64,000 nt of DNA from Treponema sp. (GTDB lineage: Bacteria; Spirochaetota; Spirochaetia; Treponematales; Breznakiellaceae). Below, one piece after another: positions 1 to 64,000 of the stretch. The position numbers and the translations under genes are program-made. Within the stretch, counting starts at the first letter, position 1; the number at the start of each line of letters is the position of its first letter. The stretch covers positions 1 through 64,000 of the forward strand of contig JAIRYT010000097.1 in NCBI GenBank assembly GCA_031267675.1, read 5' to 3'. The notes beneath the pieces were generated by a model, which did not search any database, was not told the DNA's origin, and worked only from the letters and a program-made list of their open reading frames with translations.

Positions 1-426
1 AAAGAAGTTCGGGAGCGGCTTTTCAAAAAGCATACACTAAAAGCGGTTTTCTCCATGCCGGACGACATATTCTATTCCAATAACGCAAGCGTGAATGTCT
101 GTGTTATGGTATGGGAAGCGCATAAACCACATGACGCGACAAAAACCACTTTTTTTGGTTATTACAGGGATGATGGTTTTGTAAAGGCAAAAAAACTGGG
201 ACGTATCGACAAGTTTAACAAATGGCAAAACATAGAAGATGAATGGCTTAGACTTTACCGCGAACGTGAAACCAAAGAGGGCCTGAGTGTTAAAAAAGCC
301 GTCAAGTGGGACGATGAATGGCTTTGCGAGGCGTATATGGAAACGGATTACTCCGTATTGACACAGAATGATTTTCAGGAAACGGTGAATAATTATCTGG
401 CGTATCTGGTTAAATCAAGGCAATAG
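1..426 (+). CDS. N-6 DNA methylase (HsdM-type), C-terminal fragment
   Basis: The frame is open from the first base of the window, so this is the last 141 codons of a gene whose start lies upstream. Motifs such as SMPDDIFYSN and NVCVMVW match the end of the methylase fold of HsdM-like or BcgI-like adenine methyltransferases, and the tail (KFNKWQNIEDEW) resembles their C-terminal region. The catalytic NPPY motif would lie outside the window. The stop codon is one base before the start of the specificity gene, so the two are surely co-transcribed. Family level call is fairly safe; type I versus type IIB/IIG cannot be decided from this piece. Confidence 0.75.
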   Translation, partial: KEVRERLFKKHTLKAVFSMPDDIFYSNNASVNVCVMVWEAHKPHDATKTTFFGYYRDDGFVKAKKLGRIDKFNKWQNIEDEWLRLYRERETKEGLSVKKAVKWDDEWLCEAYMETDYSVLTQNDFQETVNNYLAYLVKSRQ

Positions 427-427
427 C

Positions 428-1387
428 ATGAAGACCATAGAGGATTTATTTGATATAAAATACGGAATTAATCTTGAACTTAACGCTTGTGAAATAACTC
501 AGGATAAAGACGGGATAAATTTTGTCGCAAGAACAGCGGAAAACAACGGTGTTGTCGCCAAAGTAAAACCTATTAACAATAAAACTCCACAACCTGCCGG
601 AGTATTGACATGTGCAAGCGGGGGCAGTGTGTTATCGGCATTTGTCCAGACTGAACCTTTTTATAGTGGACGGGATTTATATGTACTTACACCCCAAAAA
701 GATATGCGGTTAGAAGAAAAATTGTTTTATTGCCATTGTATAAAAATGAACGCATATCGTTACCGGTATGGCAGACAGGCAAACAAAACATTGAAAGATA
801 TAGAACTGCCTGAATTGCCCGATTGGCTTGAAACCTATACTATAGATTACGCAAGGATTGAAACAAAAATTGAGAAGAAAGAATTGCCGTTGGATATTTC
901 AAAGTGGAAGGAATTTAAAATAGGGGATATTTTTAATTTTAAAAGAGGAAAAGGAATAACTAAAGAGGAAATAGAGAATGACGCTGGTTTAATTCCGTGT
1001 GTGCAGGGCGGAGGCATGAATAGGGGTATTATTGGATATATGAATTCGACATTTATCAATGATAAATTTCATGCATATATTTTTGCTCCATTCCTGAGTT
1101 TGGCACGAAGTGGAACGTCTGGGTGCGTAAATATTCAAAATAAAGATAGTTATGTAGGTGATAGTGTATATGCATTAAAATTAATAGGCAATGAAAATAT
1201 CTATGTTTATTTGTTTCTTGAAACTATCCTTAATTTAGAGCGATATAGATATACATATGGCAGAAAAGTAGTTATTGAAAAATATGTTGAACAATTTATA
1301 TCATTGCCTGCAACCACTACAGGTAAGCCTGATTGGGTATTTATGGAACAGTATATAAAGGCATTGCCATATTCTGATAAAATATAG
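428..1387 (+). CDS. Restriction-modification specificity subunit (HsdS-like)
   Basis: This 319-residue protein probably gives sequence specificity to the methylase encoded just upstream. Two related halves are visible. Each has a target-recognition-like segment ending in a Tyr/Arg-rich motif (YRYRYGRQANKTLKDIELP near residue 110-130 and YRYTYGRKVVIEKYVEQF near 270-290), and a central helical stretch (IETKIEKKELPLDISKW) separates them. That two-TRD plan is the S-subunit plan. It is shorter than most HsdS (about 400 residues), as in compact BcgI-like systems. AAGG upstream serves as a weak ribosome site. No restriction subunit gene is visible downstream, where flaB lies on the opposite strand. 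Confidence 0.75.
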   Translation: MKTIEDLFDIKYGINLELNACEITQDKDGINFVARTAENNGVVAKVKPINNKTPQPAGVLTCASGGSVLSAFVQTEPFYSGRDLYVLTPQKDMRLEEKLFYCHCIKMNAYRYRYGRQANKTLKDIELPELPDWLETYTIDYARIETKIEKKELPLDISKWKEFKIGDIFNFKRGKGITKEEIENDAGLIPCVQGGGMNRGIIGYMNSTFINDKFHAYIFAPFLSLARSGTSGCVNIQNKDSYVGDSVYALKLIGNENIYVYLFLETILNLERYRYTYGRKVVIEKYVEQFISLPATTTGKPDWVFMEQYIKALPYSDKI

Positions 1388-1446
1388 TGTATTATAAAGC
1401 AGAAAAACGGCACGCGATGTTCCCGGCTATTTTCGTGAGCGCGGAT

Positions 1447-1496
1447 AAAAAAAAGAGCCAGGCAGCCCGGCCGCAATGCGACCGGGTCCGCCTGGC
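1447..1496 (-). terminator. Rho-independent terminator of flaB
   Basis: Read on the minus strand, a GC-rich stem (GCCAGGC pairing with GCCTGGC, continued by inner CCCGG/CCGGG pairs) is followed by a run of eight T. It lies 22 bases after the flaB stop codon. Confidence 0.85.
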
Positions 1497-1518
1497 ACCT
1501 TCCCGAGCCCGTCTTCCG

Positions 1519-2379
1519 CTACTGCAGAAGCTGGAGAACAGTCTGACCTTTCTGATTGGCCTGGGCAAGCATTGCGGTACCTGCCTGGTTAAGGATCTGG
1601 TGAGTCACAAAGGACACCATCTCGTTCGCCATGTTGGTATCGCGGATGCGCGATTCGGAAGCCTGCATATTTTCGGCTCCGATGTCCAAGCCCCGGACAG
1701 CGTGTTCCAGGCGGTTCTGGTAGGCGCCAAGATCTGCACGTTGTTTGTTGATCTTTTTAAGCGCTTCATCAAGGGTTCCAATGGCACGGTTGGCGTTGTC
1801 CGGGCTGGACAACGTAATAATCGATTCATCACCAACGTCGCGGACCCCAAGGGCCTTCGCGGTCATGGTGTTGATGTAAACCTGTTCCCGCTGATCCATG
1901 TTGGCGCCGATATGGAGCCACATAGAGGCGGTAACCACATTTTCACCAATTAGCCGGCCAAAACGGCCGGTTAACAGGTTCATTCCGTTGAACTGTGCGT
2001 GCGATGCGATGCGGTCCACCTCGTCGACAAGCTGTGACACTTCGACCTGGATGTACATTCTGTCTTCCGCGGAATAGATTCCGTTGGAAGCCTGTACCGC
2101 TAGCTCACGCATGCGCTGCATGATGTCCTGGGTTTCCTGAAGATACCCTTCTGTTACCTGAATGAACGAAATGCCGTTCTGGGCGTTTACAGACGCCTGG
2201 TTCAGGCCGCGAATCTGGCTGCGCATCTTTTCGGAAACAGCGAGTCCAGACGCATCATCACCTGCGCGGTTGATTCGCAAGCCGCTCGACAATTTCTCCA
2301 TGTTTTTGTCCAGGGAAACCTGGGTAACTTTGAGGGATCTGTCGGCAAACATTGCACTAAGGTTGTGGTTAATTATCAT
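1519..2379 (-). CDS. flaB: Flagellin FlaB (periplasmic flagellar filament core)
   Basis: This encodes a core flagellin of the spirochaete periplasmic flagella. The N-terminal D0/D1 region ([14 protein letters not shown], then [20 protein letters not shown]) and the C-terminal region ([16 protein letters not shown], ending [14 protein letters not shown]) are typical, with little variable centre. The protein is 286 residues, the usual FlaB length. I chose the start at 2379 because AAAGGAG sits six bases upstream and the protein then begins MIINHN as in other FlaB proteins; an in-frame start 12 codons earlier is less likely. A sigma-28-like promoter lies about 230 bases upstream and a strong terminator follows. 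Other flaB paralogues would be expected elsewhere in the genome. Confidence 0.97.
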
Positions 2380-2607
2380 ATAATACTCCTTTTGGTATTT
2401 TCGGTTTTGCGCCATCCCTGTGATGGAAGCACTACCGCGGCATCCTTGCCGTAATACATTGGGGTCTCCCCCTGTGCCTTATACGGTCTGTATAAACAAA
2501 CCGCGGAACCCTCGACCCACCCGTTCCCGGAAGGGTGAGGATACCCGGACATCATGACCGCCGGAGGCCCAACGGGCGCGGATATCACTTTGTCCAGTTC
2601 ACTTTGA

Positions 2608-2634
2608 GTATCGGTTTTTGAAAAATTGGCTTTA
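2608..2634 (-). promoter_or_regulatory. Sigma-28 (FliA) type promoter for flaB
   Basis: On the minus strand TAAA (2631-2634) is followed by exactly 15 bases and ACCGATAC (2608-2615), six of eight matches to the GCCGATAA consensus. This predicts a leader of roughly 220 bases before the flaB start codon. Confidence 0.7.
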
Positions 2635-2666
2635 GCGAAAAAACCGGCCGGTAACGGCCCAATTAC

Positions 2667-3728
2667 TCAGCCGGCCAAAAGCGTTTTTAGTTCCTGGCGG
2701 GGATTTGTACTTTTGGGAGCGATCTTTTTTGCGGCGGAAATCATGCGGTCCAAAGACGCGGCGCTTTCCAGGGCAAGATCGGCAAAGAAGGTGTCTGCCT
2801 CGTACAGGCGGTAAAGATCCAGATAGGCGTTATTTATCTCCAAACTGGTAAAAAAGCGGTAGTTATCGCCCGTAAAGCGGCTGGTATATTCTGCGTCAAA
2901 GCGCAGTTTGGCGTCGTTAATAATCCGCGCTTTTTCGCCTAGTTTGGCATCGTGGTCAAGGGCGGGGTTTTGGTATACCGCGTCAAGATCGGCGCTTAAG
3001 AGCCGCAGAAAAGCGCTAAAGGCCTCCGCGTCATGTTTGGAAGAAAGAATGCTGCGGTATTCGGGCGATTCCGGCCCAAAACGGCTTTCGATATAACGCT
3101 TTGCGCCTTCGGTTCCCACATATTCGGCGAGCTGTTCGTTAAACGCCGCCTGGTTCTTGATAAAAACGGTGCTGTGAAGCAGTTCGTGAATAATCAGATC
3201 GGCCAGGCGGTGTACCGGATAATCCCGCATATAGGAATAAAGCGGGTCCTTGAACCATCCCAGGGTGCTGAACGCGTCCACGCCCCGTACCCACACGTCA
3301 AGGCCTTTTTTGTCAAGGCGGGCGGCTTCTTTACGGGCGCCGGCAGAATCAAAAAATCCCTTATAGGGAAGCGCCCCCACAACCGGGTACTTCCATATAT
3401 GCGTGGTGAACGAATCGGCGTCACAGGCCGAAACAACAACAGCCAGATAATCACGGTCTATGGGCACATAGTTGGTATAGTTTTTACTTTCCTTAAGCCC
3501 CAGTTCTTCCATCGCAAAACGGCGTATGTCAAAAACACGTTCGGCAAATTCGCGGTTTTTTTGCGCTTCCCCGCCGCCGGATTCGCCGGCCAATTCTTCA
3601 AGCGGTACGGCCCTGCCCAGATAGGTTAGCAGGGCGGTCCCCTGTTTTATGGTATAACAACCCGAAAAAATCATCACCAAAACCGCCAAAAAAAGAAAAA
3701 CGGGTAAAACCCAAAAGACCCTCTTCAT
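2667..3728 (-). CDS. Lipoprotein putative aminopeptidase (PF10023-like)
   Basis: This is a 353-residue secreted lipoprotein resembling the putative zinc aminopeptidase family COG4324. A signal peptide with lipobox FSGC (Cys at about residue 23) precedes the mature part. The key metal-binding motif is HELLH in LADLIIHELLHSTVF near residue 180, followed by a conserved glutamate region (NEQLAEYVGTEG). An earlier in-frame start exists 43 codons upstream, but GGTGGAGAGG precedes the ATG at 3728 and the signal peptide begins there. It probably acts on peptides in the periplasm. It is divergent from the cyclase-like gene. Substrate unknown. Confidence 0.8.
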   Translation of the reverse strand: MKRVFWVLPVFLFLAVLVMIFSGCYTIKQGTALLTYLGRAVPLEELAGESGGGEAQKNREFAERVFDIRRFAMEELGLKESKNYTNYVPIDRDYLAVVVSACDADSFTTHIWKYPVVGALPYKGFFDSAGARKEAARLDKKGLDVWVRGVDAFSTLGWFKDPLYSYMRDYPVHRLADLIIHELLHSTVFIKNQAAFNEQLAEYVGTEGAKRYIESRFGPESPEYRSILSSKHDAEAFSAFLRLLSADLDAVYQNPALDHDAKLGEKARIINDAKLRFDAEYTSRFTGDNYRFFTSLEINNAYLDLYRLYEADTFFADLALESAASLDRMISAAKKIAPKSTNPRQELKTLLAG

Positions 3729-3747
3729 TGCCTCTCCACCTGAACGC

Positions 3748-3776
3748 TTGCGAAAACGCGCCTCTTGTAGTATACT
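3748..3776 (+). promoter_or_regulatory. Sigma-70-type promoter for the cyclase-like pair
   Basis: TTGCGA (3748-3753), 17 bases, TATACT (3771-3776). The predicted transcript would begin only a few bases before the ATG at 3787, so this message may be nearly leaderless, or translation may begin at the ATG at 3856. Confidence 0.55.
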
Positions 3777-3786
3777 CGAAGCCATT

Positions 3787-4713
3787 ATGAAGGGTAAGGG
3801 CTTTTCCGCACGATTTTGCCGTAAATGTCTGCACTCGACGCTTCCTGTTTCGGACATGGTTCGTTTTGCCAGAATGGTGTTTCCCGACTACGATATTAAC
3901 AAACAGAGTGGTTACGCCGAAGGAACGCCCATCGCAACCCAGGATGCCGCGAATGTTATCGTAAGCGATATGATCAAGAATGATTATTTTATCGACTTTG
4001 TAGAACTTTTGATCAAGATTAACCACGAGGGATATATGGGCCGCAGTTACGATATGCGCGGTCTTGATGATGTTATTACCGATATAACCCGGACGGGCTA
4101 TACCTTTGACAAGGCCAGCGGCCAGTTTTTTGAAAACCAGAACGAACGGATAAGCCGGGGCTGGGGACGCCTTTCCGAGGGCGATGAAAAGCACATGACG
4201 GTGCTGCGTCTTGATATTGCGGGGAATTCAATTCTGGTCAAGGAAAATCCGCACGATTTGATTACCCGTGCCTACAGTGATCTGCGGGCAATTGTAACCA
4301 GGGCCGCTGTTTCGCGGCTGGGGCGTCTTTGGTCCTGGGAAGGGGACGGCGCGTTGGCGGCGTTTATGGCGGGGCGGTCGGCGCACATGGCTGTTTTTGC
4401 GGGAATTGAAATAATAAACGAACTCTTTTTATACAACAGGCTTTCCAATCCGCTTAATTCCGAAATTAAACTGCGTGTCGCGCTGCATTCCGGCCCGGTC
4501 CGCTATTCGGAAAGCGAAGCCCAATGCCTTAAAAACGAAACAATAAAGCGGGCAATCGCGCTGGAAGGAAAAGCGGCTGTTCCCAATTCAATGGTCATTT
4601 CCAACGTGCTTGCCGTCTCGCTGGATCAACAGGTAGTCGGAATTTTTAGCGAAGAACAAAATTCACCGGAAGGTAAATACCGCATGTATCAGGTAAAGCA
4701 GGAGGCGTCATGA
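3787..4713 (+). CDS. Adenylate/guanylate cyclase-like domain protein, probably degenerate
   Basis: This 308-residue soluble protein carries a class III cyclase homology domain from about residue 130. LRLDIAGNS supplies the first metal-binding Asp and WSWEGDGALAAF the second, and LRVALHSGPV matches the usual R-x-G-x-H-x-G-x-V strand. The segment aligned with the catalytic VNxAxRLE reads IKRAIALEG, so the Asn and Arg that stabilise the transition state appear lost. The N-terminal 100 residues are not recognised. No membrane segment is seen. It overlaps the next gene by four bases (ATGA). It may be a regulatory or nucleotide-binding partner rather than an active cyclase. The start is uncertain because no clear ribosome site precedes 3787. 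Confidence 0.7.
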   Translation: MKGKGFSARFCRKCLHSTLPVSDMVRFARMVFPDYDINKQSGYAEGTPIATQDAANVIVSDMIKNDYFIDFVELLIKINHEGYMGRSYDMRGLDDVITDITRTGYTFDKASGQFFENQNERISRGWGRLSEGDEKHMTVLRLDIAGNSILVKENPHDLITRAYSDLRAIVTRAAVSRLGRLWSWEGDGALAAFMAGRSAHMAVFAGIEIINELFLYNRLSNPLNSEIKLRVALHSGPVRYSESEAQCLKNETIKRAIALEGKAAVPNSMVISNVLAVSLDQQVVGIFSEEQNSPEGKYRMYQVKQEAS

Positions 4714-5723
4714 AAACCTACATCTTTTCAAAAAAAGAAGCAGCCGTCAAAGCGTCCCTGCCGGGTAAAAAGGAATCGGAGGCTGCGGAATTTAAGTCCG
4801 TCGCCGCGTTAGGCAGACACAGTCCCGAAGCAGGGGATTTAAGTTATCTTGACGTTTCGGGCTTTACGGCGGCGGACTTAAAAAAGGCGGTTACGGCGCT
4901 TAAAAAACGCTGCAAGGGCGCGCCCTGGGGCATTGTCGACCCAAAAGGAATGTGTAAAGATCCCGCTCCCTGGTTTTTTGAGGGCGCCGCCGATTATCTT
5001 GGGCCCGGCGCGCTGGGGCAGGCGGGCGCCAAACGTTTCCAGGCCGCCGCCGAATGGAAGCTTGCCTCTGGCGGGCTTCCCAAAAAGAACGAAGCAGGAG
5101 CGTCCAAAAGTTTTGGCGAAAAGATCAAACTAAACACGGGCCGTTTTGCGGGCTGGAAGGCGGTTGAATCCGGTTCCAATGTTAATGTCTATTTGCTCTA
5201 CGCCGCGCTGCGCGGCAAGACATTGCTGCAGTCCCGTTTAAGCGAGGCGGGGTATAATCAGCTTTATAAAAAAACCATTTCGTACCTTATGCGCAATCTT
5301 CAAAGCGCCGAAGCGCTCCCCTGGATTGACAGCGGAAAGGACTGCCTTTTTATTATTCCGCCCCGCGAAAGCCATGCCAACGCGGCGGTTACTTCCTGTT
5401 TAAGCATGTTAATATCGGCGCCGCTTACCACGATTGAAACACTTAATCTTTCCGTGCCGGCAAACTTTGTATTTGCCCTGCATTATGGCGCAATCACCTA
5501 CCGGCCCCCCGGCAAAACGGGAACGCTTGTTTCTGACGCGGTAAACTTTATTTTTCACCTGGGCGCGTCAAAAGCGGAAAGCGGGCTCTTGACCATATCG
5601 GGCGAAACCCCCGATGTAACCATTCCTCACCGGCTTAAGGATTTTTTTATGGGCGAGGGCGCTTTTGAGGGACGCAGTCTGGTAAAAAGCCGCAGGTTTA
5701 GTTATTTAAAACCCTGGGTGTAG
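4710..5723 (+). CDS. Unknown protein with a degenerate cyclase-like C-terminal half
   Basis: A 337-residue protein translated from an ATG that overlaps the previous stop codon, with AGGAGG six bases upstream. The C-terminal half has the rhythm of a class III cyclase domain: DSGKDCLFIIPP in the place of the GDG hairpin, FVFALHYGAITY in the place of RxGxHxGxV, and GTLVSDAVNFIFHLGAS in the place of GDAVNxASRLE. The Asn remains but the Arg and the metal ligands are not clear. The N-terminal 130 residues are basic and alanine-rich and match nothing I know. With the upstream gene it may form a heterodimeric, possibly non-catalytic, cyclase-like complex. This is inference. Confidence 0.55.
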   Translation: MKTYIFSKKEAAVKASLPGKKESEAAEFKSVAALGRHSPEAGDLSYLDVSGFTAADLKKAVTALKKRCKGAPWGIVDPKGMCKDPAPWFFEGAADYLGPGALGQAGAKRFQAAAEWKLASGGLPKKNEAGASKSFGEKIKLNTGRFAGWKAVESGSNVNVYLLYAALRGKTLLQSRLSEAGYNQLYKKTISYLMRNLQSAEALPWIDSGKDCLFIIPPRESHANAAVTSCLSMLISAPLTTIETLNLSVPANFVFALHYGAITYRPPGKTGTLVSDAVNFIFHLGASKAESGLLTISGETPDVTIPHRLKDFFMGEGAFEGRSLVKSRRFSYLKPWV

Positions 5724-5799
5724 CGGCGGGTGAACCAATAGCGGAACGAAACCGCTGTTGGTTATTTGAGCGTTTTGGTTTTAAATTAGACAATATGTC

Positions 5800-6141
5800 A
5801 TGGCGGGAACTTTACCGGATTATGACATTCGCTCCATTTTTTCTGGAAATCTTAGGTTTTACCGTAAAAAAAACAAGCTTTCGCAGATGGCGCTTTCCAT
5901 AAGGGCGGGGCTTGCCCATAATTTTGTAAACGATATTGAAAAGGGAAAAAAATGGGTTTCGCCGGAAACAATCGGCAAATTGGGAATCGTACTTGGCATT
6001 GAACCGTACCGCTTTTTTCTGCTTAACCCTTCCGACGGAAGGCGCACAAAGCGGCTTCATGTGTACCTTGACGAACTATACGAACATTTTAATACCGCGC
6101 TGGGCGATATTAAAGAAAGCTATCTGGGCGAAAAGCCGTAA
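5800..6141 (+). CDS. XRE-family helix-turn-helix regulator
   Basis: A 113-residue DNA-binding protein. The HTH spans about residues 13-70: LRFYRKKNKLSQMALSIRAG, then FVNDIEKGKKWVSPETIGKL and a hydrophobic end LGIEPYRFFLL. The remaining 40 residues look helical and may dimerise. It follows the cyclase-like pair by 76 bases in the same direction and ends two bases before the convergent acyl-CoA ligase gene. Its target is unknown; the upstream pair is the nearest candidate. No strong ribosome site is visible. Confidence 0.8.
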   Translation: MAGTLPDYDIRSIFSGNLRFYRKKNKLSQMALSIRAGLAHNFVNDIEKGKKWVSPETIGKLGIVLGIEPYRFFLLNPSDGRRTKRLHVYLDELYEHFNTALGDIKESYLGEKP

Positions 6142-6143
6142 AC

Positions 6144-7781
6144 TTACCGGTCATGTATTAATTTTGCGCCCTGTTCGCGGAGCAGATACTTTTGTATCTT
6201 TCCCGACGAGGTAAGCGGAAACTCGCCGACAAAAAAAACATAGCGGGGAATCTTGAAACGGCTAATCTGCCCCCGGCAAAAATCCTTTATATCTTCCTCG
6301 GTTATGGTAATGTTATCGTGAAGGATCACAAACGCGCCGACTTCTTCGCCGTATTTTTCGCTGGGAATGCCGATGATCTGCACGTCTTTTATTCCGGGCA
6401 TGGTGTAAAGAAAATCCTCGATTTCTTTGGGATAAATATTTTCGCCGCCCCTGATAATCATGTCTTTTATGCGGCCGGTAACGCGAAAGCGGCCCTGTTT
6501 GTCTTTAACGCCAAGATCGCCTGAATGAAGCCAGCCCTGCTCATCAATGCACGCCGCGGTTTCTTCTGCCATTTTATAATAGCCCTTCATGGTGTTGTAA
6601 CCTCGGCAGCAAAATTCGCCGTGTGTGCCGTCGGGGCATTCTGCGTGCGTTTCCGGATCGCGAATGGTAACTTCGACTCCGGGGAGCGCCCTGCCGACGG
6701 TTTCTACTTTTGACTCAAGGTCGTCGTCGTAGCGGGTCTGCGTCATTACCGGCGAAGATTCCGTTAAACCGTAACAGATTGTAACTTCGCTCATGTGCAT
6801 TTGATCAATTACCTGGCGCATGGTTTCGATGGGGCAGGGGCTTCCCGCCATAATTCCCGTGCGAAGGGTGGAAAGATCAAATAATTTAAACATGGGATGA
6901 TTCAGTTCGGCAATGAACATGGTCGGAACGCCGTAAAGGGCGGTACAGCGCGCTTTTTGTATCGTGGCAAGCACCAGCAGCGGATCGAACCATTCAAGCA
7001 GTGCGGCGGTTGATCCGTGGGTAATTACCGCCATCACGCCCAGCACCAGCCCAAAGCAGTGAAAGAGCGGAACGGGCAGGCAGACAATGTCGTTCCGGGT
7101 AAAGCGCTGGTTATCGCCGATTCCTAAACCGTTGTTAAGTATATTGCGGTGGGTAAGCATAACGCCTTTGGGAAAACCGGTAGTCCCCGAAGTATACTGC
7201 ATGTTTACCACGTCGTTGGTATCACATTCGGCTTCTATTTTAAGGATTTCGATTTCCTGGGTATGCTGCCCCAAAAGCAGAATCTCGCTCATGCTGTACA
7301 TGCCGCGGTGTTTCTGGCTTCCTACATATACCACTGTTTTAAGCGCGGGAAAGCGCGGCGAATTGAGCAAGCCCCGCTGAACGGTTTTAAGTTCGCCGAC
7401 CAGTTCGTACACCATTGACACATAATCGGAATCTTTAAAACCATCGGCAAGAAAAAGGCATTTAAGGTCGGACTGCTTCATCAGGTATTCAAGTTCGTGG
7501 AGTTTGTAACCGGTATTTACCGTAACAAGGATCATTCCTGTACGGGCTGTCGCAAAGAGCAGCGTGTTCCAGTCGGGCACATTTGCCGCCCAGATTCCCA
7601 CATGATCGCCCTTTTTAAGGCCGATTGCCAAAAGCCCCCGCGCCAAATCGTCGACACGCTTGTCAAATTCGGCATAGGTCCAGTGAAGGTCGCGGTCCGC
7701 GTACACAATAAAATCCCGGTTAGGCTGCTGGCGCGCCTGCTGCCTAAGGAGCGATCCCAGTGTTGTTTCCAAATATTGCAT
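6144..7781 (-). CDS. AMP-dependent acyl-CoA synthetase (FadD/acyl-CoA ligase type)
   Basis: A 545-residue ANL-superfamily enzyme that should activate a carboxylic acid with ATP and join it to CoA. The P-loop-like signature [16 protein letters not shown] is near residue 195, followed by YGLTESSP near 340, HSGDLG and [22 protein letters not shown] near 440, and the catalytic C-terminal lysine in TSSGKIQKY near 530. Length and motif order are those of medium/long-chain fatty acyl-CoA ligases. The gene lies 17 bases downstream of an XRE-cupin regulator, an arrangement common for this ligase. The natural acid is not deducible. Confidence 0.9.
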
Positions 7782-7798
7782 ACCTGTTACCTCTGCCG

Positions 7799-8368
7799 CT
7801 ATGCCGGCGTATAAATTACGGCAAGAATACGCGCGCCCTCTTGTGAATCAACACAGTGCGGCACGATTGAATCGTAGTAGATTGAGTCGCCGGCGTTAAC
7901 GGTGTACCGGTCTTTTCCGTAATCCACCGTAATGGTCCCGTCAAGCACGTACATAAATTCTTCGCCCTCGTGGGACGATTTATTCTGATCGTCGCCGGCC
8001 TCAATATCCACAATAAACGGCTCCATGTGGCGGCTTCCCTTGTCGGCGGCCAGCGCGTGAAACGTATGCCCCGAACGGGAAGAAGCAGCTTCGTTTCTTC
8101 CGGTAATAAAGCGCGCCGCTTCCGCCGCTCCGTTTGCGCGGGTAACAACAGGGCCAAGTTCTTCGTGATCGTCCAGAAGGGTTCCCAGGCGCACCCCCAG
8201 AGCGCGTGAAATTTTAAGGAGCGGCGCAAGATCGGGAATGTAGCCTTCTTCAATACGTTGAATTAAATTTTTGTCCAGTCCGGACCGTTCCGCAAGATCA
8301 TCCCTCGAAATTGAATATGTTTTGCAAAGTTCGATGATCCGCTCGCCCGGTGTTCGCTTTACTGCCAT
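7799..8368 (-). CDS. XRE-cupin transcriptional regulator
   Basis: A 189-residue regulator with an N-terminal HTH ([20 protein letters not shown], then [20 protein letters not shown]) and a C-terminal cupin ([19 protein letters not shown], then [15 protein letters not shown]). Such proteins sense a small ligand in the cupin barrel and control an adjacent metabolic gene, here the acyl-CoA ligase immediately downstream. I chose the ATG at 8368, five bases after GGAGG; an in-frame GTG four codons earlier overlaps that ribosome site and is less likely. A promoter is recognisable just upstream. Confidence 0.9.
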
Positions 8369-8412
8369 GCGTTCCTCCACGTTACGAGATATAAAAAATA
8401 TGCAGTAAAACC

Positions 8413-8441
8413 AGTGTACCTGATCGCGCGGACTTTTGCAA
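8413..8441 (-). promoter_or_regulatory. Sigma-70-type promoter for the XRE-cupin/ligase operon
   Basis: On the minus strand TTGCAA (8436-8441), a 17-base spacer and TACACT (8413-8418), 45 bases before the XRE-cupin start codon. Confidence 0.55.
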
Positions 8442-8483
8442 TATGCCGGCTGAACGGTATCTAATGTGGCGTTTGTATGCGGA

Positions 8484-8882
8484 CTACTCTTCGCCCAGGG
8501 CTGCCTTGACCCGCTTGATAAGCGCCTCGGGTATAAACGGCTTTACGATGTAGCCTTCCGCCGAAAAGTCCATTGCCTTGTCGATAAGATCGCCGCTGGC
8601 GTGGGAGGTGACAAAAATAATGGGGATATTACGGTACGCTTCGTTCTTTTTAATAAGCCCCACAAATTCCATGCCGGAAATTTCGGGCATTTCGATATCC
8701 ATCAGAATAAGATCGGGCTTTACCGATTCAAGAATCTCCAGGGCAAGGCTGGCCGACTTGCAAAGACGCACATCGTACTCGTGCTGCAGAATGGTTCTAA
8801 TCGTGGTAAGGCTAATCGCCATATCATCTACCGCCAGAATGACTTTTCGTTTTGCGCCTTCCGCCGCCTGCTCTTCTACCAT
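8484..8882 (-). CDS. Single-domain response regulator (CheY-like receiver)
   Basis: A 132-residue protein that is almost only a receiver domain. The acidic pair is in VILAVDDMAIS, the phospho-acceptor Asp in PDLILMDIEMPEISG, the switch Thr in IIFVTSHASG, and the conserved Lys in EGYIVKPF. There is no output domain, so it probably acts through protein-protein contacts, as CheY or a relay protein does. No histidine kinase lies nearby. Start taken at 8882 (MVEEQAAEG); a longer version starting at 8939 would overlap thrC, and the promoter would fall inside it. It is divergent from thrC. Confidence 0.85.
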   Translation of the reverse strand: MVEEQAAEGAKRKVILAVDDMAISLTTIRTILQHEYDVRLCKSASLALEILESVKPDLILMDIEMPEISGMEFVGLIKKNEAYRNIPIIFVTSHASGDLIDKAMDFSAEGYIVKPFIPEALIKRVKAALGEE

Positions 8883-8888
8883 AGAAAA

Positions 8889-8918
8889 AGTATAGGCGAA
8901 TTGATACAATAAAAGCAA
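8889..8918 (-). promoter_or_regulatory. Promoter of the receiver gene
   Basis: On the minus strand TTGCTT (8913-8918), 18 bases, TATACT (8889-8894). It lies directly before the chosen ATG at 8882, implying a very short leader, and abuts the thrC start on the other strand. Confidence 0.5.
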
Positions 8919-8920
8919 GT

Positions 8921-10258
8921 ATGCGCTATTACAGTACACGGGGAACCGTTTCTGCCGGGTTTGCCCAGGCGGCGCTTTTGGGTCTTGCGGAAGACGGCGG
9001 CCTTTATATACCCGCGGATCTGCCGCGCTATCGCGGCGCGGTAAAAAATTCTCTTGCGGACATGTCGCTGCGCGAAATTGCCTTTGAGACGATAAAACCC
9101 TTTGTCGAAGGCGATATTGAGGATGCGGCGCTGGAAACCCTTGTCGAGGATGCCTTTTCGTTTAAGGCGCCGCTGGTAAACGGCGGAAAATTCGGCGTAG
9201 TGGAATTGTTCCACGGCCCCACCGCCGCTTTTAAGGATTTTGGCGCCCGCTTTATGGCCCGCTCCTTTGCGTATCTGCGCCGGGGGGAACAGCGGCCCCT
9301 GACAATACTGGTGGCGACCTCGGGCGATACCGGCGGGGCGGTCGCCGACGGCTTTTTTAATGTAGAGGGTATTTCGGTTGTCATCCTGTATCCCGCCGGC
9401 CGCGTGTCGGAACTGCAAAAAAAACAGATCGCGGGCCTTGGGGGGAATGTTTCCGCGCTTGAGGTTGACGGGAGCTTTGACGACTGCCAGGCGCTGGTTA
9501 AAGCGGCCTTTAGGGATTCCGCGTTAAAAGAAAAAGAACTATCGTCGGCCAATTCCATAAATATCGCGCGGCTTATTCCCCAGGCGGTGTATTATTCGGC
9601 CGCCGCCGGACGCGCGCTTTCCGGTAAAACCGATCCCGACGAAGAAGCCACGCCACGGTCTTTTTTGCCCGGCGGAAACGCCGGCCTTGAAGCGGGAAAA
9701 AAAATAACTCTGGCTGTTCCCAGCGGAAACTTTGGCAATCTTACCGCAGGACTGTACGCGCGCGCGATGGGAGCACCCATTTCCGGTTTTATTGCGGCGA
9801 CAAACATAAACAAAACAATTCCCGCGTATCTGGAAAACGGCGAATACAAAGCACAGGTTTCAAAGGCGACTATTTCCAACGCGATGGATGTAGGCGCTCC
9901 CAGTAATTTTGAGCGGATGAACGCCCACTGGAATTTGAGCGAGCTGCGCTCGTTAATCCGGGGCATATCAATAGATGATGACCAGACGCGCGCGGTTATT
10001 GGCGCGGTACACAAAGCCCACGGCTACTTTCTTGATCCCCACAGCGCCGTCGGTTGGGCCGCGCTGGAAAAATTACGGCCCAGCGGGCCGCAGGCTGTGC
10101 TTGCTACCGCTCATCCGGCAAAATTCTCCGCAGTGGTAGAGCCGCTTACCGGAACCGTTCCCGTGCCCGAATCAATTAAAAACGCCATGTCGCGCCGGGC
10201 CAGCGTAAAAAATATACCAAACAGCCTGGACGCGCTGCGGGAATTTTTACTGTCATGA
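8921..10258 (+). CDS. thrC: Threonine synthase
   Basis: This PLP enzyme converts O-phosphohomoserine to threonine. The start MRYYSTRG is characteristic of the family. The PLP lysine lies in HGPTAAFKDFGARF (about residue 107), the phosphate-binding loop is VATSGDTGGA, and a later VPSGNFGN motif is also typical. Its 445 residues match the fungal/proteobacterial-like long class of threonine synthases. The ATG at 8921 has no strong ribosome site. It overlaps the secreted nuclease gene by four bases (ATGA), so the two are likely co-transcribed, though a functional link is not obvious. Confidence 0.95.
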   Translation: MRYYSTRGTVSAGFAQAALLGLAEDGGLYIPADLPRYRGAVKNSLADMSLREIAFETIKPFVEGDIEDAALETLVEDAFSFKAPLVNGGKFGVVELFHGPTAAFKDFGARFMARSFAYLRRGEQRPLTILVATSGDTGGAVADGFFNVEGISVVILYPAGRVSELQKKQIAGLGGNVSALEVDGSFDDCQALVKAAFRDSALKEKELSSANSINIARLIPQAVYYSAAAGRALSGKTDPDEEATPRSFLPGGNAGLEAGKKITLAVPSGNFGNLTAGLYARAMGAPISGFIAATNINKTIPAYLENGEYKAQVSKATISNAMDVGAPSNFERMNAHWNLSELRSLIRGISIDDDQTRAVIGAVHKAHGYFLDPHSAVGWAALEKLRPSGPQAVLATAHPAKFSAVVEPLTGTVPVPESIKNAMSRRASVKNIPNSLDALREFLLS

Positions 10259-11007
10259 AGAACGTACGTTTGCCAGTTTTTGGCGTGATAATTGCCGCGT
10301 TCGTTGTGTGCGGATGCGGCAGGGTAAAAGCGCAGATGCCGGACGCCGGTTCCCTGCCGAATGAAGACATAACCGTATATGTTACCGCGTCCGGCGGGCG
10401 CTATCACCGGGACGGTTGTAGTTCGCTTCGTTCCTCGCGCATTCTCGTTTCGTTATCCGATGCCGCCGCTGGGTATACCGCGTGTTCAATCTGTAAACCG
10501 CCTGTTCCCGCGACGGTAAAAGCGCGTAATCCGGCGGAGTTCTATCGCGTCAATGTGGAAGAACCTGTTTCGTTTGCCCGTGTCGAAATAACGCGGCTTT
10601 TGCCGGTCAGCGTAATCGATCATGTGGACGGTGATACCGTACGGGTGCGCATTGACAATCCGCCGGACGGCTTAAAGGTGGTGGAAACAATACGCCTTAT
10701 TGGCGTTGATACGCCGGAAACGGTACATCCGCGCCGCACGGTAGAAGCGTTTGGCGTAGAGGCAAGTAATTTTACCAAAAGCCGCCTTTTGGGAACGACG
10801 GCCTATCTGGCGTTTGATTGGGATCTTCGCGATAAGTATAACCGCCTGCTTGCCTATATCTATACCGGCGGCGGTCTTTGCCACAACGCCGAAATTATCC
10901 GCGCCGGTTACGGCCACGCGTATACCCGCTTTAGTTTTTATTTTATGGAAGAATTCCGCGCCATTGAACGCGAAGCCCGCGAAGCAAAACGCGGCCTGTG
11001 GGGATAA
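10255..11007 (+). CDS. Secreted thermonuclease-like (SNase) protein with a Cys/His N-terminal motif
   Basis: A 250-residue exported protein. The N-terminus is a signal peptide with possible lipobox (VVCGC near residue 20). Residues about 38-80 carry YHRDGCSSL and YTACSICKPP, a His-Cys...Cys-x2-Cys pattern like that found in Ada-type or nuclease-linked metal-binding modules. The SNase fold follows, with VIDHVDGDTVRV, the active-site-like IRLIGVDTPE near 145 and DKYNRLLAYIY near 205. It should cut nucleic acid outside the cytoplasm, perhaps for nucleotide scavenging. It overlaps thrC by four bases. Confidence 0.85.
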   Translation: MKNVRLPVFGVIIAAFVVCGCGRVKAQMPDAGSLPNEDITVYVTASGGRYHRDGCSSLRSSRILVSLSDAAAGYTACSICKPPVPATVKARNPAEFYRVNVEEPVSFARVEITRLLPVSVIDHVDGDTVRVRIDNPPDGLKVVETIRLIGVDTPETVHPRRTVEAFGVEASNFTKSRLLGTTAYLAFDWDLRDKYNRLLAYIYTGGGLCHNAEIIRAGYGHAYTRFSFYFMEEFRAIEREAREAKRGLWG

Positions 11008-11055
11008 CTGCCAAAACCCGCTGGATATGCTATACTTAAGCCGTAGGAGCGTAAT

Positions 11056-11268
11056 ATGGCCGCATATAAAGTTTTGTTAGCCTGGGATAAAGATGCCTAT
11101 GTATGGCTTGCATCCAGCAGGGATGTACCGGGACTTGCCCTGGAAGCAGGTTCTCTTGATGTTCTTATGGAACGCGTAAAGTATGCGGTTCCTGATTTAC
11201 TTGGTCTTAAAAACACGGATATTAAAATCGACTTTAGGGCAGAATGCTTGACCGAGATTCATGTGTAA
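11056..11268 (+). CDS. HicB-like antitoxin (DUF1902 type)
   Basis: A 70-residue protein whose start (YKVLLAWDKDAYVWLASSRDVPGLAL) matches the small HicB-like DUF1902 fold, in which a partial RNase H-like domain masks the HicA toxin. TAGGAG precedes the ATG at a good distance, and a TATACT -10 box lies at 11031-11036. It overlaps the next gene by one base (TAATG), so the two products are made together. The order antitoxin then toxin is usual for DUF1902 pairs and opposite to classical hicAB. No DNA-binding tail is visible, so autoregulation may be absent. Confidence 0.75.
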   Translation: MAAYKVLLAWDKDAYVWLASSRDVPGLALEAGSLDVLMERVKYAVPDLLGLKNTDIKIDFRAECLTEIHV

Positions 11269-11462
11269 TGGCGGAATATGAAAAGAAAGTCAGGGAAGTC
11301 CTGAAACAGTACGGCTTTATTTTTCACCACCACGGCAGAGGCGATCATGACGTATGGTTTAATGCCGGTGTCAATATTAAAGTGACGGTGGATGGTAAAA
11401 TAAAATCCCGCCACATGGCAAACCAGATTATGAAAGAAGCACATATAAATCATCGTTTTTAA
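11268..11462 (+). CDS. hicA: HicA-like mRNA interferase toxin
   Basis: A 64-residue protein with a double-stranded-RNA-binding-like fold. It has the family pattern of a GF hydrophobic strand, a His-rich turn (FHHHGRGDHDVWF), a strand (INIKVTVDGKIKSRHM) and a terminal helix (ANQIMKEAHI). The catalytic His is expected among the HHHGRGDH residues. The ATG at 11268 overlaps the antitoxin stop. Start chosen because it gives the usual HicA length; an upstream in-frame ATG lies inside the antitoxin gene. Confidence 0.75.
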   Translation: MAEYEKKVREVLKQYGFIFHHHGRGDHDVWFNAGVNIKVTVDGKIKSRHMANQIMKEAHINHRF

Positions 11463-11477
11463 AGCAGCAGCCTTTGT

Positions 11478-11512
11478 AAAAAACTGTCCGGTGAATGCCG
11501 GACAGTTTTTTT
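11478..11512. terminator. Bidirectional terminator between hicA and the permease gene
   Basis: AAAAACTGTCCGG pairs with CCGGACAGTTTTT around a short loop, with T-runs on both strands. It lies between two convergent genes and can serve both. Confidence 0.85.
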
Positions 11513-11524
11513 AGACAGTTATGT

Positions 11525-12820
11525 TTACACCAGTTTAATAAAAAACCAAAACACAAAGAATAGAAAAAGCACCAGGGCGATGGGCGAAATATCTTTAAGG
11601 CGCAGGGTGAGCGCTTTAAGAAGCACATACGAAACAATACCAATAACAATGCCCTGGGCAATGCTGTAGGAAAAAGGCATCATGACAATGGTAAGAAAAG
11701 CGGGTATGCCTTCTGTGGGGTCACGAAAATCAATTTCGGTAACCGACTGCATCATTAAAAAGCCTACCAGAATTAACGCGGGCGCGGTTGCCGCACCGGG
11801 AACAATGGAAAAAACCGGCCACATGAATAACGCGGCAATAAAAAGCAGCCCGGTAAAAATAGAGGCTAACCCGGTACGTCCGCCGGCGGCGACACCGGCA
11901 GAGCTTTCTACATAACTTGTTACCGTTGAGGTGCCCAGCGCGGCTCCGGCTACCGTGCCGATGGCGTCGGCAAGCAGCGCCTGTTTGACGCGGGGAATAT
12001 CGCCTTCGCGGTTAATAAGGCCGGCCTCGGTAGCCACTCCCACCAGCGTTCCCACCGTGTCAAAAATATCAACAAAAAGAAACGTAAAAAATACCGCAAA
12101 AAATTCAAATGTAATAATGTTGGAAAATTCAAATTTGGCAAAAAGCGGCGCGGAGGGAAGACTAAAAAAGGTAAAATGCTCCGGCAGACTGGTAATGCCC
12201 ATGGGAATACCCAAAAGCGTGGTTATAAAAATTCCAAGCAAAATGGAACCAGGCACCCGGTTGGAATACAGTACAATGGTGATCACCACGCCAACAAGCG
12301 CCAGCAGCGGCGGACCCGAGGTAATTTTTGCAAGTCCTACTATGGTGCCGGTATTATTTACCACAATACCCGCGTTGGAAAAACCAATAAGGCAGATAAA
12401 AAGCCCTATGCCCACGGCGACAGCCCGTTTTAGATTTGGCGGAATTGCCTTTATAATTAGTTCCCGCACATTAAACAGCGAAATCACTATAAAAAGAATG
12501 CCTTCAAGGAATACCGCCGTAAGCGCAAGCTGCCAGCTGTATCCCATTCCCAACACCACAGTGTAGGTAAAAAACGCGTTAAGACCCATTCCGGGCGCAA
12601 GCGCTACCGGCAAATTTGCCAGCAAAGCCATGGCCAGCGTGGCAATTGCCGATGCAAGCGCGGTAGCGGTAAAAACACCTCCCGCGTCCATGCCCGTTTT
12701 ACCAAGCATCTCGGGGTTTACGGCCAAAATGTAGGCCATGGTAAGGAAGGTCGTTATACCCGCCGCCAGTTCGCGCGAAACCGTACTTTGCCGCTCACGC
12801 AGTTTAAAAAGCTTTTCCAC
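11525..12820 (-). CDS. NCS2-family purine (adenine/guanine/hypoxanthine) permease
   Basis: A 431-residue inner-membrane protein with about 12-14 hydrophobic segments. Signature stretches of the AzgA/PbuG branch are present: ELAAGITTFLTMAYILAVNP at the N-terminus, APGMGLNAFFTY near 75, VDIFDTVGTLVGVATEAGL near 250 and GTSTVTSYVESSAGVAAGG near 290. It should import purine bases with protons. Translation starts at a GTG (12818-12820) with GAAGGAG seven bases upstream. The leader region contains no purine riboswitch that I can see, but holds copies of two dispersed repeats. Confidence 0.9.
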   Translation of the reverse strand: MEKLFKLRERQSTVSRELAAGITTFLTMAYILAVNPEMLGKTGMDAGGVFTATALASAIATLAMALLANLPVALAPGMGLNAFFTYTVVLGMGYSWQLALTAVFLEGILFIVISLFNVRELIIKAIPPNLKRAVAVGIGLFICLIGFSNAGIVVNNTGTIVGLAKITSGPPLLALVGVVITIVLYSNRVPGSILLGIFITTLLGIPMGITSLPEHFTFFSLPSAPLFAKFEFSNIITFEFFAVFFTFLFVDIFDTVGTLVGVATEAGLINREGDIPRVKQALLADAIGTVAGAALGTSTVTSYVESSAGVAAGGRTGLASIFTGLLFIAALFMWPVFSIVPGAATAPALILVGFLMMQSVTEIDFRDPTEGIPAFLTIVMMPFSYSIAQGIVIGIVSYVLLKALTLRLKDISPIALVLFLFFVFWFFIKLV

Positions 12821-12846
12821 CTGTTACTCCTTCTGTGCAATAAATT

Positions 12847-12940
12847 TATTCCAGCACTGCAAGTTTTTAACGATACCATACGGAATCATCGTTTTGCTTA
12901 CGAAAGAACAATAGCGGAAAAGATAAGGAATGACAACAAT
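12847..12940. repeat. 94-bp dispersed direct repeat, copy A
   Basis: Gap-free match, about 80 of 94 bases by eye, to 16326-16419 in the same orientation. It begins TATTCCAGCAC and ends GGAATGACAACAAT. The last third is almost identical between copies. Confidence 0.85.
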
Positions 12941-12978
12941 ACAAGAAGTGAAGAAATGCACCGCAATGAACCGAGGAA

Positions 12979-13055
12979 GGAGCGTTCCCCAGCGAAGCGG
13001 CGCGACTGACCCAGGCGAACGGAGGCCGAGCCGCCTGCCGGCGAAGCGTAAACAG
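12979..13055 (+). repeat. GC-rich inverted repeat, left copy
   Basis: Matches the reverse complement of 13639-13721 with high identity. Shared blocks include GGAGCGTTCCC, CGCGACTGACCCAG, GGAGGCCGAGCCG and GGCGAAGCGTAAACAG. Together the two copies bracket the AT-rich gene at 13179-13607. Confidence 0.85.
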
Positions 13056-13178
13056 CAGGAACGTTAGGCGCAATGGCGATAAAACTGGTATGATGATTAT
13101 ATATTTTTGAATATTTCATTAAACATTATATCAACACTGGTATTGACAATATTTAACTAATACCATATAATTTTCACT

Positions 13179-13607
13179 ATGAAAAGATGCATAATTATTT
13201 TGTCCTTATTTATAATTCAAAATCAAATTTTTCCCGAAGAAGAACATTTCTACAATTTTTCTAATGGTGTAATGGAAAAATTGCAATATGCAAGAGAATT
13301 ATGCATTATGGATGAAACCGGTGTATACACAGGGAATGATCATAATTTAATTGTTGAAGAATATGAAAATTATTTATTAGGTACAAAGGACGAAATATTG
13401 AATTATATAAATACTTATAAGGAAAGGCAATCTATAAATGAATTATTAAAAATAATTATTTTTGAAATAGAAAAAATAGAAAATGGTATTAAAGATAGTA
13501 TTCCTGAAATAGATTCAATTGAAATAATGGAAAATATTGACTTGATGCAAAATATCATGATGAGTATATATGTAATAAAATATTATGAAAATATATTAGA
13601 CGGTTAA
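13179..13607 (+). CDS. AT-rich small secreted protein of unknown function
   Basis: A 142-residue protein with an N-terminal hydrophobic signal (MKRCIIILSLFIIQNQIF) and a mostly helical, acidic mature part rich in Ile, Glu, Asn and Lys. I recognise no family. The gene is strikingly AT-rich (about a quarter G+C by eye) against neighbours near one half, and codon choice follows that bias. It sits between inverted copies of a GC-rich repeat. Both facts suggest recent acquisition. No strong ribosome site is visible. There is no transposase nearby. Confidence 0.6.
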   Translation: MKRCIIILSLFIIQNQIFPEEEHFYNFSNGVMEKLQYARELCIMDETGVYTGNDHNLIVEEYENYLLGTKDEILNYINTYKERQSINELLKIIIFEIEKIENGIKDSIPEIDSIEIMENIDLMQNIMMSIYVIKYYENILDG

Positions 13608-13638
13608 TTATATAAAAATCGTACTGCGCATAACAGGT

Positions 13639-13721
13639 CTGTTTACGCTTCGCCGCCATGGACGGCTCGGCCTCCACTCGGCTGGGTCAGTCGCGCCCCG
13701 GCTCCGCTGGGGGAACGCTCC
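13639..13721 (-). repeat. GC-rich inverted repeat, right copy
   Basis: Reverse-complement partner of 12979-13055, six bases longer through small insertions. It is followed on the plus strand by two hairpins (13739-13755 and 13757-13783) that may belong to the same element, although the left copy lacks them. Confidence 0.85.
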
Positions 13722-13756
13722 ATTCCCACGCCGTTGCTCCGGCACATTTTGCCGGC

Positions 13757-13783
13757 CCTGGTCTTTGCTGCGCAAAGACCAGG
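13757..13783. other. Perfect 11-bp hairpin next to a promoter
   Basis: CCTGGTCTTTG pairs with CAAAGACCAGG around a five-base loop. It is not followed by a T-run on either strand, so it is not a typical terminator. It touches the -35 box of the next promoter and could be an operator or the end of the repeat element. Confidence 0.5.
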
Positions 13784-13812
13784 TTGACAAAAATTTTTAA
13801 ATGGATTATATT
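13784..13812 (+). promoter_or_regulatory. Near-consensus sigma-70 promoter for the VOC gene
   Basis: TTGACA (13784-13789), a 17-base AT-rich spacer, TATATT (13807-13812). It points at the gene starting at 13866 and directly follows the hairpin. Confidence 0.75.
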
Positions 13813-13865
13813 ATTTTATGGAATTACACATGAATTGTGTATAGTAAAATCAGGGAGAAATCACA

Positions 13866-14240
13866 ATGAACTCTATCGCATATTTTGAAATTCAATCTTC
13901 AAATTTAGAGCGGGAAGCAAACTTTTATCGTACAGTTTTTGGCTGGAAAATCACCAAAGACGATTCAATGCCTATCAAATATTATAGGATAGAGACAGAC
14001 GGTATTCAAGGCGCATTATTAGAACGGCCCGCAGATGTAGTCCCAATGAGTGGAACAAATGCGTTTACTTGCTCAATAGAGGTTGTAAACTTTGATGAAA
14101 CGGCAAAAATAATTTTATCCAATGGGGGAATAGTCGCCGTACCAAAAATGCCAATACCAGGCAGGTGTTGGGAAGGTTATTTTTTAGATCCTGATCAAAA
14201 TGCATTTGGAATATTTGAAGTGAATGAAAATGCAAAATAA
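13866..14240 (+). CDS. VOC (glyoxalase/bleomycin-resistance/dioxygenase) family protein
   Basis: A 124-residue small metalloenzyme-fold protein with the two beta-alpha-beta-beta-beta modules of the vicinal oxygen chelate superfamily. The first module has YFEIQSSNLEREANFYRTVFGW and the second FLDPDQNAFGIFE, with likely metal ligands Glu9 and a Glu near the C-terminus. GGGAGA precedes the ATG. Such proteins range from glyoxalase-like enzymes to antibiotic-binding proteins, and the substrate cannot be told. It is served by its own near-consensus promoter within the accessory patch. Confidence 0.8.
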   Translation: MNSIAYFEIQSSNLEREANFYRTVFGWKITKDDSMPIKYYRIETDGIQGALLERPADVVPMSGTNAFTCSIEVVNFDETAKIILSNGGIVAVPKMPIPGRCWEGYFLDPDQNAFGIFEVNENAK

Positions 14241-14401
14241 TAATAATGAACGGCGGAGGGAACGGTTACCTGACAATTAGGGCTGTCCAGGCCGGGGTTT
14301 GCTCGATATTTAGGCGGTTGGATGGTTAATCAACCCTTCTTCCGACTAACACCGCTATTTTATACACTTAAAATATTTATTGAAATTTTAATAAAAACTG
14401 G

Positions 14402-14430
14402 TTGACAAATACGCATAGATTACATATATT
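14402..14430 (+). promoter_or_regulatory. Near-consensus sigma-70 promoter before a broken antitoxin gene
   Basis: TTGACA (14402-14407), 17 bases, TATATT (14425-14430). A GGAGG (14439-14443) and a GTG start (14449) follow at normal distances, so the expression signals have outlived the reading frame. Confidence 0.7.
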
Positions 14431-14448
14431 ATACGCATGGAGGATATT

Positions 14449-14600
14449 GTGAATAGAAAATTGACTCTAAGTTTAGATTCCAATGTCGTGGATTTTGCCC
14501 ATGCTTTTTCTAAAAGACACAATATACGGCATATTTGAAGGTGCGGACACTCCAAATAAAAAAGAATTGAGGGGAACTACGATGCTAAAACTCTTTTTCA
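14449..14600 (+). pseudogene. Truncated antitoxin-like gene (DUF6364/ribbon-helix type)
   Basis: From GTG at 14449, preceded by GGAGG, 29 codons read NRKLTLSLDSNVVDFAHAFSKRHN and stop at 14536-14538. The opening strand-and-helix resembles small antitoxins with the NxKLTLSLD start. In the next frame, directly across the stop, the sequence continues IFEGADTPNKKELRG, which looks like the C-terminal tail of the same kind of protein. I infer an internal deletion with a frameshift. No matching toxin gene remains: the next frames belong to the minus strand. The family name is from pattern memory and is tentative. Confidence 0.5.
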
Positions 14601-15194
14601 AAAACAAAATACATTGGCGCCCATAAGTCTTTATAGGTAAATGGTTCCGTTACTAAACTGCAAATAATATCATTACCTTGAATCTTAACTCGAACACCGC
14701 CCAAAACTAATGCTACTCCAGAAAAACCATCGATACGAATGGTTTGCAATACTTTACTCGAATAAAATGTTCTAAAATTTATTTTTGCCAAATTTTCGAT
14801 GTAAACAACTATCTCTTCATCGGGAAAAATTTCAATAACATAATCGAGATCACGTAAAATTGCTTTTTCGAAAAGATAAATATAAGAGTGCACATAGGGG
14901 CCATCCATGGTTTTTATCTCTACAACAGAGTTTCCATACCATTTTACTTCTGGATCCCCTTACATCAATTTCTAAAGAAAAAAGTTCGTTTTCTTCAAAA
15001 CCATTGGCATAGAATACATGCCTGTCAATTACGGCTAAATCCCTGCGGCAAAGTTTATTTTCTCCGTTGGGAGAAATAAATTCCCATTCTACAGCAGATT
15101 CATCAGAAAACAAACGGTATGGAAAACACAAGAAAAAGAAAAATAATGTTCCAAATAAAAAATATTTCTTTACATTATGGTCACTCATTAACAT
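14585..15194 (-). pseudogene. Secreted protein of unknown function, broken by a single-base frameshift
   Basis: Two overlapping minus-strand frames make sense only if joined. The upstream one (15194 to about 14960) has a signal peptide (KKYFLFGTLFFFFLCFPY) and a strand-rich start. The downstream one (about 14950 to 14585) continues VEIKTMDGPYVHSYIYLFEK. The frames meet at a run of four C on the plus strand (14956-14959); removing one base gives a continuous protein of about 202 residues through DPEVKWYGNS. AAAAGGAGA lies before the ATG. It could be a real recent pseudogene, a phase-variable tract, or a sequencing error. No family recognised. Confidence 0.65.
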
Positions 15195-15310
15195 GCCGAT
15201 TCTCCTTTTTTCCGCGCGTCTTTATAGTACCAGCCCTGACCTGAAAAATCTTTTACGGGCTCTCGGGTAGTTTCGTTGTAATAGCCGACTGTCTTTTCAA
15301 CGCCCTTCAT
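15188..15310 (-). CDS. Possible 40-residue protein coupled to the PLD nuclease gene
   Basis: An ATG at 15310 overlaps the 3' end of the PLD-family gene in another frame and runs 40 codons to 15188, overlapping the start of the next gene. The product (starts MKGVEKTVGYYNE, contains DFSGQGWYYKDARKK) is polar and has a protein-like composition, but I recognise no family. Its tight overlap on both sides suggests translational coupling. It may equally be a remnant of a longer gene. Confidence 0.3.
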   Translation of the reverse strand: MKGVEKTVGYYNETTREPVKDFSGQGWYYKDARKKGESAC

Positions 15311-16223
15311 AGCTTTTTGCCTTTCCTGTTAATGTATAAAGTCCTCTGCCCGTTCTTTCGAACAGGCTCATGCTGTCTTTATGCTTACTCTTGCATTCAT
15401 GTTTATTTAATTCTCCGCGTATGGAATTTTTTATAGTATCCATCTTCATTGGAATATTTCTATCGATCAATCGTCTGGGAATTTCTTCATAGATTGAATC
15501 AAGAGAAACTTCCTGTTCGCCTTTTTTATTTTGCTCCTTTATGAATTCGATAATCATTTTCTTTAATGACGGGGCTGCTCCCGGCAGCTTTGCCTCTTCA
15601 TCTTTTAGAAATTGCAATTCAGTTTGAATGGATTTGTCGGTTAAACCGTCCGATTTTTCAATTTCTTTTTTAATATCACCGTAGCGGAGTATATAATCTT
15701 TGCTTGGGTTAAAAACGCTGTCGGTGTATTTTATTTCGTTATAGATTGCCTCCAACTGCGAATAGTACTTGGGCGTATCTTCGCGAAAAATGCTGTTAAC
15801 TTCAAAATTGGAGGTAAGCCCTCCGCCGGTAAGATTTGACGAACCAATTATCGAAGTATATTTAGTGTTGCGGGACAATGCGGTTTCAAACAGATACACC
15901 TTTGGATGAAATACTAAATCGTTATGGTTGTCTCGCTTGTCACCGAAACAATAAAACTTAAAATTCTTTTGGCTGCTCTCAATATCTTTTAACGCAAACA
16001 GCGCGTTTGAATCGGTTGTCTTGAAATCAAGTCCTACTATTATTTCAATTTTTGCGTTATTTTCACGCAACGCATAATCAAGTGATTTGTAAATCGCATC
16101 TATCCCTGTCCGCCGCAGGAATGCCACGGCGATTTGCGCTTTAGTGCTTTCAATGAGTTCGCTTTTTAGGACATCGGAAAGCGGATAGTTCGTATTTGAT
16201 AGTATTTGTATCTTTGTCGCCAT
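15297..16223 (-). CDS. PLD-superfamily nuclease-like protein with C-terminal winged-helix-like region
   Basis: A 308-residue cytoplasmic protein. Residues about 1-165 form a phospholipase-D-like domain: VAFLRRTGIDAIY, then the catalytic half-motif HPKVYLFE with the partner residues IIGSSNLTGGGLTSNFE. Only one H-x-K copy is present, so a dimer would make the active site, as in Nuc and BfiI-type nucleases. After a helical linker, residues about 230-300 (VSLDSIYEEIPRRLIDRN to FERTGRGLYTLTG) resemble HARE-HTH or restriction-linked winged helices. That points to DNA binding and perhaps a defence role. Start 16223 gives a normal PLD N-terminus. Exact target unknown. Confidence 0.75.
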   Translation of the reverse strand: MATKIQILSNTNYPLSDVLKSELIESTKAQIAVAFLRRTGIDAIYKSLDYALRENNAKIEIIVGLDFKTTDSNALFALKDIESSQKNFKFYCFGDKRDNHNDLVFHPKVYLFETALSRNTKYTSIIGSSNLTGGGLTSNFEVNSIFREDTPKYYSQLEAIYNEIKYTDSVFNPSKDYILRYGDIKKEIEKSDGLTDKSIQTELQFLKDEEAKLPGAAPSLKKMIIEFIKEQNKKGEQEVSLDSIYEEIPRRLIDRNIPMKMDTIKNSIRGELNKHECKSKHKDSMSLFERTGRGLYTLTGKAKSYEGR

Positions 16224-16325
16224 TTATGCCGCTAATCCTTTTTGGTGATGTTTTGAGCAGAGGATGTGGAAATAGCGAATGACCGTATCCGCATAACCTG
16301 CATAATTCCTTCTAGGCAAGAAAAA

Positions 16326-16419
16326 TATTCCAGCACAGCAAGTTTTTGGCGATACCGTAAGATACAACCGTTTTGCCCACGAAAGAACAATAGCTGAAAA
16401 GATAAGGAATGACAACAAT
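16326..16419. repeat. 94-bp dispersed direct repeat, copy B
   Basis: Partner of 12847-12940, same orientation and same length. It lies between the PLD-family gene and the start of the large lipoprotein operon. The two copies bracket the whole accessory patch. Confidence 0.85.
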
Positions 16420-16496
16420 GAAAAAATGGCGAAAAAATGGAAATATTACAGAAACAGGTATATAGTACCGATATAGAGGCCAACGGTTTTACGGCG

Positions 16497-19400
16497 ATGA
16501 AAAAAGAAGGAACTAAAAATCCCCCCCGATTCTTGCTGTGCAAGAAATTCAGCACTATCTGCGCGGTCCTTTTTATGACCGCAGCGCTCAATACCTGTAA
16601 AAATCCCTATATCGTCCACAATCTTAAGCGCCCCGTGCTCATGGAAGCAATGGCGTTTCGTACCGATAAAGATGAACCGTCCGCCCCCGCGTATCCCCTT
16701 AGGCCTGTTTTTAATCCGCAGATCAGGGAATATACCGTCGTCGTTCACGAATTGGCCGAAAAAGTTTATCCAACCGGCTACCCCGAAGAAGGCGCCTCTG
16801 TCGAGTACCTTAACAGCCGTTATATGCTGAATGGCGCGGAAGTAAGCGCCGCGCAGGAGGGCGGAGGGTACGCGTTTCCCGGCACGGTGAGCGAAATGGT
16901 AATTGACTTTACGGTGGTTAAAGAGTACCGCATTGACAGCGGTTATTCCGTAAAGGTAATTAGAAAACCCGCGCCCGGACGGATCAATAATTTAAGTCTT
17001 ACTGCGGCATATTGGGAAGGGAGCGGGCCGCTAAATACCAGTCCCGACGCTCCTTCATGGATTTACGAAAACGCCAATTATATAAAGAGCTTTGACGCGC
17101 TTGGCCTGGATTACCGGGTAAGTGTTCCGTTTTACGCGCAAAAGCTGCTTATTACGCCCTCGGTTGATTCCGATGTTTCGACATCGTATAAAGTATACCG
17201 CAAAAATCCCCTGTATTATCCCGAATCGCTTATTACGACAATCGGGTACGAAGAATCGGGAACCCCGCAATACTTTGACTTTACCACGAGCGACCCCGAT
17301 CCTGACCACTATTCTAATTACGACGCCGTTAATAAACAACTTTTGCTTTGCGAAGCGGGGCGGGACAGCATAAGCGGCCTTAAGACGACGTATATTGTGG
17401 CAAGTACCGCGGTACGAAACGATCTGGGTGAATATCTTTATCCCAAAGAGTATACGCTTAAAATCGAATGGGAAAAAACCTATGCCTATTTGACCAGTCT
17501 GGACGTACGCGACGATGTAAACATAAACGAAAAGCGCCTGGTTGGCAACTTTATCATGACGCTCAGCAACTTTGAAGCGGTAAGCGCTCCCGGCGCGGCT
17601 GCCGTTACGATACACGGGGCGGTTCGGACCCTTGGCTCGCGGTATTCTGCTCCGCCGTATACGTCGGGCGGGAGCATCTCGGTATGGGCCGAGGAATGGA
17701 CCGCCGCCGCTTCCGGTACAAAAGTGGGCGATCTGCCCGTTGCCTTTGATTCCGATCCCGCTTCAAGGAATTTTTCCATAAGTTATCCTTCCTTTGGGGG
17801 AAAGGATCAAATAGTTGTCAAGATTAGGGTCGAAGACCCAAGCCTTAATGATGCGGAAACAAACAACGGGCGCTGGGAATACTGGCTTGTGATACGGCGC
17901 GGCGAAGTGCCGACATACTTAACAAACATTAAGGTAGAAGGCAACGCCCCCATAAGCTCAGGCTCGTCAATTTACGCGTGGAAGACGCTGTACTGGTTTA
18001 ACAGTGACTCCAATACAACGGTAACAGATCCGCTGCTTGTGCTCAAAAGTCCCGCCGCCTTTAATCCCGCCCCCGCCGCCAATGCTGACACAAATTACAC
18101 CATGGAAATTGACGGCGTGGTTACCGAACTAAAATTTACCGGCTGGCCGGAAGCGGGCGGTTCTGTCACCTATAACCAGGGCGATAACAACAACTGGTAT
18201 GGCGCTCCCATAAGTTTTGAATTTAACGGCGGAACAAGTTCCAATATTATTGCCTCTTTGCCGGGCCGTCAGGACCGCTTTTACAGTTTTACGATAATCC
18301 GCGCGGGCGCCATGTCCATAGAACTTTTAACCGATATGCGCGATCCCGAATCAGCGTTGTATTCCGGCGACCCCAGCACTGTTTATACGGACAAGCAAAT
18401 AGTGGCAAACAATACGGAGCGGGGCGGTTTCCAGGCGCAGGTTGGAAGCAAGACCGGTGTCAATAACGCCCTTCCCGGGCAGGATGTTACCCTGCGGGTA
18501 ACGCCAAAGCTTGGCTGGGTTCCTTCTTCGCTCCAGGTGTTAAAGGCGGACGGAACCTTTGGGCCCATTAGCGGACTGGAAGAGCCATCTGTACCCCTGT
18601 CTCCTTCCCGTGGTCCGCAGGCTGATCCCGACAATCCCGCAGTAACGCTGTGGCGCTTTAAAATGCCCGACGCCAATGTACGCCTGGTGCTTAAGTATGA
18701 TTTCGCCGCCGTAAAACTGCCCGGTGTCGCCTATGTCGCGCCCGAAACAAGGGCGGCTTACGCCGCGCCGTACGGGGATCCTGTTAAGCTTGCCAATGGC
18801 GCCAGCGCCGCAGGAACGGTTGGTTCCAACTGGGCATACGCGACAAGCGATTTGCAGGGTGTTATCAACAAGTTTGACGGCGGCTCTTTTACCGAGGTCT
18901 GGATACTCGAAGGTACCTATTACCTTGACCGCAACAATGTGCTTGACAAGGCTGCAAGCTGGGCGGATGAAATTACCGATCGTTCCGATGAACGCAACAG
19001 GGCTTTTGTGCTTAAACAGGGCGTTAAACTCTACGGCGGATTTAAGGGAACAGAAGGCGGGACGAATTTGGAAATAGCGCGTGCCCTGCGCTTTCCGGAT
19101 CCCTCCATCGCGGCCCAGGAAAACGCGGCCCGCCGGACCATACTAAGCGGCCTTATCGACAGCGACAACAACAAAACGCGCGACGCGAATGTACGCCATG
19201 TGGTCATCGCCTCTGGTATTACGCCGCCTTCCGGCGACAGTAATCCCGCCGTGCGGCAGGACCTGGGTTCTGCTTCAAACTATGATTTTAATCCCTTTGA
19301 CGACAGCAAGCCTTCGTACTTTAAAACCACCTTTACTACAACCGGCATTACGTACCTGGATACGCTTAACATTACCGGGGGAATTCGTACTCCGGATATT

Positions 19401-22046
19401 TCCAGCATTACGGTGAACAATAACGCGGTGGTAAACGCCTATGGCGCGGGTCTGTACTGTGTTAACGCCAGTCCGTATTTGCGGAATGTACGCATTGGCG
19501 ACAACACGGCGGCGCGGGGCGGCGGAATGTACAGTGTGACGAACGGCGCCGGTACGAGCGCGCCGGTGCTTTACCGCGTTACCTTTAACAATAACGGCGT
19601 AACCGGATATGGGAATACCGGCGGTGACGGCGGCGGCTTTGCCAGCCAACAGAACGGCGGCCTGTCTCTGCCAACCCTGCTTACCTGTACATTCCGCAAC
19701 AATACCAGCGTAGGCGGCGGCGGCGCGGGCGCGTACATCATGAGCGGAAAAGCCCTTATCCGCAAAAATGAATTTTTGCACAATACGGCAAACAGCGGGA
19801 GTTGTATAACCAATACCGGCGACGCCTGGATTTTTGACAGTTACTTCCATGACCAAAAGGGCAGCACGGGGAGCGCGATACAGCAGTCGGGGACAGCCCA
19901 TCTGGTAAATGTTACCCTGCAAAATAACGACGGCGGTATTGTTAATGTTAATAACGGCACTCTTGCCGCGACAAACCTGTGGGTAAACAGCTCGGGCGGC
20001 GTAAGCAACAACGGGAATATGTCGCTGGTGAACACGCGCCTAAGCAATAACGGCACCGGCGCGCGTTTGGAGGGCGGCGTTTCCCTCTTGACCAATGTGG
20101 TAATCGACAATAATACTACGGGCGTTGACTTTGGCGTATGGGACGGACGCAAGACAGAAGCCGGCGTTATCGCCGCCGGAGCGGTGCTTACCAATGTTAC
20201 CATTCACCACAATGGCGCCGGTCTTGCCGCCTCGGCGTATTCCACCTATAACTTTAATCATCCTTCGGCAAATCTGCTGCTTAACAGCGTCCGCTTAAGC
20301 GGCAATGGCGCCGGGATTAGATTAACCCAAAACGCGGGGTCCCGCGTTGTTTCTACCCAGCTGTGGCGCGGGCTTTATGTTACGCTTAACAATGTAACGG
20401 CGGCGGAAAATACCGGTCCCGGTCTTGATACGACAAGTATCCTTGAGGGCGGCCTGGGGAATATTGCGCTCACCGATGCTTCGGGAATCTTTGACACGCT
20501 TAATCTGCGGGCGCGCAACAGCGTGTTTATCGGAAACAACGGTGTAAACGAAAAAAATACCGAAGTAAGCGAGCGGCAGATAATCGGCGCCATCGGCGTT
20601 TCGGGAACTCTTGCCGCGACAGGCAGCAATACCCTGTATGTAACGCCGGACCGCGAAGGCGCTTTTGCCGTTGGCAGCACCTTTAAGATAGCGGACCGGT
20701 ATTCACAGGCCTTAAAAAACACGGTTTGTACCGTAACGGCGGTGAACAATACGACGCCGCTTAAACAAATTGTTTTTTCGTCAACTACTGCCGAAACTTA
20801 TTCCGCCGGGGATCTTGTGGTGACGAGCGGCTATAACAGCGTGCTGGGCCGTTTTACCATGGGCGCCACCGGCACAATTCAAACAGGTCCGGACAAATAC
20901 CTCGTTGTCAGAACCGCCGATGAATACAATCTTTTTGATTCGGGAATGTATTTTAAAACAGCGGCAGCGGGTCCAACGCCGGGGGCATTGGGATCTTCGT
21001 TAAATCAGGTAACGGGTAAAGAGTATTATATTCCCGGCCAGTCCAAGTATTTGGGTGAATATGATAATTTAGCGGCATTTAACTCATGGTATTCGTTAGC
21101 GAACCCTGGTCGTCCGTTTGAAGATGGAGACTGGTTCATCAATAGAGCTGCACCGCCGCCGCAGAGAAAGCGGGAATATTCTTCCGCACTGCCGGGCTGG
21201 ACAGGGTCGGCTGATCCCCGGGAGTACCGCGTTAAATATACCGCCAGCATGAACGAGGGCGGCAGTGTCGCGGGTAAATACATTATGCTTAACGGTTCCC
21301 GAAGCGGCATAGGCGCTATGAATAAAACGGGAACGCTTGCGCCAACAGGGAATACGGTAAGGGTAACGAGCGCTTATCAGGCCGGCCTGCTGACGGTTGG
21401 GACAAAATTTAAAATTGCGCTGGGCGGACCGGACGGCAATCTAAAACCGGTTGAGTGCCAGGTAACGGCGGTTTCGGGAACCACGATTACCACGATTACC
21501 TTTAGCGCCAACGCGGCGCTTTCCTATAATGCGCGGGACTTTATGGTTCCAGCCGATCCGTACATGTGGATAAACCTGGCCGGCGACAGCGGCTGGTCAA
21601 ACAGCCTTGTCGGTTTGGCGGACGGGGCAAATAGCGGCGCGTTAATTCCCAGCGCGGGAAAAACACTTGGCACGGTGCTTACTTCAACGTACCGGCCGTT
21701 AGGCACGCTGCAAAACGCGGGGAATAATTCGGCATATCCGGCAAGTGTTTCCGATTTGGTAAACCAATGTTTTGAAGTGTATGATGGCAAAAATTCGGGC
21801 GCCACAGCAGCTTTACGGAGTGTGATGACCACCCTGTTTACCGATTATTTGTACACCTGGGCGGGAACGCCCGAAAGCGGCTACCTTGAAAAACGAACAA
21901 TTCCGTACCTCCTTGGCAAAGATAACGGTTTTAACAAGGGCGATCAAAGGACAGGCGGAACCTGGCCTGTGCCTTCTCCGTGGACTGATGGTCCGTCCAA
22001 TAACCGCAAAAACGAAACAATAGATGTGGGTGCCTATGAAAACTAA
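16497..22046 (+). CDS. Giant lipoprotein 1 with Cys-Lys-Asn-Pro start and beta-helix body
   Basis: An 1849-residue surface-type lipoprotein. The signal peptide ends at Cys34 (ALNTC) and the mature part starts CKNP. Residues about 45-620 hold repeated beta-sandwich modules of the cadherin-like kind (VKEYRIDSGYSVKVI, AYLTSLDVRDDV, TYLTNIKVEG). An InlB-type repeat follows (PGQDVTLRVTPKLGW, FKMPDANVRL). From about 750 a right-handed beta-helix begins (DLQGVINKFDG, EVWILEGTYYL, GVKLYGGFKG) with many N-N-T-x-x-x-GGG turns. The end reads IDVGAYEN, like the choice-of-anchor Q tail. A 75-residue module occurs twice near the C-terminus. Start 16497 chosen to open the signal peptide; ribosome site weak. 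First gene of a six- or seven-gene operon. Confidence 0.8.
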   Translation: MKKEGTKNPPRFLLCKKFSTICAVLFMTAALNTCKNPYIVHNLKRPVLMEAMAFRTDKDEPSAPAYPLRPVFNPQIREYTVVVHELAEKVYPTGYPEEGASVEYLNSRYMLNGAEVSAAQEGGGYAFPGTVSEMVIDFTVVKEYRIDSGYSVKVIRKPAPGRINNLSLTAAYWEGSGPLNTSPDAPSWIYENANYIKSFDALGLDYRVSVPFYAQKLLITPSVDSDVSTSYKVYRKNPLYYPESLITTIGYEESGTPQYFDFTTSDPDPDHYSNYDAVNKQLLLCEAGRDSISGLKTTYIVASTAVRNDLGEYLYPKEYTLKIEWEKTYAYLTSLDVRDDVNINEKRLVGNFIMTLSNFEAVSAPGAAAVTIHGAVRTLGSRYSAPPYTSGGSISVWAEEWTAAASGTKVGDLPVAFDSDPASRNFSISYPSFGGKDQIVVKIRVEDPSLNDAETNNGRWEYWLVIRRGEVPTYLTNIKVEGNAPISSGSSIYAWKTLYWFNSDSNTTVTDPLLVLKSPAAFNPAPAANADTNYTMEIDGVVTELKFTGWPEAGGSVTYNQGDNNNWYGAPISFEFNGGTSSNIIASLPGRQDRFYSFTIIRAGAMSIELLTDMRDPESALYSGDPSTVYTDKQIVANNTERGGFQAQVGSKTGVNNALPGQDVTLRVTPKLGWVPSSLQVLKADGTFGPISGLEEPSVPLSPSRGPQADPDNPAVTLWRFKMPDANVRLVLKYDFAAVKLPGVAYVAPETRAAYAAPYGDPVKLANGASAAGTVGSNWAYATSDLQGVINKFDGGSFTEVWILEGTYYLDRNNVLDKAASWADEITDRSDERNRAFVLKQGVKLYGGFKGTEGGTNLEIARALRFPDPSIAAQENAARRTILSGLIDSDNNKTRDANVRHVVIASGITPPSGDSNPAVRQDLGSASNYDFNPFDDSKPSYFKTTFTTTGITYLDTLNITGGIRTPDISSITVNNNAVVNAYGAGLYCVNASPYLRNVRIGDNTAARGGGMYSVTNGAGTSAPVLYRVTFNNNGVTGYGNTGGDGGGFASQQNGGLSLPTLLTCTFRNNTSVGGGGAGAYIMSGKALIRKNEFLHNTANSGSCITNTGDAWIFDSYFHDQKGSTGSAIQQSGTAHLVNVTLQNNDGGIVNVNNGTLAATNLWVNSSGGVSNNGNMSLVNTRLSNNGTGARLEGGVSLLTNVVIDNNTTGVDFGVWDGRKTEAGVIAAGAVLTNVTIHHNGAGLAASAYSTYNFNHPSANLLLNSVRLSGNGAGIRLTQNAGSRVVSTQLWRGLYVTLNNVTAAENTGPGLDTTSILEGGLGNIALTDASGIFDTLNLRARNSVFIGNNGVNEKNTEVSERQIIGAIGVSGTLAATGSNTLYVTPDREGAFAVGSTFKIADRYSQALKNTVCTVTAVNNTTPLKQIVFSSTTAETYSAGDLVVTSGYNSVLGRFTMGATGTIQTGPDKYLVVRTADEYNLFDSGMYFKTAAAGPTPGALGSSLNQVTGKEYYIPGQSKYLGEYDNLAAFNSWYSLANPGRPFEDGDWFINRAAPPPQRKREYSSALPGWTGSADPREYRVKYTASMNEGGSVAGKYIMLNGSRSGIGAMNKTGTLAPTGNTVRVTSAYQAGLLTVGTKFKIALGGPDGNLKPVECQVTAVSGTTITTITFSANAALSYNARDFMVPADPYMWINLAGDSGWSNSLVGLADGANSGALIPSAGKTLGTVLTSTYRPLGTLQNAGNNSAYPASVSDLVNQCFEVYDGKNSGATAALRSVMTTLFTDYLYTWAGTPESGYLEKRTIPYLLGKDNGFNKGDQRTGGTWPVPSPWTDGPSNNRKNETIDVGAYEN
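20605..20832 (+). repeat. Internal module duplicated in giant lipoprotein 1, first copy
   Basis: Encodes GTLAATGSNTLYVT ... VGSTFKIAD ... CTVTAVNNTT ... YSAGDLVV. The same pattern recurs at about 21328-21552 (GTLAPTGNTVRVT ... VGTKFKIAL ... CQVTAVSGTT ... YNARDFMV). Similarity is clear in the protein and weaker in the DNA, so the duplication is old. Confidence 0.65.
21328..21552 (+). repeat. Internal module duplicated in giant lipoprotein 1, second copy
   Basis: Second copy of the roughly 75-residue module described at 20605-20832. It sits within the C-terminal part of the protein. Giant lipoprotein 2 lacks both copies, so they look like an insertion specific to the first paralogue. Confidence 0.6.
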
Positions 22047-25000
22047 TATAACGCGCCGGTGGCCGCAAATTTGTCTTGCGCTTGCGCTATTTTTCCTTTT
22101 TGGCTGTAAAAACCCCTATATTACCCATAATCTGCTGCGTCCGGTCTATCTTGCCGGGTTGGATATCCGTTCCGAAGTATTAAGCGCCGATGATCCCTCG
22201 CACGGACTTGACAAGGTGTTTATGGGATCGGTTACTTCGTATTCGGCTGTGGTACCCTACAATGCCGAGGTAATCAGCATTAACGCCATTCCCGAAGAGG
22301 GCGCGGCGGTGCTGATAAGCGGCCTGGAATTTTCCGCCGGAAGAAACTTTCCCCGCGAACAGAACGAAAAATTCGTAACCATTACCGTAAAAAAAGAATA
22401 CCGCATTGATACGGTGTATACGCTTACACTGATACGCGGTAAACCGGAAGCCCAGCTGGCGGGCCTTGAGCTGTACATTAGCAGCGACCCGGACGCGGCG
22501 GACTGGAGCAAATATCAACACGAAGATTATGTGCTTAGCTTTGTTCCCGAGAGGGGGATGTATCATATTTCTGTTCCCGCGTATGCCAATAATATCGCCC
22601 TGGTCTCAAAGTCGCCTGTCGCGGAAACCAGCAAAGTTTTGCGGCTCAGTTATGAATTCAAAATGTGGGAAAGCGACGGCGGCGCGGGCGGCGTGTGGCG
22701 GACTATTTCTTCTGACGGAAGAAACATCGCCCCCTGGACCGTTACCCAAACCACCCATCTGGTAAACGCGGGTTCAAGCCCGCCCATTCCGGACTGGTCC
22801 GGTTATCCGTCCGAAATACCCGTAGGCGATATTCAAATTTATGCGGGCGGATCGGGAGTGTATCCGTTGCCGCCTGGTTCCACCTGGTTTGGAAAAGACG
22901 TTATCCTGCAGGGCAGACCCGACGGCGTTTCCGAAAACCCCGCCAATCCCAAGCGCTGGGGCAGACTTGCCGCGATTCATGTTACCGCACAGGCGGCCAA
23001 CCTTGATCCCAAAACCTATGTGATCGAAATTACCCGCGAAGAGGCTTCCGCGTACCTGGACGGGTTAAAGGTGTATAAAAATGACGAAACATCGCCAAAC
23101 CGCATTGACGGCAATTATTCGCGAACCGTGCTCAACTATACCGCGGGGCTTCCCGATGACGTGGTATCGGTCACCGTTGTTCCCCAGCCCGACGCAAACT
23201 ATACGTTTGTCAGCCTGGAATACGCCGCGTATTATTTTACCGGAGACGGCAAACGGTACTACATAGGAACTGATAACGCGCATCATGAATATATTCTGCC
23301 GGATGAGCCGGGTTTTGATTCGGCGCTCATATCACAATTAAAGGACGGCAGCTTGCTACCCTCATTAACGCCTGCTTCTTACTGGAAAAAGACGACTCTT
23401 TCAAACCCGCCTGAGGATATTTTAAAAATTCCCTTTAATATAGGCAATGTCAGTTTCCAGAACTATACAAGCATGGAAGTTGTTATAAAGGCAAGCGCCA
23501 GCGGCGTTATCGATAAAATTTACCGTGTCAGAATACGGCGCGAAAAAGACAAGGCGTCCCTTACGGGAATTACTGTCAATCCGTACAATGTGCTTGCCCT
23601 TCCGGCAATGGACGCGAATACATTAAGCGCCTTTGACCGTTTTGTGCAAAGCTATACGGCCAGCGCCGAGGCGGGCAGAACCCACGCGCGCGTTACCCTT
23701 GATAATTCCCTTATATCCGGAACGCAAAACCGCCGGATAAGCATTTCGGTTGGCGGCGCGGTAATTAATTCCTTTCATCTGGAAGGCGGAATATGGAAAG
23801 ATGACGCCGCCGTTGCTTTTGGTACGTCGCCCTTTGTTGATGTGGCGTTAAACGGAAGAAACACGGTGGTTAAAATTGCCGTGTCCGACATACCGCAGTA
23901 CGCGGACAACGAATATATTGTCAATATTTTAAGCAAAAACCGCAACGACATTATTTTACCGCTGGACGGCGAAAACGACGGGCAGGTGCGGGCGGTTTTT
24001 GCCACAGGAGACGATGCGGGACTAAACGCCACATCGGTGCTTCCGGGCGAGCTTATTAGGCTCACCGTTAGGCCGTATCTTGGCTATTATGTAAACGGAT
24101 CGTTTAACACAAACGGTTTTGTAAACGGCGTTAAAGTTTCCGGCGGTACTTTTTCAATGAGCGAACTTACGCTCAAAAGCAACCCCGCCAACTGGAAGGA
24201 GCGAATTTATGAATTCGTTATGCCCGACAACAACATCAGGTTTGAGGTTGCCTACCGCCTTACGGTAGAGGGAAAAGTTAAAACCGCCTATGTCGCCGAA
24301 GAAGCGCGGCGCGGCGGCGGATACGGAAGCGGGAGCGACAGTGAGACGGCGACAAGCTGGGGCAAAGCCAGCGGCGATCTGCAGGCGGTCATAAACAGCT
24401 GGACCGGATCAAACTTTAACGAAATCTGGATAATGCGCGGAACCTATACCCCGCCCGATCCCGCCGTCTATAACAGCGGCATGATCAGCGACGGCGACCC
24501 CAGCAATGACCATTTTGGCACCGGAGCGCCGCCCTGGACAGCCGCCAACTACCGGGTTAATACCGCGGCATACGAATTGAGCGGCCTTGGTACCAGGGAA
24601 GATATATCCTTTATTTTACGTCCGGGCCTAAAGCTTTGCGGCGGTTTTGAAGAAACCGATGATACAAAAGACGCAAGAAGTATCGACGCGCAAAGAAAGA
24701 CCATATTAAGCGGAACTTTTGCCAGCGACGGAACCCAGGTGCACCATGTGCTTATTGCCGTTGACGCGGACGGCGTTTTACTGGATACGCTTACCGTAAG
24801 CGGCGCCGTAGGCCCGGAAGTTTCAAGCGCAATCAGTGTTAAGCGGGCAACCGCGCCGGCCGTTCCGGCGCGCAGTGTAAACCGTCAGTATGGCGGCGGT
24901 ATTTATGCGGTAAACAGCAGTATGACCCTTGAAAATGTATATATCGCCAATAATACCAGCAGCAGGGGCGGCGGCATGTATGTTGAATCTTTGGGTTCCA

Positions 25001-26601
25001 ATACCTACCCCTCTCTGCACAAGGTGGAATTTTTTAATAATACCGCAAAAGAATCGGGCGGCGGAATGTTCAATGTGGCGACTTCTTCGATTTGTAATCC
25101 TTCCATCAGCGAAAGTGTTTTTAGGGAAAACAAGGCGGTTGATGCCGGCGGGGGCCTTTATAATGCCGGCGCAAACTGCGCGACAAATGTAAGCCGCACC
25201 TCTTTTACTTCAAATTCGTCGGAAACAGGCGGGGGCATCTATAATGCCGGCGGTAATTCGGCCTATTCGTATATTACCGTTACCGGCAACTGGACTTCGG
25301 GCAACGGATCGGGCATATATAACAGCGCGGAGGCGCTTTTTTACAACCTTGATGTCAGCGGCAATGTTTCCAAGGGCGGTAACGGAATCGGCATTTATAA
25401 CGCGGGACTCATTCGCGTTACCAATGCCGCCATCAGCGGGAACAGCAAGAATGCATCCAGCCCCTATGGCGGCGGATTATATAACGCGGGAACAGCGACA
25501 TTGGCCAATGTAACGGTCAACGACAATAGTGCCGGCGCGGGCGGCGGTATTGCCAATACCGGAACCCTTATCCTTGCCAATACCATGGTCACCAAAAACG
25601 CGGCATCTTCCGGCGGCGGTATTTACAACCGATGCCTTGAAAATGGGGTAACAAATGTTATCTTGACAAATGTTACCATAGCAGGCAATGACGGAGGCCT
25701 TTATGGCGGCGGCATCTATAACGAGTACGAAGGCGTGCCGGAACATGGTCAGATACGGAACGGTTCTTTAAATCTTGTTACCGCCAATGTGCGCATTACC
25801 GGAAACAACGGCGGCGCAATTTATAACCGCTACTTTAGGTATTCGGGCAGGGGAATCTTTCTAACCCTTAACAATACCACGATTGCGGACAATAATTATT
25901 CAGGCGGCCTGGGAGAAAAAGGCGGCGCGGGTATTTTTTCCTGGAAAGACGGCATAAACCAGCCAGGTTCTCTTTTGACGGACGGGTTCTATAACGGTAC
26001 CGAACTTACCAAAAAGTATTTTCCGGTATATATACGGCTGCGGAACAGCGTCATTATGGGGAACAAAAATTCCGGAACGTCAACAAACCATGTAATCGAT
26101 TGGGACGGCCCCAGTGTATTCGATCCAACTTTGCCTACTCCTGTCCAGGAAAGTTACGCGTACTCAATGGTAGAAGGTAAGGCGCTTTCGGGTAGTAATC
26201 TGAACGCGACCGGAAAAACGACAACAGATCTTTTTGAAGGCCCGCAAAATCCTTCTTCGCCGCTGGTCACAAGCGAAAACTTTAACTACCGCCTTATACC
26301 GGGCAGTGTGTTACGGAACGCAGGTAACGCCTCCCTTTATCCGACAGCTCCTACCCTTCCGGCGGATAACGATATTTTGGACCAGCTGTTCTGGATTATT
26401 GGCAATGACGGCAGCCTTGTTCCACGAATGTCGCAGTTCCCGATCTTTCTGGGAAGCCTGCCCGAGTACCGTTCCATTGAACATTATCTTGCCCATGATC
26501 TTGATTTTAACAAAGGCGATCTGCGCCCGTCCTATGCGGAAAGCCCGATTCGAAAGACGCGGCCGGGCGCAAGCCTTGATATTGGCGCATATGAATATTA
26601 G
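22036..26601 (+). CDS. Giant lipoprotein 2 with Cys-Lys-Asn-Pro start and beta-helix body
   Basis: A 1521-residue paralogue of the upstream protein. The signal peptide ends FLFGC with Cys24 and the mature part starts CKNPYITHNLLRPVYL, close to CKNPYIVHNLKRPVLM of the first. The same plan follows: cadherin-like beta-sandwich repeats (VKKEYRIDTVYTLTLIRG, SAYLDGLKVYKND), an InlB-type repeat (PGELIRLTVRPYLGYYV, MPDNNIRFEVAY), then a beta-helix (DLQAVINSWTG, EIWIMRGTYTP, GLKLCGGFEE) with very regular GGGIYNAG turns and the same tail LDIGAYEY. The ATG at 22036 lies inside the end of the first gene (11-base overlap), so translation is probably coupled. Likely an outer-membrane or surface adhesin-like protein; ligand unknown. 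Confidence 0.8.
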   Translation: MKTNITRRWPQICLALALFFLFGCKNPYITHNLLRPVYLAGLDIRSEVLSADDPSHGLDKVFMGSVTSYSAVVPYNAEVISINAIPEEGAAVLISGLEFSAGRNFPREQNEKFVTITVKKEYRIDTVYTLTLIRGKPEAQLAGLELYISSDPDAADWSKYQHEDYVLSFVPERGMYHISVPAYANNIALVSKSPVAETSKVLRLSYEFKMWESDGGAGGVWRTISSDGRNIAPWTVTQTTHLVNAGSSPPIPDWSGYPSEIPVGDIQIYAGGSGVYPLPPGSTWFGKDVILQGRPDGVSENPANPKRWGRLAAIHVTAQAANLDPKTYVIEITREEASAYLDGLKVYKNDETSPNRIDGNYSRTVLNYTAGLPDDVVSVTVVPQPDANYTFVSLEYAAYYFTGDGKRYYIGTDNAHHEYILPDEPGFDSALISQLKDGSLLPSLTPASYWKKTTLSNPPEDILKIPFNIGNVSFQNYTSMEVVIKASASGVIDKIYRVRIRREKDKASLTGITVNPYNVLALPAMDANTLSAFDRFVQSYTASAEAGRTHARVTLDNSLISGTQNRRISISVGGAVINSFHLEGGIWKDDAAVAFGTSPFVDVALNGRNTVVKIAVSDIPQYADNEYIVNILSKNRNDIILPLDGENDGQVRAVFATGDDAGLNATSVLPGELIRLTVRPYLGYYVNGSFNTNGFVNGVKVSGGTFSMSELTLKSNPANWKERIYEFVMPDNNIRFEVAYRLTVEGKVKTAYVAEEARRGGGYGSGSDSETATSWGKASGDLQAVINSWTGSNFNEIWIMRGTYTPPDPAVYNSGMISDGDPSNDHFGTGAPPWTAANYRVNTAAYELSGLGTREDISFILRPGLKLCGGFEETDDTKDARSIDAQRKTILSGTFASDGTQVHHVLIAVDADGVLLDTLTVSGAVGPEVSSAISVKRATAPAVPARSVNRQYGGGIYAVNSSMTLENVYIANNTSSRGGGMYVESLGSNTYPSLHKVEFFNNTAKESGGGMFNVATSSICNPSISESVFRENKAVDAGGGLYNAGANCATNVSRTSFTSNSSETGGGIYNAGGNSAYSYITVTGNWTSGNGSGIYNSAEALFYNLDVSGNVSKGGNGIGIYNAGLIRVTNAAISGNSKNASSPYGGGLYNAGTATLANVTVNDNSAGAGGGIANTGTLILANTMVTKNAASSGGGIYNRCLENGVTNVILTNVTIAGNDGGLYGGGIYNEYEGVPEHGQIRNGSLNLVTANVRITGNNGGAIYNRYFRYSGRGIFLTLNNTTIADNNYSGGLGEKGGAGIFSWKDGINQPGSLLTDGFYNGTELTKKYFPVYIRLRNSVIMGNKNSGTSTNHVIDWDGPSVFDPTLPTPVQESYAYSMVEGKALSGSNLNATGKTTTDLFEGPQNPSSPLVTSENFNYRLIPGSVLRNAGNASLYPTAPTLPADNDILDQLFWIIGNDGSLVPRMSQFPIFLGSLPEYRSIEHYLAHDLDFNKGDLRPSYAESPIRKTRPGASLDIGAYEY

Positions 26602-26608
26602 GAGTAAC

Positions 26609-27166
26609 ATGAAACGCGTAACATTACTGGTGGTGCTGCTGCTTGCGTGTTCTGCGCTCTTTGCGCAAGAGGCAGACGCCAAAAAAACAGGCAGGGTTAA
26701 ACAATTTTTTGGTAATTTTAAAGAAAATCTTTTTTCGCCCCAGCCGCACCGGCCTTTTTCGGTGGGGGCGGGTCTTGAATTAACCCAAAACGACCGCGAA
26801 GACATGCTGCCGGAAATAATTATTTATTCTGATTATGAATTGTCCCGCTATTTTGGTATGGGAGTACGCGGCGGACTTACCTTTGCTTCCCGCCAGCCCA
26901 CCGACCGCCTTGTTTCGGTAATGGAAGGCGTTTTTTATCAGCGCGCGTACCTGTACGATTTTGGCTGGATTAGGCCGTTTGTTCATACCGGCATTGGCGT
27001 AAGCGTAGCCCGGGAAGAAGAATACAAGTACACCGATTTTTTGGGCGAAGCCGCGCTGGGGCTGCGGGCTCATTATAAAGGCTGGTTTGCCGAAATGATT
27101 TTTCGTTACGGATATCCGTTCCGTTTTGCCGTAGGCCTTTCGGTAGGCCATAGTTACATTCCGTAA
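26609..27166 (+). CDS. Small secreted outer-membrane barrel-like protein
   Basis: A 185-residue protein with a signal peptide (VTLLVVLLLACSALFAQ, cleavage after FA) and a mature part of alternating strands with aromatic ends (FSVGAGLELTQ, YFGMGVRGGLTF, FAVGLSVGHSYIP). That is the pattern of a small porin-like beta-barrel of about eight strands. LLAC could also be read as a lipobox. TTAGGAG lies before the ATG, seven bases after the giant lipoprotein 2 stop. It may anchor or export the neighbouring lipoproteins. No family can be named with confidence. Confidence 0.65.
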   Translation: MKRVTLLVVLLLACSALFAQEADAKKTGRVKQFFGNFKENLFSPQPHRPFSVGAGLELTQNDREDMLPEIIIYSDYELSRYFGMGVRGGLTFASRQPTDRLVSVMEGVFYQRAYLYDFGWIRPFVHTGIGVSVAREEEYKYTDFLGEAALGLRAHYKGWFAEMIFRYGYPFRFAVGLSVGHSYIP

Positions 27167-27180
27167 GCAAGAGGTATGCT

Positions 27181-28143
27181 TTGAAAAGGCTCATAAACGC
27201 CATACTGATTTTATATGTTACGTCCGCGCTTTTTGCGCAGAACGCGCAAAACTCCGGTGAAGTTGCCCCGGGGGGAGCAACAATGCGCGAAATGCTCAAA
27301 GGTTTTTCCATTGGGCTTGAATTGGGTACTCACGAATATCCGCTGGCTGTGTGGTATCCGGCGCAAAGCGAAGACGGCTACAGCATTCGTTCGGTCTACG
27401 CAAAACCGCAGTTATTCTGGGAACATTCCATTGCGAATCTTGATATTTACTTTGAGGCAAATCTTACCGCCGATTTATGGGCGGCGGATCCCTCACTGGG
27501 GGCGCAGGCCCTTAACGCAAAAGACGCCGACCGCAAACACTGGTTCTTTCTTTACTTTGAAGAGGAATTTACATACCGTCTGCCGCTTGCGATGCAGGGA
27601 ACGCTTGGCATATTTTTAAATCACCGGAACAATGTATACGCAACGCCCGCGTTTCCCGCCAGGGGCGTGGAAGGCGAGGATGCGTACCGCGCCATTGACG
27701 GCAAAAAATTTGACGGACGGCTGACAGCAGGGCCCAAATATAGCAATAATCTTACTGCGGGCGAGTTTTACACAAAACTGGGAGTTCCCCTTGACTACCT
27801 AAGCCGCTTTAGCGGCGACTTGGGACTTGGCCTTGAACTTACGCTGGGGTATAGCGCCGGCGATGATTTTGCCCTCAAGGGAATTACCTTTGAGGCAACG
27901 CCAAAAATGAGTTTTATGCCCGATGTAAAATATGCGGGAACCGAATTTGAATTAACCTATTCCTGGAACAGTTTTAAGGCGGCCCTTACGCTCGATTCCC
28001 TTGAAGCGTTTAAAGAGATTACGGTAACTCCCAAACTGACCTGTTCGTTTGACCAATTTAGCTACTGCTTTGGCGTTGAATTTGGCAATCTTATGACCAA
28101 CTGGACTTTTAGTCCTTCAATAGGCCTGTTCTGGCGTTATTGA
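27181..28143 (+). CDS. Secreted barrel-like protein of unknown function
   Basis: A 320-residue exported protein starting at a TTG (27181) with AGAGG seven bases upstream. The signal peptide is MKRLINAILILYVTSALFAQ. The mature chain alternates amphipathic strands with turns (FSIGLELGTHEYPLAVWYP, LDIYFEANLTADLW, DLGLGLELTLGYSAGDDF) and ends with an aromatic residue (SPSIGLFWRY), which suits an outer-membrane beta-barrel. It lies 14 bases after the previous gene and overlaps the OmpA-type gene by one base. I do not recognise the family. Confidence 0.65.
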   Translation: MKRLINAILILYVTSALFAQNAQNSGEVAPGGATMREMLKGFSIGLELGTHEYPLAVWYPAQSEDGYSIRSVYAKPQLFWEHSIANLDIYFEANLTADLWAADPSLGAQALNAKDADRKHWFFLYFEEEFTYRLPLAMQGTLGIFLNHRNNVYATPAFPARGVEGEDAYRAIDGKKFDGRLTAGPKYSNNLTAGEFYTKLGVPLDYLSRFSGDLGLGLELTLGYSAGDDFALKGITFEATPKMSFMPDVKYAGTEFELTYSWNSFKAALTLDSLEAFKEITVTPKLTCSFDQFSYCFGVEFGNLMTNWTFSPSIGLFWRY

Positions 28144-29117
28144 TGGCTCCTTCAGGCGTGCCGAAAACAGGCGTACTTATGCCGCTGCTTGTATTTTTTT
28201 CTTTGGGGCAGCTTTACGCGCAGCAAAAAGAAACAATTTCGGCGGGAATCTTTGGCGAGGCCAATACCTATACCCGCGATATAAGAAAAGGCATGATCCC
28301 CCTTATGGCCGGCGCGGTCGCGGATTATGGTTTTACCGATCGTGTTGCCGCCGGATTACGCGCCGGATACGGAACAGAATTTTATGATGTTTCTGTTTTT
28401 GAAGCTTTTGCCTTTGGCCGCTATTATTTTTTAAACACTCCTTTTGGAAAGCCCCTTTTTGTCCAGCTTGGCGGCGGTATTGCCCTGCTTATGGAAGATG
28501 ATCGCCGCGTACCTGCGCCGCTGGGAGACGTTTCCGCGGGTATTCGCTTTTCCCTAAAAGAAAAATTTTATATTGAACCCTTTATTCGCGGCGCCTGGCC
28601 GGCAGGATTTGGCATGGGTATAGTGGCGGGCTACCGCTTTCAAATTAAACGCCGCGTGAACACTGCGCCCGATGATGGTACAACTATTCTTGCATCTGAC
28701 GATGTTGAAGAAACAGAACACGGCATTGTTTATGTACCGGTCATTTTCTTTAGGGCGAACAACGCCGATTTTATCGGCAGGGATATTGATCCGGTGCGGG
28801 GCCTTGATGAACAAACCATAGCCAGCAACAACGCCGCCCTGCAGCTGCTTGCCGATTTTATGCAAAATAATCCCGCCTATACTGTTCGTATAGAAGGACA
28901 CGCCAATCCCGTTCTGGGAACACAGCGGGAGCATGAAGATCTGCTGCTGCCGCTTTCGCGCGCCAGGGCTGAATTTATCAAACAGGAACTGCTGCTGCTG
29001 GGCGTTGATTCCGCCAGAATTACCACTGTTGGCAGGGGCGGCGGCGAAGCGCAGAGTCACAGCGGCTGGCAAAACCGCCGTGTTTTATTCTATCTGGAAC
29101 GGCTGGAGCAAAAATGA
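28143..29117 (+). CDS. OmpA-type outer-membrane protein
   Basis: A 324-residue protein with a signal peptide ending LGQLYAQ, an N-terminal barrel-like half (AGAVADYGFTDRVAAGLRAGYG, FVQLGGGIALL, GMGIVAGYRFQIK) and a C-terminal OmpA/MotB peptidoglycan-binding domain from about residue 195. The domain shows VIFFRANNADF, LLADFMQNNPAYTVRIEGHANP, LSRARAEFIKQEL and the late NRRVLFYLE, the positions of the usual Asp and Arg that hold diaminopimelate or ornithine. It would tie the outer membrane, and perhaps the lipoproteins of this operon, to the cell wall. The ATG at 28143 overlaps the previous stop by one base, and its stop overlaps the next start (ATGA). Confidence 0.85.
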   Translation: MAPSGVPKTGVLMPLLVFFSLGQLYAQQKETISAGIFGEANTYTRDIRKGMIPLMAGAVADYGFTDRVAAGLRAGYGTEFYDVSVFEAFAFGRYYFLNTPFGKPLFVQLGGGIALLMEDDRRVPAPLGDVSAGIRFSLKEKFYIEPFIRGAWPAGFGMGIVAGYRFQIKRRVNTAPDDGTTILASDDVEETEHGIVYVPVIFFRANNADFIGRDIDPVRGLDEQTIASNNAALQLLADFMQNNPAYTVRIEGHANPVLGTQREHEDLLLPLSRARAEFIKQELLLLGVDSARITTVGRGGGEAQSHSGWQNRRVLFYLERLEQK

Positions 29118-31051
29118 AAAAGATTCGCCGGCGCATTCTTTTTTTGCCTGTTTTGCTTCTGCTTGTTTTTTCCTGTAAAAATCCCATGGTGATTTATTAC
29201 CTTGGAGAAATAGATACCGAAGATTATTCCGTGGTAGCCCTGCTGGTAAGTACCGGTGAATGGTTTTATTCCCTTAATGACGCCGTAGCCGCCGCTCCCG
29301 CCGGAACCCCGGCAAGCCCCGAATTAATCGAACTGCGGCGGAATGTACAAAAACCCCATACGCTGGGCGCGTCCGGCATAACGCTGTCCGGCAAGCACAT
29401 AGAACTTGCCCCCCATACCGCCGAAGTTTTTTCTGTGTACATTGGCCGCTGGGCCGGCAACGGCAGCGATTTATTTGTAGTTGACACAGATGCTTCCCTG
29501 CTCATAAAGGGATCTGTTATCATTGGCGGCGGCGGAACCGCGGTACGGGTTAAAAGCGCCGCGCCAAACCTGGGCGTTTTTACCCTGGACGGCGGCGCGC
29601 GGATCGCGCTGGATTCGCAGGTATTTCTGGAATCAAGCGGACCGCTGCCCGCGGACAAGGCAAAGATTACCGTTGGGGGCGGCTTTAGCGGATCAATCGA
29701 TGCCATCGCGCGCATTGGTATTGACCAGAGCGAATACGCGTCTACCAGACAGGTACTTGACGGTACAGCCGCCGATATAGCCGCCTGCCGTTTTCGTTTT
29801 AGGGTAAGCCCCGAGTATCCCGCAGGCTGGGCGTCGCCGCGTTATTGGGGGGTAGATACTACCGGCAGTCTGGAACACTATGTGGCGGCGCACTCCGGAG
29901 GACAGAACGGTATTTATGGCATTGGCGAAGGACTGGTAACTTATACCAAACTGAAGGATGCCTTTGATATTGCGGGCGGCTCACTGGGTGCTCCAAAGGA
30001 TTTGTATTTTGTTTCAAATATTGATCTGGATGCGTCCGCATCATATACGGTGCAAACCGGAAATTATATACGCCTGATCGTTCCACCGGGACATCACTAT
30101 ATGTTAAAGCGAACAGCATCGACAACATCCAACATGCTTGTCATAGACCCCAGTGCAAGTCTTGAGCTTTCCGCTCCATACGGATCGATTACTATTGATG
30201 GCGGTGCGGTATGGAACGGCTCGGGGAATCCCGCCGCAGGCGCTTCGAATACAGGGGTAACATCTGATCAAGCTCTTGTTTATGTACAGGGATCGGGTAT
30301 TCAGGGATATTTTACCCTGAGTCAGGGGGCGGTACTGCAAAATAATGATAATACCTCCTCAAACAACGGCGGCGCTGTTCATGCACAGGGCGTCTTTATC
30401 ATGAGGGGTGGTCAAATTACCCGTAACCGGGCGGCCGGATCGGGCGGAGGCATATATTATGTGGGTAATACATATGTTTCGCGAACCATCAGCGGGGGGA
30501 GTATTACCAATAATGACGCGGCACTTTCGGGCGGCGGCATAATGATGGATTTGGACGGCAAGGTCACACTTACCATGAGCGGCGGGATGATCAGCGGCAA
30601 CCGCGCGTCCGGTACAGATGGCGGCTTGGTCACTTCGGGCTTTGGCTGCGGCGGCGGGGTATTTATTCCCGGTCCGGCTACCGCCAACACATTCAACATG
30701 AGCGGTGGAACGATCAGCGGCAATATAAGCGCCAATGGCAATGGGAACGGCATCGCGGTGGACCGTTTGGGTTATGGAGGTTCGGCTAATTTCTACATGA
30801 GCGGGTCCGCCTATATCGCCCCGAATAACGATGTATATCTTTATGGCGCTCCTTCCTCCAATGACTGCGTTATTACGATAATCGGAAACCTTGCCTATTC
30901 GCCGGCGGCAACCATTGATTCACACCTTGTCACATCAACACAGGTACAGGTAATTTCGACCTCATCGTTTGGTTACCCCGCCGTGGCAGGCAGATTTGCC
31001 GCCGCCGCGGGCCGTACCCTGCATCCCAACGGTACGCTTACCAACCCGTAA
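29114..31051 (+). CDS. Lipoprotein 3 with Cys-Lys-Asn-Pro start and beta-helix repeats
   Basis: A 645-residue lipoprotein. The signal peptide ends LLVFSC with Cys21 and the mature part begins CKNPMVIYYLG, sharing only this start with the two giant proteins. The middle carries alternating strand segments (GITLSGKHIELAP, SLLIKGSVIIGGGG), and the C-terminal half is a beta-helix with repeats of the form MSGG-x-ISGN followed by GGGI or GGGV (near residues 440-560). These polymorphic-membrane-protein-like turns are typical of surface-displayed beta-helices. It overlaps the OmpA gene by four bases and is followed after four bases by the toxin-like gene. No passenger enzyme domain is seen. Confidence 0.8.
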   Translation: MKKIRRRILFLPVLLLLVFSCKNPMVIYYLGEIDTEDYSVVALLVSTGEWFYSLNDAVAAAPAGTPASPELIELRRNVQKPHTLGASGITLSGKHIELAPHTAEVFSVYIGRWAGNGSDLFVVDTDASLLIKGSVIIGGGGTAVRVKSAAPNLGVFTLDGGARIALDSQVFLESSGPLPADKAKITVGGGFSGSIDAIARIGIDQSEYASTRQVLDGTAADIAACRFRFRVSPEYPAGWASPRYWGVDTTGSLEHYVAAHSGGQNGIYGIGEGLVTYTKLKDAFDIAGGSLGAPKDLYFVSNIDLDASASYTVQTGNYIRLIVPPGHHYMLKRTASTTSNMLVIDPSASLELSAPYGSITIDGGAVWNGSGNPAAGASNTGVTSDQALVYVQGSGIQGYFTLSQGAVLQNNDNTSSNNGGAVHAQGVFIMRGGQITRNRAAGSGGGIYYVGNTYVSRTISGGSITNNDAALSGGGIMMDLDGKVTLTMSGGMISGNRASGTDGGLVTSGFGCGGGVFIPGPATANTFNMSGGTISGNISANGNGNGIAVDRLGYGGSANFYMSGSAYIAPNNDVYLYGAPSSNDCVITIIGNLAYSPAATIDSHLVTSTQVQVISTSSFGYPAVAGRFAAAAGRTLHPNGTLTNP

Positions 31052-31055
31052 GGCA

Positions 31056-31655
31056 ATGACACGAGACCAGCGCGAAATAAACCGGCGCATACTTAGCGGC
31101 AGGGTTGCGGCTAACGAAACTTATGTCGCTGATAAATATCCCCATGAGGTATTTATTTCATCGCCAGTGAAGTTTGAAAAAGTAAACAAATTTACCAAAG
31201 GTCTTGCTCTCCCCAAGGGCGTAAAAGTAGCGCGGTCAAGAATACCTGTAAACTCCGACCAGCGAGACATTTTACGGAAGGAACTGCGCCAGGCCGCAAT
31301 ATTGACCGGATGTAATAATTCCGTTTTTCTTATACCGGAGCATGGCGCCTATAAGGAACGGCTTGTCGATGCTGTTATAAATGGTCTCCTTTATGAATTC
31401 AGGAACATCACCGGAAACGCCCGTGCGGTTGAAGATGAATTTAGAAACGCCAAGGGTAAGGGCGGCGATGTAAATGTTTTTATAAACATCGACTCAGGTA
31501 TCCCAAAATCTGAAGCACGGCGCAGAATAGCGTTGGTTCTTGGCCGCCATCCAGACTATACCGGAAAGATTATCGTTTCTTTTAGCAGGGCGGAGAAACT
31601 TGGGATTATCAGGGATTCGATAGTCTATTTTTGGGATACCAAAAACTTTAGGTAA
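31056..31655 (+). CDS. Stand-alone toxin-like nuclease (CdiA C-terminal tRNase type)
   Basis: A 199-residue protein without signal peptide. The part from about residue 60 resembles the nuclease domain found at the C-terminus of CdiA and other polymorphic toxins: VFLIPEHG, LVDAVINGLLYEFRNITGNARAVEDEF, GGDVNVFINIDSG and a final strand KIIVSFSRAEKLG. In that family the pattern is D-x-(I/V)-x-G-x-x-x-E-x-K; here the Lys position reads Arg (EFRN), so activity may be altered. It begins four bases after lipoprotein 3. No export domain and no clear immunity gene are present. The family call is from pattern memory. An alternative is a nuclease domain of phage head-protein origin. Confidence 0.6.
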   Translation: MTRDQREINRRILSGRVAANETYVADKYPHEVFISSPVKFEKVNKFTKGLALPKGVKVARSRIPVNSDQRDILRKELRQAAILTGCNNSVFLIPEHGAYKERLVDAVINGLLYEFRNITGNARAVEDEFRNAKGKGGDVNVFINIDSGIPKSEARRRIALVLGRHPDYTGKIIVSFSRAEKLGIIRDSIVYFWDTKNFR

Positions 31656-31678
31656 AAAAACCCTGCCGTGAGGCAGGG
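31654..31678 (-). terminator. Rho-independent terminator of the luxS operon
   Basis: CCCTGCC and GGCAGGG pair around GTGA. On the minus strand a run of seven T follows. On the plus strand no T-run follows, so it mainly stops transcription coming from luxS. It touches the stop codon of the toxin-like gene. Confidence 0.75.
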
Positions 31679-31773
31679 CGGCTGGACAAGGCTGAACTGA
31701 ATCATAACCCCATCCAACTATGACTATACAACAGATCAGTAAAAATGTCAAGTAAATTTGGAGGTTTACAGGT

Positions 31774-32247
31774 TTACGGATACGTAAAGTTTTCCGGTCC
31801 CGCGCCGGCAAGGACTTTTGCGTAAAGGCCTGCTTCGTACCGGCACATATCCTGGTTATGCTCGCGCCAGTTGCCGCATTCGGCGGGGTCCACGCCGGGT
31901 TCTTCGCCGTCATACGCGATGATCCAGTCAACCATTTCGCGGATCAGGGCAAGTATGTCTGCGGAATTTAAATCGCCGTTCATAAGCAGATAACAGCCGG
32001 TACGGCAGCCCATGGGCCCAAAGTAGACAATGTCCTTTCCCCATACCAGATGCGCGCGCAAAAAGGTCGCGCCCAAATGTTCAAACGAGTGCAGCGCGCC
32101 CATATCCATAACCGGTTCAATATTGGGCGCCTTAAAGCGAAGGTCGAACGTGGTAATCGTGGCGCCGTTAAAGGTATCTTTGCGCGAAACATAGATTCCG
32201 GGCTTGAGCTTTAAGTGATTGATTTGAAAACTGGCAATTTTTTCCAT
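31774..32247 (-). CDS. luxS: S-ribosylhomocysteine lyase (autoinducer-2 synthase)
   Basis: A 157-residue metalloenzyme that splits S-ribosylhomocysteine into homocysteine and the precursor of autoinducer-2. The metal-binding HSFEH motif (about residues 53-57) and the later GCRTGCY with the metal-binding Cys and catalytic Cys are intact. Length is standard. AAAGGAGA lies inside the end of mtnN, three bases separate the two genes, and together they form the two-step recycling of S-adenosylhomocysteine. The product acts in the cytoplasm. Confidence 0.97.
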   Translation of the reverse strand: MEKIASFQINHLKLKPGIYVSRKDTFNGATITTFDLRFKAPNIEPVMDMGALHSFEHLGATFLRAHLVWGKDIVYFGPMGCRTGCYLLMNGDLNSADILALIREMVDWIIAYDGEEPGVDPAECGNWREHNQDMCRYEAGLYAKVLAGAGPENFTYP

Positions 32248-32250
32248 GGT

Positions 32251-32976
32251 CTAACTCTCCTTTACTTCTGTATGTAAAATAATCCGGCGGACAATTTCGC
32301 AGGAATGTTTTGACGCAATGGGAAGAAACTCATCGTGGGTCATGGGCGATTCCTTTCCGGCCACATCGGAAATAGCGCGGATTACCAGGCAGGGAACGCC
32401 AAAAAGAAAGCATGCCTGGGCGACGGCCGCGCCTTCCATTTCTACCGCCCGTATGCCCGCAAAGCGCTTTACCACCTGGGCGATTTTTTGTTCATCGTGC
32501 ATAAACGAATCGGCGGAGCCGATAAGGCCGCGCGTGTGGTTAAACGCGGCGGGTAAAACGCCTTCTGCCTTTAACTCATCTATTGCCGTTTCGGCCAGCG
32601 CCATCAAATGTTCCGGCGCGGCGTATACCGCCGGCATTCCGGGAACCTGGCCGGGCGCATAGTTAAACGCGGTTACATCAACATCGTGGTAAAAAAGACC
32701 GTCGCCAATTACCACATCGCCAAAATGCAGATCCTCTCCAATGCCGCCCGCAGACCCGGTGTGAATTACCAGACCGGGTTTAAAACGGTCGATAAGCAGG
32801 ACGCATCCCGCGGCGGCGTTTACCTTGCCAATTCCGCAGCGGAGCAGCACAACATCACGGTTGTCGAGTTTTCCGGTTATAAACGAAAAAACGCCGCATT
32901 CGCTCTGTGTTGTCCCCTGCATAAGGGAGCGGAGCAGTTCAATTTCTTTTTCCATCGCGCCAATAATACCAATCAT
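32251..32976 (-). CDS. mtnN: 5'-methylthioadenosine/S-adenosylhomocysteine nucleosidase
   Basis: A 241-residue nucleosidase that removes adenine from methylthioadenosine and S-adenosylhomocysteine. It begins MIGIIGAMEKEIELL with the catalytic Glu near residue 11, shows HTGSAGGIG near 72, and carries MEGAAVAQACFLFGVPCLVIRAISD near 180-203 with the purine-contacting Glu and the catalytic Asp. It lies between ffh (four-base gap) and luxS (three-base gap) and supplies LuxS with substrate. Confidence 0.95.
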   Translation of the reverse strand: MIGIIGAMEKEIELLRSLMQGTTQSECGVFSFITGKLDNRDVVLLRCGIGKVNAAAGCVLLIDRFKPGLVIHTGSAGGIGEDLHFGDVVIGDGLFYHDVDVTAFNYAPGQVPGMPAVYAAPEHLMALAETAIDELKAEGVLPAAFNHTRGLIGSADSFMHDEQKIAQVVKRFAGIRAVEMEGAAVAQACFLFGVPCLVIRAISDVAGKESPMTHDEFLPIASKHSCEIVRRIILHTEVKES

Positions 32977-32980
32977 ATCG

Positions 32981-34339
32981 TTAGCGGAAACGCCGCATTC
33001 CCTCCATTCCGCCGCTCATCATCTGCTGCATCGCGGCGGGGTTTCTGCCCATTTTTGCCATTTTTTTCATCATGGTCCGCATCTTTTCGAATTTTTTTAT
33101 AAGCCGCGCGACTTCGGCTACCGATGTGCCCGAACCCCGCGCAATCCGCCCCCGGCGCGAAGGCCCAATAATCAGGTGATTGGCCCGTTCCTTGCGCGTC
33201 ATGGAAGAAAGGATCGCCTCCTGACCGGAAAAATTTTCCCTGTCAATGTCTTCTTCGCTTACCTGTCCCGCCATGCCGGGGATCATTTCGATCATTTTTT
33301 GCAGCGACCCCATTTTCTTTACCGAACGAAGCTGGGCAAGCCAATCTTCAAGGGTAAAGTTTTCTTTTTCCATTTTTTTCTGGAGCGCTTCCGCTTCTTT
33401 TTGATCAATTACTTCCTGGGCTTTTTCGACAAGGCTTACCACGTCGCCCATGCCCAAAATGCGTCCGGCGATGCGCTCCGGCCTAAAAACTTCAAAGTCT
33501 TCGGGTTTTTCGCCGGTGCCGGTAAATTTAAGCGCCTTTCCGCTTATTGTTTTTAGTGAAAGCGCCGCGCCGCCCCGCGTATCCGAATCAAACTTGGTAA
33601 GAATTACCCCCGAAAGGCCTATCTTTTCGTCAAATGTTTTTGCAATGTCAACGGCGGATTGTCCGGTCATTGCGTCGGCGACGAGTAAAAGTTCGTCCGG
33701 TTTGGCGGCGGCTTTAAGGCGCTGCAATTCGCCCATCATTACTTCGTCAATTTGAAGCCGGCCGGTAGTGTCGACAATCAAAACATCGGCAAGACTTTTT
33801 TTCGCGGCAGAAAGCGCGCCCCGGTACACGGCGACCGCATCTTTTGCGCCGTCTTCGCGGTATACCGGCACGCCGATCTGCTCCCCCAGTATGGAAAGCT
33901 GTTCGGCGGCGGCAGGCCGCACAAGATCGCAGGCGGCAAGCAGCGGTCTGCGTCCGGCCTTTTTTAGAAAAAGCGCAAGTTTTGCGGAACTGGTTGTTTT
34001 ACCCGAACCCTGCAATCCCAGCATCAATATAACAGAAAGGGTGTCGGGCCCTTTAAGGGCAAGGTCCTGTTTTTCGCCGCCCAAAAATGAAACAAGTTTG
34101 TCGTGAACAATCTTTACAAACATTTGTCCGGGATTTACCGAACGCAGCACATTTTCGCCTTTGGCTTCTTCTATGGTGGAATTAACAAAGCGGCGCACAA
34201 CCCGCAGATTGACGTCGGCTTCAAGCAGCGCCATTTTAATCGCGTCAACGGCGTCTTCGATATTTTTTTCGCTTATTGCCGCCCTGCCCGAAATAGTCCG
34301 CAGGGCATCCTGTACTTTTTGGGTTAGTTTATCAAACAC
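32981..34339 (-). CDS. ffh: Signal recognition particle protein Ffh (SRP54)
   Basis: A 452-residue GTPase that binds signal peptides and 4.5S RNA for co-translational membrane targeting. The N domain is followed by the GTPase domain with LQGSGKTTSSAKLA near residue 108, DTTGRLQID near 187 and TKFDSDTRGG near 245. A Met-rich M domain ends the protein (MRTMMKKMAKMGRNPAAMQQ and a final Arg-rich tail). Translation starts at a GTG (34337-34339) preceded by GGAAGGA. It lies 25 bases after gpsA. Confidence 0.97.
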   Translation of the reverse strand: MFDKLTQKVQDALRTISGRAAISEKNIEDAVDAIKMALLEADVNLRVVRRFVNSTIEEAKGENVLRSVNPGQMFVKIVHDKLVSFLGGEKQDLALKGPDTLSVILMLGLQGSGKTTSSAKLALFLKKAGRRPLLAACDLVRPAAAEQLSILGEQIGVPVYREDGAKDAVAVYRGALSAAKKSLADVLIVDTTGRLQIDEVMMGELQRLKAAAKPDELLLVADAMTGQSAVDIAKTFDEKIGLSGVILTKFDSDTRGGAALSLKTISGKALKFTGTGEKPEDFEVFRPERIAGRILGMGDVVSLVEKAQEVIDQKEAEALQKKMEKENFTLEDWLAQLRSVKKMGSLQKMIEMIPGMAGQVSEEDIDRENFSGQEAILSSMTRKERANHLIIGPSRRGRIARGSGTSVAEVARLIKKFEKMRTMMKKMAKMGRNPAAMQQMMSGGMEGMRRFR

Positions 34340-34364
34340 GGTCTTCCTTCCAGAATATAAGTCA

Positions 34365-35432
34365 TTATCCGAGCTCTTTTAAAAAGCTGTACAAAAATCC
34401 AACAGGTTTTAATTCCTTGTTTAAAATGTGATACAGTCCGGTCGATATGGGCATGCGCAGTTTATGTTTTTCTGACAGGGCTTTTGTGTACTTTGCCGCG
34501 GCGACGCCTTCGGGAAGGTAGCCAAGTTCGCCAATCCGCGCAAGCAGATCTTCCATATCCTTAAAGGATTCCAGAATATTTTTTTCGATAATTTCGCGGC
34601 CAAAACGGCGGTTGCGTCCAAACACCGAACGGCAGGTTACATCCAGATCGCCTACGCCGGAAATCGAAGTGAATGTTTCAGGATGTGTCGCGCCCATTGC
34701 CATGCCCAGGGCCTGTATTTCGTTAAGACCCGCCGCAAGAAGCAGCGATTCGGTGCCGTCTCCAAACATGTCTTCGACTTCGGCGCTTCCTTCTGTTTTG
34801 AGCGCGTCCATAATTCCAAAGGCGATGGCGATTACGTTTTTTACCGCGGCGGCAACCTGAACGCCGCGTACATCAAGCGAGGCAAAAACCAAAAGGCGGC
34901 TGCTTTTTAACAGATAGCGAAAGCGTATTGAATTCCGCGCGCTTTCGCTTGCGGCGATAAGCCCGGTGATCTTTCCCCGCGATACTTCTTCGGCGTGGCT
35001 GGGGCCGGCAATATACACAAGCGACTGGCGGTAAAATCCGGGAAGATAATCTTCCAGTGTTTCCAGAATGGTCCGGGGCCCTTTTTCGGTTTCAAGAAAA
35101 CCCTTGGTAATTACGCCAATGGCGCTTTTTCCCTCTCGTATCGAAGCTACCGTTAAAAGTTTTTTTACCGTGTCAAGCAAAAAAAGCGAGGGCAGGGCAA
35201 GTATGATAAATTCCCTGTCGGCGGCGGCTTCCGCCGGATCGGTTACCGCCGTAATATTTTTGGGCAGATTTATTCCGGGCAAAAAACGGGAATTGGTATG
35301 TTTCGTGCCGATTTCAAGGGCCGTTTCGCCTTCGTAGCACCAGATGACCACATCGCCGCCCTTTTCGGCGATAACTTTGGCTACCGTCGTTCCCCAGGCG
35401 CCCGCGCCCAAAACCGCGACTTTTGCACTCAT
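34365..35432 (-). CDS. gpsA: Glycerol-3-phosphate dehydrogenase (NAD(P)+)
   Basis: A 355-residue enzyme that makes sn-glycerol-3-phosphate for phospholipids. The NAD-binding start is VAVLGAGAWGTTVAKVIAEKG. The catalytic region is seen in VITKGFL, AGPSHAEEV and VKNVIAIAFGIMDAL (with the catalytic Lys). A C-terminal GVGDLDVTC and GRNRRFGREI match the family. It is the first gene of the gpsA-ffh-mtnN-luxS transcript, with TATACT 11 bases before the start codon. The near-perfect palindrome at 35456-35479 lies further upstream. Confidence 0.95.
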   Translation of the reverse strand: MSAKVAVLGAGAWGTTVAKVIAEKGGDVVIWCYEGETALEIGTKHTNSRFLPGINLPKNITAVTDPAEAAADREFIILALPSLFLLDTVKKLLTVASIREGKSAIGVITKGFLETEKGPRTILETLEDYLPGFYRQSLVYIAGPSHAEEVSRGKITGLIAASESARNSIRFRYLLKSSRLLVFASLDVRGVQVAAAVKNVIAIAFGIMDALKTEGSAEVEDMFGDGTESLLLAAGLNEIQALGMAMGATHPETFTSISGVGDLDVTCRSVFGRNRRFGREIIEKNILESFKDMEDLLARIGELGYLPEGVAAAKYTKALSEKHKLRMPISTGLYHILNKELKPVGFLYSFLKELG

Positions 35433-35455
35433 CCGCCCAGTATAACACAGAATAT

Positions 35456-35479
35456 CCTGCTTTGCTATAGCAAAACAGG
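35456..35479. promoter_or_regulatory. 24-bp near-perfect palindrome between gpsA and aspS
   Basis: CCTGCTTTGCTATAGCAAAACAGG: the inner 14 bases are a perfect inverted repeat and the outer arms match except for one base pair. It lies in the 59-base divergent region, about 23 bases from the gpsA start and 12 from aspS, where a dimeric repressor or activator could act on both genes. No T-run follows on either side, so a terminator is unlikely. Confidence 0.55.
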
Positions 35480-35491
35480 ACCGCGCACATT

Positions 35492-37312
35492 ATGATGGTT
35501 TGCATGGAACACTACAAACGGACTCATCACTGCGGCGAACTTTGCGCCAGACACGAAGGAGCGCCGGTAACGCTTAACGGCTGGGTAAACCGAAAGCGCG
35601 ATCACGGCGGCATTAGTTTTATCAATCTGCGCGATCGCTACGGCGTTACCCAGACGGTAATCGGCGAAAACCCTTCCGCGCTGCTGGCGGAAACCGCCGC
35701 GCAGCTGCGTAACGAATACTGCGTTGCCGTCAGGGGAACGGTGCGCAGAAGGCCGCCCGATATGGTCAACAGCGATATGCCGACCGGCGAAATCGAGGTT
35801 CTTGTCCACGAGCTTGTAATACTTAACAAATGTGAAGTACTTCCATTCCAGATAGAAGACGAAAGCCGGGCCGGCGAAGATCTGCGCCTTAAGCACCGCT
35901 ATCTTGATCTTCGTTCAGCGGGAATGCAGAAGCGTCTGCGTCTGCGCCACGAAACCGCTTTTGCCGTGCGCGAATGGATGACGTCGCAGGGATTTTATGA
36001 AATTGAAACGCCCACATTTATCCGCTCCACGCCCGAGGGCGCGCGCGATTATCTGGTGCCCTCGCGGCTTTACGCGGGAAAATTCTACGCCCTGCCCCAG
36101 TCGCCGCAGTTGTACAAACAATTGCTTATGGCGGCGGGGTTTGACAAATATTTTCAAATTGCCCGCTGTTACCGCGACGAGGACGCGCGCGGCGACCGCC
36201 AGCCGGAATTTACGCAAATTGATATCGAGATGAGTTTTGTAAGCCGCGACGAGGTGCTTTCCATGACCGAGGGGCTTATGTCCCATGTGTTCCAAAAGAC
36301 CCTGGGTATAACGCTGCCGGTTCACTTTAAACGCCTTGGTTATGACGAAGCAATGGAATTGTACGGAACCGACAAACCGGATCTGCGTTTTGATCTGCCC
36401 CTGCATGATTTTGCCCCCTGCGCCAAAGAAGGTGAATTTGCGGCTTTTAATGGGGCGCTTGCGGCAGGAGGAGCGGTCAAGGCCCTGGTTGTTCCGTCCG
36501 GGGCGATGAAAACGCCGTATTCGCGAAAACAGATCGAAGAACTTGAAAACCACGCAAAAATTTACCGGGCAAAGGGTCTGGCCTGGATGAAGGTTGCGGA
36601 GGGCGCGCTTGAAGGAGGGGTTTCAAAATTTTTCGCGCGGGCGGCGGCAAAGATTATTGACCGGCTGGGGGCAAAACCGGGCGACCTTATCCTGCTTGTC
36701 GCGGACGCAAAGCGAAAAACCGCCAACACGGCGCTGGGGGCCGTCCGTTCCAGATTGGGAAAGGAACTTTTTTTAAGCGAAGACAGCGAAGCGGCAAAAC
36801 GCTTTGAATTTGTATGGATTGTCGATTTTCCCCTCTTTGAATACAACGAAGACGAAGAACGCTGGGAAGCGGCCCACCATCTGTTTTCATATCCGCAGGA
36901 ACAGTACCACGATACGCTGGAAAGCTGCCCCGGCGGCGTTAAGGGCGATCTGTACGATCTTGTACTTAACGGCTACGAGCTTGCTTCGGGTTCGATCAGA
37001 ATACATGATCCTGTTTTGCAAAAACGGATTTTTTCGATTACGGGAATAGGAGAAGAAGAAGCCCAGGCAAAATTCGGTTTTTTGCTCGAGGCGCTTAAAT
37101 ATGGCGCGCCGCCCCACGGCGGCATAGCTCCCGGACTTGACCGCCTTGTTATGCTTATGGCCGGGGAAACTTCCATAAAAGAAGTTATTGCCTTTCCCAA
37201 AAATTCTTTTGCGGTAAGCCCCATGGATGACTGCCCCGCGGCGGTTGACGGGCGGCAGCTTGAAGAACTCCATCTTGTGATAAAAGAGCCAAAGGAGGAG
37301 GCAAACCCGTGA
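35492..37312 (+). CDS. aspS: Aspartyl-tRNA synthetase
   Basis: A 606-residue class II synthetase of the bacterial type. The anticodon-binding OB fold starts KRTHHCGELCARHEG with GWVNRKRDHGG. Motif 2 is CYRDEDARGDRQPEFTQID near residue 220, the bacterial GAD insert spans roughly 290-430, and motif 3 is GGIAPGLDRLVMLMAG near 545. Three candidate starts lie close together (35492, 35495, 35504); I kept the first, as AGGA lies at a workable distance only from it. The stop overlaps the GTG start of the chromate transporter gene. Confidence 0.97.
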   Translation: MMVCMEHYKRTHHCGELCARHEGAPVTLNGWVNRKRDHGGISFINLRDRYGVTQTVIGENPSALLAETAAQLRNEYCVAVRGTVRRRPPDMVNSDMPTGEIEVLVHELVILNKCEVLPFQIEDESRAGEDLRLKHRYLDLRSAGMQKRLRLRHETAFAVREWMTSQGFYEIETPTFIRSTPEGARDYLVPSRLYAGKFYALPQSPQLYKQLLMAAGFDKYFQIARCYRDEDARGDRQPEFTQIDIEMSFVSRDEVLSMTEGLMSHVFQKTLGITLPVHFKRLGYDEAMELYGTDKPDLRFDLPLHDFAPCAKEGEFAAFNGALAAGGAVKALVVPSGAMKTPYSRKQIEELENHAKIYRAKGLAWMKVAEGALEGGVSKFFARAAAKIIDRLGAKPGDLILLVADAKRKTANTALGAVRSRLGKELFLSEDSEAAKRFEFVWIVDFPLFEYNEDEERWEAAHHLFSYPQEQYHDTLESCPGGVKGDLYDLVLNGYELASGSIRIHDPVLQKRIFSITGIGEEEAQAKFGFLLEALKYGAPPHGGIAPGLDRLVMLMAGETSIKEVIAFPKNSFAVSPMDDCPAAVDGRQLEELHLVIKEPKEEANP

Positions 37313-38106
37313 CAGCCTTTGTTGATTTATTCTGGACATTTGTTAAAATCGGCCTTTTTACCTTTGGCGGCGGTTACGCGATGGTGCCGGTTATTGAACG
37401 GGAGCTTATCAACAGAAAAGCGTGGATCAATATGGACGAGGTTCTTGATTACTATACTATCGCCCAGGTTACGCCGGGAATTATCGCCGTTAATATTTCG
37501 ACGTTTGTAGGGTACCGCCGCAAAGGTGTTGCCGGCGGCATACTTGCGACAGTTGGTTTTGTACTTCCGGGTATTCTGCTTATGACGCTGGTTTCGCTGT
37601 TTTTAAAACGCTTTGCGGAATACCCGCCGGTGCGCCATGTCTTTGCGGGAATACGGATTGCGGTGGGCGCGTTAATCCTTGATACCATACTAAAACTGCT
37701 CCGCAATCTGGTTGCGCCTGCTGCAGCCGCTGATGTGACCGCGGCATCTGGTGACGCTGCAGCTTCTGACACAACTGCCGTATCCGGCGCATCCGCTGAC
37801 GCGCCCGGCCTTGGCGCTACAGCCGATGATGCAGTTTCTGCCGTATCCGCTGTCACGACTGACACGCTCACCGGCAATGGCGTTACATCCGGCGATAATG
37901 TTATGTCCGCCGCTGCTACAGCCGCAACCGAAGCGCGGCGCGTGCAGATTGTTTTTTCCGTTACCGCGTTTGCCGCCGCGTTTGTGCTGTCCGCGTTTTT
38001 TAAGCTAAGCGCCGCGCTCATTGTGCTTGCCGCCGCCTGGGCGGGCTTTTTGTGTTTCAGGCCAGGCGGTTTTCGTTTTTCAAACCACTGGCGCGGCAGA
38101 TCATGA
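37309..38106 (+). CDS. Chromate transporter (ChrA half) with an extra Ala/Thr/Ser-rich linker
   Basis: A 265-residue membrane protein with one chromate-transport domain: WTFVKIGLFTFGGGYAMVPVI at the start and YTIAQVTPGIIAVNISTFVGY near residue 45. Such halves pair as two proteins to form a transporter. Start is a GTG overlapping aspS, preceded by AAAGGAGGAGG. Odd feature: residues about 134-206 are a low-complexity insert of Ala, Ser, Thr, Asp and Val between transmembrane segments, which I would not expect in this family. The second half is encoded next with an ATGA overlap. Physiological substrate in an anaerobe is uncertain. Confidence 0.85.
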   Translation: MTAFVDLFWTFVKIGLFTFGGGYAMVPVIERELINRKAWINMDEVLDYYTIAQVTPGIIAVNISTFVGYRRKGVAGGILATVGFVLPGILLMTLVSLFLKRFAEYPPVRHVFAGIRIAVGALILDTILKLLRNLVAPAAAADVTAASGDAAASDTTAVSGASADAPGLGATADDAVSAVSAVTTDTLTGNGVTSGDNVMSAAATAATEARRVQIVFSVTAFAAAFVLSAFFKLSAALIVLAAAWAGFLCFRPGGFRFSNHWRGRS

Positions 38107-38639
38107 CAAGTCTTTATATATTCGCGGTGTTTTTTTATATCGGAATTTTTAGCATAGGAGGCGGGCTGGCGACGCTTCCCTTTTTGTTTGAACTGGCAAA
38201 AAAATATTCCTGGCTTGCCGAAGAAAAAATCGGCGATTTTTTGGCGATTGCCCAGGCGTCGCCGGGAGCGGTCGGCGTTAATATGGCCGCGCAGACGGGC
38301 TTTTTGTGGGCGGGGCCTTTGGGCGCCTGTGCCGCCGCGCTGGGTTTAATTGCTCCTTCAATCATCGTAATTACCATTGTTGCCCGTATGCTCGACAAGT
38401 TTAAGAAAAACAAAATTGTCGCGGCGCTTTTTTCAGGCCTTCGCCCCGCCGCCGCGGGACTGCTTGCCGCCGCGGGTTTTGGCGTATGGAGGATTTCCCT
38501 GTTTGCGGTCGAATCCGGCATACGCTGGAAAGAATTTGCGGTTTTTGTTGTATTTTTTGCGCTTATCCGGAAATTTAAAAAACACCCCGTTACCTATATT
38601 GCCGCCGCCGGAGTAGCGGGCGCGGTTCTGGGTCTGTAA
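38103..38639 (+). CDS. Chromate transporter, second half
   Basis: A 178-residue membrane protein homologous to the preceding one: FFYIGIFSIGGGLATLPFLFEL at the start and AIAQASPGAVGVNMAAQTGF near residue 58. It lacks the low-complexity insert. The ATG at 38103 overlaps the previous stop (ATGA), so both halves should be made together and form a heterodimer. It ends one base before the convergent murJ gene. Confidence 0.85.
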   Translation: MTSLYIFAVFFYIGIFSIGGGLATLPFLFELAKKYSWLAEEKIGDFLAIAQASPGAVGVNMAAQTGFLWAGPLGACAAALGLIAPSIIVITIVARMLDKFKKNKIVAALFSGLRPAAAGLLAAAGFGVWRISLFAVESGIRWKEFAVFVVFFALIRKFKKHPVTYIAAAGVAGAVLGL

Positions 38640-38640
38640 A

Positions 38641-40245
38641 CTAACGCTTTTTCGCAACCATACGCCGCAGCGCTTTAAGGTGTTTGTCGCCGGTAACAAG
38701 CAGCAGACAGATGCCCGTTGCGGCAAAAAGAAGCGCCTGCAGCGCCAGGGGAAGTCCGACACGGATTATCCGGCCGCCGGACAGGTTCCAGGAATTAAAA
38801 AACGTATTGGTAAACAGCACCGGCAGCGCGGCAATAACAGAAAAAACAAGCAGCTTTACCGCGTAACCCGCTCGTGCCAGCAGCGAGCGGCCGGCGGCAA
38901 TGGGCTGTCTGCCGGGGAAAAACAGCAGCAGCGCCGTATTGACCGCGCTCGAAATGGTTAAGGCCAGCGCAATGCCGGAGCCTTTCATTGTCCGCGCAAG
39001 GACAAGCGCCAAAACAATATTTATGCCAAACGAAAGAACCCCCGCAAGGGTGGGCGATTTTGAATCGCTTTTTGCGTAAAAAGCCGGGGCCAGTACGCGG
39101 TTAAGCGCGATAAAAAAAAGTCCGGGAACGTGAAACAAAAACGCCGCGTAGGTAAGCGCCACCGAATTTTCGTCAAAGCTGCGCGTCTGAAAAAGCAGCC
39201 GAATTATTTTATCGCCCTGGGCCAAAAAGAAAAAGGTAACGGGAATGGCGATAAGCGCGACAATATCCATTGCCTGGGAAAGCCGCTCGTTATATTCCTT
39301 CCAGCGCAGCGACTTTGCGTATTCGGCAAGATTTGGAAGCAGCACCGTACCAATGGAAACGGCAAAAACACCCAAAATCAATTCCTGAAGGCGCAGGGAA
39401 TATTGCAGACTGGAAACAATGCCCTCTCCCGCCTGTCCGGCAAGCGCCGTACATGTCAAATCGTTAAGCTGATACGCCGCCATGCCAATGATCGTAGGCC
39501 CGATAAGGCGAAGCACGGCCCCGGTTCCCGGATTGGTGATTGCCCGCCGTATGCCCACCGCGCAAAAACGGAACCCGTGCTTCCACACAAAGGGAAACTG
39601 TATCGCCGCTTCCAAAAATCCGCCAATGACAATTCCAATCGCCATGGCGCGGGCGGGATTTTGGGTAAACGGCGACAATACATACGCGCAGCCAATGGTA
39701 ACAATATTAAGCAAAATCGGCGCCAGGCCAGAGGGCGCAAAAATATGAATGGAGTTAAGAATCCCCTGAAAGAGCGCCGCCACCGAAATAAAGGCCAAAA
39801 ACGGGAACATTATCCGGGTAAGAAATACCGTTTCGTCAAAAACACTTGTAACGTCAAAAAGCGGGGTTTTGTCAATTTCCATGCCAAAAAGACGTATAAG
39901 CAGGGGGCATAAAACGATCCCCGCGACTACCACCAGGCTTACAAAAAAAGTAAGGAAGGTAAAAACGCACGAAACAAATTCGCGGATTTTTGCGCGGTCG
40001 TCTTCGACCAAATATTGTTTAAGCGTTGGAATAAACGCGACCGCGATGGAGCCTTCCGCAAAAAGGCGGCGGAATAAATTGGGAACAAGAAACGCGACCG
40101 AAAACGCGTCGGAAAGGGCGCTTGTTCCCAAAAAGGCCGCTTTGGTTATTTCGCGTAACAGCCCCAAAACCCGCGACAAAAGGGTAAGCAGCGAAAGCGC
40201 GCCGCCCGAGCGGAGCATGGATGCTGGATTTGAAGAGCGCGGCAT
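38641..40245 (-). CDS. murJ: Lipid II flippase MurJ (MviN)
   Basis: A 534-residue protein with about 14 membrane segments that flips the peptidoglycan precursor lipid II across the inner membrane. The start (LLTLLSRVLGLLREI, FSVAFLVPNLFRRLFAEGSI, AFIPTLKQYL) is the MurJ signature, including Arg residues of the central cavity. PGLFFIALNRVLAPAFYA near 365 is another typical segment. Length is standard. The gene is divergent from the thioredoxin gene; I see no clear promoter. Confidence 0.95.
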   Translation of the reverse strand: MPRSSNPASMLRSGGALSLLTLLSRVLGLLREITKAAFLGTSALSDAFSVAFLVPNLFRRLFAEGSIAVAFIPTLKQYLVEDDRAKIREFVSCVFTFLTFFVSLVVVAGIVLCPLLIRLFGMEIDKTPLFDVTSVFDETVFLTRIMFPFLAFISVAALFQGILNSIHIFAPSGLAPILLNIVTIGCAYVLSPFTQNPARAMAIGIVIGGFLEAAIQFPFVWKHGFRFCAVGIRRAITNPGTGAVLRLIGPTIIGMAAYQLNDLTCTALAGQAGEGIVSSLQYSLRLQELILGVFAVSIGTVLLPNLAEYAKSLRWKEYNERLSQAMDIVALIAIPVTFFFLAQGDKIIRLLFQTRSFDENSVALTYAAFLFHVPGLFFIALNRVLAPAFYAKSDSKSPTLAGVLSFGINIVLALVLARTMKGSGIALALTISSAVNTALLLFFPGRQPIAAGRSLLARAGYAVKLLVFSVIAALPVLFTNTFFNSWNLSGGRIIRVGLPLALQALLFAATGICLLLVTGDKHLKALRRMVAKKR

Positions 40246-40299
40246 GGTGTTAGTCTATGCGAGCTAGGCTTTTTAGGCAATCTATTGTACAGTAAAGAC

Positions 40300-40623
40300 A
40301 TGAGCAAAGAAGTAACCATTACCAATGACAACTTTGACGGCGAAGTGCTGCAATCGGCAGTGCCGGTGCTGCTTGATTTTTGGGCGCCCTGGTGTAATCC
40401 CTGCCTGGCGATAGCTCCCATTATTGAACAAATTTCAGACGAATATGACGGCACGCTTAAAGTGGGAAAGATCAATGTAGACGAACAGGGCCCCCTTGCG
40501 CAAAAGCACAGCGTCACCTCTATACCAACCCTGGCGGTCTATAAGGGAGGCCAGTGTGTATTTTCCCAGCCTGGCGCGCTTCCCAAAGCCGGCATAGAGG
40601 CGCTTGTAAAGCAATACCTGTAA
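40300..40623 (+). CDS. Thioredoxin with a WCNPC active site
   Basis: A 107-residue thioredoxin fold: NDNFDGEVLQ, LLDFWAPWCNPCLAIAPIIEQI, KVGKINVDEQGPLAQKHSVTSIPTLAVYKGG. Both active-site cysteines and the cis-proline (SIPT) are present, but the loop is Cys-Asn-Pro-Cys rather than Cys-Gly-Pro-Cys, which should shift its redox potential. The ATG at 40300 is favoured over a TTG five codons earlier because it gives the usual N-terminus. Partner reductase not seen here. Confidence 0.9.
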   Translation: MSKEVTITNDNFDGEVLQSAVPVLLDFWAPWCNPCLAIAPIIEQISDEYDGTLKVGKINVDEQGPLAQKHSVTSIPTLAVYKGGQCVFSQPGALPKAGIEALVKQYL

Positions 40624-40625
40624 AG

Positions 40626-41657
40626 CTACGGCGAATACTTTTTGGCAGTGTTTGCCGCCCCCGGCGTCGCGGTGCTTGTTGCCCCGATAAACCAGTCGGC
40701 GGCGCTGTTGGTGTCGTTTCCCGGACGGCGGTTTACGGTCCGCGTAGCGGTATGCCCGGTACTGTCAAACGCGTAGGATTCAAGCGGTTCGTCCCCGCTT
40801 TGCCAGGCATCCTGTTCAAAAAGCATGGCGGCCGCCTGGGTGACATTGGCGTTTGACTTTGAGGTTCCGCGTAAAACAATCGCGTCCAGCACCCGGTCAT
40901 CCTGATCGCAGAGATAAATCACGTCGGTGTTCTGAAGCAGTTTAACGGCCCCGGGCGCCCAAAAATCGCGGGCGCTGGAGGAAGCCTCTGTTCCCCCCGA
41001 TTCCGCAAGGTTTCTTCCTGTTTCATTTTTGTGGCCGGCTTCGTCGGCAAGGTCCCGCATGTGCAAAACAATGTATTCGTTCGCGGAAACTTCGACAGGC
41101 GGGAATTCAAAGACGGGCAGTTTGCCGCCGTTATATGCGGCAAAAAGCCGCAGCGCCCCAAGGTTTCCCGCGCCGGCGGTTTTAAGCTCGACATACTCTA
41201 CCTTGGGTTTAGAGTAGTTCAGCCTTATCTCGTTAAGAAGCAGGGCGGGCAGCCGGTTATTCCGCGTCCGGAAAGGAATAAGCACATTAAGGGTGTTTCC
41301 CCGTTTGTCCGCGACAAGCATGTCCATGTTGACAAGCTGTCCGGGCTCATAACTGCCGGTCAGACGAAAGCGTATTGTTTCGCCCTCGCCGCTCAATTCA
41401 ATTTCCGCCGGCGGATCAAAATAGGCCGATTTGACCGCCACGGGAACAGAAAAGCGGAATTCCAGCTCGCCGTTTTCCAGCGCGCGGCTGCCCAAAAAAA
41501 CCGGCGATTCAGCGCTTGTTCCCAGCAATTTTTGCAGAGCTGTTTCGGTTGAACAGCCCGCCGGGATTAGCAGCGCAAGCGCAAGAAACCCCGCCGGAAA
41601 GAACCCCCGGCTCTTTTTGAACAATTTTCCAGACAAATTTACATCAGTATTTTTCAT
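40626..41657 (-). CDS. Lipoprotein with a lamin-tail-like domain
   Basis: A 343-residue lipoprotein with lipobox IPAGC (Cys about residue 34). A middle beta-rich region (EFRFSVPVAVKSAYFDPPAEIELSG) is followed, from about residue 135, by LLNEIRLNYSKPKVEYVELKTAG and EYIVLHMRDL. That is the LNE...E(Y/F)(V/I)EL pattern of lamin-tail domains found in many secreted bacterial proteins. The closing part (DDRVLDAIVLRG, AADWFIGATSTATPGAAN) fits the end of such a domain. GGAGG precedes the ATG at 41657 by five bases. Function is unknown; a structural or binding role outside the inner membrane is likely. Confidence 0.75.
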   Translation of the reverse strand: MKNTDVNLSGKLFKKSRGFFPAGFLALALLIPAGCSTETALQKLLGTSAESPVFLGSRALENGELEFRFSVPVAVKSAYFDPPAEIELSGEGETIRFRLTGSYEPGQLVNMDMLVADKRGNTLNVLIPFRTRNNRLPALLLNEIRLNYSKPKVEYVELKTAGAGNLGALRLFAAYNGGKLPVFEFPPVEVSANEYIVLHMRDLADEAGHKNETGRNLAESGGTEASSSARDFWAPGAVKLLQNTDVIYLCDQDDRVLDAIVLRGTSKSNANVTQAAAMLFEQDAWQSGDEPLESYAFDSTGHTATRTVNRRPGNDTNSAADWFIGATSTATPGAANTAKKYSP

Positions 41658-41756
41658 AAAAGCCTCCATCTTCCAGAGGGATCATATTTTGACGGCGCTT
41701 TGGAAAAAGTAAAAAAAAATGCATTTGGGCCTGCGGGCAAAACAAAGTTACCGTTC

Positions 41757-41784
41757 TTGACATTACGGCATATTTGTTATTAAT
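41757..41784 (+). promoter_or_regulatory. Promoter of the receiver gene at 41817
   Basis: TTGACA (41757-41762) with an ATTAAT-type -10 box 16 bases later (41779-41784). It lies about 30 bases before the start codon. Confidence 0.5.
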
Positions 41785-41816
41785 CTAGTGAAGCTGGATG
41801 AAACAGGAGGCGGCGC

Positions 41817-42215
41817 ATGAAGGATGAAATACAAAAACAAAAAATTCTTCTTGTCGATGATGAAGAAATCCAGCTGACCATTGCCAGGTCCATGCTGGAG
41901 GACGACTATGAAATTTTTGTCGCAAAATCGGGAAGACGGGCGGTGGAATACCTGCGGGACGGTTTGGTTCCCCACCTGGTCTTGCTGGACATCCTCATGC
42001 CGGAAATGGACGGCTGGGAAACATTCAACCGGATACGGGCAATGAGTTTTTTGCACGAAGTTCCGGTAGCCTTTTTAACATCGATAAACGAGATCGTTGC
42101 CGAAACGCATGCGTTTGAAATGGGCGCCGCCGATTATATTGCAAAACCGTACGAAAAAGGCGATATATTAAAGCGCGTAAAAGACATCATGGAAAAGGGT
42201 GTTAACAAACAGTAG
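41817..42215 (+). CDS. Single-domain response regulator (CheY-like receiver)
   Basis: A 132-residue receiver. Acidic residues are in ILLVDDEEIQ, the phospho-acceptor Asp in PHLVLLDILMPEMDG, the switch Thr in VAFLTSINE, and the conserved Lys in ADYIAKPYEKGD. There is no output domain. It is similar in size to the receiver at 8484-8882 but not an obvious recent copy. ACAGGAGG lies before the ATG. No kinase is adjacent. Confidence 0.88.
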   Translation: MKDEIQKQKILLVDDEEIQLTIARSMLEDDYEIFVAKSGRRAVEYLRDGLVPHLVLLDILMPEMDGWETFNRIRAMSFLHEVPVAFLTSINEIVAETHAFEMGAADYIAKPYEKGDILKRVKDIMEKGVNKQ

Positions 42216-42257
42216 TGCGGTAAATCCGCCAAAAAATATTCGTTATGGAAGGCAGTT

Positions 42258-42629
42258 ATGACAGTTATACAAACAAAAGATTCGCCGGCGGCAATCGGGC
42301 CGTATTCCCAGGGCTTTTTGGCGGGCGGTTTTATTTTTACCTCGGGCCAAATTCCCCTTGATCCGGAAACGGGCAGTGTAAAAGGCGCAGGCGTAGCCGA
42401 ACAGGCGCAGCAGGCTATTGCCAATCTTAAAGCGGTGCTTGAAGCCGGTAATTCTTCTTTGGCAAAGGTGATTAAAACAACCTGTTTTCTTGCCAGCATG
42501 GACGACTTTGCAGCCTTTAACGAAGTGTACGCGCGGCATTTTACCGGAAAACCGGCGCGGTCCTGTATCGCGGTAAAAACACTGCCGCGGAATGTCCTTT
42601 GTGAAATTGAAGCAATCGCGGAAATATAA
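42258..42629 (+). CDS. ridA: RidA family enamine/imine deaminase
   Basis: A 123-residue trimeric protein that hydrolyses reactive 2-aminoacrylate and related imines. Family signatures are AIGPYSQGF at the start, FTSGQIPLDPETG near residue 33 and the closing PARSCIAVKTLPRNVLCEIEAIA, which includes the catalytic Arg. GGAAGG precedes the ATG. It protects PLP-dependent amino-acid metabolism. Confidence 0.93.
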   Translation: MTVIQTKDSPAAIGPYSQGFLAGGFIFTSGQIPLDPETGSVKGAGVAEQAQQAIANLKAVLEAGNSSLAKVIKTTCFLASMDDFAAFNEVYARHFTGKPARSCIAVKTLPRNVLCEIEAIAEI

Positions 42630-42644
42630 GCAAAACGTCGAACA

Positions 42645-43388
42645 GTGACCGAAAAAACCTGGGACGCGTTCCGCGCCGCGCGTACGCGCTACCGCGATTA
42701 CTGCGAAGATTTAACAAAACGCTTTGGCCCGGGCGGCGCGGAGCGTATTCAACAGCTGGTGGACGGGCGGGAGGGTCCCGCATATACGGTGCAGACGCCG
42801 GTCCTTTACAATTACGCGCTTGACGACATAACCCGCGAAAGCAGCCCCCGCCTTATTTTGGTCGCCGATAATCCGGGCCGCCGTGAACAGGCCGCGGAAA
42901 ACCGGCGCTATCTGGTGGGGCCGTCGGGTAAAATCGCCGAGCGTTTTTTTGGCGAACAGCTTGGCATTGATTTTCGCGCCGATGTGATCATTCTAAATAA
43001 AACGCCGGTGCATACGCCGCGCACCGCCTTGCTGCGCGAACTCTGCGGCCTGGACGAAGCAATTACCGGCATGATGGAAGAATCGCAGCGCGTTATGGCG
43101 GAACTGCTCGCCGCGTTCCAGCAGGCGCTGTCGCTTGACAAGGTGATTCCCGTGTGGATCACAGGCTATTCAGAAATGAAGAAGGGCGGCATTTTTGAGG
43201 TATATACCGAAACCCTTAAATCACTTTATACCGCAGGCGCGCTGCGCGAACGGCTCTTTTTCTACCGTCATTTTTCGATGAATCAGTTTACCATCGATTT
43301 ACACAAACAGCGCCGCCCAAAAGAAGACCTTGCCCCGTGCCTTGAACGCATGGGCGTTGCCTACCGTCAGCGGGTGCTGGGGTTCTAA
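42645..43388 (+). CDS. Uncharacterised protein resembling the uracil-DNA glycosylase superfamily
   Basis: A 247-residue soluble protein that starts at a GTG 15 bases after ridA. Between residues 70 and 220 it has LILVADNPGRREQ, YLVGPSGKIAERFF, ADVIILNKTPVHTP and FFYRHFSMNQF. The order (Asp-Asn-Pro-Gly loop, Gly-x-Ser-Gly helix, Asn-Lys-Thr strand, late His-x-Ser) is like that of UDG-like proteins, where these loops bind the base and the abasic site. The first 60 residues are not recognised. Enzyme activity is not established. Confidence 0.55.
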   Translation: MTEKTWDAFRAARTRYRDYCEDLTKRFGPGGAERIQQLVDGREGPAYTVQTPVLYNYALDDITRESSPRLILVADNPGRREQAAENRRYLVGPSGKIAERFFGEQLGIDFRADVIILNKTPVHTPRTALLRELCGLDEAITGMMEESQRVMAELLAAFQQALSLDKVIPVWITGYSEMKKGGIFEVYTETLKSLYTAGALRERLFFYRHFSMNQFTIDLHKQRRPKEDLAPCLERMGVAYRQRVLGF

Positions 43389-43592
43389 GTAACGGCGAAA
43401 GAATGCCGATTCCTGAATGATGCCTTCCGTCAAAAATCCTTCACTTTTTTACCAAAAGACTAAAGCTCCCTTTTTCCGTAAAGCGGCCTCTTGCGCGTCC
43501 CGGTACAGCTCCCGCCGGGTCATCAACAGCCGATAAGTACCCTCGGAAGTTTAAAAGGGTTTTCCCTGCATTAAATTTCTCTGGAGGACAAC

Positions 43593-44504
43593 ATGAAGTA
43601 CAATAAAAATGATGGTTCCGGCGTAAACGAACTTTTGGCGGAAAATGACGATCCGCTCGATATCCGTTTTGACAACGTGTTCAAGGCGGTGTTTACCAAA
43701 GACAGCCCTGAATCGCAGGGGGCGCTCGCCAGACTGCTTTCCGGTATCATCGGAAGGGATCTTTCGGTCATCACGTTATATATCAACGAACCGCCCGTCG
43801 GCGATACCCGTGACCGCCAAATCCGCTTTGACATAAACTGCAGGGCGGAAGACGGCTCACTTATTAATGTGGAAATGTCCTTTTTTCCGAATCCGTTTGA
43901 ACCGGTACGCCTTGAGTACCACGCGGCAAAACTCTTTGCTACCCAGGGAATCCGGGGAAAGAACAAAAGCTTCGGCGATCTTAAAGAGACGTATCAGATT
44001 ACGTTTCTGGCAAGAGAAACTTTTTTCGCCGACAGTGATTTTTTACACTGGTTTGAGTATTATGATCCCGAACGTCGTATGCCGCTCGGCGGACGGAGCC
44101 GGATCATCACGCTGGAACTTTGTAAAGCTGACACCGTGGTGGAAAAACCCGCGGGAGAAATGACTGCGGCGGAACTGTGGGCGGTGTTTTTCCAGTATTT
44201 GACAGACAGGGATAAACGGTGGAAAATAAATGAAATAGCAAAATTCGAGGAGGGCATAGCCATGGCCGGACAGGTAGTAATGGGTATCAGCAAGGATGAC
44301 GCGGAACTCTTCCGTATTCTGGGCGAAGAAAAGTACGAGCTTGACCAGCAAAACAGACGTGTGGAAGCAGAGCGGGCAGCACGGCGTGAAGGCAAAGAGG
44401 AAAGCCTGCGGGAAACGGCCCGAAAGATGAAGGCCGATAACGCCCCCGTCCGCCTGATTGAGAAATATACCGGGTTAACGGAACAGCAGATCGAGGAGTT
44501 GTAA
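43593..44504 (+). CDS. Rpn/PDDEXK-family nuclease (transposase-like)
   Basis: A 303-residue protein of the group annotated as PD-(D/E)XK nuclease family transposase. The N-terminus DIRFDNVFKAVFTKDSPES is the family hallmark. The catalytic core is FDINCRAEDGSLINVEMSF near residue 75-95, followed by LEYHAAKLFATQ and SDFLHWFEYYDPERRMPL. The C-terminal 60 residues are a charged helix (RAARREGKEESLRETARKMK). GGAGG precedes the ATG. No inverted repeats or partner transposase are seen, so it is more likely a recombination-promoting nuclease than an active insertion sequence. Confidence 0.8.
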   Translation: MKYNKNDGSGVNELLAENDDPLDIRFDNVFKAVFTKDSPESQGALARLLSGIIGRDLSVITLYINEPPVGDTRDRQIRFDINCRAEDGSLINVEMSFFPNPFEPVRLEYHAAKLFATQGIRGKNKSFGDLKETYQITFLARETFFADSDFLHWFEYYDPERRMPLGGRSRIITLELCKADTVVEKPAGEMTAAELWAVFFQYLTDRDKRWKINEIAKFEEGIAMAGQVVMGISKDDAELFRILGEEKYELDQQNRRVEAERAARREGKEESLRETARKMKADNAPVRLIEKYTGLTEQQIEEL

Positions 44505-44629
44505 GGAAAAATTTTTTGCCCTGCCAAAACAAACTGTAGTCATTCAACACAGCAGGATCCGGAAACGCCCCCTTGTCATTTACGCCAATTTATATCACAG
44601 TGCTGTATACGATATTTATAGGGGTACTC

Positions 44630-44863
44630 ATGGCCAGAAGGGGAAAAATTAGTATTGATCGCGAAAACTGCAAGGGTTGTTACCTGTGTATCCGCGCCTG
44701 TCCGCTCAAGGTGATCGACAGGGATCGCGAGGCGAATTCTCTGGGAGTGTATCCGGCCAGGGCGGCGTTTATGGAAAAGTGTATTGCCTGCGGCGGCTGT
44801 TACGAAGTCTGTCCCGATGTGTGCATAGAAGTGTATGAACTGGAAGGAGCAGAAACAGCATGA
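44630..44863 (+). CDS. Ferredoxin-type subunit of 2-oxoacid:ferredoxin oxidoreductase
   Basis: A 77-residue protein with two 4Fe-4S motifs, CKGCYLCIRACPLKV and CIACGGCYEVCPDVC. It is the electron-transfer (delta) subunit of the oxidoreductase encoded by the next three genes. The ATG at 44630 is chosen because the start upstream (44573) would add a hydrophobic stretch foreign to the family; AGGGG precedes 44630. It overlaps the alpha gene by four bases. Confidence 0.9.
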   Translation: MARRGKISIDRENCKGCYLCIRACPLKVIDRDREANSLGVYPARAAFMEKCIACGGCYEVCPDVCIEVYELEGAETA

Positions 44864-45936
44864 GCGAAAAGGTATTGATGAAAGGGAACGAAGCGATTGG
44901 CGAAGCGGCCTTTCGCGCGGGCTGCCGCGCGTACTTTGGGTACCCGATTACGCCGCAGAACGAAATTGCCGCATACATGGCTTCTCGCATGCTCGACGGG
45001 GATCGTGTGTTTATTCAGGCAGAAAGCGAAGTGGCGGCAATAAATATGGTTTTTGGCGCGTCCAGCGCCGGCGCCCGCGCAATGACGTCATCGTCCAGTC
45101 CGGGCATTAGCCTTAAACAGGAAGGAATGAGTTATGCCGCCGGCGCGGATATTCCGCTGGTGCTGGTAAATGTGGTCAGGGGCGGTCCCGGCCTTGGTTC
45201 CATTGCGCCTTCCCAGGCGGATTACTTTCAGTCAACGCGCGGCGGCGGGCACGGCGATTATTACTGTCTTGTGCTTGCGCCCAAAAGCGTGCAGGAATGC
45301 GCCGATTTTACCAGCGAAGCGTTTGACCTTGCCGACAAATACCGCATTCCGGTAATTATTCAGGCGGACGGCATGATCGGTCAAATGATGGAAGCGGTCG
45401 AGCTTCCCCCCGAAAGGGATCTTGCGTCGCTTCCCGCGCGGGATTGGGCCGTCGGTTTTAGGCGGCAGCGTGAATCGCGGCACATTACTTCAATTCACCT
45501 TGTTCCCGAAGAACTTGAAGCGATTACCCTTGCGCGGTATAAACGCTACGAAGAAATCAAGCTCCGCGAAACCCGTTATGAATATGTCCCCGGGAGCGGC
45601 GAGGATGAAATTACCCTGGTTGCGTACGGAACCAGCGCACGGGTGTGTCTGGGCGCAAAACAGCTCGCCCATGCCGCAGGAATTTCGGCCGGCCTCTTTA
45701 GGCCGGTGACACTGTGGCCCTTCCCCTATGCGGCGCTCGGGAAAATCGCCGGATCGGGAAAGCCGCTTTTAACGGTAGAGATGAGCCTGGGCCAGCTTGT
45801 TGAAGATGTAAAACTTTCGCTGCTTGAAACCCCGGCGGCGGACAAGCGCCTGGTTCATCTTTTGGGGCATTCGGGCGGGGTAATTCCCACCGAAGAAGAA
45901 GTGTTCGCAAAAATCAAAGCGGTCCTGGGGAAGTAA
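44860..45936 (+). CDS. vorB: 2-oxoacid:ferredoxin oxidoreductase alpha subunit (VorB-like)
   Basis: A 358-residue subunit that carries part of the thiamine-diphosphate site. Typical segments are MKGNEAIGEAAFRAGCRAYFGYPITPQNE, AESEVAAINMVFGASSAGARAMTSSS and VRGGPGLGSIAPSQADYFQ. With the beta, gamma and delta subunits it should convert 2-oxoacids such as 2-oxoisovalerate or 2-oxoglutarate and CoA to acyl-CoA, CO2 and reduced ferredoxin in the cytoplasm. Substrate choice between VOR and KOR is not certain. The ATGA overlap with the ferredoxin gene shows tight coupling. Confidence 0.88.
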   Translation: MSEKVLMKGNEAIGEAAFRAGCRAYFGYPITPQNEIAAYMASRMLDGDRVFIQAESEVAAINMVFGASSAGARAMTSSSSPGISLKQEGMSYAAGADIPLVLVNVVRGGPGLGSIAPSQADYFQSTRGGGHGDYYCLVLAPKSVQECADFTSEAFDLADKYRIPVIIQADGMIGQMMEAVELPPERDLASLPARDWAVGFRRQRESRHITSIHLVPEELEAITLARYKRYEEIKLRETRYEYVPGSGEDEITLVAYGTSARVCLGAKQLAHAAGISAGLFRPVTLWPFPYAALGKIAGSGKPLLTVEMSLGQLVEDVKLSLLETPAADKRLVHLLGHSGGVIPTEEEVFAKIKAVLGK

Positions 45937-45970
45937 AACCCAATCCAATAGCCTTAAGGAAACGATAATT

Positions 45971-46750
45971 ATGAAGAAACTTTACGGATATCCCGACAGT
46001 CTTTACAAGGTGCAGACAAAATACTGCGGGGGCTGCGGCCACGGGGTGATCCACCGGATCATAACGGGCCTTATTGACGAAATGGGCCTGCAGGAAAAGG
46101 CGGTTATTACCAACCCCGTAGGATGCGCAATTTGGGCGGATCTTTATTTTAATACCGATACCGTACAGCCGGCGCACGGACGTACTCCGGCGGCGGCGAC
46201 AGGAATTAAACGTATACTGAACGATCATCTTGTTGTTTGTTATCAGGGCGACGGCGATATAGCCGCCATTGGCACCGCCGAAATGATTCACGCCGCCAAC
46301 CGGGGCGAGCGGTTTACCACGATATTTGTAAACAACGCCATTTACGGAATGACCGGCGGGCAAATGGCGCCGACGACGCTGGTAGGCCAAAAGGCGACCA
46401 CGGCGCCCCGTGGCCGCGATCCGGTAACAGCCGGTATGGGCTATCCCATCCGCGTTTGTGAAGTACTCGCCCAGCTTGAAGGAAGCCGCTATCTTGCGCG
46501 GGGCGCGGTAAATACTCCCGCCAATGTACGCAAAACACGCGGCTATATTAAAAAAGCGTTTGAGGCGCAGATGGCGGGCGAAGGTTTTTGCATGGTCGAA
46601 GTGCTTTCGCCCTGTCCCACGAACTGGGGCATGAACCCCGAACAATCCGTAAACTGGCTCGAAGAAAATATGATCCCTGTTTTTCCGCTGGGCGAAATTA
46701 AAAACACGCTTGCAGCAAATATAAATATTGATAAAAAGGGAGCCGCCTGA
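45971..46750 (+). CDS. 2-oxoacid:ferredoxin oxidoreductase beta subunit (ThDP-binding)
   Basis: A 259-residue subunit with the thiamine-diphosphate motif YQGDGDIAAIG ... FVNNAIYGMTGGQ (GDG and NN about 30 residues apart). The N-terminus YCGGCGHGVIHR carries conserved cysteines, and TNPVGCAIWADLYF is typical. It lies 34 bases after the alpha gene with AAGGAAA before the ATG, and two bases before the gamma gene. Confidence 0.92.
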   Translation: MKKLYGYPDSLYKVQTKYCGGCGHGVIHRIITGLIDEMGLQEKAVITNPVGCAIWADLYFNTDTVQPAHGRTPAAATGIKRILNDHLVVCYQGDGDIAAIGTAEMIHAANRGERFTTIFVNNAIYGMTGGQMAPTTLVGQKATTAPRGRDPVTAGMGYPIRVCEVLAQLEGSRYLARGAVNTPANVRKTRGYIKKAFEAQMAGEGFCMVEVLSPCPTNWGMNPEQSVNWLEENMIPVFPLGEIKNTLAANINIDKKGAA

Positions 46751-46752
46751 AC

Positions 46753-47292
46753 ATGACAGAAAAATCTTTTTTTGCCGGATTCGGCGGGCAGGGAATTATT
46801 TCGCTGGGACAAATCTGGGTGTACTGCGCCATGAAAGAAGGAAAAAACGTTACGTTTTTTCCTTTCTACGGGGCGGAAAAACGCGGCGGCATTGCCCGCG
46901 CCGGAGTAATTGTAAGTGACGAAGAAATCGCGAGCCCGCTTGTTACCACGCCCGATTCCGCGCTGGTAATGAACGGCGATTCACTTTCTGTGTGCGCGGA
47001 CATCCTTAAGCCGCAGGGGCTGCTCCTTGTTAATTCAACGCTGGTAAAAGAACAGCCGCGCCGCAAAGATATTACGGTAGCCGCAATAGAAGCAACGGCG
47101 CTTGCGGAAAAAGCGGGCAACATACGTTTTGCCAACATGGTTGCCTTGGGCGCAATGGCAAAATTAACCGGAGCGCTCGCGCTCTCCGAAATAGAAGATA
47201 TACTCGCGCACTTTTTTTCGCCCGAAAAACACAAGTTTATTCCGATGAATGTCGAGGCGATCAAAACAGGTTACGCTGCCGCGCGGTCATGA
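46753..47292 (+). CDS. 2-oxoacid:ferredoxin oxidoreductase gamma subunit
   Basis: A 179-residue subunit that starts FFAGFGGQGIISLGQIW, the family hallmark, and contains FPFYGAEKRGGIARAGVIVSDEEIASP. It completes a delta-alpha-beta-gamma set. Its stop overlaps the rsmE start by four bases (ATGA), so rsmE and apbE probably belong to the same transcript. Confidence 0.92.
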   Translation: MTEKSFFAGFGGQGIISLGQIWVYCAMKEGKNVTFFPFYGAEKRGGIARAGVIVSDEEIASPLVTTPDSALVMNGDSLSVCADILKPQGLLLVNSTLVKEQPRRKDITVAAIEATALAEKAGNIRFANMVALGAMAKLTGALALSEIEDILAHFFSPEKHKFIPMNVEAIKTGYAAARS

Positions 47293-48026
47293 ACATGATC
47301 CTTTTTGGCCCCGGCGAGACCGGCAAAGCCCTTGCCAGGACCGATGAACGCGCCCTGCATTTGCTCAAGGTGCTTCATAAAAAAGCGGGTGACAGCTTTG
47401 ACGCCGGGGTTGAAGGCGGCGCTTTGGGTAAAGGCGTCATTACCCAAATTAAAAACGACGAGCTTTTGTTTACCCTGACGCTGGACGCCGAACCGCCGCC
47501 GCGGACGCCGGTACGCCTTATGGTCGGGTTTCCCCGGCCCATACAACTGCGCCGTCTGCTGCGCGATTTAGGCAGCCTGGGGCTCCAGGCGGTGGACCTT
47601 GCCGGAACGGAACTGGGCGAACAAAGTTATCGCGATACAAAACTGCTGGAATCCGGCGGCGCCCGCCGCGCGATGATCGAAGGTTCCATCCAGGCCCGCG
47701 ACACCCGTATTCCCCTGTTAAGCCAGTATCCCGATGTACGTTCATGGCTTGCCGCGCGGCCCTGGTCTGTTCCGGGCGATACTTCGGCTGTCCGTCTTAT
47801 TGCCGCCGACAATGTCCGCCCTCAGGGTTTTTTGGGCGCTGTCGAAACGCCGGAACGCGCCGTTCTGGCAATCGGCTCCGAGCGCGGCTGGAGTGATCAC
47901 GAACGGGATCTGTTCGACGCGGCGGGATTCGCGCGCCTTTCCATGGGCCCCCGGACCCTTCGTACAGAAACTGCCTGCGTAAGCGCCGTCGTGCTGCTTA
48001 TGCGTCAACAATGGTGCAAACAATGA
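47289..48026 (+). CDS. rsmE: 16S rRNA (uracil-1498-N3)-methyltransferase
   Basis: A 245-residue SPOUT-class methyltransferase. The N-terminal PUA-like part shows RALHLLKVLHKKAGDSFDAG. The knot region has the typical ending: VLAIGSERGWSDHERDLFDAAGFARLSMGPRTLRTETACVSAV, in which GSERGW and LRTETA bind S-adenosylmethionine. It should methylate U1498 of 16S rRNA. It is co-translated with the oxidoreductase gamma gene upstream and apbE downstream through ATGA overlaps. Confidence 0.92.
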   Translation: MNMILFGPGETGKALARTDERALHLLKVLHKKAGDSFDAGVEGGALGKGVITQIKNDELLFTLTLDAEPPPRTPVRLMVGFPRPIQLRRLLRDLGSLGLQAVDLAGTELGEQSYRDTKLLESGGARRAMIEGSIQARDTRIPLLSQYPDVRSWLAARPWSVPGDTSAVRLIAADNVRPQGFLGAVETPERAVLAIGSERGWSDHERDLFDAAGFARLSMGPRTLRTETACVSAVVLLMRQQWCKQ

Positions 48027-49045
48027 ACGTAAAACTTATTCCGTTATTTTTTGCCGGCGTTTTTTTATCCTGCAGCGCGCCGGAACATTCCCGTGAAGAA
48101 TGGGTTCTGGGAACATTTTGCCGCATCGACCTTTTTGAGCACGGTACAAAAGCACGCTACGATATGCTCTTTGACGAGCTTTTTAGGCTTGACAAAATCA
48201 TGAACGCGTCCCGCGCCGATTCCGAACTGACGTTGATCAATCAAAACGCCGGGGTTAAGGCAGTGGGCGTTTCCGGCGATCTGCAGGCGGTTCTTGAGCG
48301 CGCCCTTTATTTTGCAAAAATTTCGACATCCGGCCCGCTGTCCAAAGCAGCTTTTGATCCGACAGTCGGCCCCCTTGTTAAACTGTGGGGCATTGGCTCC
48401 GCTCAGGAACGTGTTCCCGCCCAGGAGGAAATTAACGCCGTTCTGCCTTTGATACAATGGCAGAATGTTCTGGTAACAGACGGGGAGTGCTTTTTGAATC
48501 CGGGCATGGCGCTTGATTTGGGAGCCATCGCCAAGGGATACGCCGCCGACCGCCTTGTCGCGCTCCTGCAAAACGAAGTACCCCGCGCCCTGATCGATTT
48601 AGGCGGAAACATTTATGTCTATGACAAAACCCCGGAAAAACCACGAAAGATCGGCATTCAAAATCCGTTTGACATCCGGGGTTCCGCTCTGGGGGTGCTT
48701 CTGGTAGAGAACGCCTCTGTGGTTACCAGCGGCATTTACGAGCGGTATTTTGAAGAAGACGGCGTACGTTATCATCACATTTTTGATACCGCCTCCGGCT
48801 ATCCGGCCGCCACCGATCTGCTTTCGGTTACCATTATCGCCGAATCTTCAATGGACGCGGACGCGCTTTCCACGACCGCCCTTGTGCTGGGCTACGAAGA
48901 AGGCAGCCGGCTTGTCCGCGAACATAACGCGGAAGCGGTTTTTGTGTTTGCCGATAAAAGCATACGCATGACAGACGGCGCGCGCTTTTCCCTGATCGAT
49001 GAAAGCTACTTTATTCCGGCCAGTTCCATGGTAAATACCAAATAG
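48023..49045 (+). CDS. apbE: FAD:protein FMN transferase ApbE, lipoprotein
   Basis: A 340-residue exported lipoprotein (lipobox GVFLSC, Cys at about residue 17) that attaches FMN covalently to Thr/Ser of partner flavoproteins such as Rnf or Nqr subunits. Motifs: GTFCRIDLFE, MNASRADSELTLIN, FDPTVGPLVKLWG, DLGAIAKGYAADRL, LIDLGGNIYVY and VTSGIYERYF. Those are the ordered ApbE signatures. Start at 48023 overlaps the rsmE stop (ATGA). The 3' end overlaps the convergent immunophilin gene by 40 bases. Confidence 0.93.
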   Translation: MNVKLIPLFFAGVFLSCSAPEHSREEWVLGTFCRIDLFEHGTKARYDMLFDELFRLDKIMNASRADSELTLINQNAGVKAVGVSGDLQAVLERALYFAKISTSGPLSKAAFDPTVGPLVKLWGIGSAQERVPAQEEINAVLPLIQWQNVLVTDGECFLNPGMALDLGAIAKGYAADRLVALLQNEVPRALIDLGGNIYVYDKTPEKPRKIGIQNPFDIRGSALGVLLVENASVVTSGIYERYFEEDGVRYHHIFDTASGYPAATDLLSVTIIAESSMDADALSTTALVLGYEEGSRLVREHNAEAVFVFADKSIRMTDGARFSLIDESYFIPASSMVNTK

Positions 49046-50109
49046 CTGTTTGGAGGTATCGCGCCGTTGCCCGCGCCGCGTTCACCGTAGGCCAGCTCGG
49101 GGGGAATAACCACAAGCCGCTGTTCGCCGACCCGCATGTCCATAACCGACCTGTCCCAGCCGGGGATAACCTGACCGGCGCCGGCGCTGAATTCCAGGGG
49201 GCCGCCGTGGGTTTCGGAGGCGTCAAAAACTTCGCCCGAAAGAAATTCACCCCGGTAATTTACCTGTACGACGCTGCCCGCCGTTGGTTTGGGGCCGCTT
49301 CCCGCCCGTATGATTTGGTACCTGACGCCGTCAAGATTTTGAAGGTCAGGGTATTTTTGATTGATCTGCGCAAGGTCGTTTTCGCGGCGCTGCTTTTCTC
49401 TGGTCGCCGCCGCCTCTTTTGCCTGCGCCAATAAAGCGTTAAAAGCATTCTGATCGGCCTTGAACGCCGCCGCAGCCGCCCCGTTCCGTATAATCGAAAC
49501 CGACCGTATATGATCGCCCTGCCTGATCGCATTTACCACATCCTGTCCTTCGACAACATTCCCAAAAACCGTATGATGATCGTCCAGCCAGGGGGTTTCG
49601 GTGTGGGTAATAAAGAATTGGCTGCCGTTGGTTCCCGGCCCGGCGTTTGCCATTGAAAGCACCCCCGGACCCCCGTGGCGCAGTGAAGGATCAAATTCAT
49701 CGGGGAACTGATAGCCGGGCCCGCCCGCCCCGTTCCCCAGCGGGTCGCCGCCCTGTATCATAAAATTGGGAACAACGCGCCAAAAGGTAAGGCCGTTATA
49801 AAAGGGCTTTCCCGCGCAGACATCCATCTTGCCTTCGGCCAGGGCGGCAAAATTACATACGGCGAGGGGCGTTTTTTCAAATTCAAGACGAAGAAGGATT
49901 TCGCCGCGATCGGTTTCAATTTTGGCATAAAGCCCCTCGCCCAAAGCGGAAACGCCCCGGGGCTCCTGGGCCGCCGCCCCTGGCAGATTGATTTTGGGCC
50001 ATTCCCCGGAACAGGCGGCAAAAATAACCGAAATAATCACCGGCGCCCAGGGGCCGCAGCGACCGATGCAGCGACTTCTGTTACCGTGTGTATTGTTTAT
50101 GCTTTTCAT
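49006..50109 (-). CDS. Lipoprotein peptidyl-prolyl isomerase: cyclophilin-FKBP fusion
   Basis: A 367-residue exported protein joining two unrelated isomerase families. The lipobox is FAAC (Cys about residue 32). A cyclophilin domain spans about 58-205 (NFAALAEG, FWRVVPNFMIQGGDPLGNG, NGSQFFITHTETPWLDDHHTVFGNVV). A helical charged linker of about 50 residues (REKQRRENDLAQINQ) follows, then an FKBP domain from about 258 (VQVNYRGEFLSGEVFDAS, VIPGWDRSVMDMRVGEQRLVVIPPELAYGERG, PPNSYLVFTMELAG). Dual immunophilins of this order are known from Treponema denticola and Flavobacterium. It should help fold proteins in the periplasm. Start 50109 rather than the GTG two codons earlier. Confidence 0.93.
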   Translation of the reverse strand: MKSINNTHGNRSRCIGRCGPWAPVIISVIFAACSGEWPKINLPGAAAQEPRGVSALGEGLYAKIETDRGEILLRLEFEKTPLAVCNFAALAEGKMDVCAGKPFYNGLTFWRVVPNFMIQGGDPLGNGAGGPGYQFPDEFDPSLRHGGPGVLSMANAGPGTNGSQFFITHTETPWLDDHHTVFGNVVEGQDVVNAIRQGDHIRSVSIIRNGAAAAAFKADQNAFNALLAQAKEAAATREKQRRENDLAQINQKYPDLQNLDGVRYQIIRAGSGPKPTAGSVVQVNYRGEFLSGEVFDASETHGGPLEFSAGAGQVIPGWDRSVMDMRVGEQRLVVIPPELAYGERGAGNGAIPPNSYLVFTMELAGIK

Positions 50110-50160
50110 AACCACATGCTACCATAGACAGCTTTATCGATACAATCTATAATCGATCCG

Positions 50161-52422
50161 ATGGACATTGCCGAGATTCAGGATGAATTACTTCGCCTGG
50201 AATATCCAAATCTTTTGCCGGATCACGATCCTGATATCGAACGGTACTATTATCTGCGTTCAACCGGCCAGTCCATGGACGCCCTAAACATCTATAATAA
50301 CCGCCTGCGCGTCCGCTATCCCGATGATTTTTTTAGGACCTGGCTGCTGCGTTCGTATCGCCAGCATAATCCTTCGTTTCGCAGCCTTCTTGCCAAGGGA
50401 TACCGCATGCTTGCTTCCCGCTCGCTGGAGCGGGTCAGAAAGATAATTGATTTTATAGCCGACCTGTCCGAATCGTTTAACGAAAAAGACGTATACTCAA
50501 CGATTAAAACCGCCGAGGATATTATTCGCTTTCTGCCCCGCGAGCGTTTTGAGGCCATTGCCGGAATGGAGCGTTTTTTGCGCTATGCGACCGTCCTTAA
50601 TGTAAGGGTAGGTTCCATCGCCAGGGCCGCCGAACTGGTCCGCGCGTATCTGACCGACACCCTTGCCATTGTAGAAAAGGAACGCCGCCGCCGTACCGAC
50701 GAACAGCGCCGCATGGAAGAAGCGGAGCGAAAGCGCCTTGTTCAGGCAGACTGGGACAGCTACTATTATCAAAAAAAATACGGCGTTCATATACCGCTTA
50801 TTGACCTTTCGTCGGTGGTTTTTTCGCAGGACGATTTGGCCCGCATCGAAATTCCCCCTTTTAGGCGCGTTGAAGATCAGATACTTGGCTACTGTATCAA
50901 GTACTGGAATATGGTGAATGATCCCGCCTTTGAGCGCATACTTTTTCTGTATTCGCGCAAATACGGCCGTAAAAACTATGATGTTTTTGCGGCGATTCGA
51001 CGGGGAAAGATGGGCAAACAAAGGGATGATGAGATACTTGCTTCCATCATGGGGATTTTGGTTACCGGGTATTACTATTCCGTACAGGGTGATTTGTACC
51101 TTCAGCGAAACTGGAACGCGATAAAGTACGCGCTGGCCAATCAAAGTCTGCAGCCGGCGAAGTACAAAGCGTTGCCCGCGCCGGAACAAAAACCCGCAAA
51201 AAAGGCAAAAACAAAGCGTTCGGGGGCAAAAAAATTTCTTGCACCTAAACCAAAATCCGGGGCCAAAATTGCGCCGGCCTCGGAGAGCCGAAAAAAACCG
51301 CCGGCGGTTATTGCCCGCCCCGCGTCAGTCCCCCGAACCATTGTTCCGGCGGGCAAGGTTACCGTTCCCCGCAAACTAAAGCCCGCCGAAGAAACAAAAA
51401 CGACCATTGTGACGCCCGCGCCGGCGGCACAGCCGCGCCCCGTACAGCAACCACCGCCGAGGCCGGCGATCCAGTCCGCCCCGCGTCCGCAGCAGCAACC
51501 GTCGCCAAAACCGGTCCGGCCCGCGCCGGCGGCACAGCCGTGCCCCGCACAGCAACCACCGCCGAGGCCGGCGATCCAGTCCGCGCCGCGTCCGCAGCAG
51601 CAACCGTCGACTACCCCGGCCCGGCCCGCGCCGTCTGCACAGCCGCGCCCCGAACAGCAACCACCGCCGAGGCCGGCGATCCAGTCCGCACCGCGTCCGG
51701 CGCAGCAACCGTCGCCAAAACCGGCCCGGCCCGCGCCGACAGCGCAGCCGCGCTCCGCACAGCAGCCAGCGCCGCGCCCTGCGATCCAGTCCACACCGCG
51801 CCCGCAGCAGCAACCGCAATCGCCAACAGCCCGGCCCACGCCGGCGGCACAGCCGCGCCCCATACAGCCGGAAACGCCGCGTCCGGTCGTTCCTCCCGGA
51901 TCAGCGCCCCGGCAGCCGATGCAACCACCAAGACCGGCGGTGCAATCAGCGCCTCCGGCGCAATCACCGAGACCAGCGGCGCAATCCGCGCCTTCGGCGG
52001 CGCAAATCCCCGTCCAACCGAAACCGTCTGTTAATCAGGGGTACCGGCCCGCGCCGCTGCTTACCAGGGGGCCGCCGCCTCCCCCGCGTCCGCAGAAGAC
52101 ATTCACCACCAATCTGGAAAAAGCCAGGGGTTCTGTTTCGGACCGGCTTAAAAAACTTGCGGGCCGTTCCTACGATGTATACCAGGATCGCTTTCACGCA
52201 AAATCCCGAAACGCGATACGCAAGGTGCTTGGCGCCGGAAAGGGCCTTTTCTTTAATCTGCCCGAAGAAGCGGAAGATCTTGTTTTTAATTTTTTGCGCG
52301 ACCATTACTCCGATCCCTATATGGATTGGGAAAAAAGCCCCGACCGGAAAAACCTGCTCGTCATGGGATTTGATCTTCCTTCACTCGAACCGGTTATTGA
52401 TGAATGTTACCGGACGCTGTAA
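50161..52422 (+). CDS. Large protein with proline-rich tandem repeats, function unknown
   Basis: A 753-residue protein without signal peptide. Residues 1-340 are helical and tyrosine-rich (FRTWLLRSYRQHNPSFRSLL, YYYQKKYGVHIPLIDLS). About 345-640 is Pro/Ala/Gln-rich, with a basic Lys stretch first and four 35-residue repeats from residue 421. The last 100 residues are a separate conserved-looking domain (KARGSVSDRLKKLAGRSYDVYQDR, EEAEDLVFNFLRDHY). The ATG follows an AT-rich leader without a strong ribosome site. It could be a cytoplasmic scaffold; a TonB-like role is unlikely because no membrane anchor is visible. I recognise no family. Confidence 0.75.
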   Translation: MDIAEIQDELLRLEYPNLLPDHDPDIERYYYLRSTGQSMDALNIYNNRLRVRYPDDFFRTWLLRSYRQHNPSFRSLLAKGYRMLASRSLERVRKIIDFIADLSESFNEKDVYSTIKTAEDIIRFLPRERFEAIAGMERFLRYATVLNVRVGSIARAAELVRAYLTDTLAIVEKERRRRTDEQRRMEEAERKRLVQADWDSYYYQKKYGVHIPLIDLSSVVFSQDDLARIEIPPFRRVEDQILGYCIKYWNMVNDPAFERILFLYSRKYGRKNYDVFAAIRRGKMGKQRDDEILASIMGILVTGYYYSVQGDLYLQRNWNAIKYALANQSLQPAKYKALPAPEQKPAKKAKTKRSGAKKFLAPKPKSGAKIAPASESRKKPPAVIARPASVPRTIVPAGKVTVPRKLKPAEETKTTIVTPAPAAQPRPVQQPPPRPAIQSAPRPQQQPSPKPVRPAPAAQPCPAQQPPPRPAIQSAPRPQQQPSTTPARPAPSAQPRPEQQPPPRPAIQSAPRPAQQPSPKPARPAPTAQPRSAQQPAPRPAIQSTPRPQQQPQSPTARPTPAAQPRPIQPETPRPVVPPGSAPRQPMQPPRPAVQSAPPAQSPRPAAQSAPSAAQIPVQPKPSVNQGYRPAPLLTRGPPPPPRPQKTFTTNLEKARGSVSDRLKKLAGRSYDVYQDRFHAKSRNAIRKVLGAGKGLFFNLPEEAEDLVFNFLRDHYSDPYMDWEKSPDRKNLLVMGFDLPSLEPVIDECYRTL
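51421..51840 (+). repeat. Four tandem 105-bp repeats coding for a proline-rich linker
   Basis: Units at 51421-51525, 51526-51630, 51631-51735 and 51736-51840, with a degenerate fifth start after 51841. Each codes for a 35-residue unit of the form PxAQPRPxQQPPPRPAIQSAPRP followed by QQQPSPKPARPA. Units 1-3 are the most alike. Copy number may vary between strains. Confidence 0.9.
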
Positions 52423-52438
52423 CGTATAGGAGAAAAAA

Positions 52439-53512
52439 ATGAAAAGCTGTCTTTTTAATTTTCCGCAAAACAAGCGCCGCCGGCAAGTTTTGGTTTTGCC
52501 GCTTATTCTGTTCCTGCTTTACAGCTGCGGAGGGGGATCCAGCTACGAAGAAGCCGATTCTTCCGGGGCCTATACAGGGGAAAGCGGATTCAGCTCTGCC
52601 CGGGCGAAGGCTTATGGCGAAACATCTTCCGAATATGAGGAAAGCGGATTTAACGGCGCCGCTCCCGCCGAAACCCCGGCTCCGGATGCCATTGCGGAAG
52701 ATATTGGCGATGCCGAATTCGTTCAAGCCGCCGAAAAAAGCCGCAAGCTGATTAAAACAGCCACTGTCGAAATAACGGTAGACGCGGCCTTTGTTGACAA
52801 AGACGGAAAAATCTGGGGCGCGGTAAATGAGGTGGATAAACTTATTAAACAGTACGACGCCTATGTCGAACAGAGCGCCATGTACGAAAGCTCCCTTCTT
52901 TACACCATCAAGGTTCCGCAGCGTTCTTACGAAGCCATGCTTACGGGGTTTTCTGTTTTGGGTGAAATTGTTTCGCGCAACGAAACCGCCGAGGATGTAA
53001 CCCTTAAATACTATGATCTTGCCGGAAGGCTTGCTACCAGAGAGACTTTGCTCCAAACCCTTCAGGGCTATCTTGGCCGGGCCCAGAGCATAGAAGACAT
53101 CATGACGGTAGAAACAAGAATCTCGGAAATACAAAACGAAATTGACCGGCTGGGAGCCCAGCTTAAGGGGCTTTCAAACCTGACCGATTACGCGACTATT
53201 CAGGCAAGTATGTACGGCCCCGGACTTCAAAACCGGGATACGCTGGGATCAAAGCTGCGCGCGCTTTTGGATAATTTTGGCGGCTTTGCCTCGGGATTTC
53301 TGGTGGTGATACTGGGCGTTATTATGTACGGCGTGCCCGTGATTGTCGCCGTTCTGCTTGCATTCTGGCTTTTCTTTGGAAAAATAGGACTTTTACGAAG
53401 GGCGTTTAGCCTTGCCTCGGAAAGTCCGGACAACAAAGCGCGGCTGCATGATTTGCTGGGGAATGACAAAACCAAAACCGGCGCAGAAAACGAAACCAAA
53501 AAAGAAAAATGA
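52439..53512 (+). CDS. DUF4349 lipoprotein
   Basis: A 357-residue lipoprotein with lipobox LLYSC (Cys about residue 30), then a disordered Ser/Glu/Tyr-rich stretch. A DUF4349 domain follows from about 98: RKLIKTATVEITVDAAF, YDAYVEQSAMYESSLLYTIKVPQRSYEAM, AEDVTLKYYDLAGRLATRETLLQTL, then a coiled coil (ETRISEIQNEIDRLGAQLKGL). A transmembrane segment near residue 290 (GFLVVILGVIMYGVPVIVAVLLAFWLFF) ends in a basic cytoplasmic tail. The domain is widespread and of unknown role. TAGGAG precedes the ATG, and the stop overlaps the next start. Confidence 0.88.
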   Translation: MKSCLFNFPQNKRRRQVLVLPLILFLLYSCGGGSSYEEADSSGAYTGESGFSSARAKAYGETSSEYEESGFNGAAPAETPAPDAIAEDIGDAEFVQAAEKSRKLIKTATVEITVDAAFVDKDGKIWGAVNEVDKLIKQYDAYVEQSAMYESSLLYTIKVPQRSYEAMLTGFSVLGEIVSRNETAEDVTLKYYDLAGRLATRETLLQTLQGYLGRAQSIEDIMTVETRISEIQNEIDRLGAQLKGLSNLTDYATIQASMYGPGLQNRDTLGSKLRALLDNFGGFASGFLVVILGVIMYGVPVIVAVLLAFWLFFGKIGLLRRAFSLASESPDNKARLHDLLGNDKTKTGAENETKKEK

Positions 53513-54345
53513 GTTTTCTTTACGAAACACATCTTCATACCAGCCAGTCATCCGAATGCGGGGAATCCCGGGGCCGCGAGTATATCAAACGGTATATTGA
53601 CCGCGGCTTTTCGGGCATTATCGTAACGGACCATTTTTTTAACAGCAACTGCAGCGCCGGCCGGACGCTTCCCTGGGCGGAATGGGTTAAACGTTTCTGC
53701 GAGGGATACGAAGACGCTCTTGATGAGGGCGAAAGGCTCGGCCTTGACGTATTTTTTGGCTGGGAAGAAACATTTGACGGCGATGACTATATGGTGTACG
53801 GCCTTGATAAAACATGGCTTTTGGATCATCCCGAAATAATACGCTGGAGCCGCGAAGAACAATTTGCCCAGGCGCATAACCACGGCGCTTGTATAATTCA
53901 GGCGCATCCGTTTAGGCAGCATCACTACATCGACACGGTACATCTTGCGCCGTATTTCGTAGACGGCGTTGAAACAGCGAACCGGGGGAACCATGATCCG
54001 TGGTACGACGCCATGGCGGCGGAGTACGCGTCCATACTGGGCCTTCCACAAGTAGCGGGTTCCGACATTCACCGCGCCTGGGAACTTGATGATGACGAAC
54101 CGTACGGAATCGAAGTTGAAAAAAAATGGACTTCCCTAAAAGACTTTGTCGATCTTATACTAAACCGTGGACGCATTGAACTGCATATTCCCGGCGGCCG
54201 CTGTGATTTCCGCCCGAATGATAAAACGCGGCCGTTTGCCTGTAAAGTGGATTTGCGCGACCGCGCGGACCTGACATTCCGGTGCTGGCCGCAGGCGATG
54301 AATTTTAGTGATATTGCGGCGGAATTAAAAAAGCAGGCAAATTAA
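53509..54345 (+). CDS. PHP-domain metal-dependent phosphoesterase
   Basis: A 278-residue protein with the PHP metal ligands in order: THLHTSQSSECG at the start, VTDHFFN near residue 40, FFGWEETFDG near 80, IQAHPFRQHH near 130 and AGSDIHRA near 185. The usual three-metal site is intact. Such proteins hydrolyse phosphoesters, for example histidinol phosphate or small nucleotides; no feature here fixes the substrate. It overlaps the DUF4349 gene by four bases (ATGA) and lies 15 bases before ddl. Confidence 0.85.
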   Translation: MSFLYETHLHTSQSSECGESRGREYIKRYIDRGFSGIIVTDHFFNSNCSAGRTLPWAEWVKRFCEGYEDALDEGERLGLDVFFGWEETFDGDDYMVYGLDKTWLLDHPEIIRWSREEQFAQAHNHGACIIQAHPFRQHHYIDTVHLAPYFVDGVETANRGNHDPWYDAMAAEYASILGLPQVAGSDIHRAWELDDDEPYGIEVEKKWTSLKDFVDLILNRGRIELHIPGGRCDFRPNDKTRPFACKVDLRDRADLTFRCWPQAMNFSDIAAELKKQAN

Positions 54346-54359
54346 ACAAGGGGGACAAG

Positions 54360-55400
54360 GTGACAAAGCAAAACATTGGTATCCTGTGCGGGGGCCGCTC
54401 TGCGGAACACGAGGTTTCTTTGCAGTCGGCGCTTAATGTGTTTGACGCGGTTGACCGCGCGCGTTTTAACCCCCTGTTAATCGGCATAGATAAAAAAGGT
54501 TCCTGGGGGGTAAATCTTTCCGGTGATCTTGTCCGTAACGCCGGCGATCCAAAAAACATCGCGTTAAACCTGCCGCTTACGCCTGTCGCGCTGCTTCCCG
54601 ACAGCAGGGGAATGCTCGCCGTCAAGGGGCAAAAATCCGTAAAGCTTGATGTTGTTTTTCCGGTGCTTCACGGTCCCTTTGGCGAAGACGGCACGGTACA
54701 GGGCCTTTTAAAACTGGTTGACATTCCGTTTGTAGGCTCGGGCGTTATGGGATCGGCGGCGGGTATGGACAAGGATATTATGAAACGCCTGCTCCGTGAC
54801 GCGGGCATTCCCATTGGCAGATTTCTGGTACTGCGCGGCACGGCTTTGAGTTTTGACGAAGCGGCTTCGCGGCTGGGTCAAGTTCTTTTTATAAAACCGG
54901 CAAACATGGGTTCCAGTGTCGGTATAAGCAAGGTAAGCAATGAAACCGAATATAACGCGGCGCTTGCGGAAGCGCGTAAATATGATACAAAAATAATTGT
55001 AGAAGAATTTATTAACGGCAGGGAAATTGAATGTTCCGTTTTGGGAAACGAAAATCCCCGGGCGTCGCTCCCCGGCGAAGTCCGGGCCGCGCGCGCGTTT
55101 TATTCCTACGAAGCAAAATACATTGATGCTGACGGGGCGGAGCTGATCATTCCCGCGCAGCTTCCGCCGGAAACAGTGTCGCGGGTGCAGGATTTGGCGA
55201 TACGTACGTTTCAGACGCTGGAATGCCGGGGCTTTTCGCGGGTGGATCTTTTTGTAAAAGAAAACGGCGAAGCCCTGGTAAACGAGATTAACACGATTCC
55301 GGGATTTACCAGAATCAGCATGTATCCAAAATTATGGGTGGCAAGCGGCATTCCCTATACCGGTCTGATCAACCGGCTCATTGATCTTGCCTTTGAATAA
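54360..55400 (+). CDS. ddl: D-alanine--D-alanine ligase
   Basis: A 346-residue ATP-grasp enzyme that makes D-Ala-D-Ala for peptidoglycan. It begins NIGILCGGRSAEHEVSLQSA, then VFPVLHGPFGEDGTVQG, FIKPANMGSSVGISKV, IIVEEFINGREIECSV and FSRVDLFVKENGEALVNEINTIPGFT, all Ddl signatures with the ATP and magnesium ligands in place. Start is a GTG with AGGGGGACAAG upstream. It ends seven bases before the convergent NUDIX gene. Confidence 0.96.
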   Translation: MTKQNIGILCGGRSAEHEVSLQSALNVFDAVDRARFNPLLIGIDKKGSWGVNLSGDLVRNAGDPKNIALNLPLTPVALLPDSRGMLAVKGQKSVKLDVVFPVLHGPFGEDGTVQGLLKLVDIPFVGSGVMGSAAGMDKDIMKRLLRDAGIPIGRFLVLRGTALSFDEAASRLGQVLFIKPANMGSSVGISKVSNETEYNAALAEARKYDTKIIVEEFINGREIECSVLGNENPRASLPGEVRAARAFYSYEAKYIDADGAELIIPAQLPPETVSRVQDLAIRTFQTLECRGFSRVDLFVKENGEALVNEINTIPGFTRISMYPKLWVASGIPYTGLINRLIDLAFE

Positions 55401-55407
55401 TACCGGA

Positions 55408-55938
55408 TCAATCCAGCAGGCCAAGAGCCGCTTTTACCGATCCAAACGCAAGATCGTTAAAATCAAGTTCCCCGCGTTTTATAAAGCGTATGTCCGCAAC
55501 CTCGACAGGATCGGGATGCAGATCCGCTTTGGTTAAATCCGGCGCGTCAATAATAAAAAACAGATCACAGGTATTGTAGGTAATTCCCCGGTAGGGATAT
55601 ACATTGGGGAACGATCCAAAAAGGCGGCAGCCGTCCGCTTTAGCGCGCGTCATGGCGGCAAGGTCTCCCGGGTCCCAGCCAAGTTCTTCAATACACTCGC
55701 GCCTAAGCCCGTCAATGGCGCCTTCGCCGGGATCGACAAATCCGCCGGGAAGATCGAGCTTTCCCCTGCGGGGATCTTTGCCCCGTATGGTAAAGAGCAG
55801 CCCCGCGCCGGTCTCGATAATGCCCGCGGTAGCCGAGGCGACATTGTGATAATAGGTAAAGCCGCAGGCGCAGCGAAAAACCCTGCCCTTTTCAAAGACG
55901 ATTTTTTTTGAGGCGCACGAAGGACAATAGGTAAACAT
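55408..55938 (-). CDS. NUDIX hydrolase with N-terminal zinc ribbon
   Basis: A 176-residue hydrolase. Residues 5-28 hold two CxxC-type pairs (YCPSCASKK, FRCACGF), a zinc ribbon like that of NudC-type and ADP-ribose pyrophosphatase-like proteins. The Nudix box is GGFVDPGEGAIDGLRRECIEELGW near residue 70-93, though I split it here into two parts for clarity: GGFVDPGEGAIDGLR and RECIEELGW. It should cleave a nucleoside diphosphate linked to another group. AAAGG precedes the ATG at 55938; a longer version starts nine codons earlier. Confidence 0.88.
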   Translation of the reverse strand: MFTYCPSCASKKIVFEKGRVFRCACGFTYYHNVASATAGIIETGAGLLFTIRGKDPRRGKLDLPGGFVDPGEGAIDGLRRECIEELGWDPGDLAAMTRAKADGCRLFGSFPNVYPYRGITYNTCDLFFIIDAPDLTKADLHPDPVEVADIRFIKRGELDFNDLAFGSVKAALGLLD

Positions 55939-55994
55939 AGTACAACCTTTGTTGGACCTTGCCATTTTAAGGCCCCTACATTACCATAAAAACC

Positions 55995-56396
55995 ATGATT
56001 TGTGAATGTACTCTTGTGGTTCGTACCTACGAATGCGACAGTTACGGACATGTCAACAATGCCAATTATCTTAATTATCTGGAATACGCCCGTTATGAAT
56101 TTTTGCGTGATATTGGTTTTGATTATCAAACGGTTGTCAAGGCGGGCTACGGTGTATATGTCGCGCGGGTAGAAATTGATTATAAAAAGCCCGCCCTGCC
56201 CGATGATGTTTTGATCATCCAGTCATGGCCGGTAAAAAAAGGCGCGGTAAGCGGCGTTATCGCACAGGAAATTAAACGCGGTGCCGACCTTATCGCTCAG
56301 GCAAAAGTTACCTGGGCTTTTGTGGATTCAAAGGGTATGCCGTCAAAGATTCCGCCCGAATGGGATTTGCCCGGACTTTTTCCTACTGAATGTTAA
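55995..56396 (+). CDS. Acyl-CoA thioesterase of the 4HBT/YbgC type
   Basis: A 133-residue hot-dog-fold thioesterase. The catalytic-loop pattern ECDSYGHVNNANYLNYLEYAR (residues about 13-33, with the Asp and Asn-His cluster) and the later VARVEIDYKKPALPDDVLII are typical. It is close in pattern to the YbgC/FadM group. It should hydrolyse acyl-CoA thioesters in the cytoplasm. The 3' end overlaps the convergent TPR lipoprotein gene by 14 bases. Confidence 0.88.
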   Translation: MICECTLVVRTYECDSYGHVNNANYLNYLEYARYEFLRDIGFDYQTVVKAGYGVYVARVEIDYKKPALPDDVLIIQSWPVKKGAVSGVIAQEIKRGADLIAQAKVTWAFVDSKGMPSKIPPEWDLPGLFPTEC

Positions 56397-57705
56397 AATA
56401 AAAACGCTGCAGATACGCGATTCGCCTGCGGGCTTCCTCGTAGCGGTCGCTTTGCGGATACTCGTCCACAAGGCGGCGGTAATATTCCAGCGCCGCCTTG
56501 ATGTCTTTGGCGGGGCTGTTTGCTTCCAGGGTCTGTCCGTAAAGCCAGTAAAGCTCGTCGCCGCCGCCGCTGTTTGCGCGGTACTGTTCCAGCGCGGAAA
56601 GCGCGGCGGAAATTCGCCCCGCGTCATATTCAGTTTTTGCCAGCGCAAGCAGATCGGTTACGCGTTCATCGGCGGCATCCGCCGGGTTTTGAAGCGCCGC
56701 GTTCGAGTATGCCGCGTCCGCTTCTGTCGACGGCCCGCCGGATGATCCGGCCGGCGCGCTGGCCGGAAGTAAAGCGCCGCCCAGCGGCGGCTCCGGCTCC
56801 CGCGCGGTATCCGCCGCGTCCGCCGCCGGCCAGCGGGGGCTCGCGTAAACACGCTCCGGCGCTCCGCGGCCGGACCAGGTCGAGCTTGTTGACGGCGCTT
56901 CTTCGACAATCACCCGGACATAATCGGTAAGCACTACATCGCGGATAAAATCCTGGCGGTTAAATTTTAAACGGTAGGTTCCGGTTTCATCGGCGCGGAA
57001 TACAAAAACCATTCCCTCGCGATCGGTTTGGCGGTTGTCAAAAAATACCCCGCGCCGCGATCCCAATTCCCCCAAATAGACCCAGCCGGAATAGCGGAAC
57101 GGAATTTCAATGTACTGGCCTACGTAGGCTTTAACGCTGCGCGAATACGTAATGTTTTCATCCGCATCGGGATCGGGCGTAATTCCCATACGTTCCGGCC
57201 CCATAAAGGGCGCGCCGGGAATGTCCGGCGGCGCTTGAGGCGCTTCGCTTTTTTCCGGCGGCGTCTCTATCGGACGTATAAATTCAGGCGTAGGAGGCGC
57301 TGCAACCGGCGGCGCAGGCGGCGCAGGCGGTGGCGCGGTAACCGGAGGCGCGGGAGGCGGCGGCGTGGGGGGAGGAGGCGCTGCAACAGGCGGAACAGGC
57401 GAGGGCGAGGGCGCGGGCGCGGGAGGAGGAGGCGGCGACGGTACAGGCGGCCGGGGAATCGGTTCGGCCAGCGCCGCTTCGGCGGGAATTTCCGGTTCCT
57501 GCGGCAGGGTAACCAGCGCCTCTGTTTCGTCTGTAACGGTATCGTCAGTTTTGGTATTTTCGGAATCCGCTTCGCCTGTTTGATCAACCGGATTTGATTC
57601 GGGGAATACCTTTTCCGGAACGGGAACCGGCCCGGTAACGGCGCTGTTATGCGTACAGGCCGCCAGCAGGACCGCGCCCGCAAAAAGGAGCGCCAGCTTT
57701 TTCAC
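56383..57705 (-). CDS. Proline-rich lipoprotein with C-terminal TPR-like repeats
   Basis: A 440-residue lipoprotein (lipobox LLAAC, Cys about residue 17). Residues about 55-170 are a Pro/Ala/Glu-rich linker. A beta-rich domain follows (AYVGQYIEIPFRYSGWVYLGEL, VFRADETGTYRLKFNRQDF) that reads like an envelope-binding module. The C-terminus (DLLALAKTEYDAGRISAALSALEQYRA, ALEYYRRLVDEYPQSDRYEEARRRIAYL) has TPR helices like CpoB/YbgF. Start is a GTG at 57705 overlapping the upstream stop. The pro-rich arm may span the periplasm. Exact role unknown. Confidence 0.8.
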   Translation of the reverse strand: MKKLALLFAGAVLLAACTHNSAVTGPVPVPEKVFPESNPVDQTGEADSENTKTDDTVTDETEALVTLPQEPEIPAEAALAEPIPRPPVPSPPPPPAPAPSPSPVPPVAAPPPPTPPPPAPPVTAPPPAPPAPPVAAPPTPEFIRPIETPPEKSEAPQAPPDIPGAPFMGPERMGITPDPDADENITYSRSVKAYVGQYIEIPFRYSGWVYLGELGSRRGVFFDNRQTDREGMVFVFRADETGTYRLKFNRQDFIRDVVLTDYVRVIVEEAPSTSSTWSGRGAPERVYASPRWPAADAADTAREPEPPLGGALLPASAPAGSSGGPSTEADAAYSNAALQNPADAADERVTDLLALAKTEYDAGRISAALSALEQYRANSGGGDELYWLYGQTLEANSPAKDIKAALEYYRRLVDEYPQSDRYEEARRRIAYLQRFYFNIQ

Positions 57706-58091
57706 GGAACGGGCTCCAGCATTTTGTCAATTTCTTCGTCAATCCGCCTGCGCCAGGCTTCGGCGTTTCCTTCCATGGGATCGGTCCAGAACGGCCGCGT
57801 GTCTTCTTCGGTCCAGGTATTTTTTGGATCTTTTTCCAGCAGCACTTCGGGAACAAAATCGGGCTCGTCGGGAAGAAAAAAATCTTCCTGCACAAAACGC
57901 GCTTCCGATCCGGTATCACCAGCCGCTTCCCGGTTCCCCGGTTTTACCATTGTGTAGATCAAAAGCAGCGCGGCAAGCGCCATACATAACGCCAGAACGG
58001 CAATACGGTGTGATTTGATCCCCCCAATCATCCGGACAAAAGCCGCTTTACACGTTTTTGTTATTTTGGCAGGAAAGCTCCCAATTCCCAT
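57702..58091 (-). CDS. Small single-span membrane protein
   Basis: A 129-residue protein with a basic N-terminus, one transmembrane segment near residues 30-50 ([20 protein letters not shown]) and an acidic, proline-rich, Trp-containing periplasmic tail ending [11 protein letters not shown]. No family recognised. It overlaps the TPR lipoprotein gene by four bases, so the two likely act together at the envelope. A second candidate start is at residue 21 (58031), which would still keep the membrane span. Confidence 0.65.
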
Positions 58092-58130
58092 AACTTGAGT
58101 ATATCAGTATTTTTTGATATTGTATATCGT

Positions 58131-59192
58131 ATGAACGAGCGCCTTGCTTCCCTGTTAAAGCGTTATGACGAAGTTTCAAAACTTGTCGAAGATCCCGCTC
58201 TGGTAAAAGATCAAAAACGGTACCGCGAGGTCATGCGCGAATATTCACAGCTTTCCGCAGTTTGGGAAACTTCCAGGGAAACCGATGCGCTTAACGCCCA
58301 GATTGCCGCTACGCGGTCCATGATACAGGAAGAAAAAGACGAGCTTAAGGAACTTGCCCGCGAAGAACTTAAGGAACTTGAAACACGCCTTGCCGATTCC
58401 GGCGACCGGCTTAAATTTTTGCTTATACCCAGAGACCCGCTGGACGAAAAAAATATCATTATGGAGATTCGCGCCGGAACGGGAGGGGACGAGGCGGCGC
58501 TTTTTGCCGCGGATCTGTACCGCATGTATTCGCGTTTTGCCGAAACAAAAGGCTGGAAGTTCGAAATAATGAGCAGCAACGAAACAGAACTGGGCGGCTT
58601 TAAAGAAATTGTTTTTTCAATCAACGGTAACAATGTATACGAAAACCTGCGCTACGAATCCGGTGTTCACCGCGTACAGCGGGTTCCCGCGACAGAAGCT
58701 TCGGGGCGCATTCATACTTCGGCGGTTACGGTCGCCGTTCTGCCCGAGGCCGATGAAACCGAAATCGACATAAAGGCCGAAGACCTTCGCATTGACGTAA
58801 TGCGCGCCGGCGGTCCGGGCGGCCAGTGCGTCAATACAACCGACTCCGCCGTGCGGATTACCCATCTGCCCACCGGCATTACCGTGCATTGTCAGGACGA
58901 AAAAAGCCAGATAAAAAACAAGGCAAAGGGAATGCGCATTCTGCGCGCGCGTATCTACGAGGCGGAGGCGGCAAAAGCGGCCAGCGAGCGGGCCGAGGCG
59001 CGAAAAAACCAGGTAGGGAGCGGCGACCGTTCCGAGCGTATACGCACCTATAACTTCCCCCAAAACCGCCTTACCGATCACCGTATCAATCTTACCCTTT
59101 ATAAACTGGACCTTGTCATGCAGGGCGATGTCGGCGAACTTTTTGACGCCCTTAAACTTTCCGCGCAGGAAGAAATGCTTCGAGCCAGCTAA
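58131..59192 (+). CDS. prfA: Peptide chain release factor 1
   Basis: A 353-residue class I release factor that recognises UAA and UAG. The GGQ motif is in [20 protein letters not shown] near residue 225, and [21 protein letters not shown] near 105 and [17 protein letters not shown] near 295 are typical. RF1 rather than RF2 because there is no programmed internal stop and the N-terminus matches ([15 protein letters not shown]). Start at 58131; a TTG 12 codons earlier is less likely. It is divergent from the envelope pair. Confidence 0.95.
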
Positions 59193-59267
59193 TACCAGTT
59201 CGGGTGCGGGCCATTGCGAATTCTTGAAACAAGGGGTATTATTCTACTGTACCACAGGGGGCGTAGA

Positions 59268-60191
59268 ATGAAGATATATCATGTTATACCGGGTCTTCTA
59301 ACGGTTCTGTTCCTTTCCTGTGGAGTGCCGGAAGATCTTCCGACAGACGTTCCCCTTTCTCCCCTTGAAACGGTACGGTATCTGGCGGCGGAAAACGGGC
59401 GCGTATCCTCCTCCGCGCAGGCGGATAACGGGCAGTATCCCGGCGAGATACGGGCTATCCTTGACAAGGGATATATTGTTTTTGCCATGACGGCGGCGGA
59501 CCAGAAACCGTTCTTTTACCGTGAAGAATATACCGGGGAACTTATCGGGGTGGATGTTGAACTTGGTTATGAAATCGCGAATCTTTTGGGGGTGCGGGCG
59601 GTATTTAACCGCGATGCGGCAAGTTTTGACGGTGTAGTAACAAAGATAGTCAATAAAGAGGCGGACATCGCTTTAAGCAAACTTAGCCGTACCACGAGGC
59701 GGGCGGAACTGGTACGGTATACCGATCCCTACATTGTGTTTAGACAGGCCCTTCTGGTGAACCGTCTGGAGCTTACCAAAATAACCCTGGAGGATAAACT
59801 CCCCTATTTTATCAAACATTTTGACGGACGCATTGGCGTTGTAAAGAATTCTTCGTATGTCGGCTACGCGGAGATGAATTTTCCCGGAGCCCATATAGAA
59901 ACCTACGATACCTGGGAGCAGACCATTGACGCGCTTTTTGGGGGAACGGTACTCGCGGCGTACCGGGACGAAGGCGAGATACTAATCATCAACACGTTAC
60001 GAGAGGACGCGTCCATTTTGATGAAGCCCGTGTTTATCAATGACAAGCGTGATCCTATCGCCATGGCGGTCGCCTCCGACGCGCCGCTGCTGCAGGAATG
60101 GCTTAATGTGTTTCTTGAGGAATATCTGCTGCAAAATAAACGGGAGTTAACACCGGCCCAAATCGTTGAACGGCATTTTGGCGACGGCTGA
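59268..60191 (+). CDS. Amino-acid-type extracellular solute-binding lipoprotein (SBP family 3)
   Basis: A 307-residue lipoprotein (lipobox VLFLSC, Cys about residue 18). The binding domain runs from about 65: GYIVFAMTAADQKPFFYREEYTGEL, LIGVDVELGYEIANLLGV, KIVNKEADIALSKLSRTTRRAELVRYTDPY. Those are the lobe-1 and hinge patterns of polar amino-acid binding proteins. No ABC permease follows; instead a symporter with a related C-terminal domain lies next, 28 bases on. GGGGG precedes the ATG at 59268. It may deliver ligand to, or sense it for, the neighbouring transporter and cyclase. Confidence 0.85.
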   Translation: MKIYHVIPGLLTVLFLSCGVPEDLPTDVPLSPLETVRYLAAENGRVSSSAQADNGQYPGEIRAILDKGYIVFAMTAADQKPFFYREEYTGELIGVDVELGYEIANLLGVRAVFNRDAASFDGVVTKIVNKEADIALSKLSRTTRRAELVRYTDPYIVFRQALLVNRLELTKITLEDKLPYFIKHFDGRIGVVKNSSYVGYAEMNFPGAHIETYDTWEQTIDALFGGTVLAAYRDEGEILIINTLREDASILMKPVFINDKRDPIAMAVASDAPLLQEWLNVFLEEYLLQNKRELTPAQIVERHFGDG

Positions 60192-60219
60192 TTCGGCAGT
60201 TGATATACAAGGAGGCATC

Positions 60220-61971
60220 GTGAAGAGTTCATTTTTGAAACATCCGGCGACGGTTTTGTTCGCCGTCGCGATCGGGGTTCTTATTGGCCTGTTTAATATC
60301 CCCATATCCCGCGCTACCGGAATTGCCGATTTTGCCTCGTTTATCGCGATACCGGGGCAGCTCTATCTCTTTTACCTGCAGATGACGGTTATTCCCATTA
60401 TTATTGCGGCAATTTCTTCAAATCTGGGAAGGCTGATGCGCAACAAGGGCGGCTCCGGTTTAATCCGGCGTATAGTTTTTGTTTTTATTGCCTGTATTGT
60501 CGTCGTTGCCCTTGTCGGCGTTATCTTTGGTATTTTTGGCAGGCCCGGCGCGGGACTGGACAACCACACCCGTTCCCTTTTGTCAAAACTTATCTCCACG
60601 TCCGATACAGAGGGCATCAGCGGCGTTCTGGAACTGAGCCTTGGTACGGCGGAGGATGTGGTCAACACGACCCCGCAGCCCAATTTGGGAAATTTCTTTA
60701 GGGATTTGATCCCCGCAAATATATTTATGGCCCTTGCGTCGGGAAGCACCATGGCCATTGTGTTTTTTTCGATCATCTTTGGGATCGCCATCGGGTTTCT
60801 CAAGAACGAATCGGCCTCAATGCTTATCAGCCTGCTTACCGCGGTATTTGAGGCGTTTCAAAAACTTATCAGCTGGTCCCTCTATCTGCTTCCCTTTGGG
60901 CTTATCTGCCTTATGGCGGGGCAGATTGCCAAGGTCGGCCCCCAGATATTTATGGCAATGTCGAAGTTCATTACCCTTTACGGGATAGGTACGGGGCTGA
61001 TCTTTCTAATCGCGACCGCAGTGATATGGATACGTTCGGGAATAGCGAATCCTTTTCGCGTGCTTTCCATATTGTTTGAGCCGGTACTGCTCGCTTTTGC
61101 GACCCGTAATTCCATGGCGACTCTTCCCAGCGCCATTACCTGCCTTGACAAAAAGCTGGGTTTTGACAGTACCGCCGTTAATCTGACCCTTCCGTTGGGA
61201 ATGACGCTGGGCCGCTTTGGGAATATTTTTTATTTTGGACTGGCCGTCTTTTTTGTCGTGCAGATCTACGGTATGGCCCTGGGATTTATGCACTATGTGA
61301 TAATATTTCTGGGGGTAGTGTTTGCGGGTACCGCCACAGCCGGGGCGTCGGGGATTGTTACCCTTTCGGTGATCAGCATTATTCTGGGGCCCTTAAACCT
61401 GCCGGGAGAAGCCGTCCTGGTTATTTTTATGGCTATCGATCCCATCATCGATCCCTTTAGGACCTTTATCATCGTTTATATCAATATGGCGGCCGCAACC
61501 CTGATCGCGAAACGGAATCAGGGCAATGAACCCGCAGTAGAAGAAGAACAAACAGAGAACGATAAAAACCAGCTTTTGGTATATATCCAGGAGCCCCACG
61601 ACCGAAAGCCGCTCCTGTACCGCCGGGACGGCGTGCTTATGGGGCTGGAAATAGAGCTGCTTAATAAAATAGCCGCGGACCTGCACAAGAAAATACGGAT
61701 CATGGATACGGCGGTTCTGGGTTACGAAGAAGGAGCGGGGATAAAAAGAAAGGCGGATATTATCGCCGGCGCTGTTACGCGGAGCGAAGACGCCCCGCTG
61801 GGCTTTTCCTTTTCGCGGGCCTGGGCAACCATTACCGAAAACAACGTTAAAAAGCCGGTTTGTTTTCTCTATCCCTCCGGAAGTTCCAACGCGGTTCATA
61901 TTAACGGAATCATCGGTTCCCTTAACGCGGACAATTTTATACGGCGGCGGGTAAAAGGGGCGGCAACATGA
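60220..61971 (+). CDS. Dicarboxylate/amino-acid:cation symporter fused to a half solute-binding domain
   Basis: A 583-residue membrane protein. Residues 1 to about 440 form a DAACS/SDF (GltPh-like) transporter with conserved stretches such as AIPGQLYLFYLQMTVIPIIIAA, FATRNSMATLPSAITCLDKKLG, PLGMTLGRFGNIFYFGL and MAIDPIIDPFRTFIIVY. The tail from about 460 (LLVYIQEPHDRKPLLYRRDGVLMGLEIELLNKIAADL, split here as two motifs: LLVYIQEPHDRKPLLYRRD and GLEIELLNKIAADL) matches the first lobe of the upstream binding protein (KADIIAGAVTRSEDAP against EADIALSKLSRTTRRA). Start is GTG with AAGGAGG. Its stop overlaps the cyclase start (ATGA). This fusion is unusual; see findings. Confidence 0.8.
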   Translation: MKSSFLKHPATVLFAVAIGVLIGLFNIPISRATGIADFASFIAIPGQLYLFYLQMTVIPIIIAAISSNLGRLMRNKGGSGLIRRIVFVFIACIVVVALVGVIFGIFGRPGAGLDNHTRSLLSKLISTSDTEGISGVLELSLGTAEDVVNTTPQPNLGNFFRDLIPANIFMALASGSTMAIVFFSIIFGIAIGFLKNESASMLISLLTAVFEAFQKLISWSLYLLPFGLICLMAGQIAKVGPQIFMAMSKFITLYGIGTGLIFLIATAVIWIRSGIANPFRVLSILFEPVLLAFATRNSMATLPSAITCLDKKLGFDSTAVNLTLPLGMTLGRFGNIFYFGLAVFFVVQIYGMALGFMHYVIIFLGVVFAGTATAGASGIVTLSVISIILGPLNLPGEAVLVIFMAIDPIIDPFRTFIIVYINMAAATLIAKRNQGNEPAVEEEQTENDKNQLLVYIQEPHDRKPLLYRRDGVLMGLEIELLNKIAADLHKKIRIMDTAVLGYEEGAGIKRKADIIAGAVTRSEDAPLGFSFSRAWATITENNVKKPVCFLYPSGSSNAVHINGIIGSLNADNFIRRRVKGAAT

Positions 61972-64000
61972 AAAAGAAGTTTTTCCGCTTCCGTGTTCTC
62001 TACGGAATCATATTTATCAACGCCTTTTTTATTATTGTCTCGGCTTCCATTATTCTTTCTTCCATGTGGATAAATTCAGAAAAAAACGCCAGGGAACTTT
62101 CTGCGGCCCTTATCGAGGAAATACGGAGTTCGCTAAGCAACCGGACCCTCAATTATTTTGAGCCTGCGGAAAATACCAATCAAAGCCTAGCCTTTCTTTT
62201 GTACCACTATTTTGAAGATCCCATCAAAAACGCGGCTGATACGGAAAAAACATTTGAATATTACGCGGAAATTCTAAAAATCAACCCCCAGTTTAAAATG
62301 TTGTACTATTCCGATACCGAAGGCAATCTGGTTATGTTGAACCGGATGAACGACGGTTCGTTTTCAAGAAGATATGTGTATAACACCGAAGAGGCGATTC
62401 AGATACGGTGGAGCCACGCCAGTCAAAATTATTATGGGGCATATCCCGACATAAACGAACCGGTAGAGACCGGTTACGATCCCCGCAAGCGCTCCTGGTA
62501 CCAGATGGCGGTGGAACAAAAGTCCATGATCTGGACGCCGGTGTATCTTTTTGCCACGGATCATCTTCCCGGATTTACCTGCGCGATCCCTGTTTTTGAC
62601 GAGTACGGAGCGGTAACGGGAATAAGTTCCGTTGATATTGCCGTGGATGAGCTTTCACGTTTTCTGGGTACAATCCACCCGACGCCGGGAACCACTATTT
62701 TGATCCTGGATAAACAAAACAATCTGGTCGCGCTCCAGGCGCAAAATGACGATGACCTGGAAAAGCTCTTTGAAAAAACCCTGGACGCGGGCGGCTATAC
62801 CCTTTACAACGTGTCCGGTATCGGGAACTATCCTGACGAGGCCGTGCGTTATATTGTACAGGAGACCCTTCAGGATCAGGGAGGAATGCGGACGATCGCC
62901 TATCAGGGGAGCCGGTACGTATCAAGCCTTACCCCCATCACCGTAGGCAACGGACTGGAACTGAGCATCGGTATTATCGTACCGGAAGATGACATCGTGG
63001 GCAACGTACGAAGAAATCTTATTCATGTTACGTTATTCTCCATAGTCATCCTTGTCCTTATCCTTGTTGTCAGTTCCATGCTCTCCCAGGCAATCGCGAA
63101 GCCCATGCGGGTACTCTCCGAGGAAATGGCCAAAATAAAGACGTTCGAGCTGGATTCGGAAGTCGATATCAATACCGGCCTTCTGGAAATTCTTGACATG
63201 CGGGAATCTTTTGAAAGTATGCGCAGCGGGCTTAAAAATTTTAAACGCTATGTTCCCTCGGATCTGGTGGCGCAGCTTATTAACGACAAGGTCGACGCGG
63301 GAATCGGCGGCGAAAAGCGGGAACTTACCATGTTCTTTAGCGACATAGCCCGCTTTACCTCTATTTCCGAAAAGACAATGCCGGAAAATCTGGTAGCGGA
63401 TCTCTGTTTGTATTTTGAACTGATCTCAAAAACCATTCTTAGCCATAAAGGTACAATTGATAAATACATAGGCGATTCGGTAATGGCCTTTTGGGGCGCG
63501 CCGGTGCGGATGCAGGATCACGCGCAAAAAGCCTGCGAAAGCGCGATATTTATCCACTCCAACCTGCGCACGCTCTTTAGACAGTGGGACAACCAGGGGA
63601 AGGCCGCCTTTAATACCCGTATAGGAATACACACCGGTGAAGTTATCGTAGGAAACATGGGATACGAGGAACGGCTCAATTATACCGTTATCGGCGATTC
63701 CGTGAATGTCGCGAGCCGGCTTGAGGGGATAAACAAAGTCTACGGAACCGAAATTATTGTAAGCGAGTTTACCCGGGATCAATGCCGTGACGCGTTTGAA
63801 TTCCGCCGCCTTGACCGTGTCTCGGTAGTGGGCAGGCAGGAAGCGTTCGATATTTACGAATTGATCGCCATCAGGGATGATATCGATAAATCGCTCAAAA
63901 AGATTTACCAGTTCTATGAAACCGGCCTGCAGTGCTACCTTGACCGGAACTGGGATCAGGCGCTTAAATATTTTCTTGCGGTTTTGAAATACCGGCCTTC
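61968..64000 (+). CDS. Membrane adenylate cyclase with extracytoplasmic dCache-like sensor (3' end outside window)
   Basis: At least 677 residues; the frame is still open at the window end. An N-terminal membrane segment (about 12-32) is followed by a periplasmic sensor to about 345 with the Cache signature GYDPRKRSWYQMAVEQ and GAVTGISSVDIAVDEL, then a second span (HVTLFSIVILVLILVV, about 352) and a HAMP-like linker. The class III catalytic domain starts near 450: TMFFSDIARFTSIS (metal Asp), KYIGDSVMAFWGAP (adenine-selecting Lys and second Asp), RIGIHTGEVIVGNMG and YTVIGDSVNVASRLEG (transition-state Asn/Arg). All catalytic positions look intact, so it should make cAMP. It overlaps the symporter gene by four bases. 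Confidence 0.9.
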   Translation, partial: MKKKFFRFRVLYGIIFINAFFIIVSASIILSSMWINSEKNARELSAALIEEIRSSLSNRTLNYFEPAENTNQSLAFLLYHYFEDPIKNAADTEKTFEYYAEILKINPQFKMLYYSDTEGNLVMLNRMNDGSFSRRYVYNTEEAIQIRWSHASQNYYGAYPDINEPVETGYDPRKRSWYQMAVEQKSMIWTPVYLFATDHLPGFTCAIPVFDEYGAVTGISSVDIAVDELSRFLGTIHPTPGTTILILDKQNNLVALQAQNDDDLEKLFEKTLDAGGYTLYNVSGIGNYPDEAVRYIVQETLQDQGGMRTIAYQGSRYVSSLTPITVGNGLELSIGIIVPEDDIVGNVRRNLIHVTLFSIVILVLILVVSSMLSQAIAKPMRVLSEEMAKIKTFELDSEVDINTGLLEILDMRESFESMRSGLKNFKRYVPSDLVAQLINDKVDAGIGGEKRELTMFFSDIARFTSISEKTMPENLVADLCLYFELISKTILSHKGTIDKYIGDSVMAFWGAPVRMQDHAQKACESAIFIHSNLRTLFRQWDNQGKAAFNTRIGIHTGEVIVGNMGYEERLNYTVIGDSVNVASRLEGINKVYGTEIIVSEFTRDQCRDAFEFRRLDRVSVVGRQEAFDIYELIAIRDDIDKSLKKIYQFYETGLQCYLDRNWDQALKYFLAVLKYRP

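Follow-up and report, generated by a model that had tools for sequence, protein, structure and literature searches.

What would bring a solute-binding lipoprotein (SBP), a symporter-like membrane protein that ends in part of such a binding protein, and an adenylate cyclase together in one operon? This arrangement lies at the end of the window, the 64,000-nucleotide stretch of a Treponema sp. contig analyzed here; the named close relatives of the source genome are uncultured Treponema MAGs, probably of termite-gut origin. An initial annotation of the DNA had proposed that amino-acid uptake and cAMP production are linked at this locus, with the half binding-protein domain acting as a sensor or occupancy gauge.

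The gene order is SBP, SDF-lobe fusion, Cache adenylate cyclase, and Asp/Glu racemase (Table 1). The initially assigned positions of the first three genes hold, as does the four-base overlap (ATGA) that the cyclase start codon at 61968 forms with the 3' end of the SDF fusion gene. What had been read as a three-part operon does contain the trio, yet it continues with the racemase just beyond the window, joined to the 3' end of the cyclase gene by a second ATGA overlap. The racemase sequence shows two Cys motifs, ACNTAH and GCTEL. The cyclase was rightly described as having all its domains, although the window holds its gene only to position 64000 and the gene ends at 64100. The upstream SBP has the two lobes of a family-3 binding protein and retains both the lobe-1 Ser/Thr/Arg residues (S-x-T-x-x-R) and the lobe-2 Asp; the ligand Arg and the lobe-2 Asp are likewise retained in 20/20 partner SBPs. 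Its nearest solved chains are ancestral and Thermotoga maritima binding proteins for arginine and polar amino acids. An Rfam search of the locus gave no matches.

Table 1. Features of the operon; coordinates are window positions unless the contig is named.
Feature	Coordinates	Strand	Basis or remarks
Family-3 solute-binding lipoprotein (SBP), both lobes	59268..60191	+	SBP_bac_3, E=5.8e-17
SDF-lobe fusion gene, 583 aa	60220-61971	+	GTG start, AAGGAG ahead
SDF (GltPh/SLC1-fold) membrane domain, residues 1-432	60220..61515	+	Pfam SDF and transporter-structure alignment
Residues 331-335, sodium motif NMDGT replaced by GRFGN	61210..61224	+	alignment
TM8 substrate and sodium-site residues	61450..61485	+	alignment
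Binding-protein lobe 1, lobe 2 cut out (136 residues, 448-583)	61561..61968	+	profile comparison, AlphaFold, fold match
Cache-class III adenylate cyclase	61968..64000 in the window, to contig position 64100	+	710 aa, weak HAMP match
Start of dCache amino-acid motif, Y-x4-R-x-W-Y (GYDPRKRSWY)	62472..62501	+	alignment over all cyclases
Class III cyclase catalytic domain	63318..63842	+	two metal Asp, adenine Lys, Thr, transition-state Asn/Arg
Asp/Glu racemase	contig C57, 64097-64891, past the window end		fourth operon gene

The membrane domain of the second protein has the SDF fold (PF00375, E=2.6e-68 over residues 11-431) and aligns to solved structures of aspartate/glutamate transporters. Its TM8 substrate residues are those of the GltPh/EAAT family: D411, R414, and T415 stand at the positions of GltPh D394, R397, and T398. 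The aligned residues, to which we take the GltPh numbering and ligand roles to apply, lack the ligand set of the sodium-coupled transporters, with I418 and N422 in place of N401 and D405 and with the NMDGT motif replaced. In a tree of 47 SDF domains, the protein and its relatives form a subfamily whose separation from canonical SDF proteins is fully supported. Throughout this subfamily NMDGT has become xRFGN, i.e., GRFGN or a near variant, and every sequence that extends over the Met311 column has Arg there; nearly all canonical SDF proteins of the same genomes have NMDGT. The N401 equivalent is replaced in nearly all members, usually with Ile, Leu, or Val; the D405 equivalent is gone in the whole subfamily, where Asn occupies the position everywhere except at locus L009. 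The R397 equivalent is kept in all members and those of D394 and T398 in most; the D394 equivalent is missing in four divergent members (L057, L066, L064, L009). Judged by these residues, the protein is not a normal sodium symporter, contrary to the ordinary symporter that had been assumed, and would perform little or no sodium-coupled transport. Sodium independence alone does not imply a lack of transport, since CbrA has a Lys in its Na2 site and still carries out transport, driven by protons (PMC13022988). The retained substrate residues and the racemase neighbor point to Asp or Glu, in the D or L form, as the likely ligand.

The third protein combines a catalytic domain, a Cache domain, and a weak HAMP domain, and it carries the residues of a class III adenylate cyclase (FSD, IDKYIGD, and YTVIGDSVNVASR). 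Within the Cache domain, Y-x4-R-x-W-Y is followed by a spaced Tyr and Asp; in dCache_1AA domains of the PctA type, these residues are described as binding the amino acid (PMC10104139). This putative binding motif is present in all cyclases of our set, the last Tyr being F in one of them. The cyclase thus resembles the PctA-type receptors in its Cache domain and differs from them in its setting, as neither an SDF protein nor an SBP forms part of the receptors described in PMC10104139. In the source genome, class III cyclases give six matches and cNMP-binding domains eight, so that cAMP signaling in this organism is plausible.

A direct connection between the membrane protein and the cyclase comes from relatives in which the two are one. 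In 11 genomes, nine from family f3 (L128-L136) and two from the family of the window genome (L139, L140), the SDF domain and the Cache cyclase are encoded by a single open reading frame of 1178-1243 aa. An SBP gene lies directly upstream wherever the contig reaches that far, and a racemase gene follows in 10/11 cases. According to the 47-domain tree, the fusion arose at least two times. The physical joining of a transporter domain to a signaling output, one mark of transceptors, is realized in these relatives by 11 fusions, and in the window the two parts are separate genes. An assembly artifact, a possibility we considered, is ruled out by the 11 independent genomes with the fusion and the 23 with the lobe.

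Three loci show irregular versions of this architecture. At L148 (1775-5482, minus strand, genome G629), a degenerate second SDF domain (E=2.3e-16) forms one protein with a Cache cyclase, and a separate SDF gene and an SBP gene adjoin it. At L141 (4462-6204, minus strand), the C-terminal end of the SDF protein is a fragment of a cyclase N-terminus (matched residues 472-580) and a full cyclase lies further downstream, which looks as if a fusion had been broken. L041 (5710-7622, minus strand) holds a lone SDF protein of the subfamily that has also lost the D394 equivalent, with no signaling gene beside it; the next gene encodes a small protein that matches Germane weakly.

Taken over all loci of the subfamily, a signaling partner is found at 39/41, with none visible at L041 and L137. 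All 22 lobe-bearing loci have one (L095 and L097 being counted as one gene split at a contig end): a cyclase in 16 cases, a chemoreceptor in 3, and a kinase in 3. The other 17 partnered loci comprise the eleven fusions, five loci with a separate cyclase, and L148. Where a lobe-bearing locus has no cyclase, the signaling gene directly precedes the SBP gene and encodes a dCache chemoreceptor (L079, L081, L084), a Cache-PAS hybrid histidine kinase (L087), or a REC-HisKA-HATPase-REC kinase without a sensor domain (L090, L097). As a control, 26 other, mostly canonical SDF loci from the same genomes were scored for SBP, cyclase, and racemase genes, though not for chemoreceptors or kinases; no such SBP or cyclase occurred within about 1.5 kb, and a racemase was present at 7/26. 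Racemase genes adjoin subfamily loci (L040, L147, L036) as well as those canonical loci (L010, L013, L015, L016, L020, L024, L026), which hints at D-amino-acid metabolism.

The initial annotation had made its sensing idea depend on conservation of the trio in other spirochaetes, and the gene set proved to be conserved across Spirochaetota. A profile of the SDF subfamily reaches further than the lobe, with matches in additional families within the order and beyond the class. The order SBP-SDF-cyclase-racemase without a lobe occurs in genomes G036 (L040), G359 (L138, where the SBP reading frame is interrupted), and G453 (L147), the last of which belongs to another class than the window genome. 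The operon is thus more widespread than the lobe and probably older.

We favor, with moderate confidence, the reading that the operon encodes one membrane receptor complex by which cAMP is controlled in response to a polar amino acid, acidic or of similar type. In this scheme, ligand would be captured outside the cell by the lipoprotein SBP, and the SDF-like protein would serve as a transporter-derived receptor or transceptor held beside the cyclase, which has a further amino-acid motif in its Cache domain. Cyclase output, and hence a presumed rise or fall in cAMP, would be set by the ligand state of SBP, SDF, and Cache. The proposed link between amino acids and cAMP is strengthened by the phylum-wide gene order, the repeated SDF-cyclase fusions, and the motif in the cyclase. 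A less likely alternative is that the SDF protein is a working sodium-independent amino-acid transporter (proton-coupled, an exchanger, or a facilitator) fed by the SBP, while cyclase and racemase are merely co-regulated and the cyclase senses through its Cache domain alone. This would accord with the racemase at most loci and beside canonical SDF genes, with the retained substrate residues, with the amino-acid motif in the Cache domain of every cyclase, and with CbrA, a transporter-kinase fusion that moves histidine with a Lys in the Na2 site (PMC13022988). Co-regulation alone, however, poorly explains why SDF and cyclase were repeatedly fused and why partners were swapped, and two of the partner kinases lack their own sensor. 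Speaking against the receptor reading, the racemase neighbor and the kept D394, R397, and T398 equivalents fit real Asp/Glu uptake, so that the protein may still transport with another coupling ion, and two subfamily loci lack a visible signaling partner.

By analogy, the nearest precedent for a complex of an SDF protein and a sensor is DctA-DcuS of Escherichia coli, in which the SDF protein DctA docks on the sensor kinase DcuS via the cytoplasmic helix 8b after TM8, independently of transport (PMC8307970). DctA works as co-regulator of a sensor with an extracytoplasmic domain (a PAS/Cache kinase in DcuS) through a C-terminal cytoplasmic element behind TM8, and the spirochaete SDF protein would do likewise. 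DctA, however, is encoded apart, actively transports, and has no more than a short helix; the spirochaete unit differs by its lost sodium sites, its fusion to a folded lobe or an enzyme, its cAMP output, and the added SBP. CbrA and other SLC5/STAC sensor kinases likewise unite a transporter fold and a signaling output in one polypeptide, and CbrA shares with the SDF subfamily a basic residue in place of a sodium site (PMC13022988); they differ in having the SLC5/LeuT fold, a STAC linker, and a histidine kinase, with neither SBP nor cyclase. The ammonium sensor kinase Ks-Amt5 also uses a transporter domain fused to an output as a sensor, there with the Amt fold and a kinase (PMC5764959). Receptors derived from transporters are known for the SLC5 and Amt folds, with kinases, and a glutamate-transporter fold combined with cAMP, an SBP, and interchangeable outputs would widen this class. 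A literature search that covered few subscription papers found none matching the SDF-cyclase unit or an SBP_bac_3-symporter architecture. Spirochaetes would gain an amino-acid-to-cAMP input that is testable in E. coli, and the subfamily offers natural experiments in the form of fused and unfused, lobed and lobe-less, and cyclase, chemoreceptor, and kinase versions of one input.

There remains the C-terminal region itself, which had been matched to lobe 1 of the neighboring binding protein. Pairwise comparison with that SBP is weak (BLASTP, 27 aa, E=0.002) and insufficient alone; the Pfam SBP_bac_3 match of the isolated lobe (E=1.5e-4) is under the cut-off of that profile, and phmmer found no significant match in the PDB. 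When a profile of 24 lobes is compared with one of 20 partner SBPs, the relationship becomes clear (94.9% probability, E=4.7e-8). An AlphaFold model of the lobe built from five sequences reached a pLDDT of 81, and its best PDB matches are structures of T. maritima ArgBP domain 1 on its own (7a99, 6y16, 6gpc; E=2.3e-7, TM 0.70, 123 columns), which supplies the structural match to a binding-protein lobe that the initial annotation had called for; the next-best match is domain A of LAO (6xks, E=3.5e-5). Full-length SBPs align to the model across more than 200 columns including gaps, as a missing lobe 2 would predict. In the model, then, the supposed half domain is indeed a lobe 1, yet a complete family-3 lobe 1 from which lobe 2 has been cut out and not a plain truncation. 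It resembles TmArgBP domain 1 in its one-lobe fold with lobe 2 deleted, and would be a natural counterpart to that engineered single-lobe protein, which binds ligand; the lobe found here is part of a fusion, would lie in the cytoplasm, and is devoid of the ligand Arg. A lobe profile detects the domain in 23 genomes, all of the window's family (E up to 1.9e-24), and after a gap begins to match ordinary SBPs at E=4e-8; a search of 394 genomes at the order level and 393 at the phylum level showed it in none from another family.

The AlphaFold model of the full-length fusion (pLDDT 45) was too poor for topology or interface, and topology was read from the SDF-cyclase fusions and from hydropathy. 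In the fusions, the catalytic domain can be cytosolic only if the cyclase part that follows the SDF C-terminus starts on the cytoplasmic side, and no transmembrane segment separates TM8 from the lobe; SDF C-terminus and lobe are thus predicted to be cytoplasmic, on the same side as the catalytic domain. The absence of that segment also rules out the lobe as an extracellular substitute for the SBP. That the lobe is a cytoplasmic amino-acid sensor reading intracellular ligand, in the manner of the occupancy gauge first proposed, seems to us quite unlikely: isolated TmArgBP domain 1 was crystallized with arginine (6gpc), so that a single lobe can bind, and the lobe is conserved in 23 genomes, but it lacks the second lobe, its ligand Arg is absent in 24/24 copies compared with 20/20 retained in partner SBPs, and the S-x-T-x-x-R motif is not conserved, conservation following another pattern (G-x-EI, AG, P-x-G, LCFL). 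The gauge is weakened further because the wider family couples SDF and cyclase without having the lobe. A role in docking is more likely, in which the Treponema-clade lobe would be a cytoplasmic, non-binding docking or regulatory domain tying the SDF protein to its signaling partner. Least probable is a functionless, drifting remnant of the upstream SBP gene, for although the lobe is limited to one family, is cut off in one genome by a stop codon in frame between it and SDF, and has an easy source in the adjacent gene, its motif is conserved over 24 copies, lobe 2 is cleanly excised with a closed fold, and the lobe is reused on an unrelated protein in two genomes. Considering membrane domain and lobe together, we tentatively suggest, with more doubt than assurance, that spirochaetes have turned an SLC1 fold into the membrane core that reads the ligand for a receptor adenylate cyclase, a core loaded by an SBP and combined with exchangeable cyclase, chemoreceptor, or kinase outputs, and that a natural one-lobe domain has been reused inside the cell for docking.

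Two further kinds of lobe context were observed. At L035 (569-2797) and L078 (2-6466), the same lobe ends an unrelated membrane protein of ~750 aa; at L078 this protein follows a chemoreceptor gene and an open reading frame with an MFS domain and a similar sensor-like region ahead, making up a second possible transporter-signaling set. At L089 (6386-8314, minus strand, genome G154), a lone in-frame TAA splits SDF from lobe, which could reflect a pseudogene, a split gene, or readthrough.
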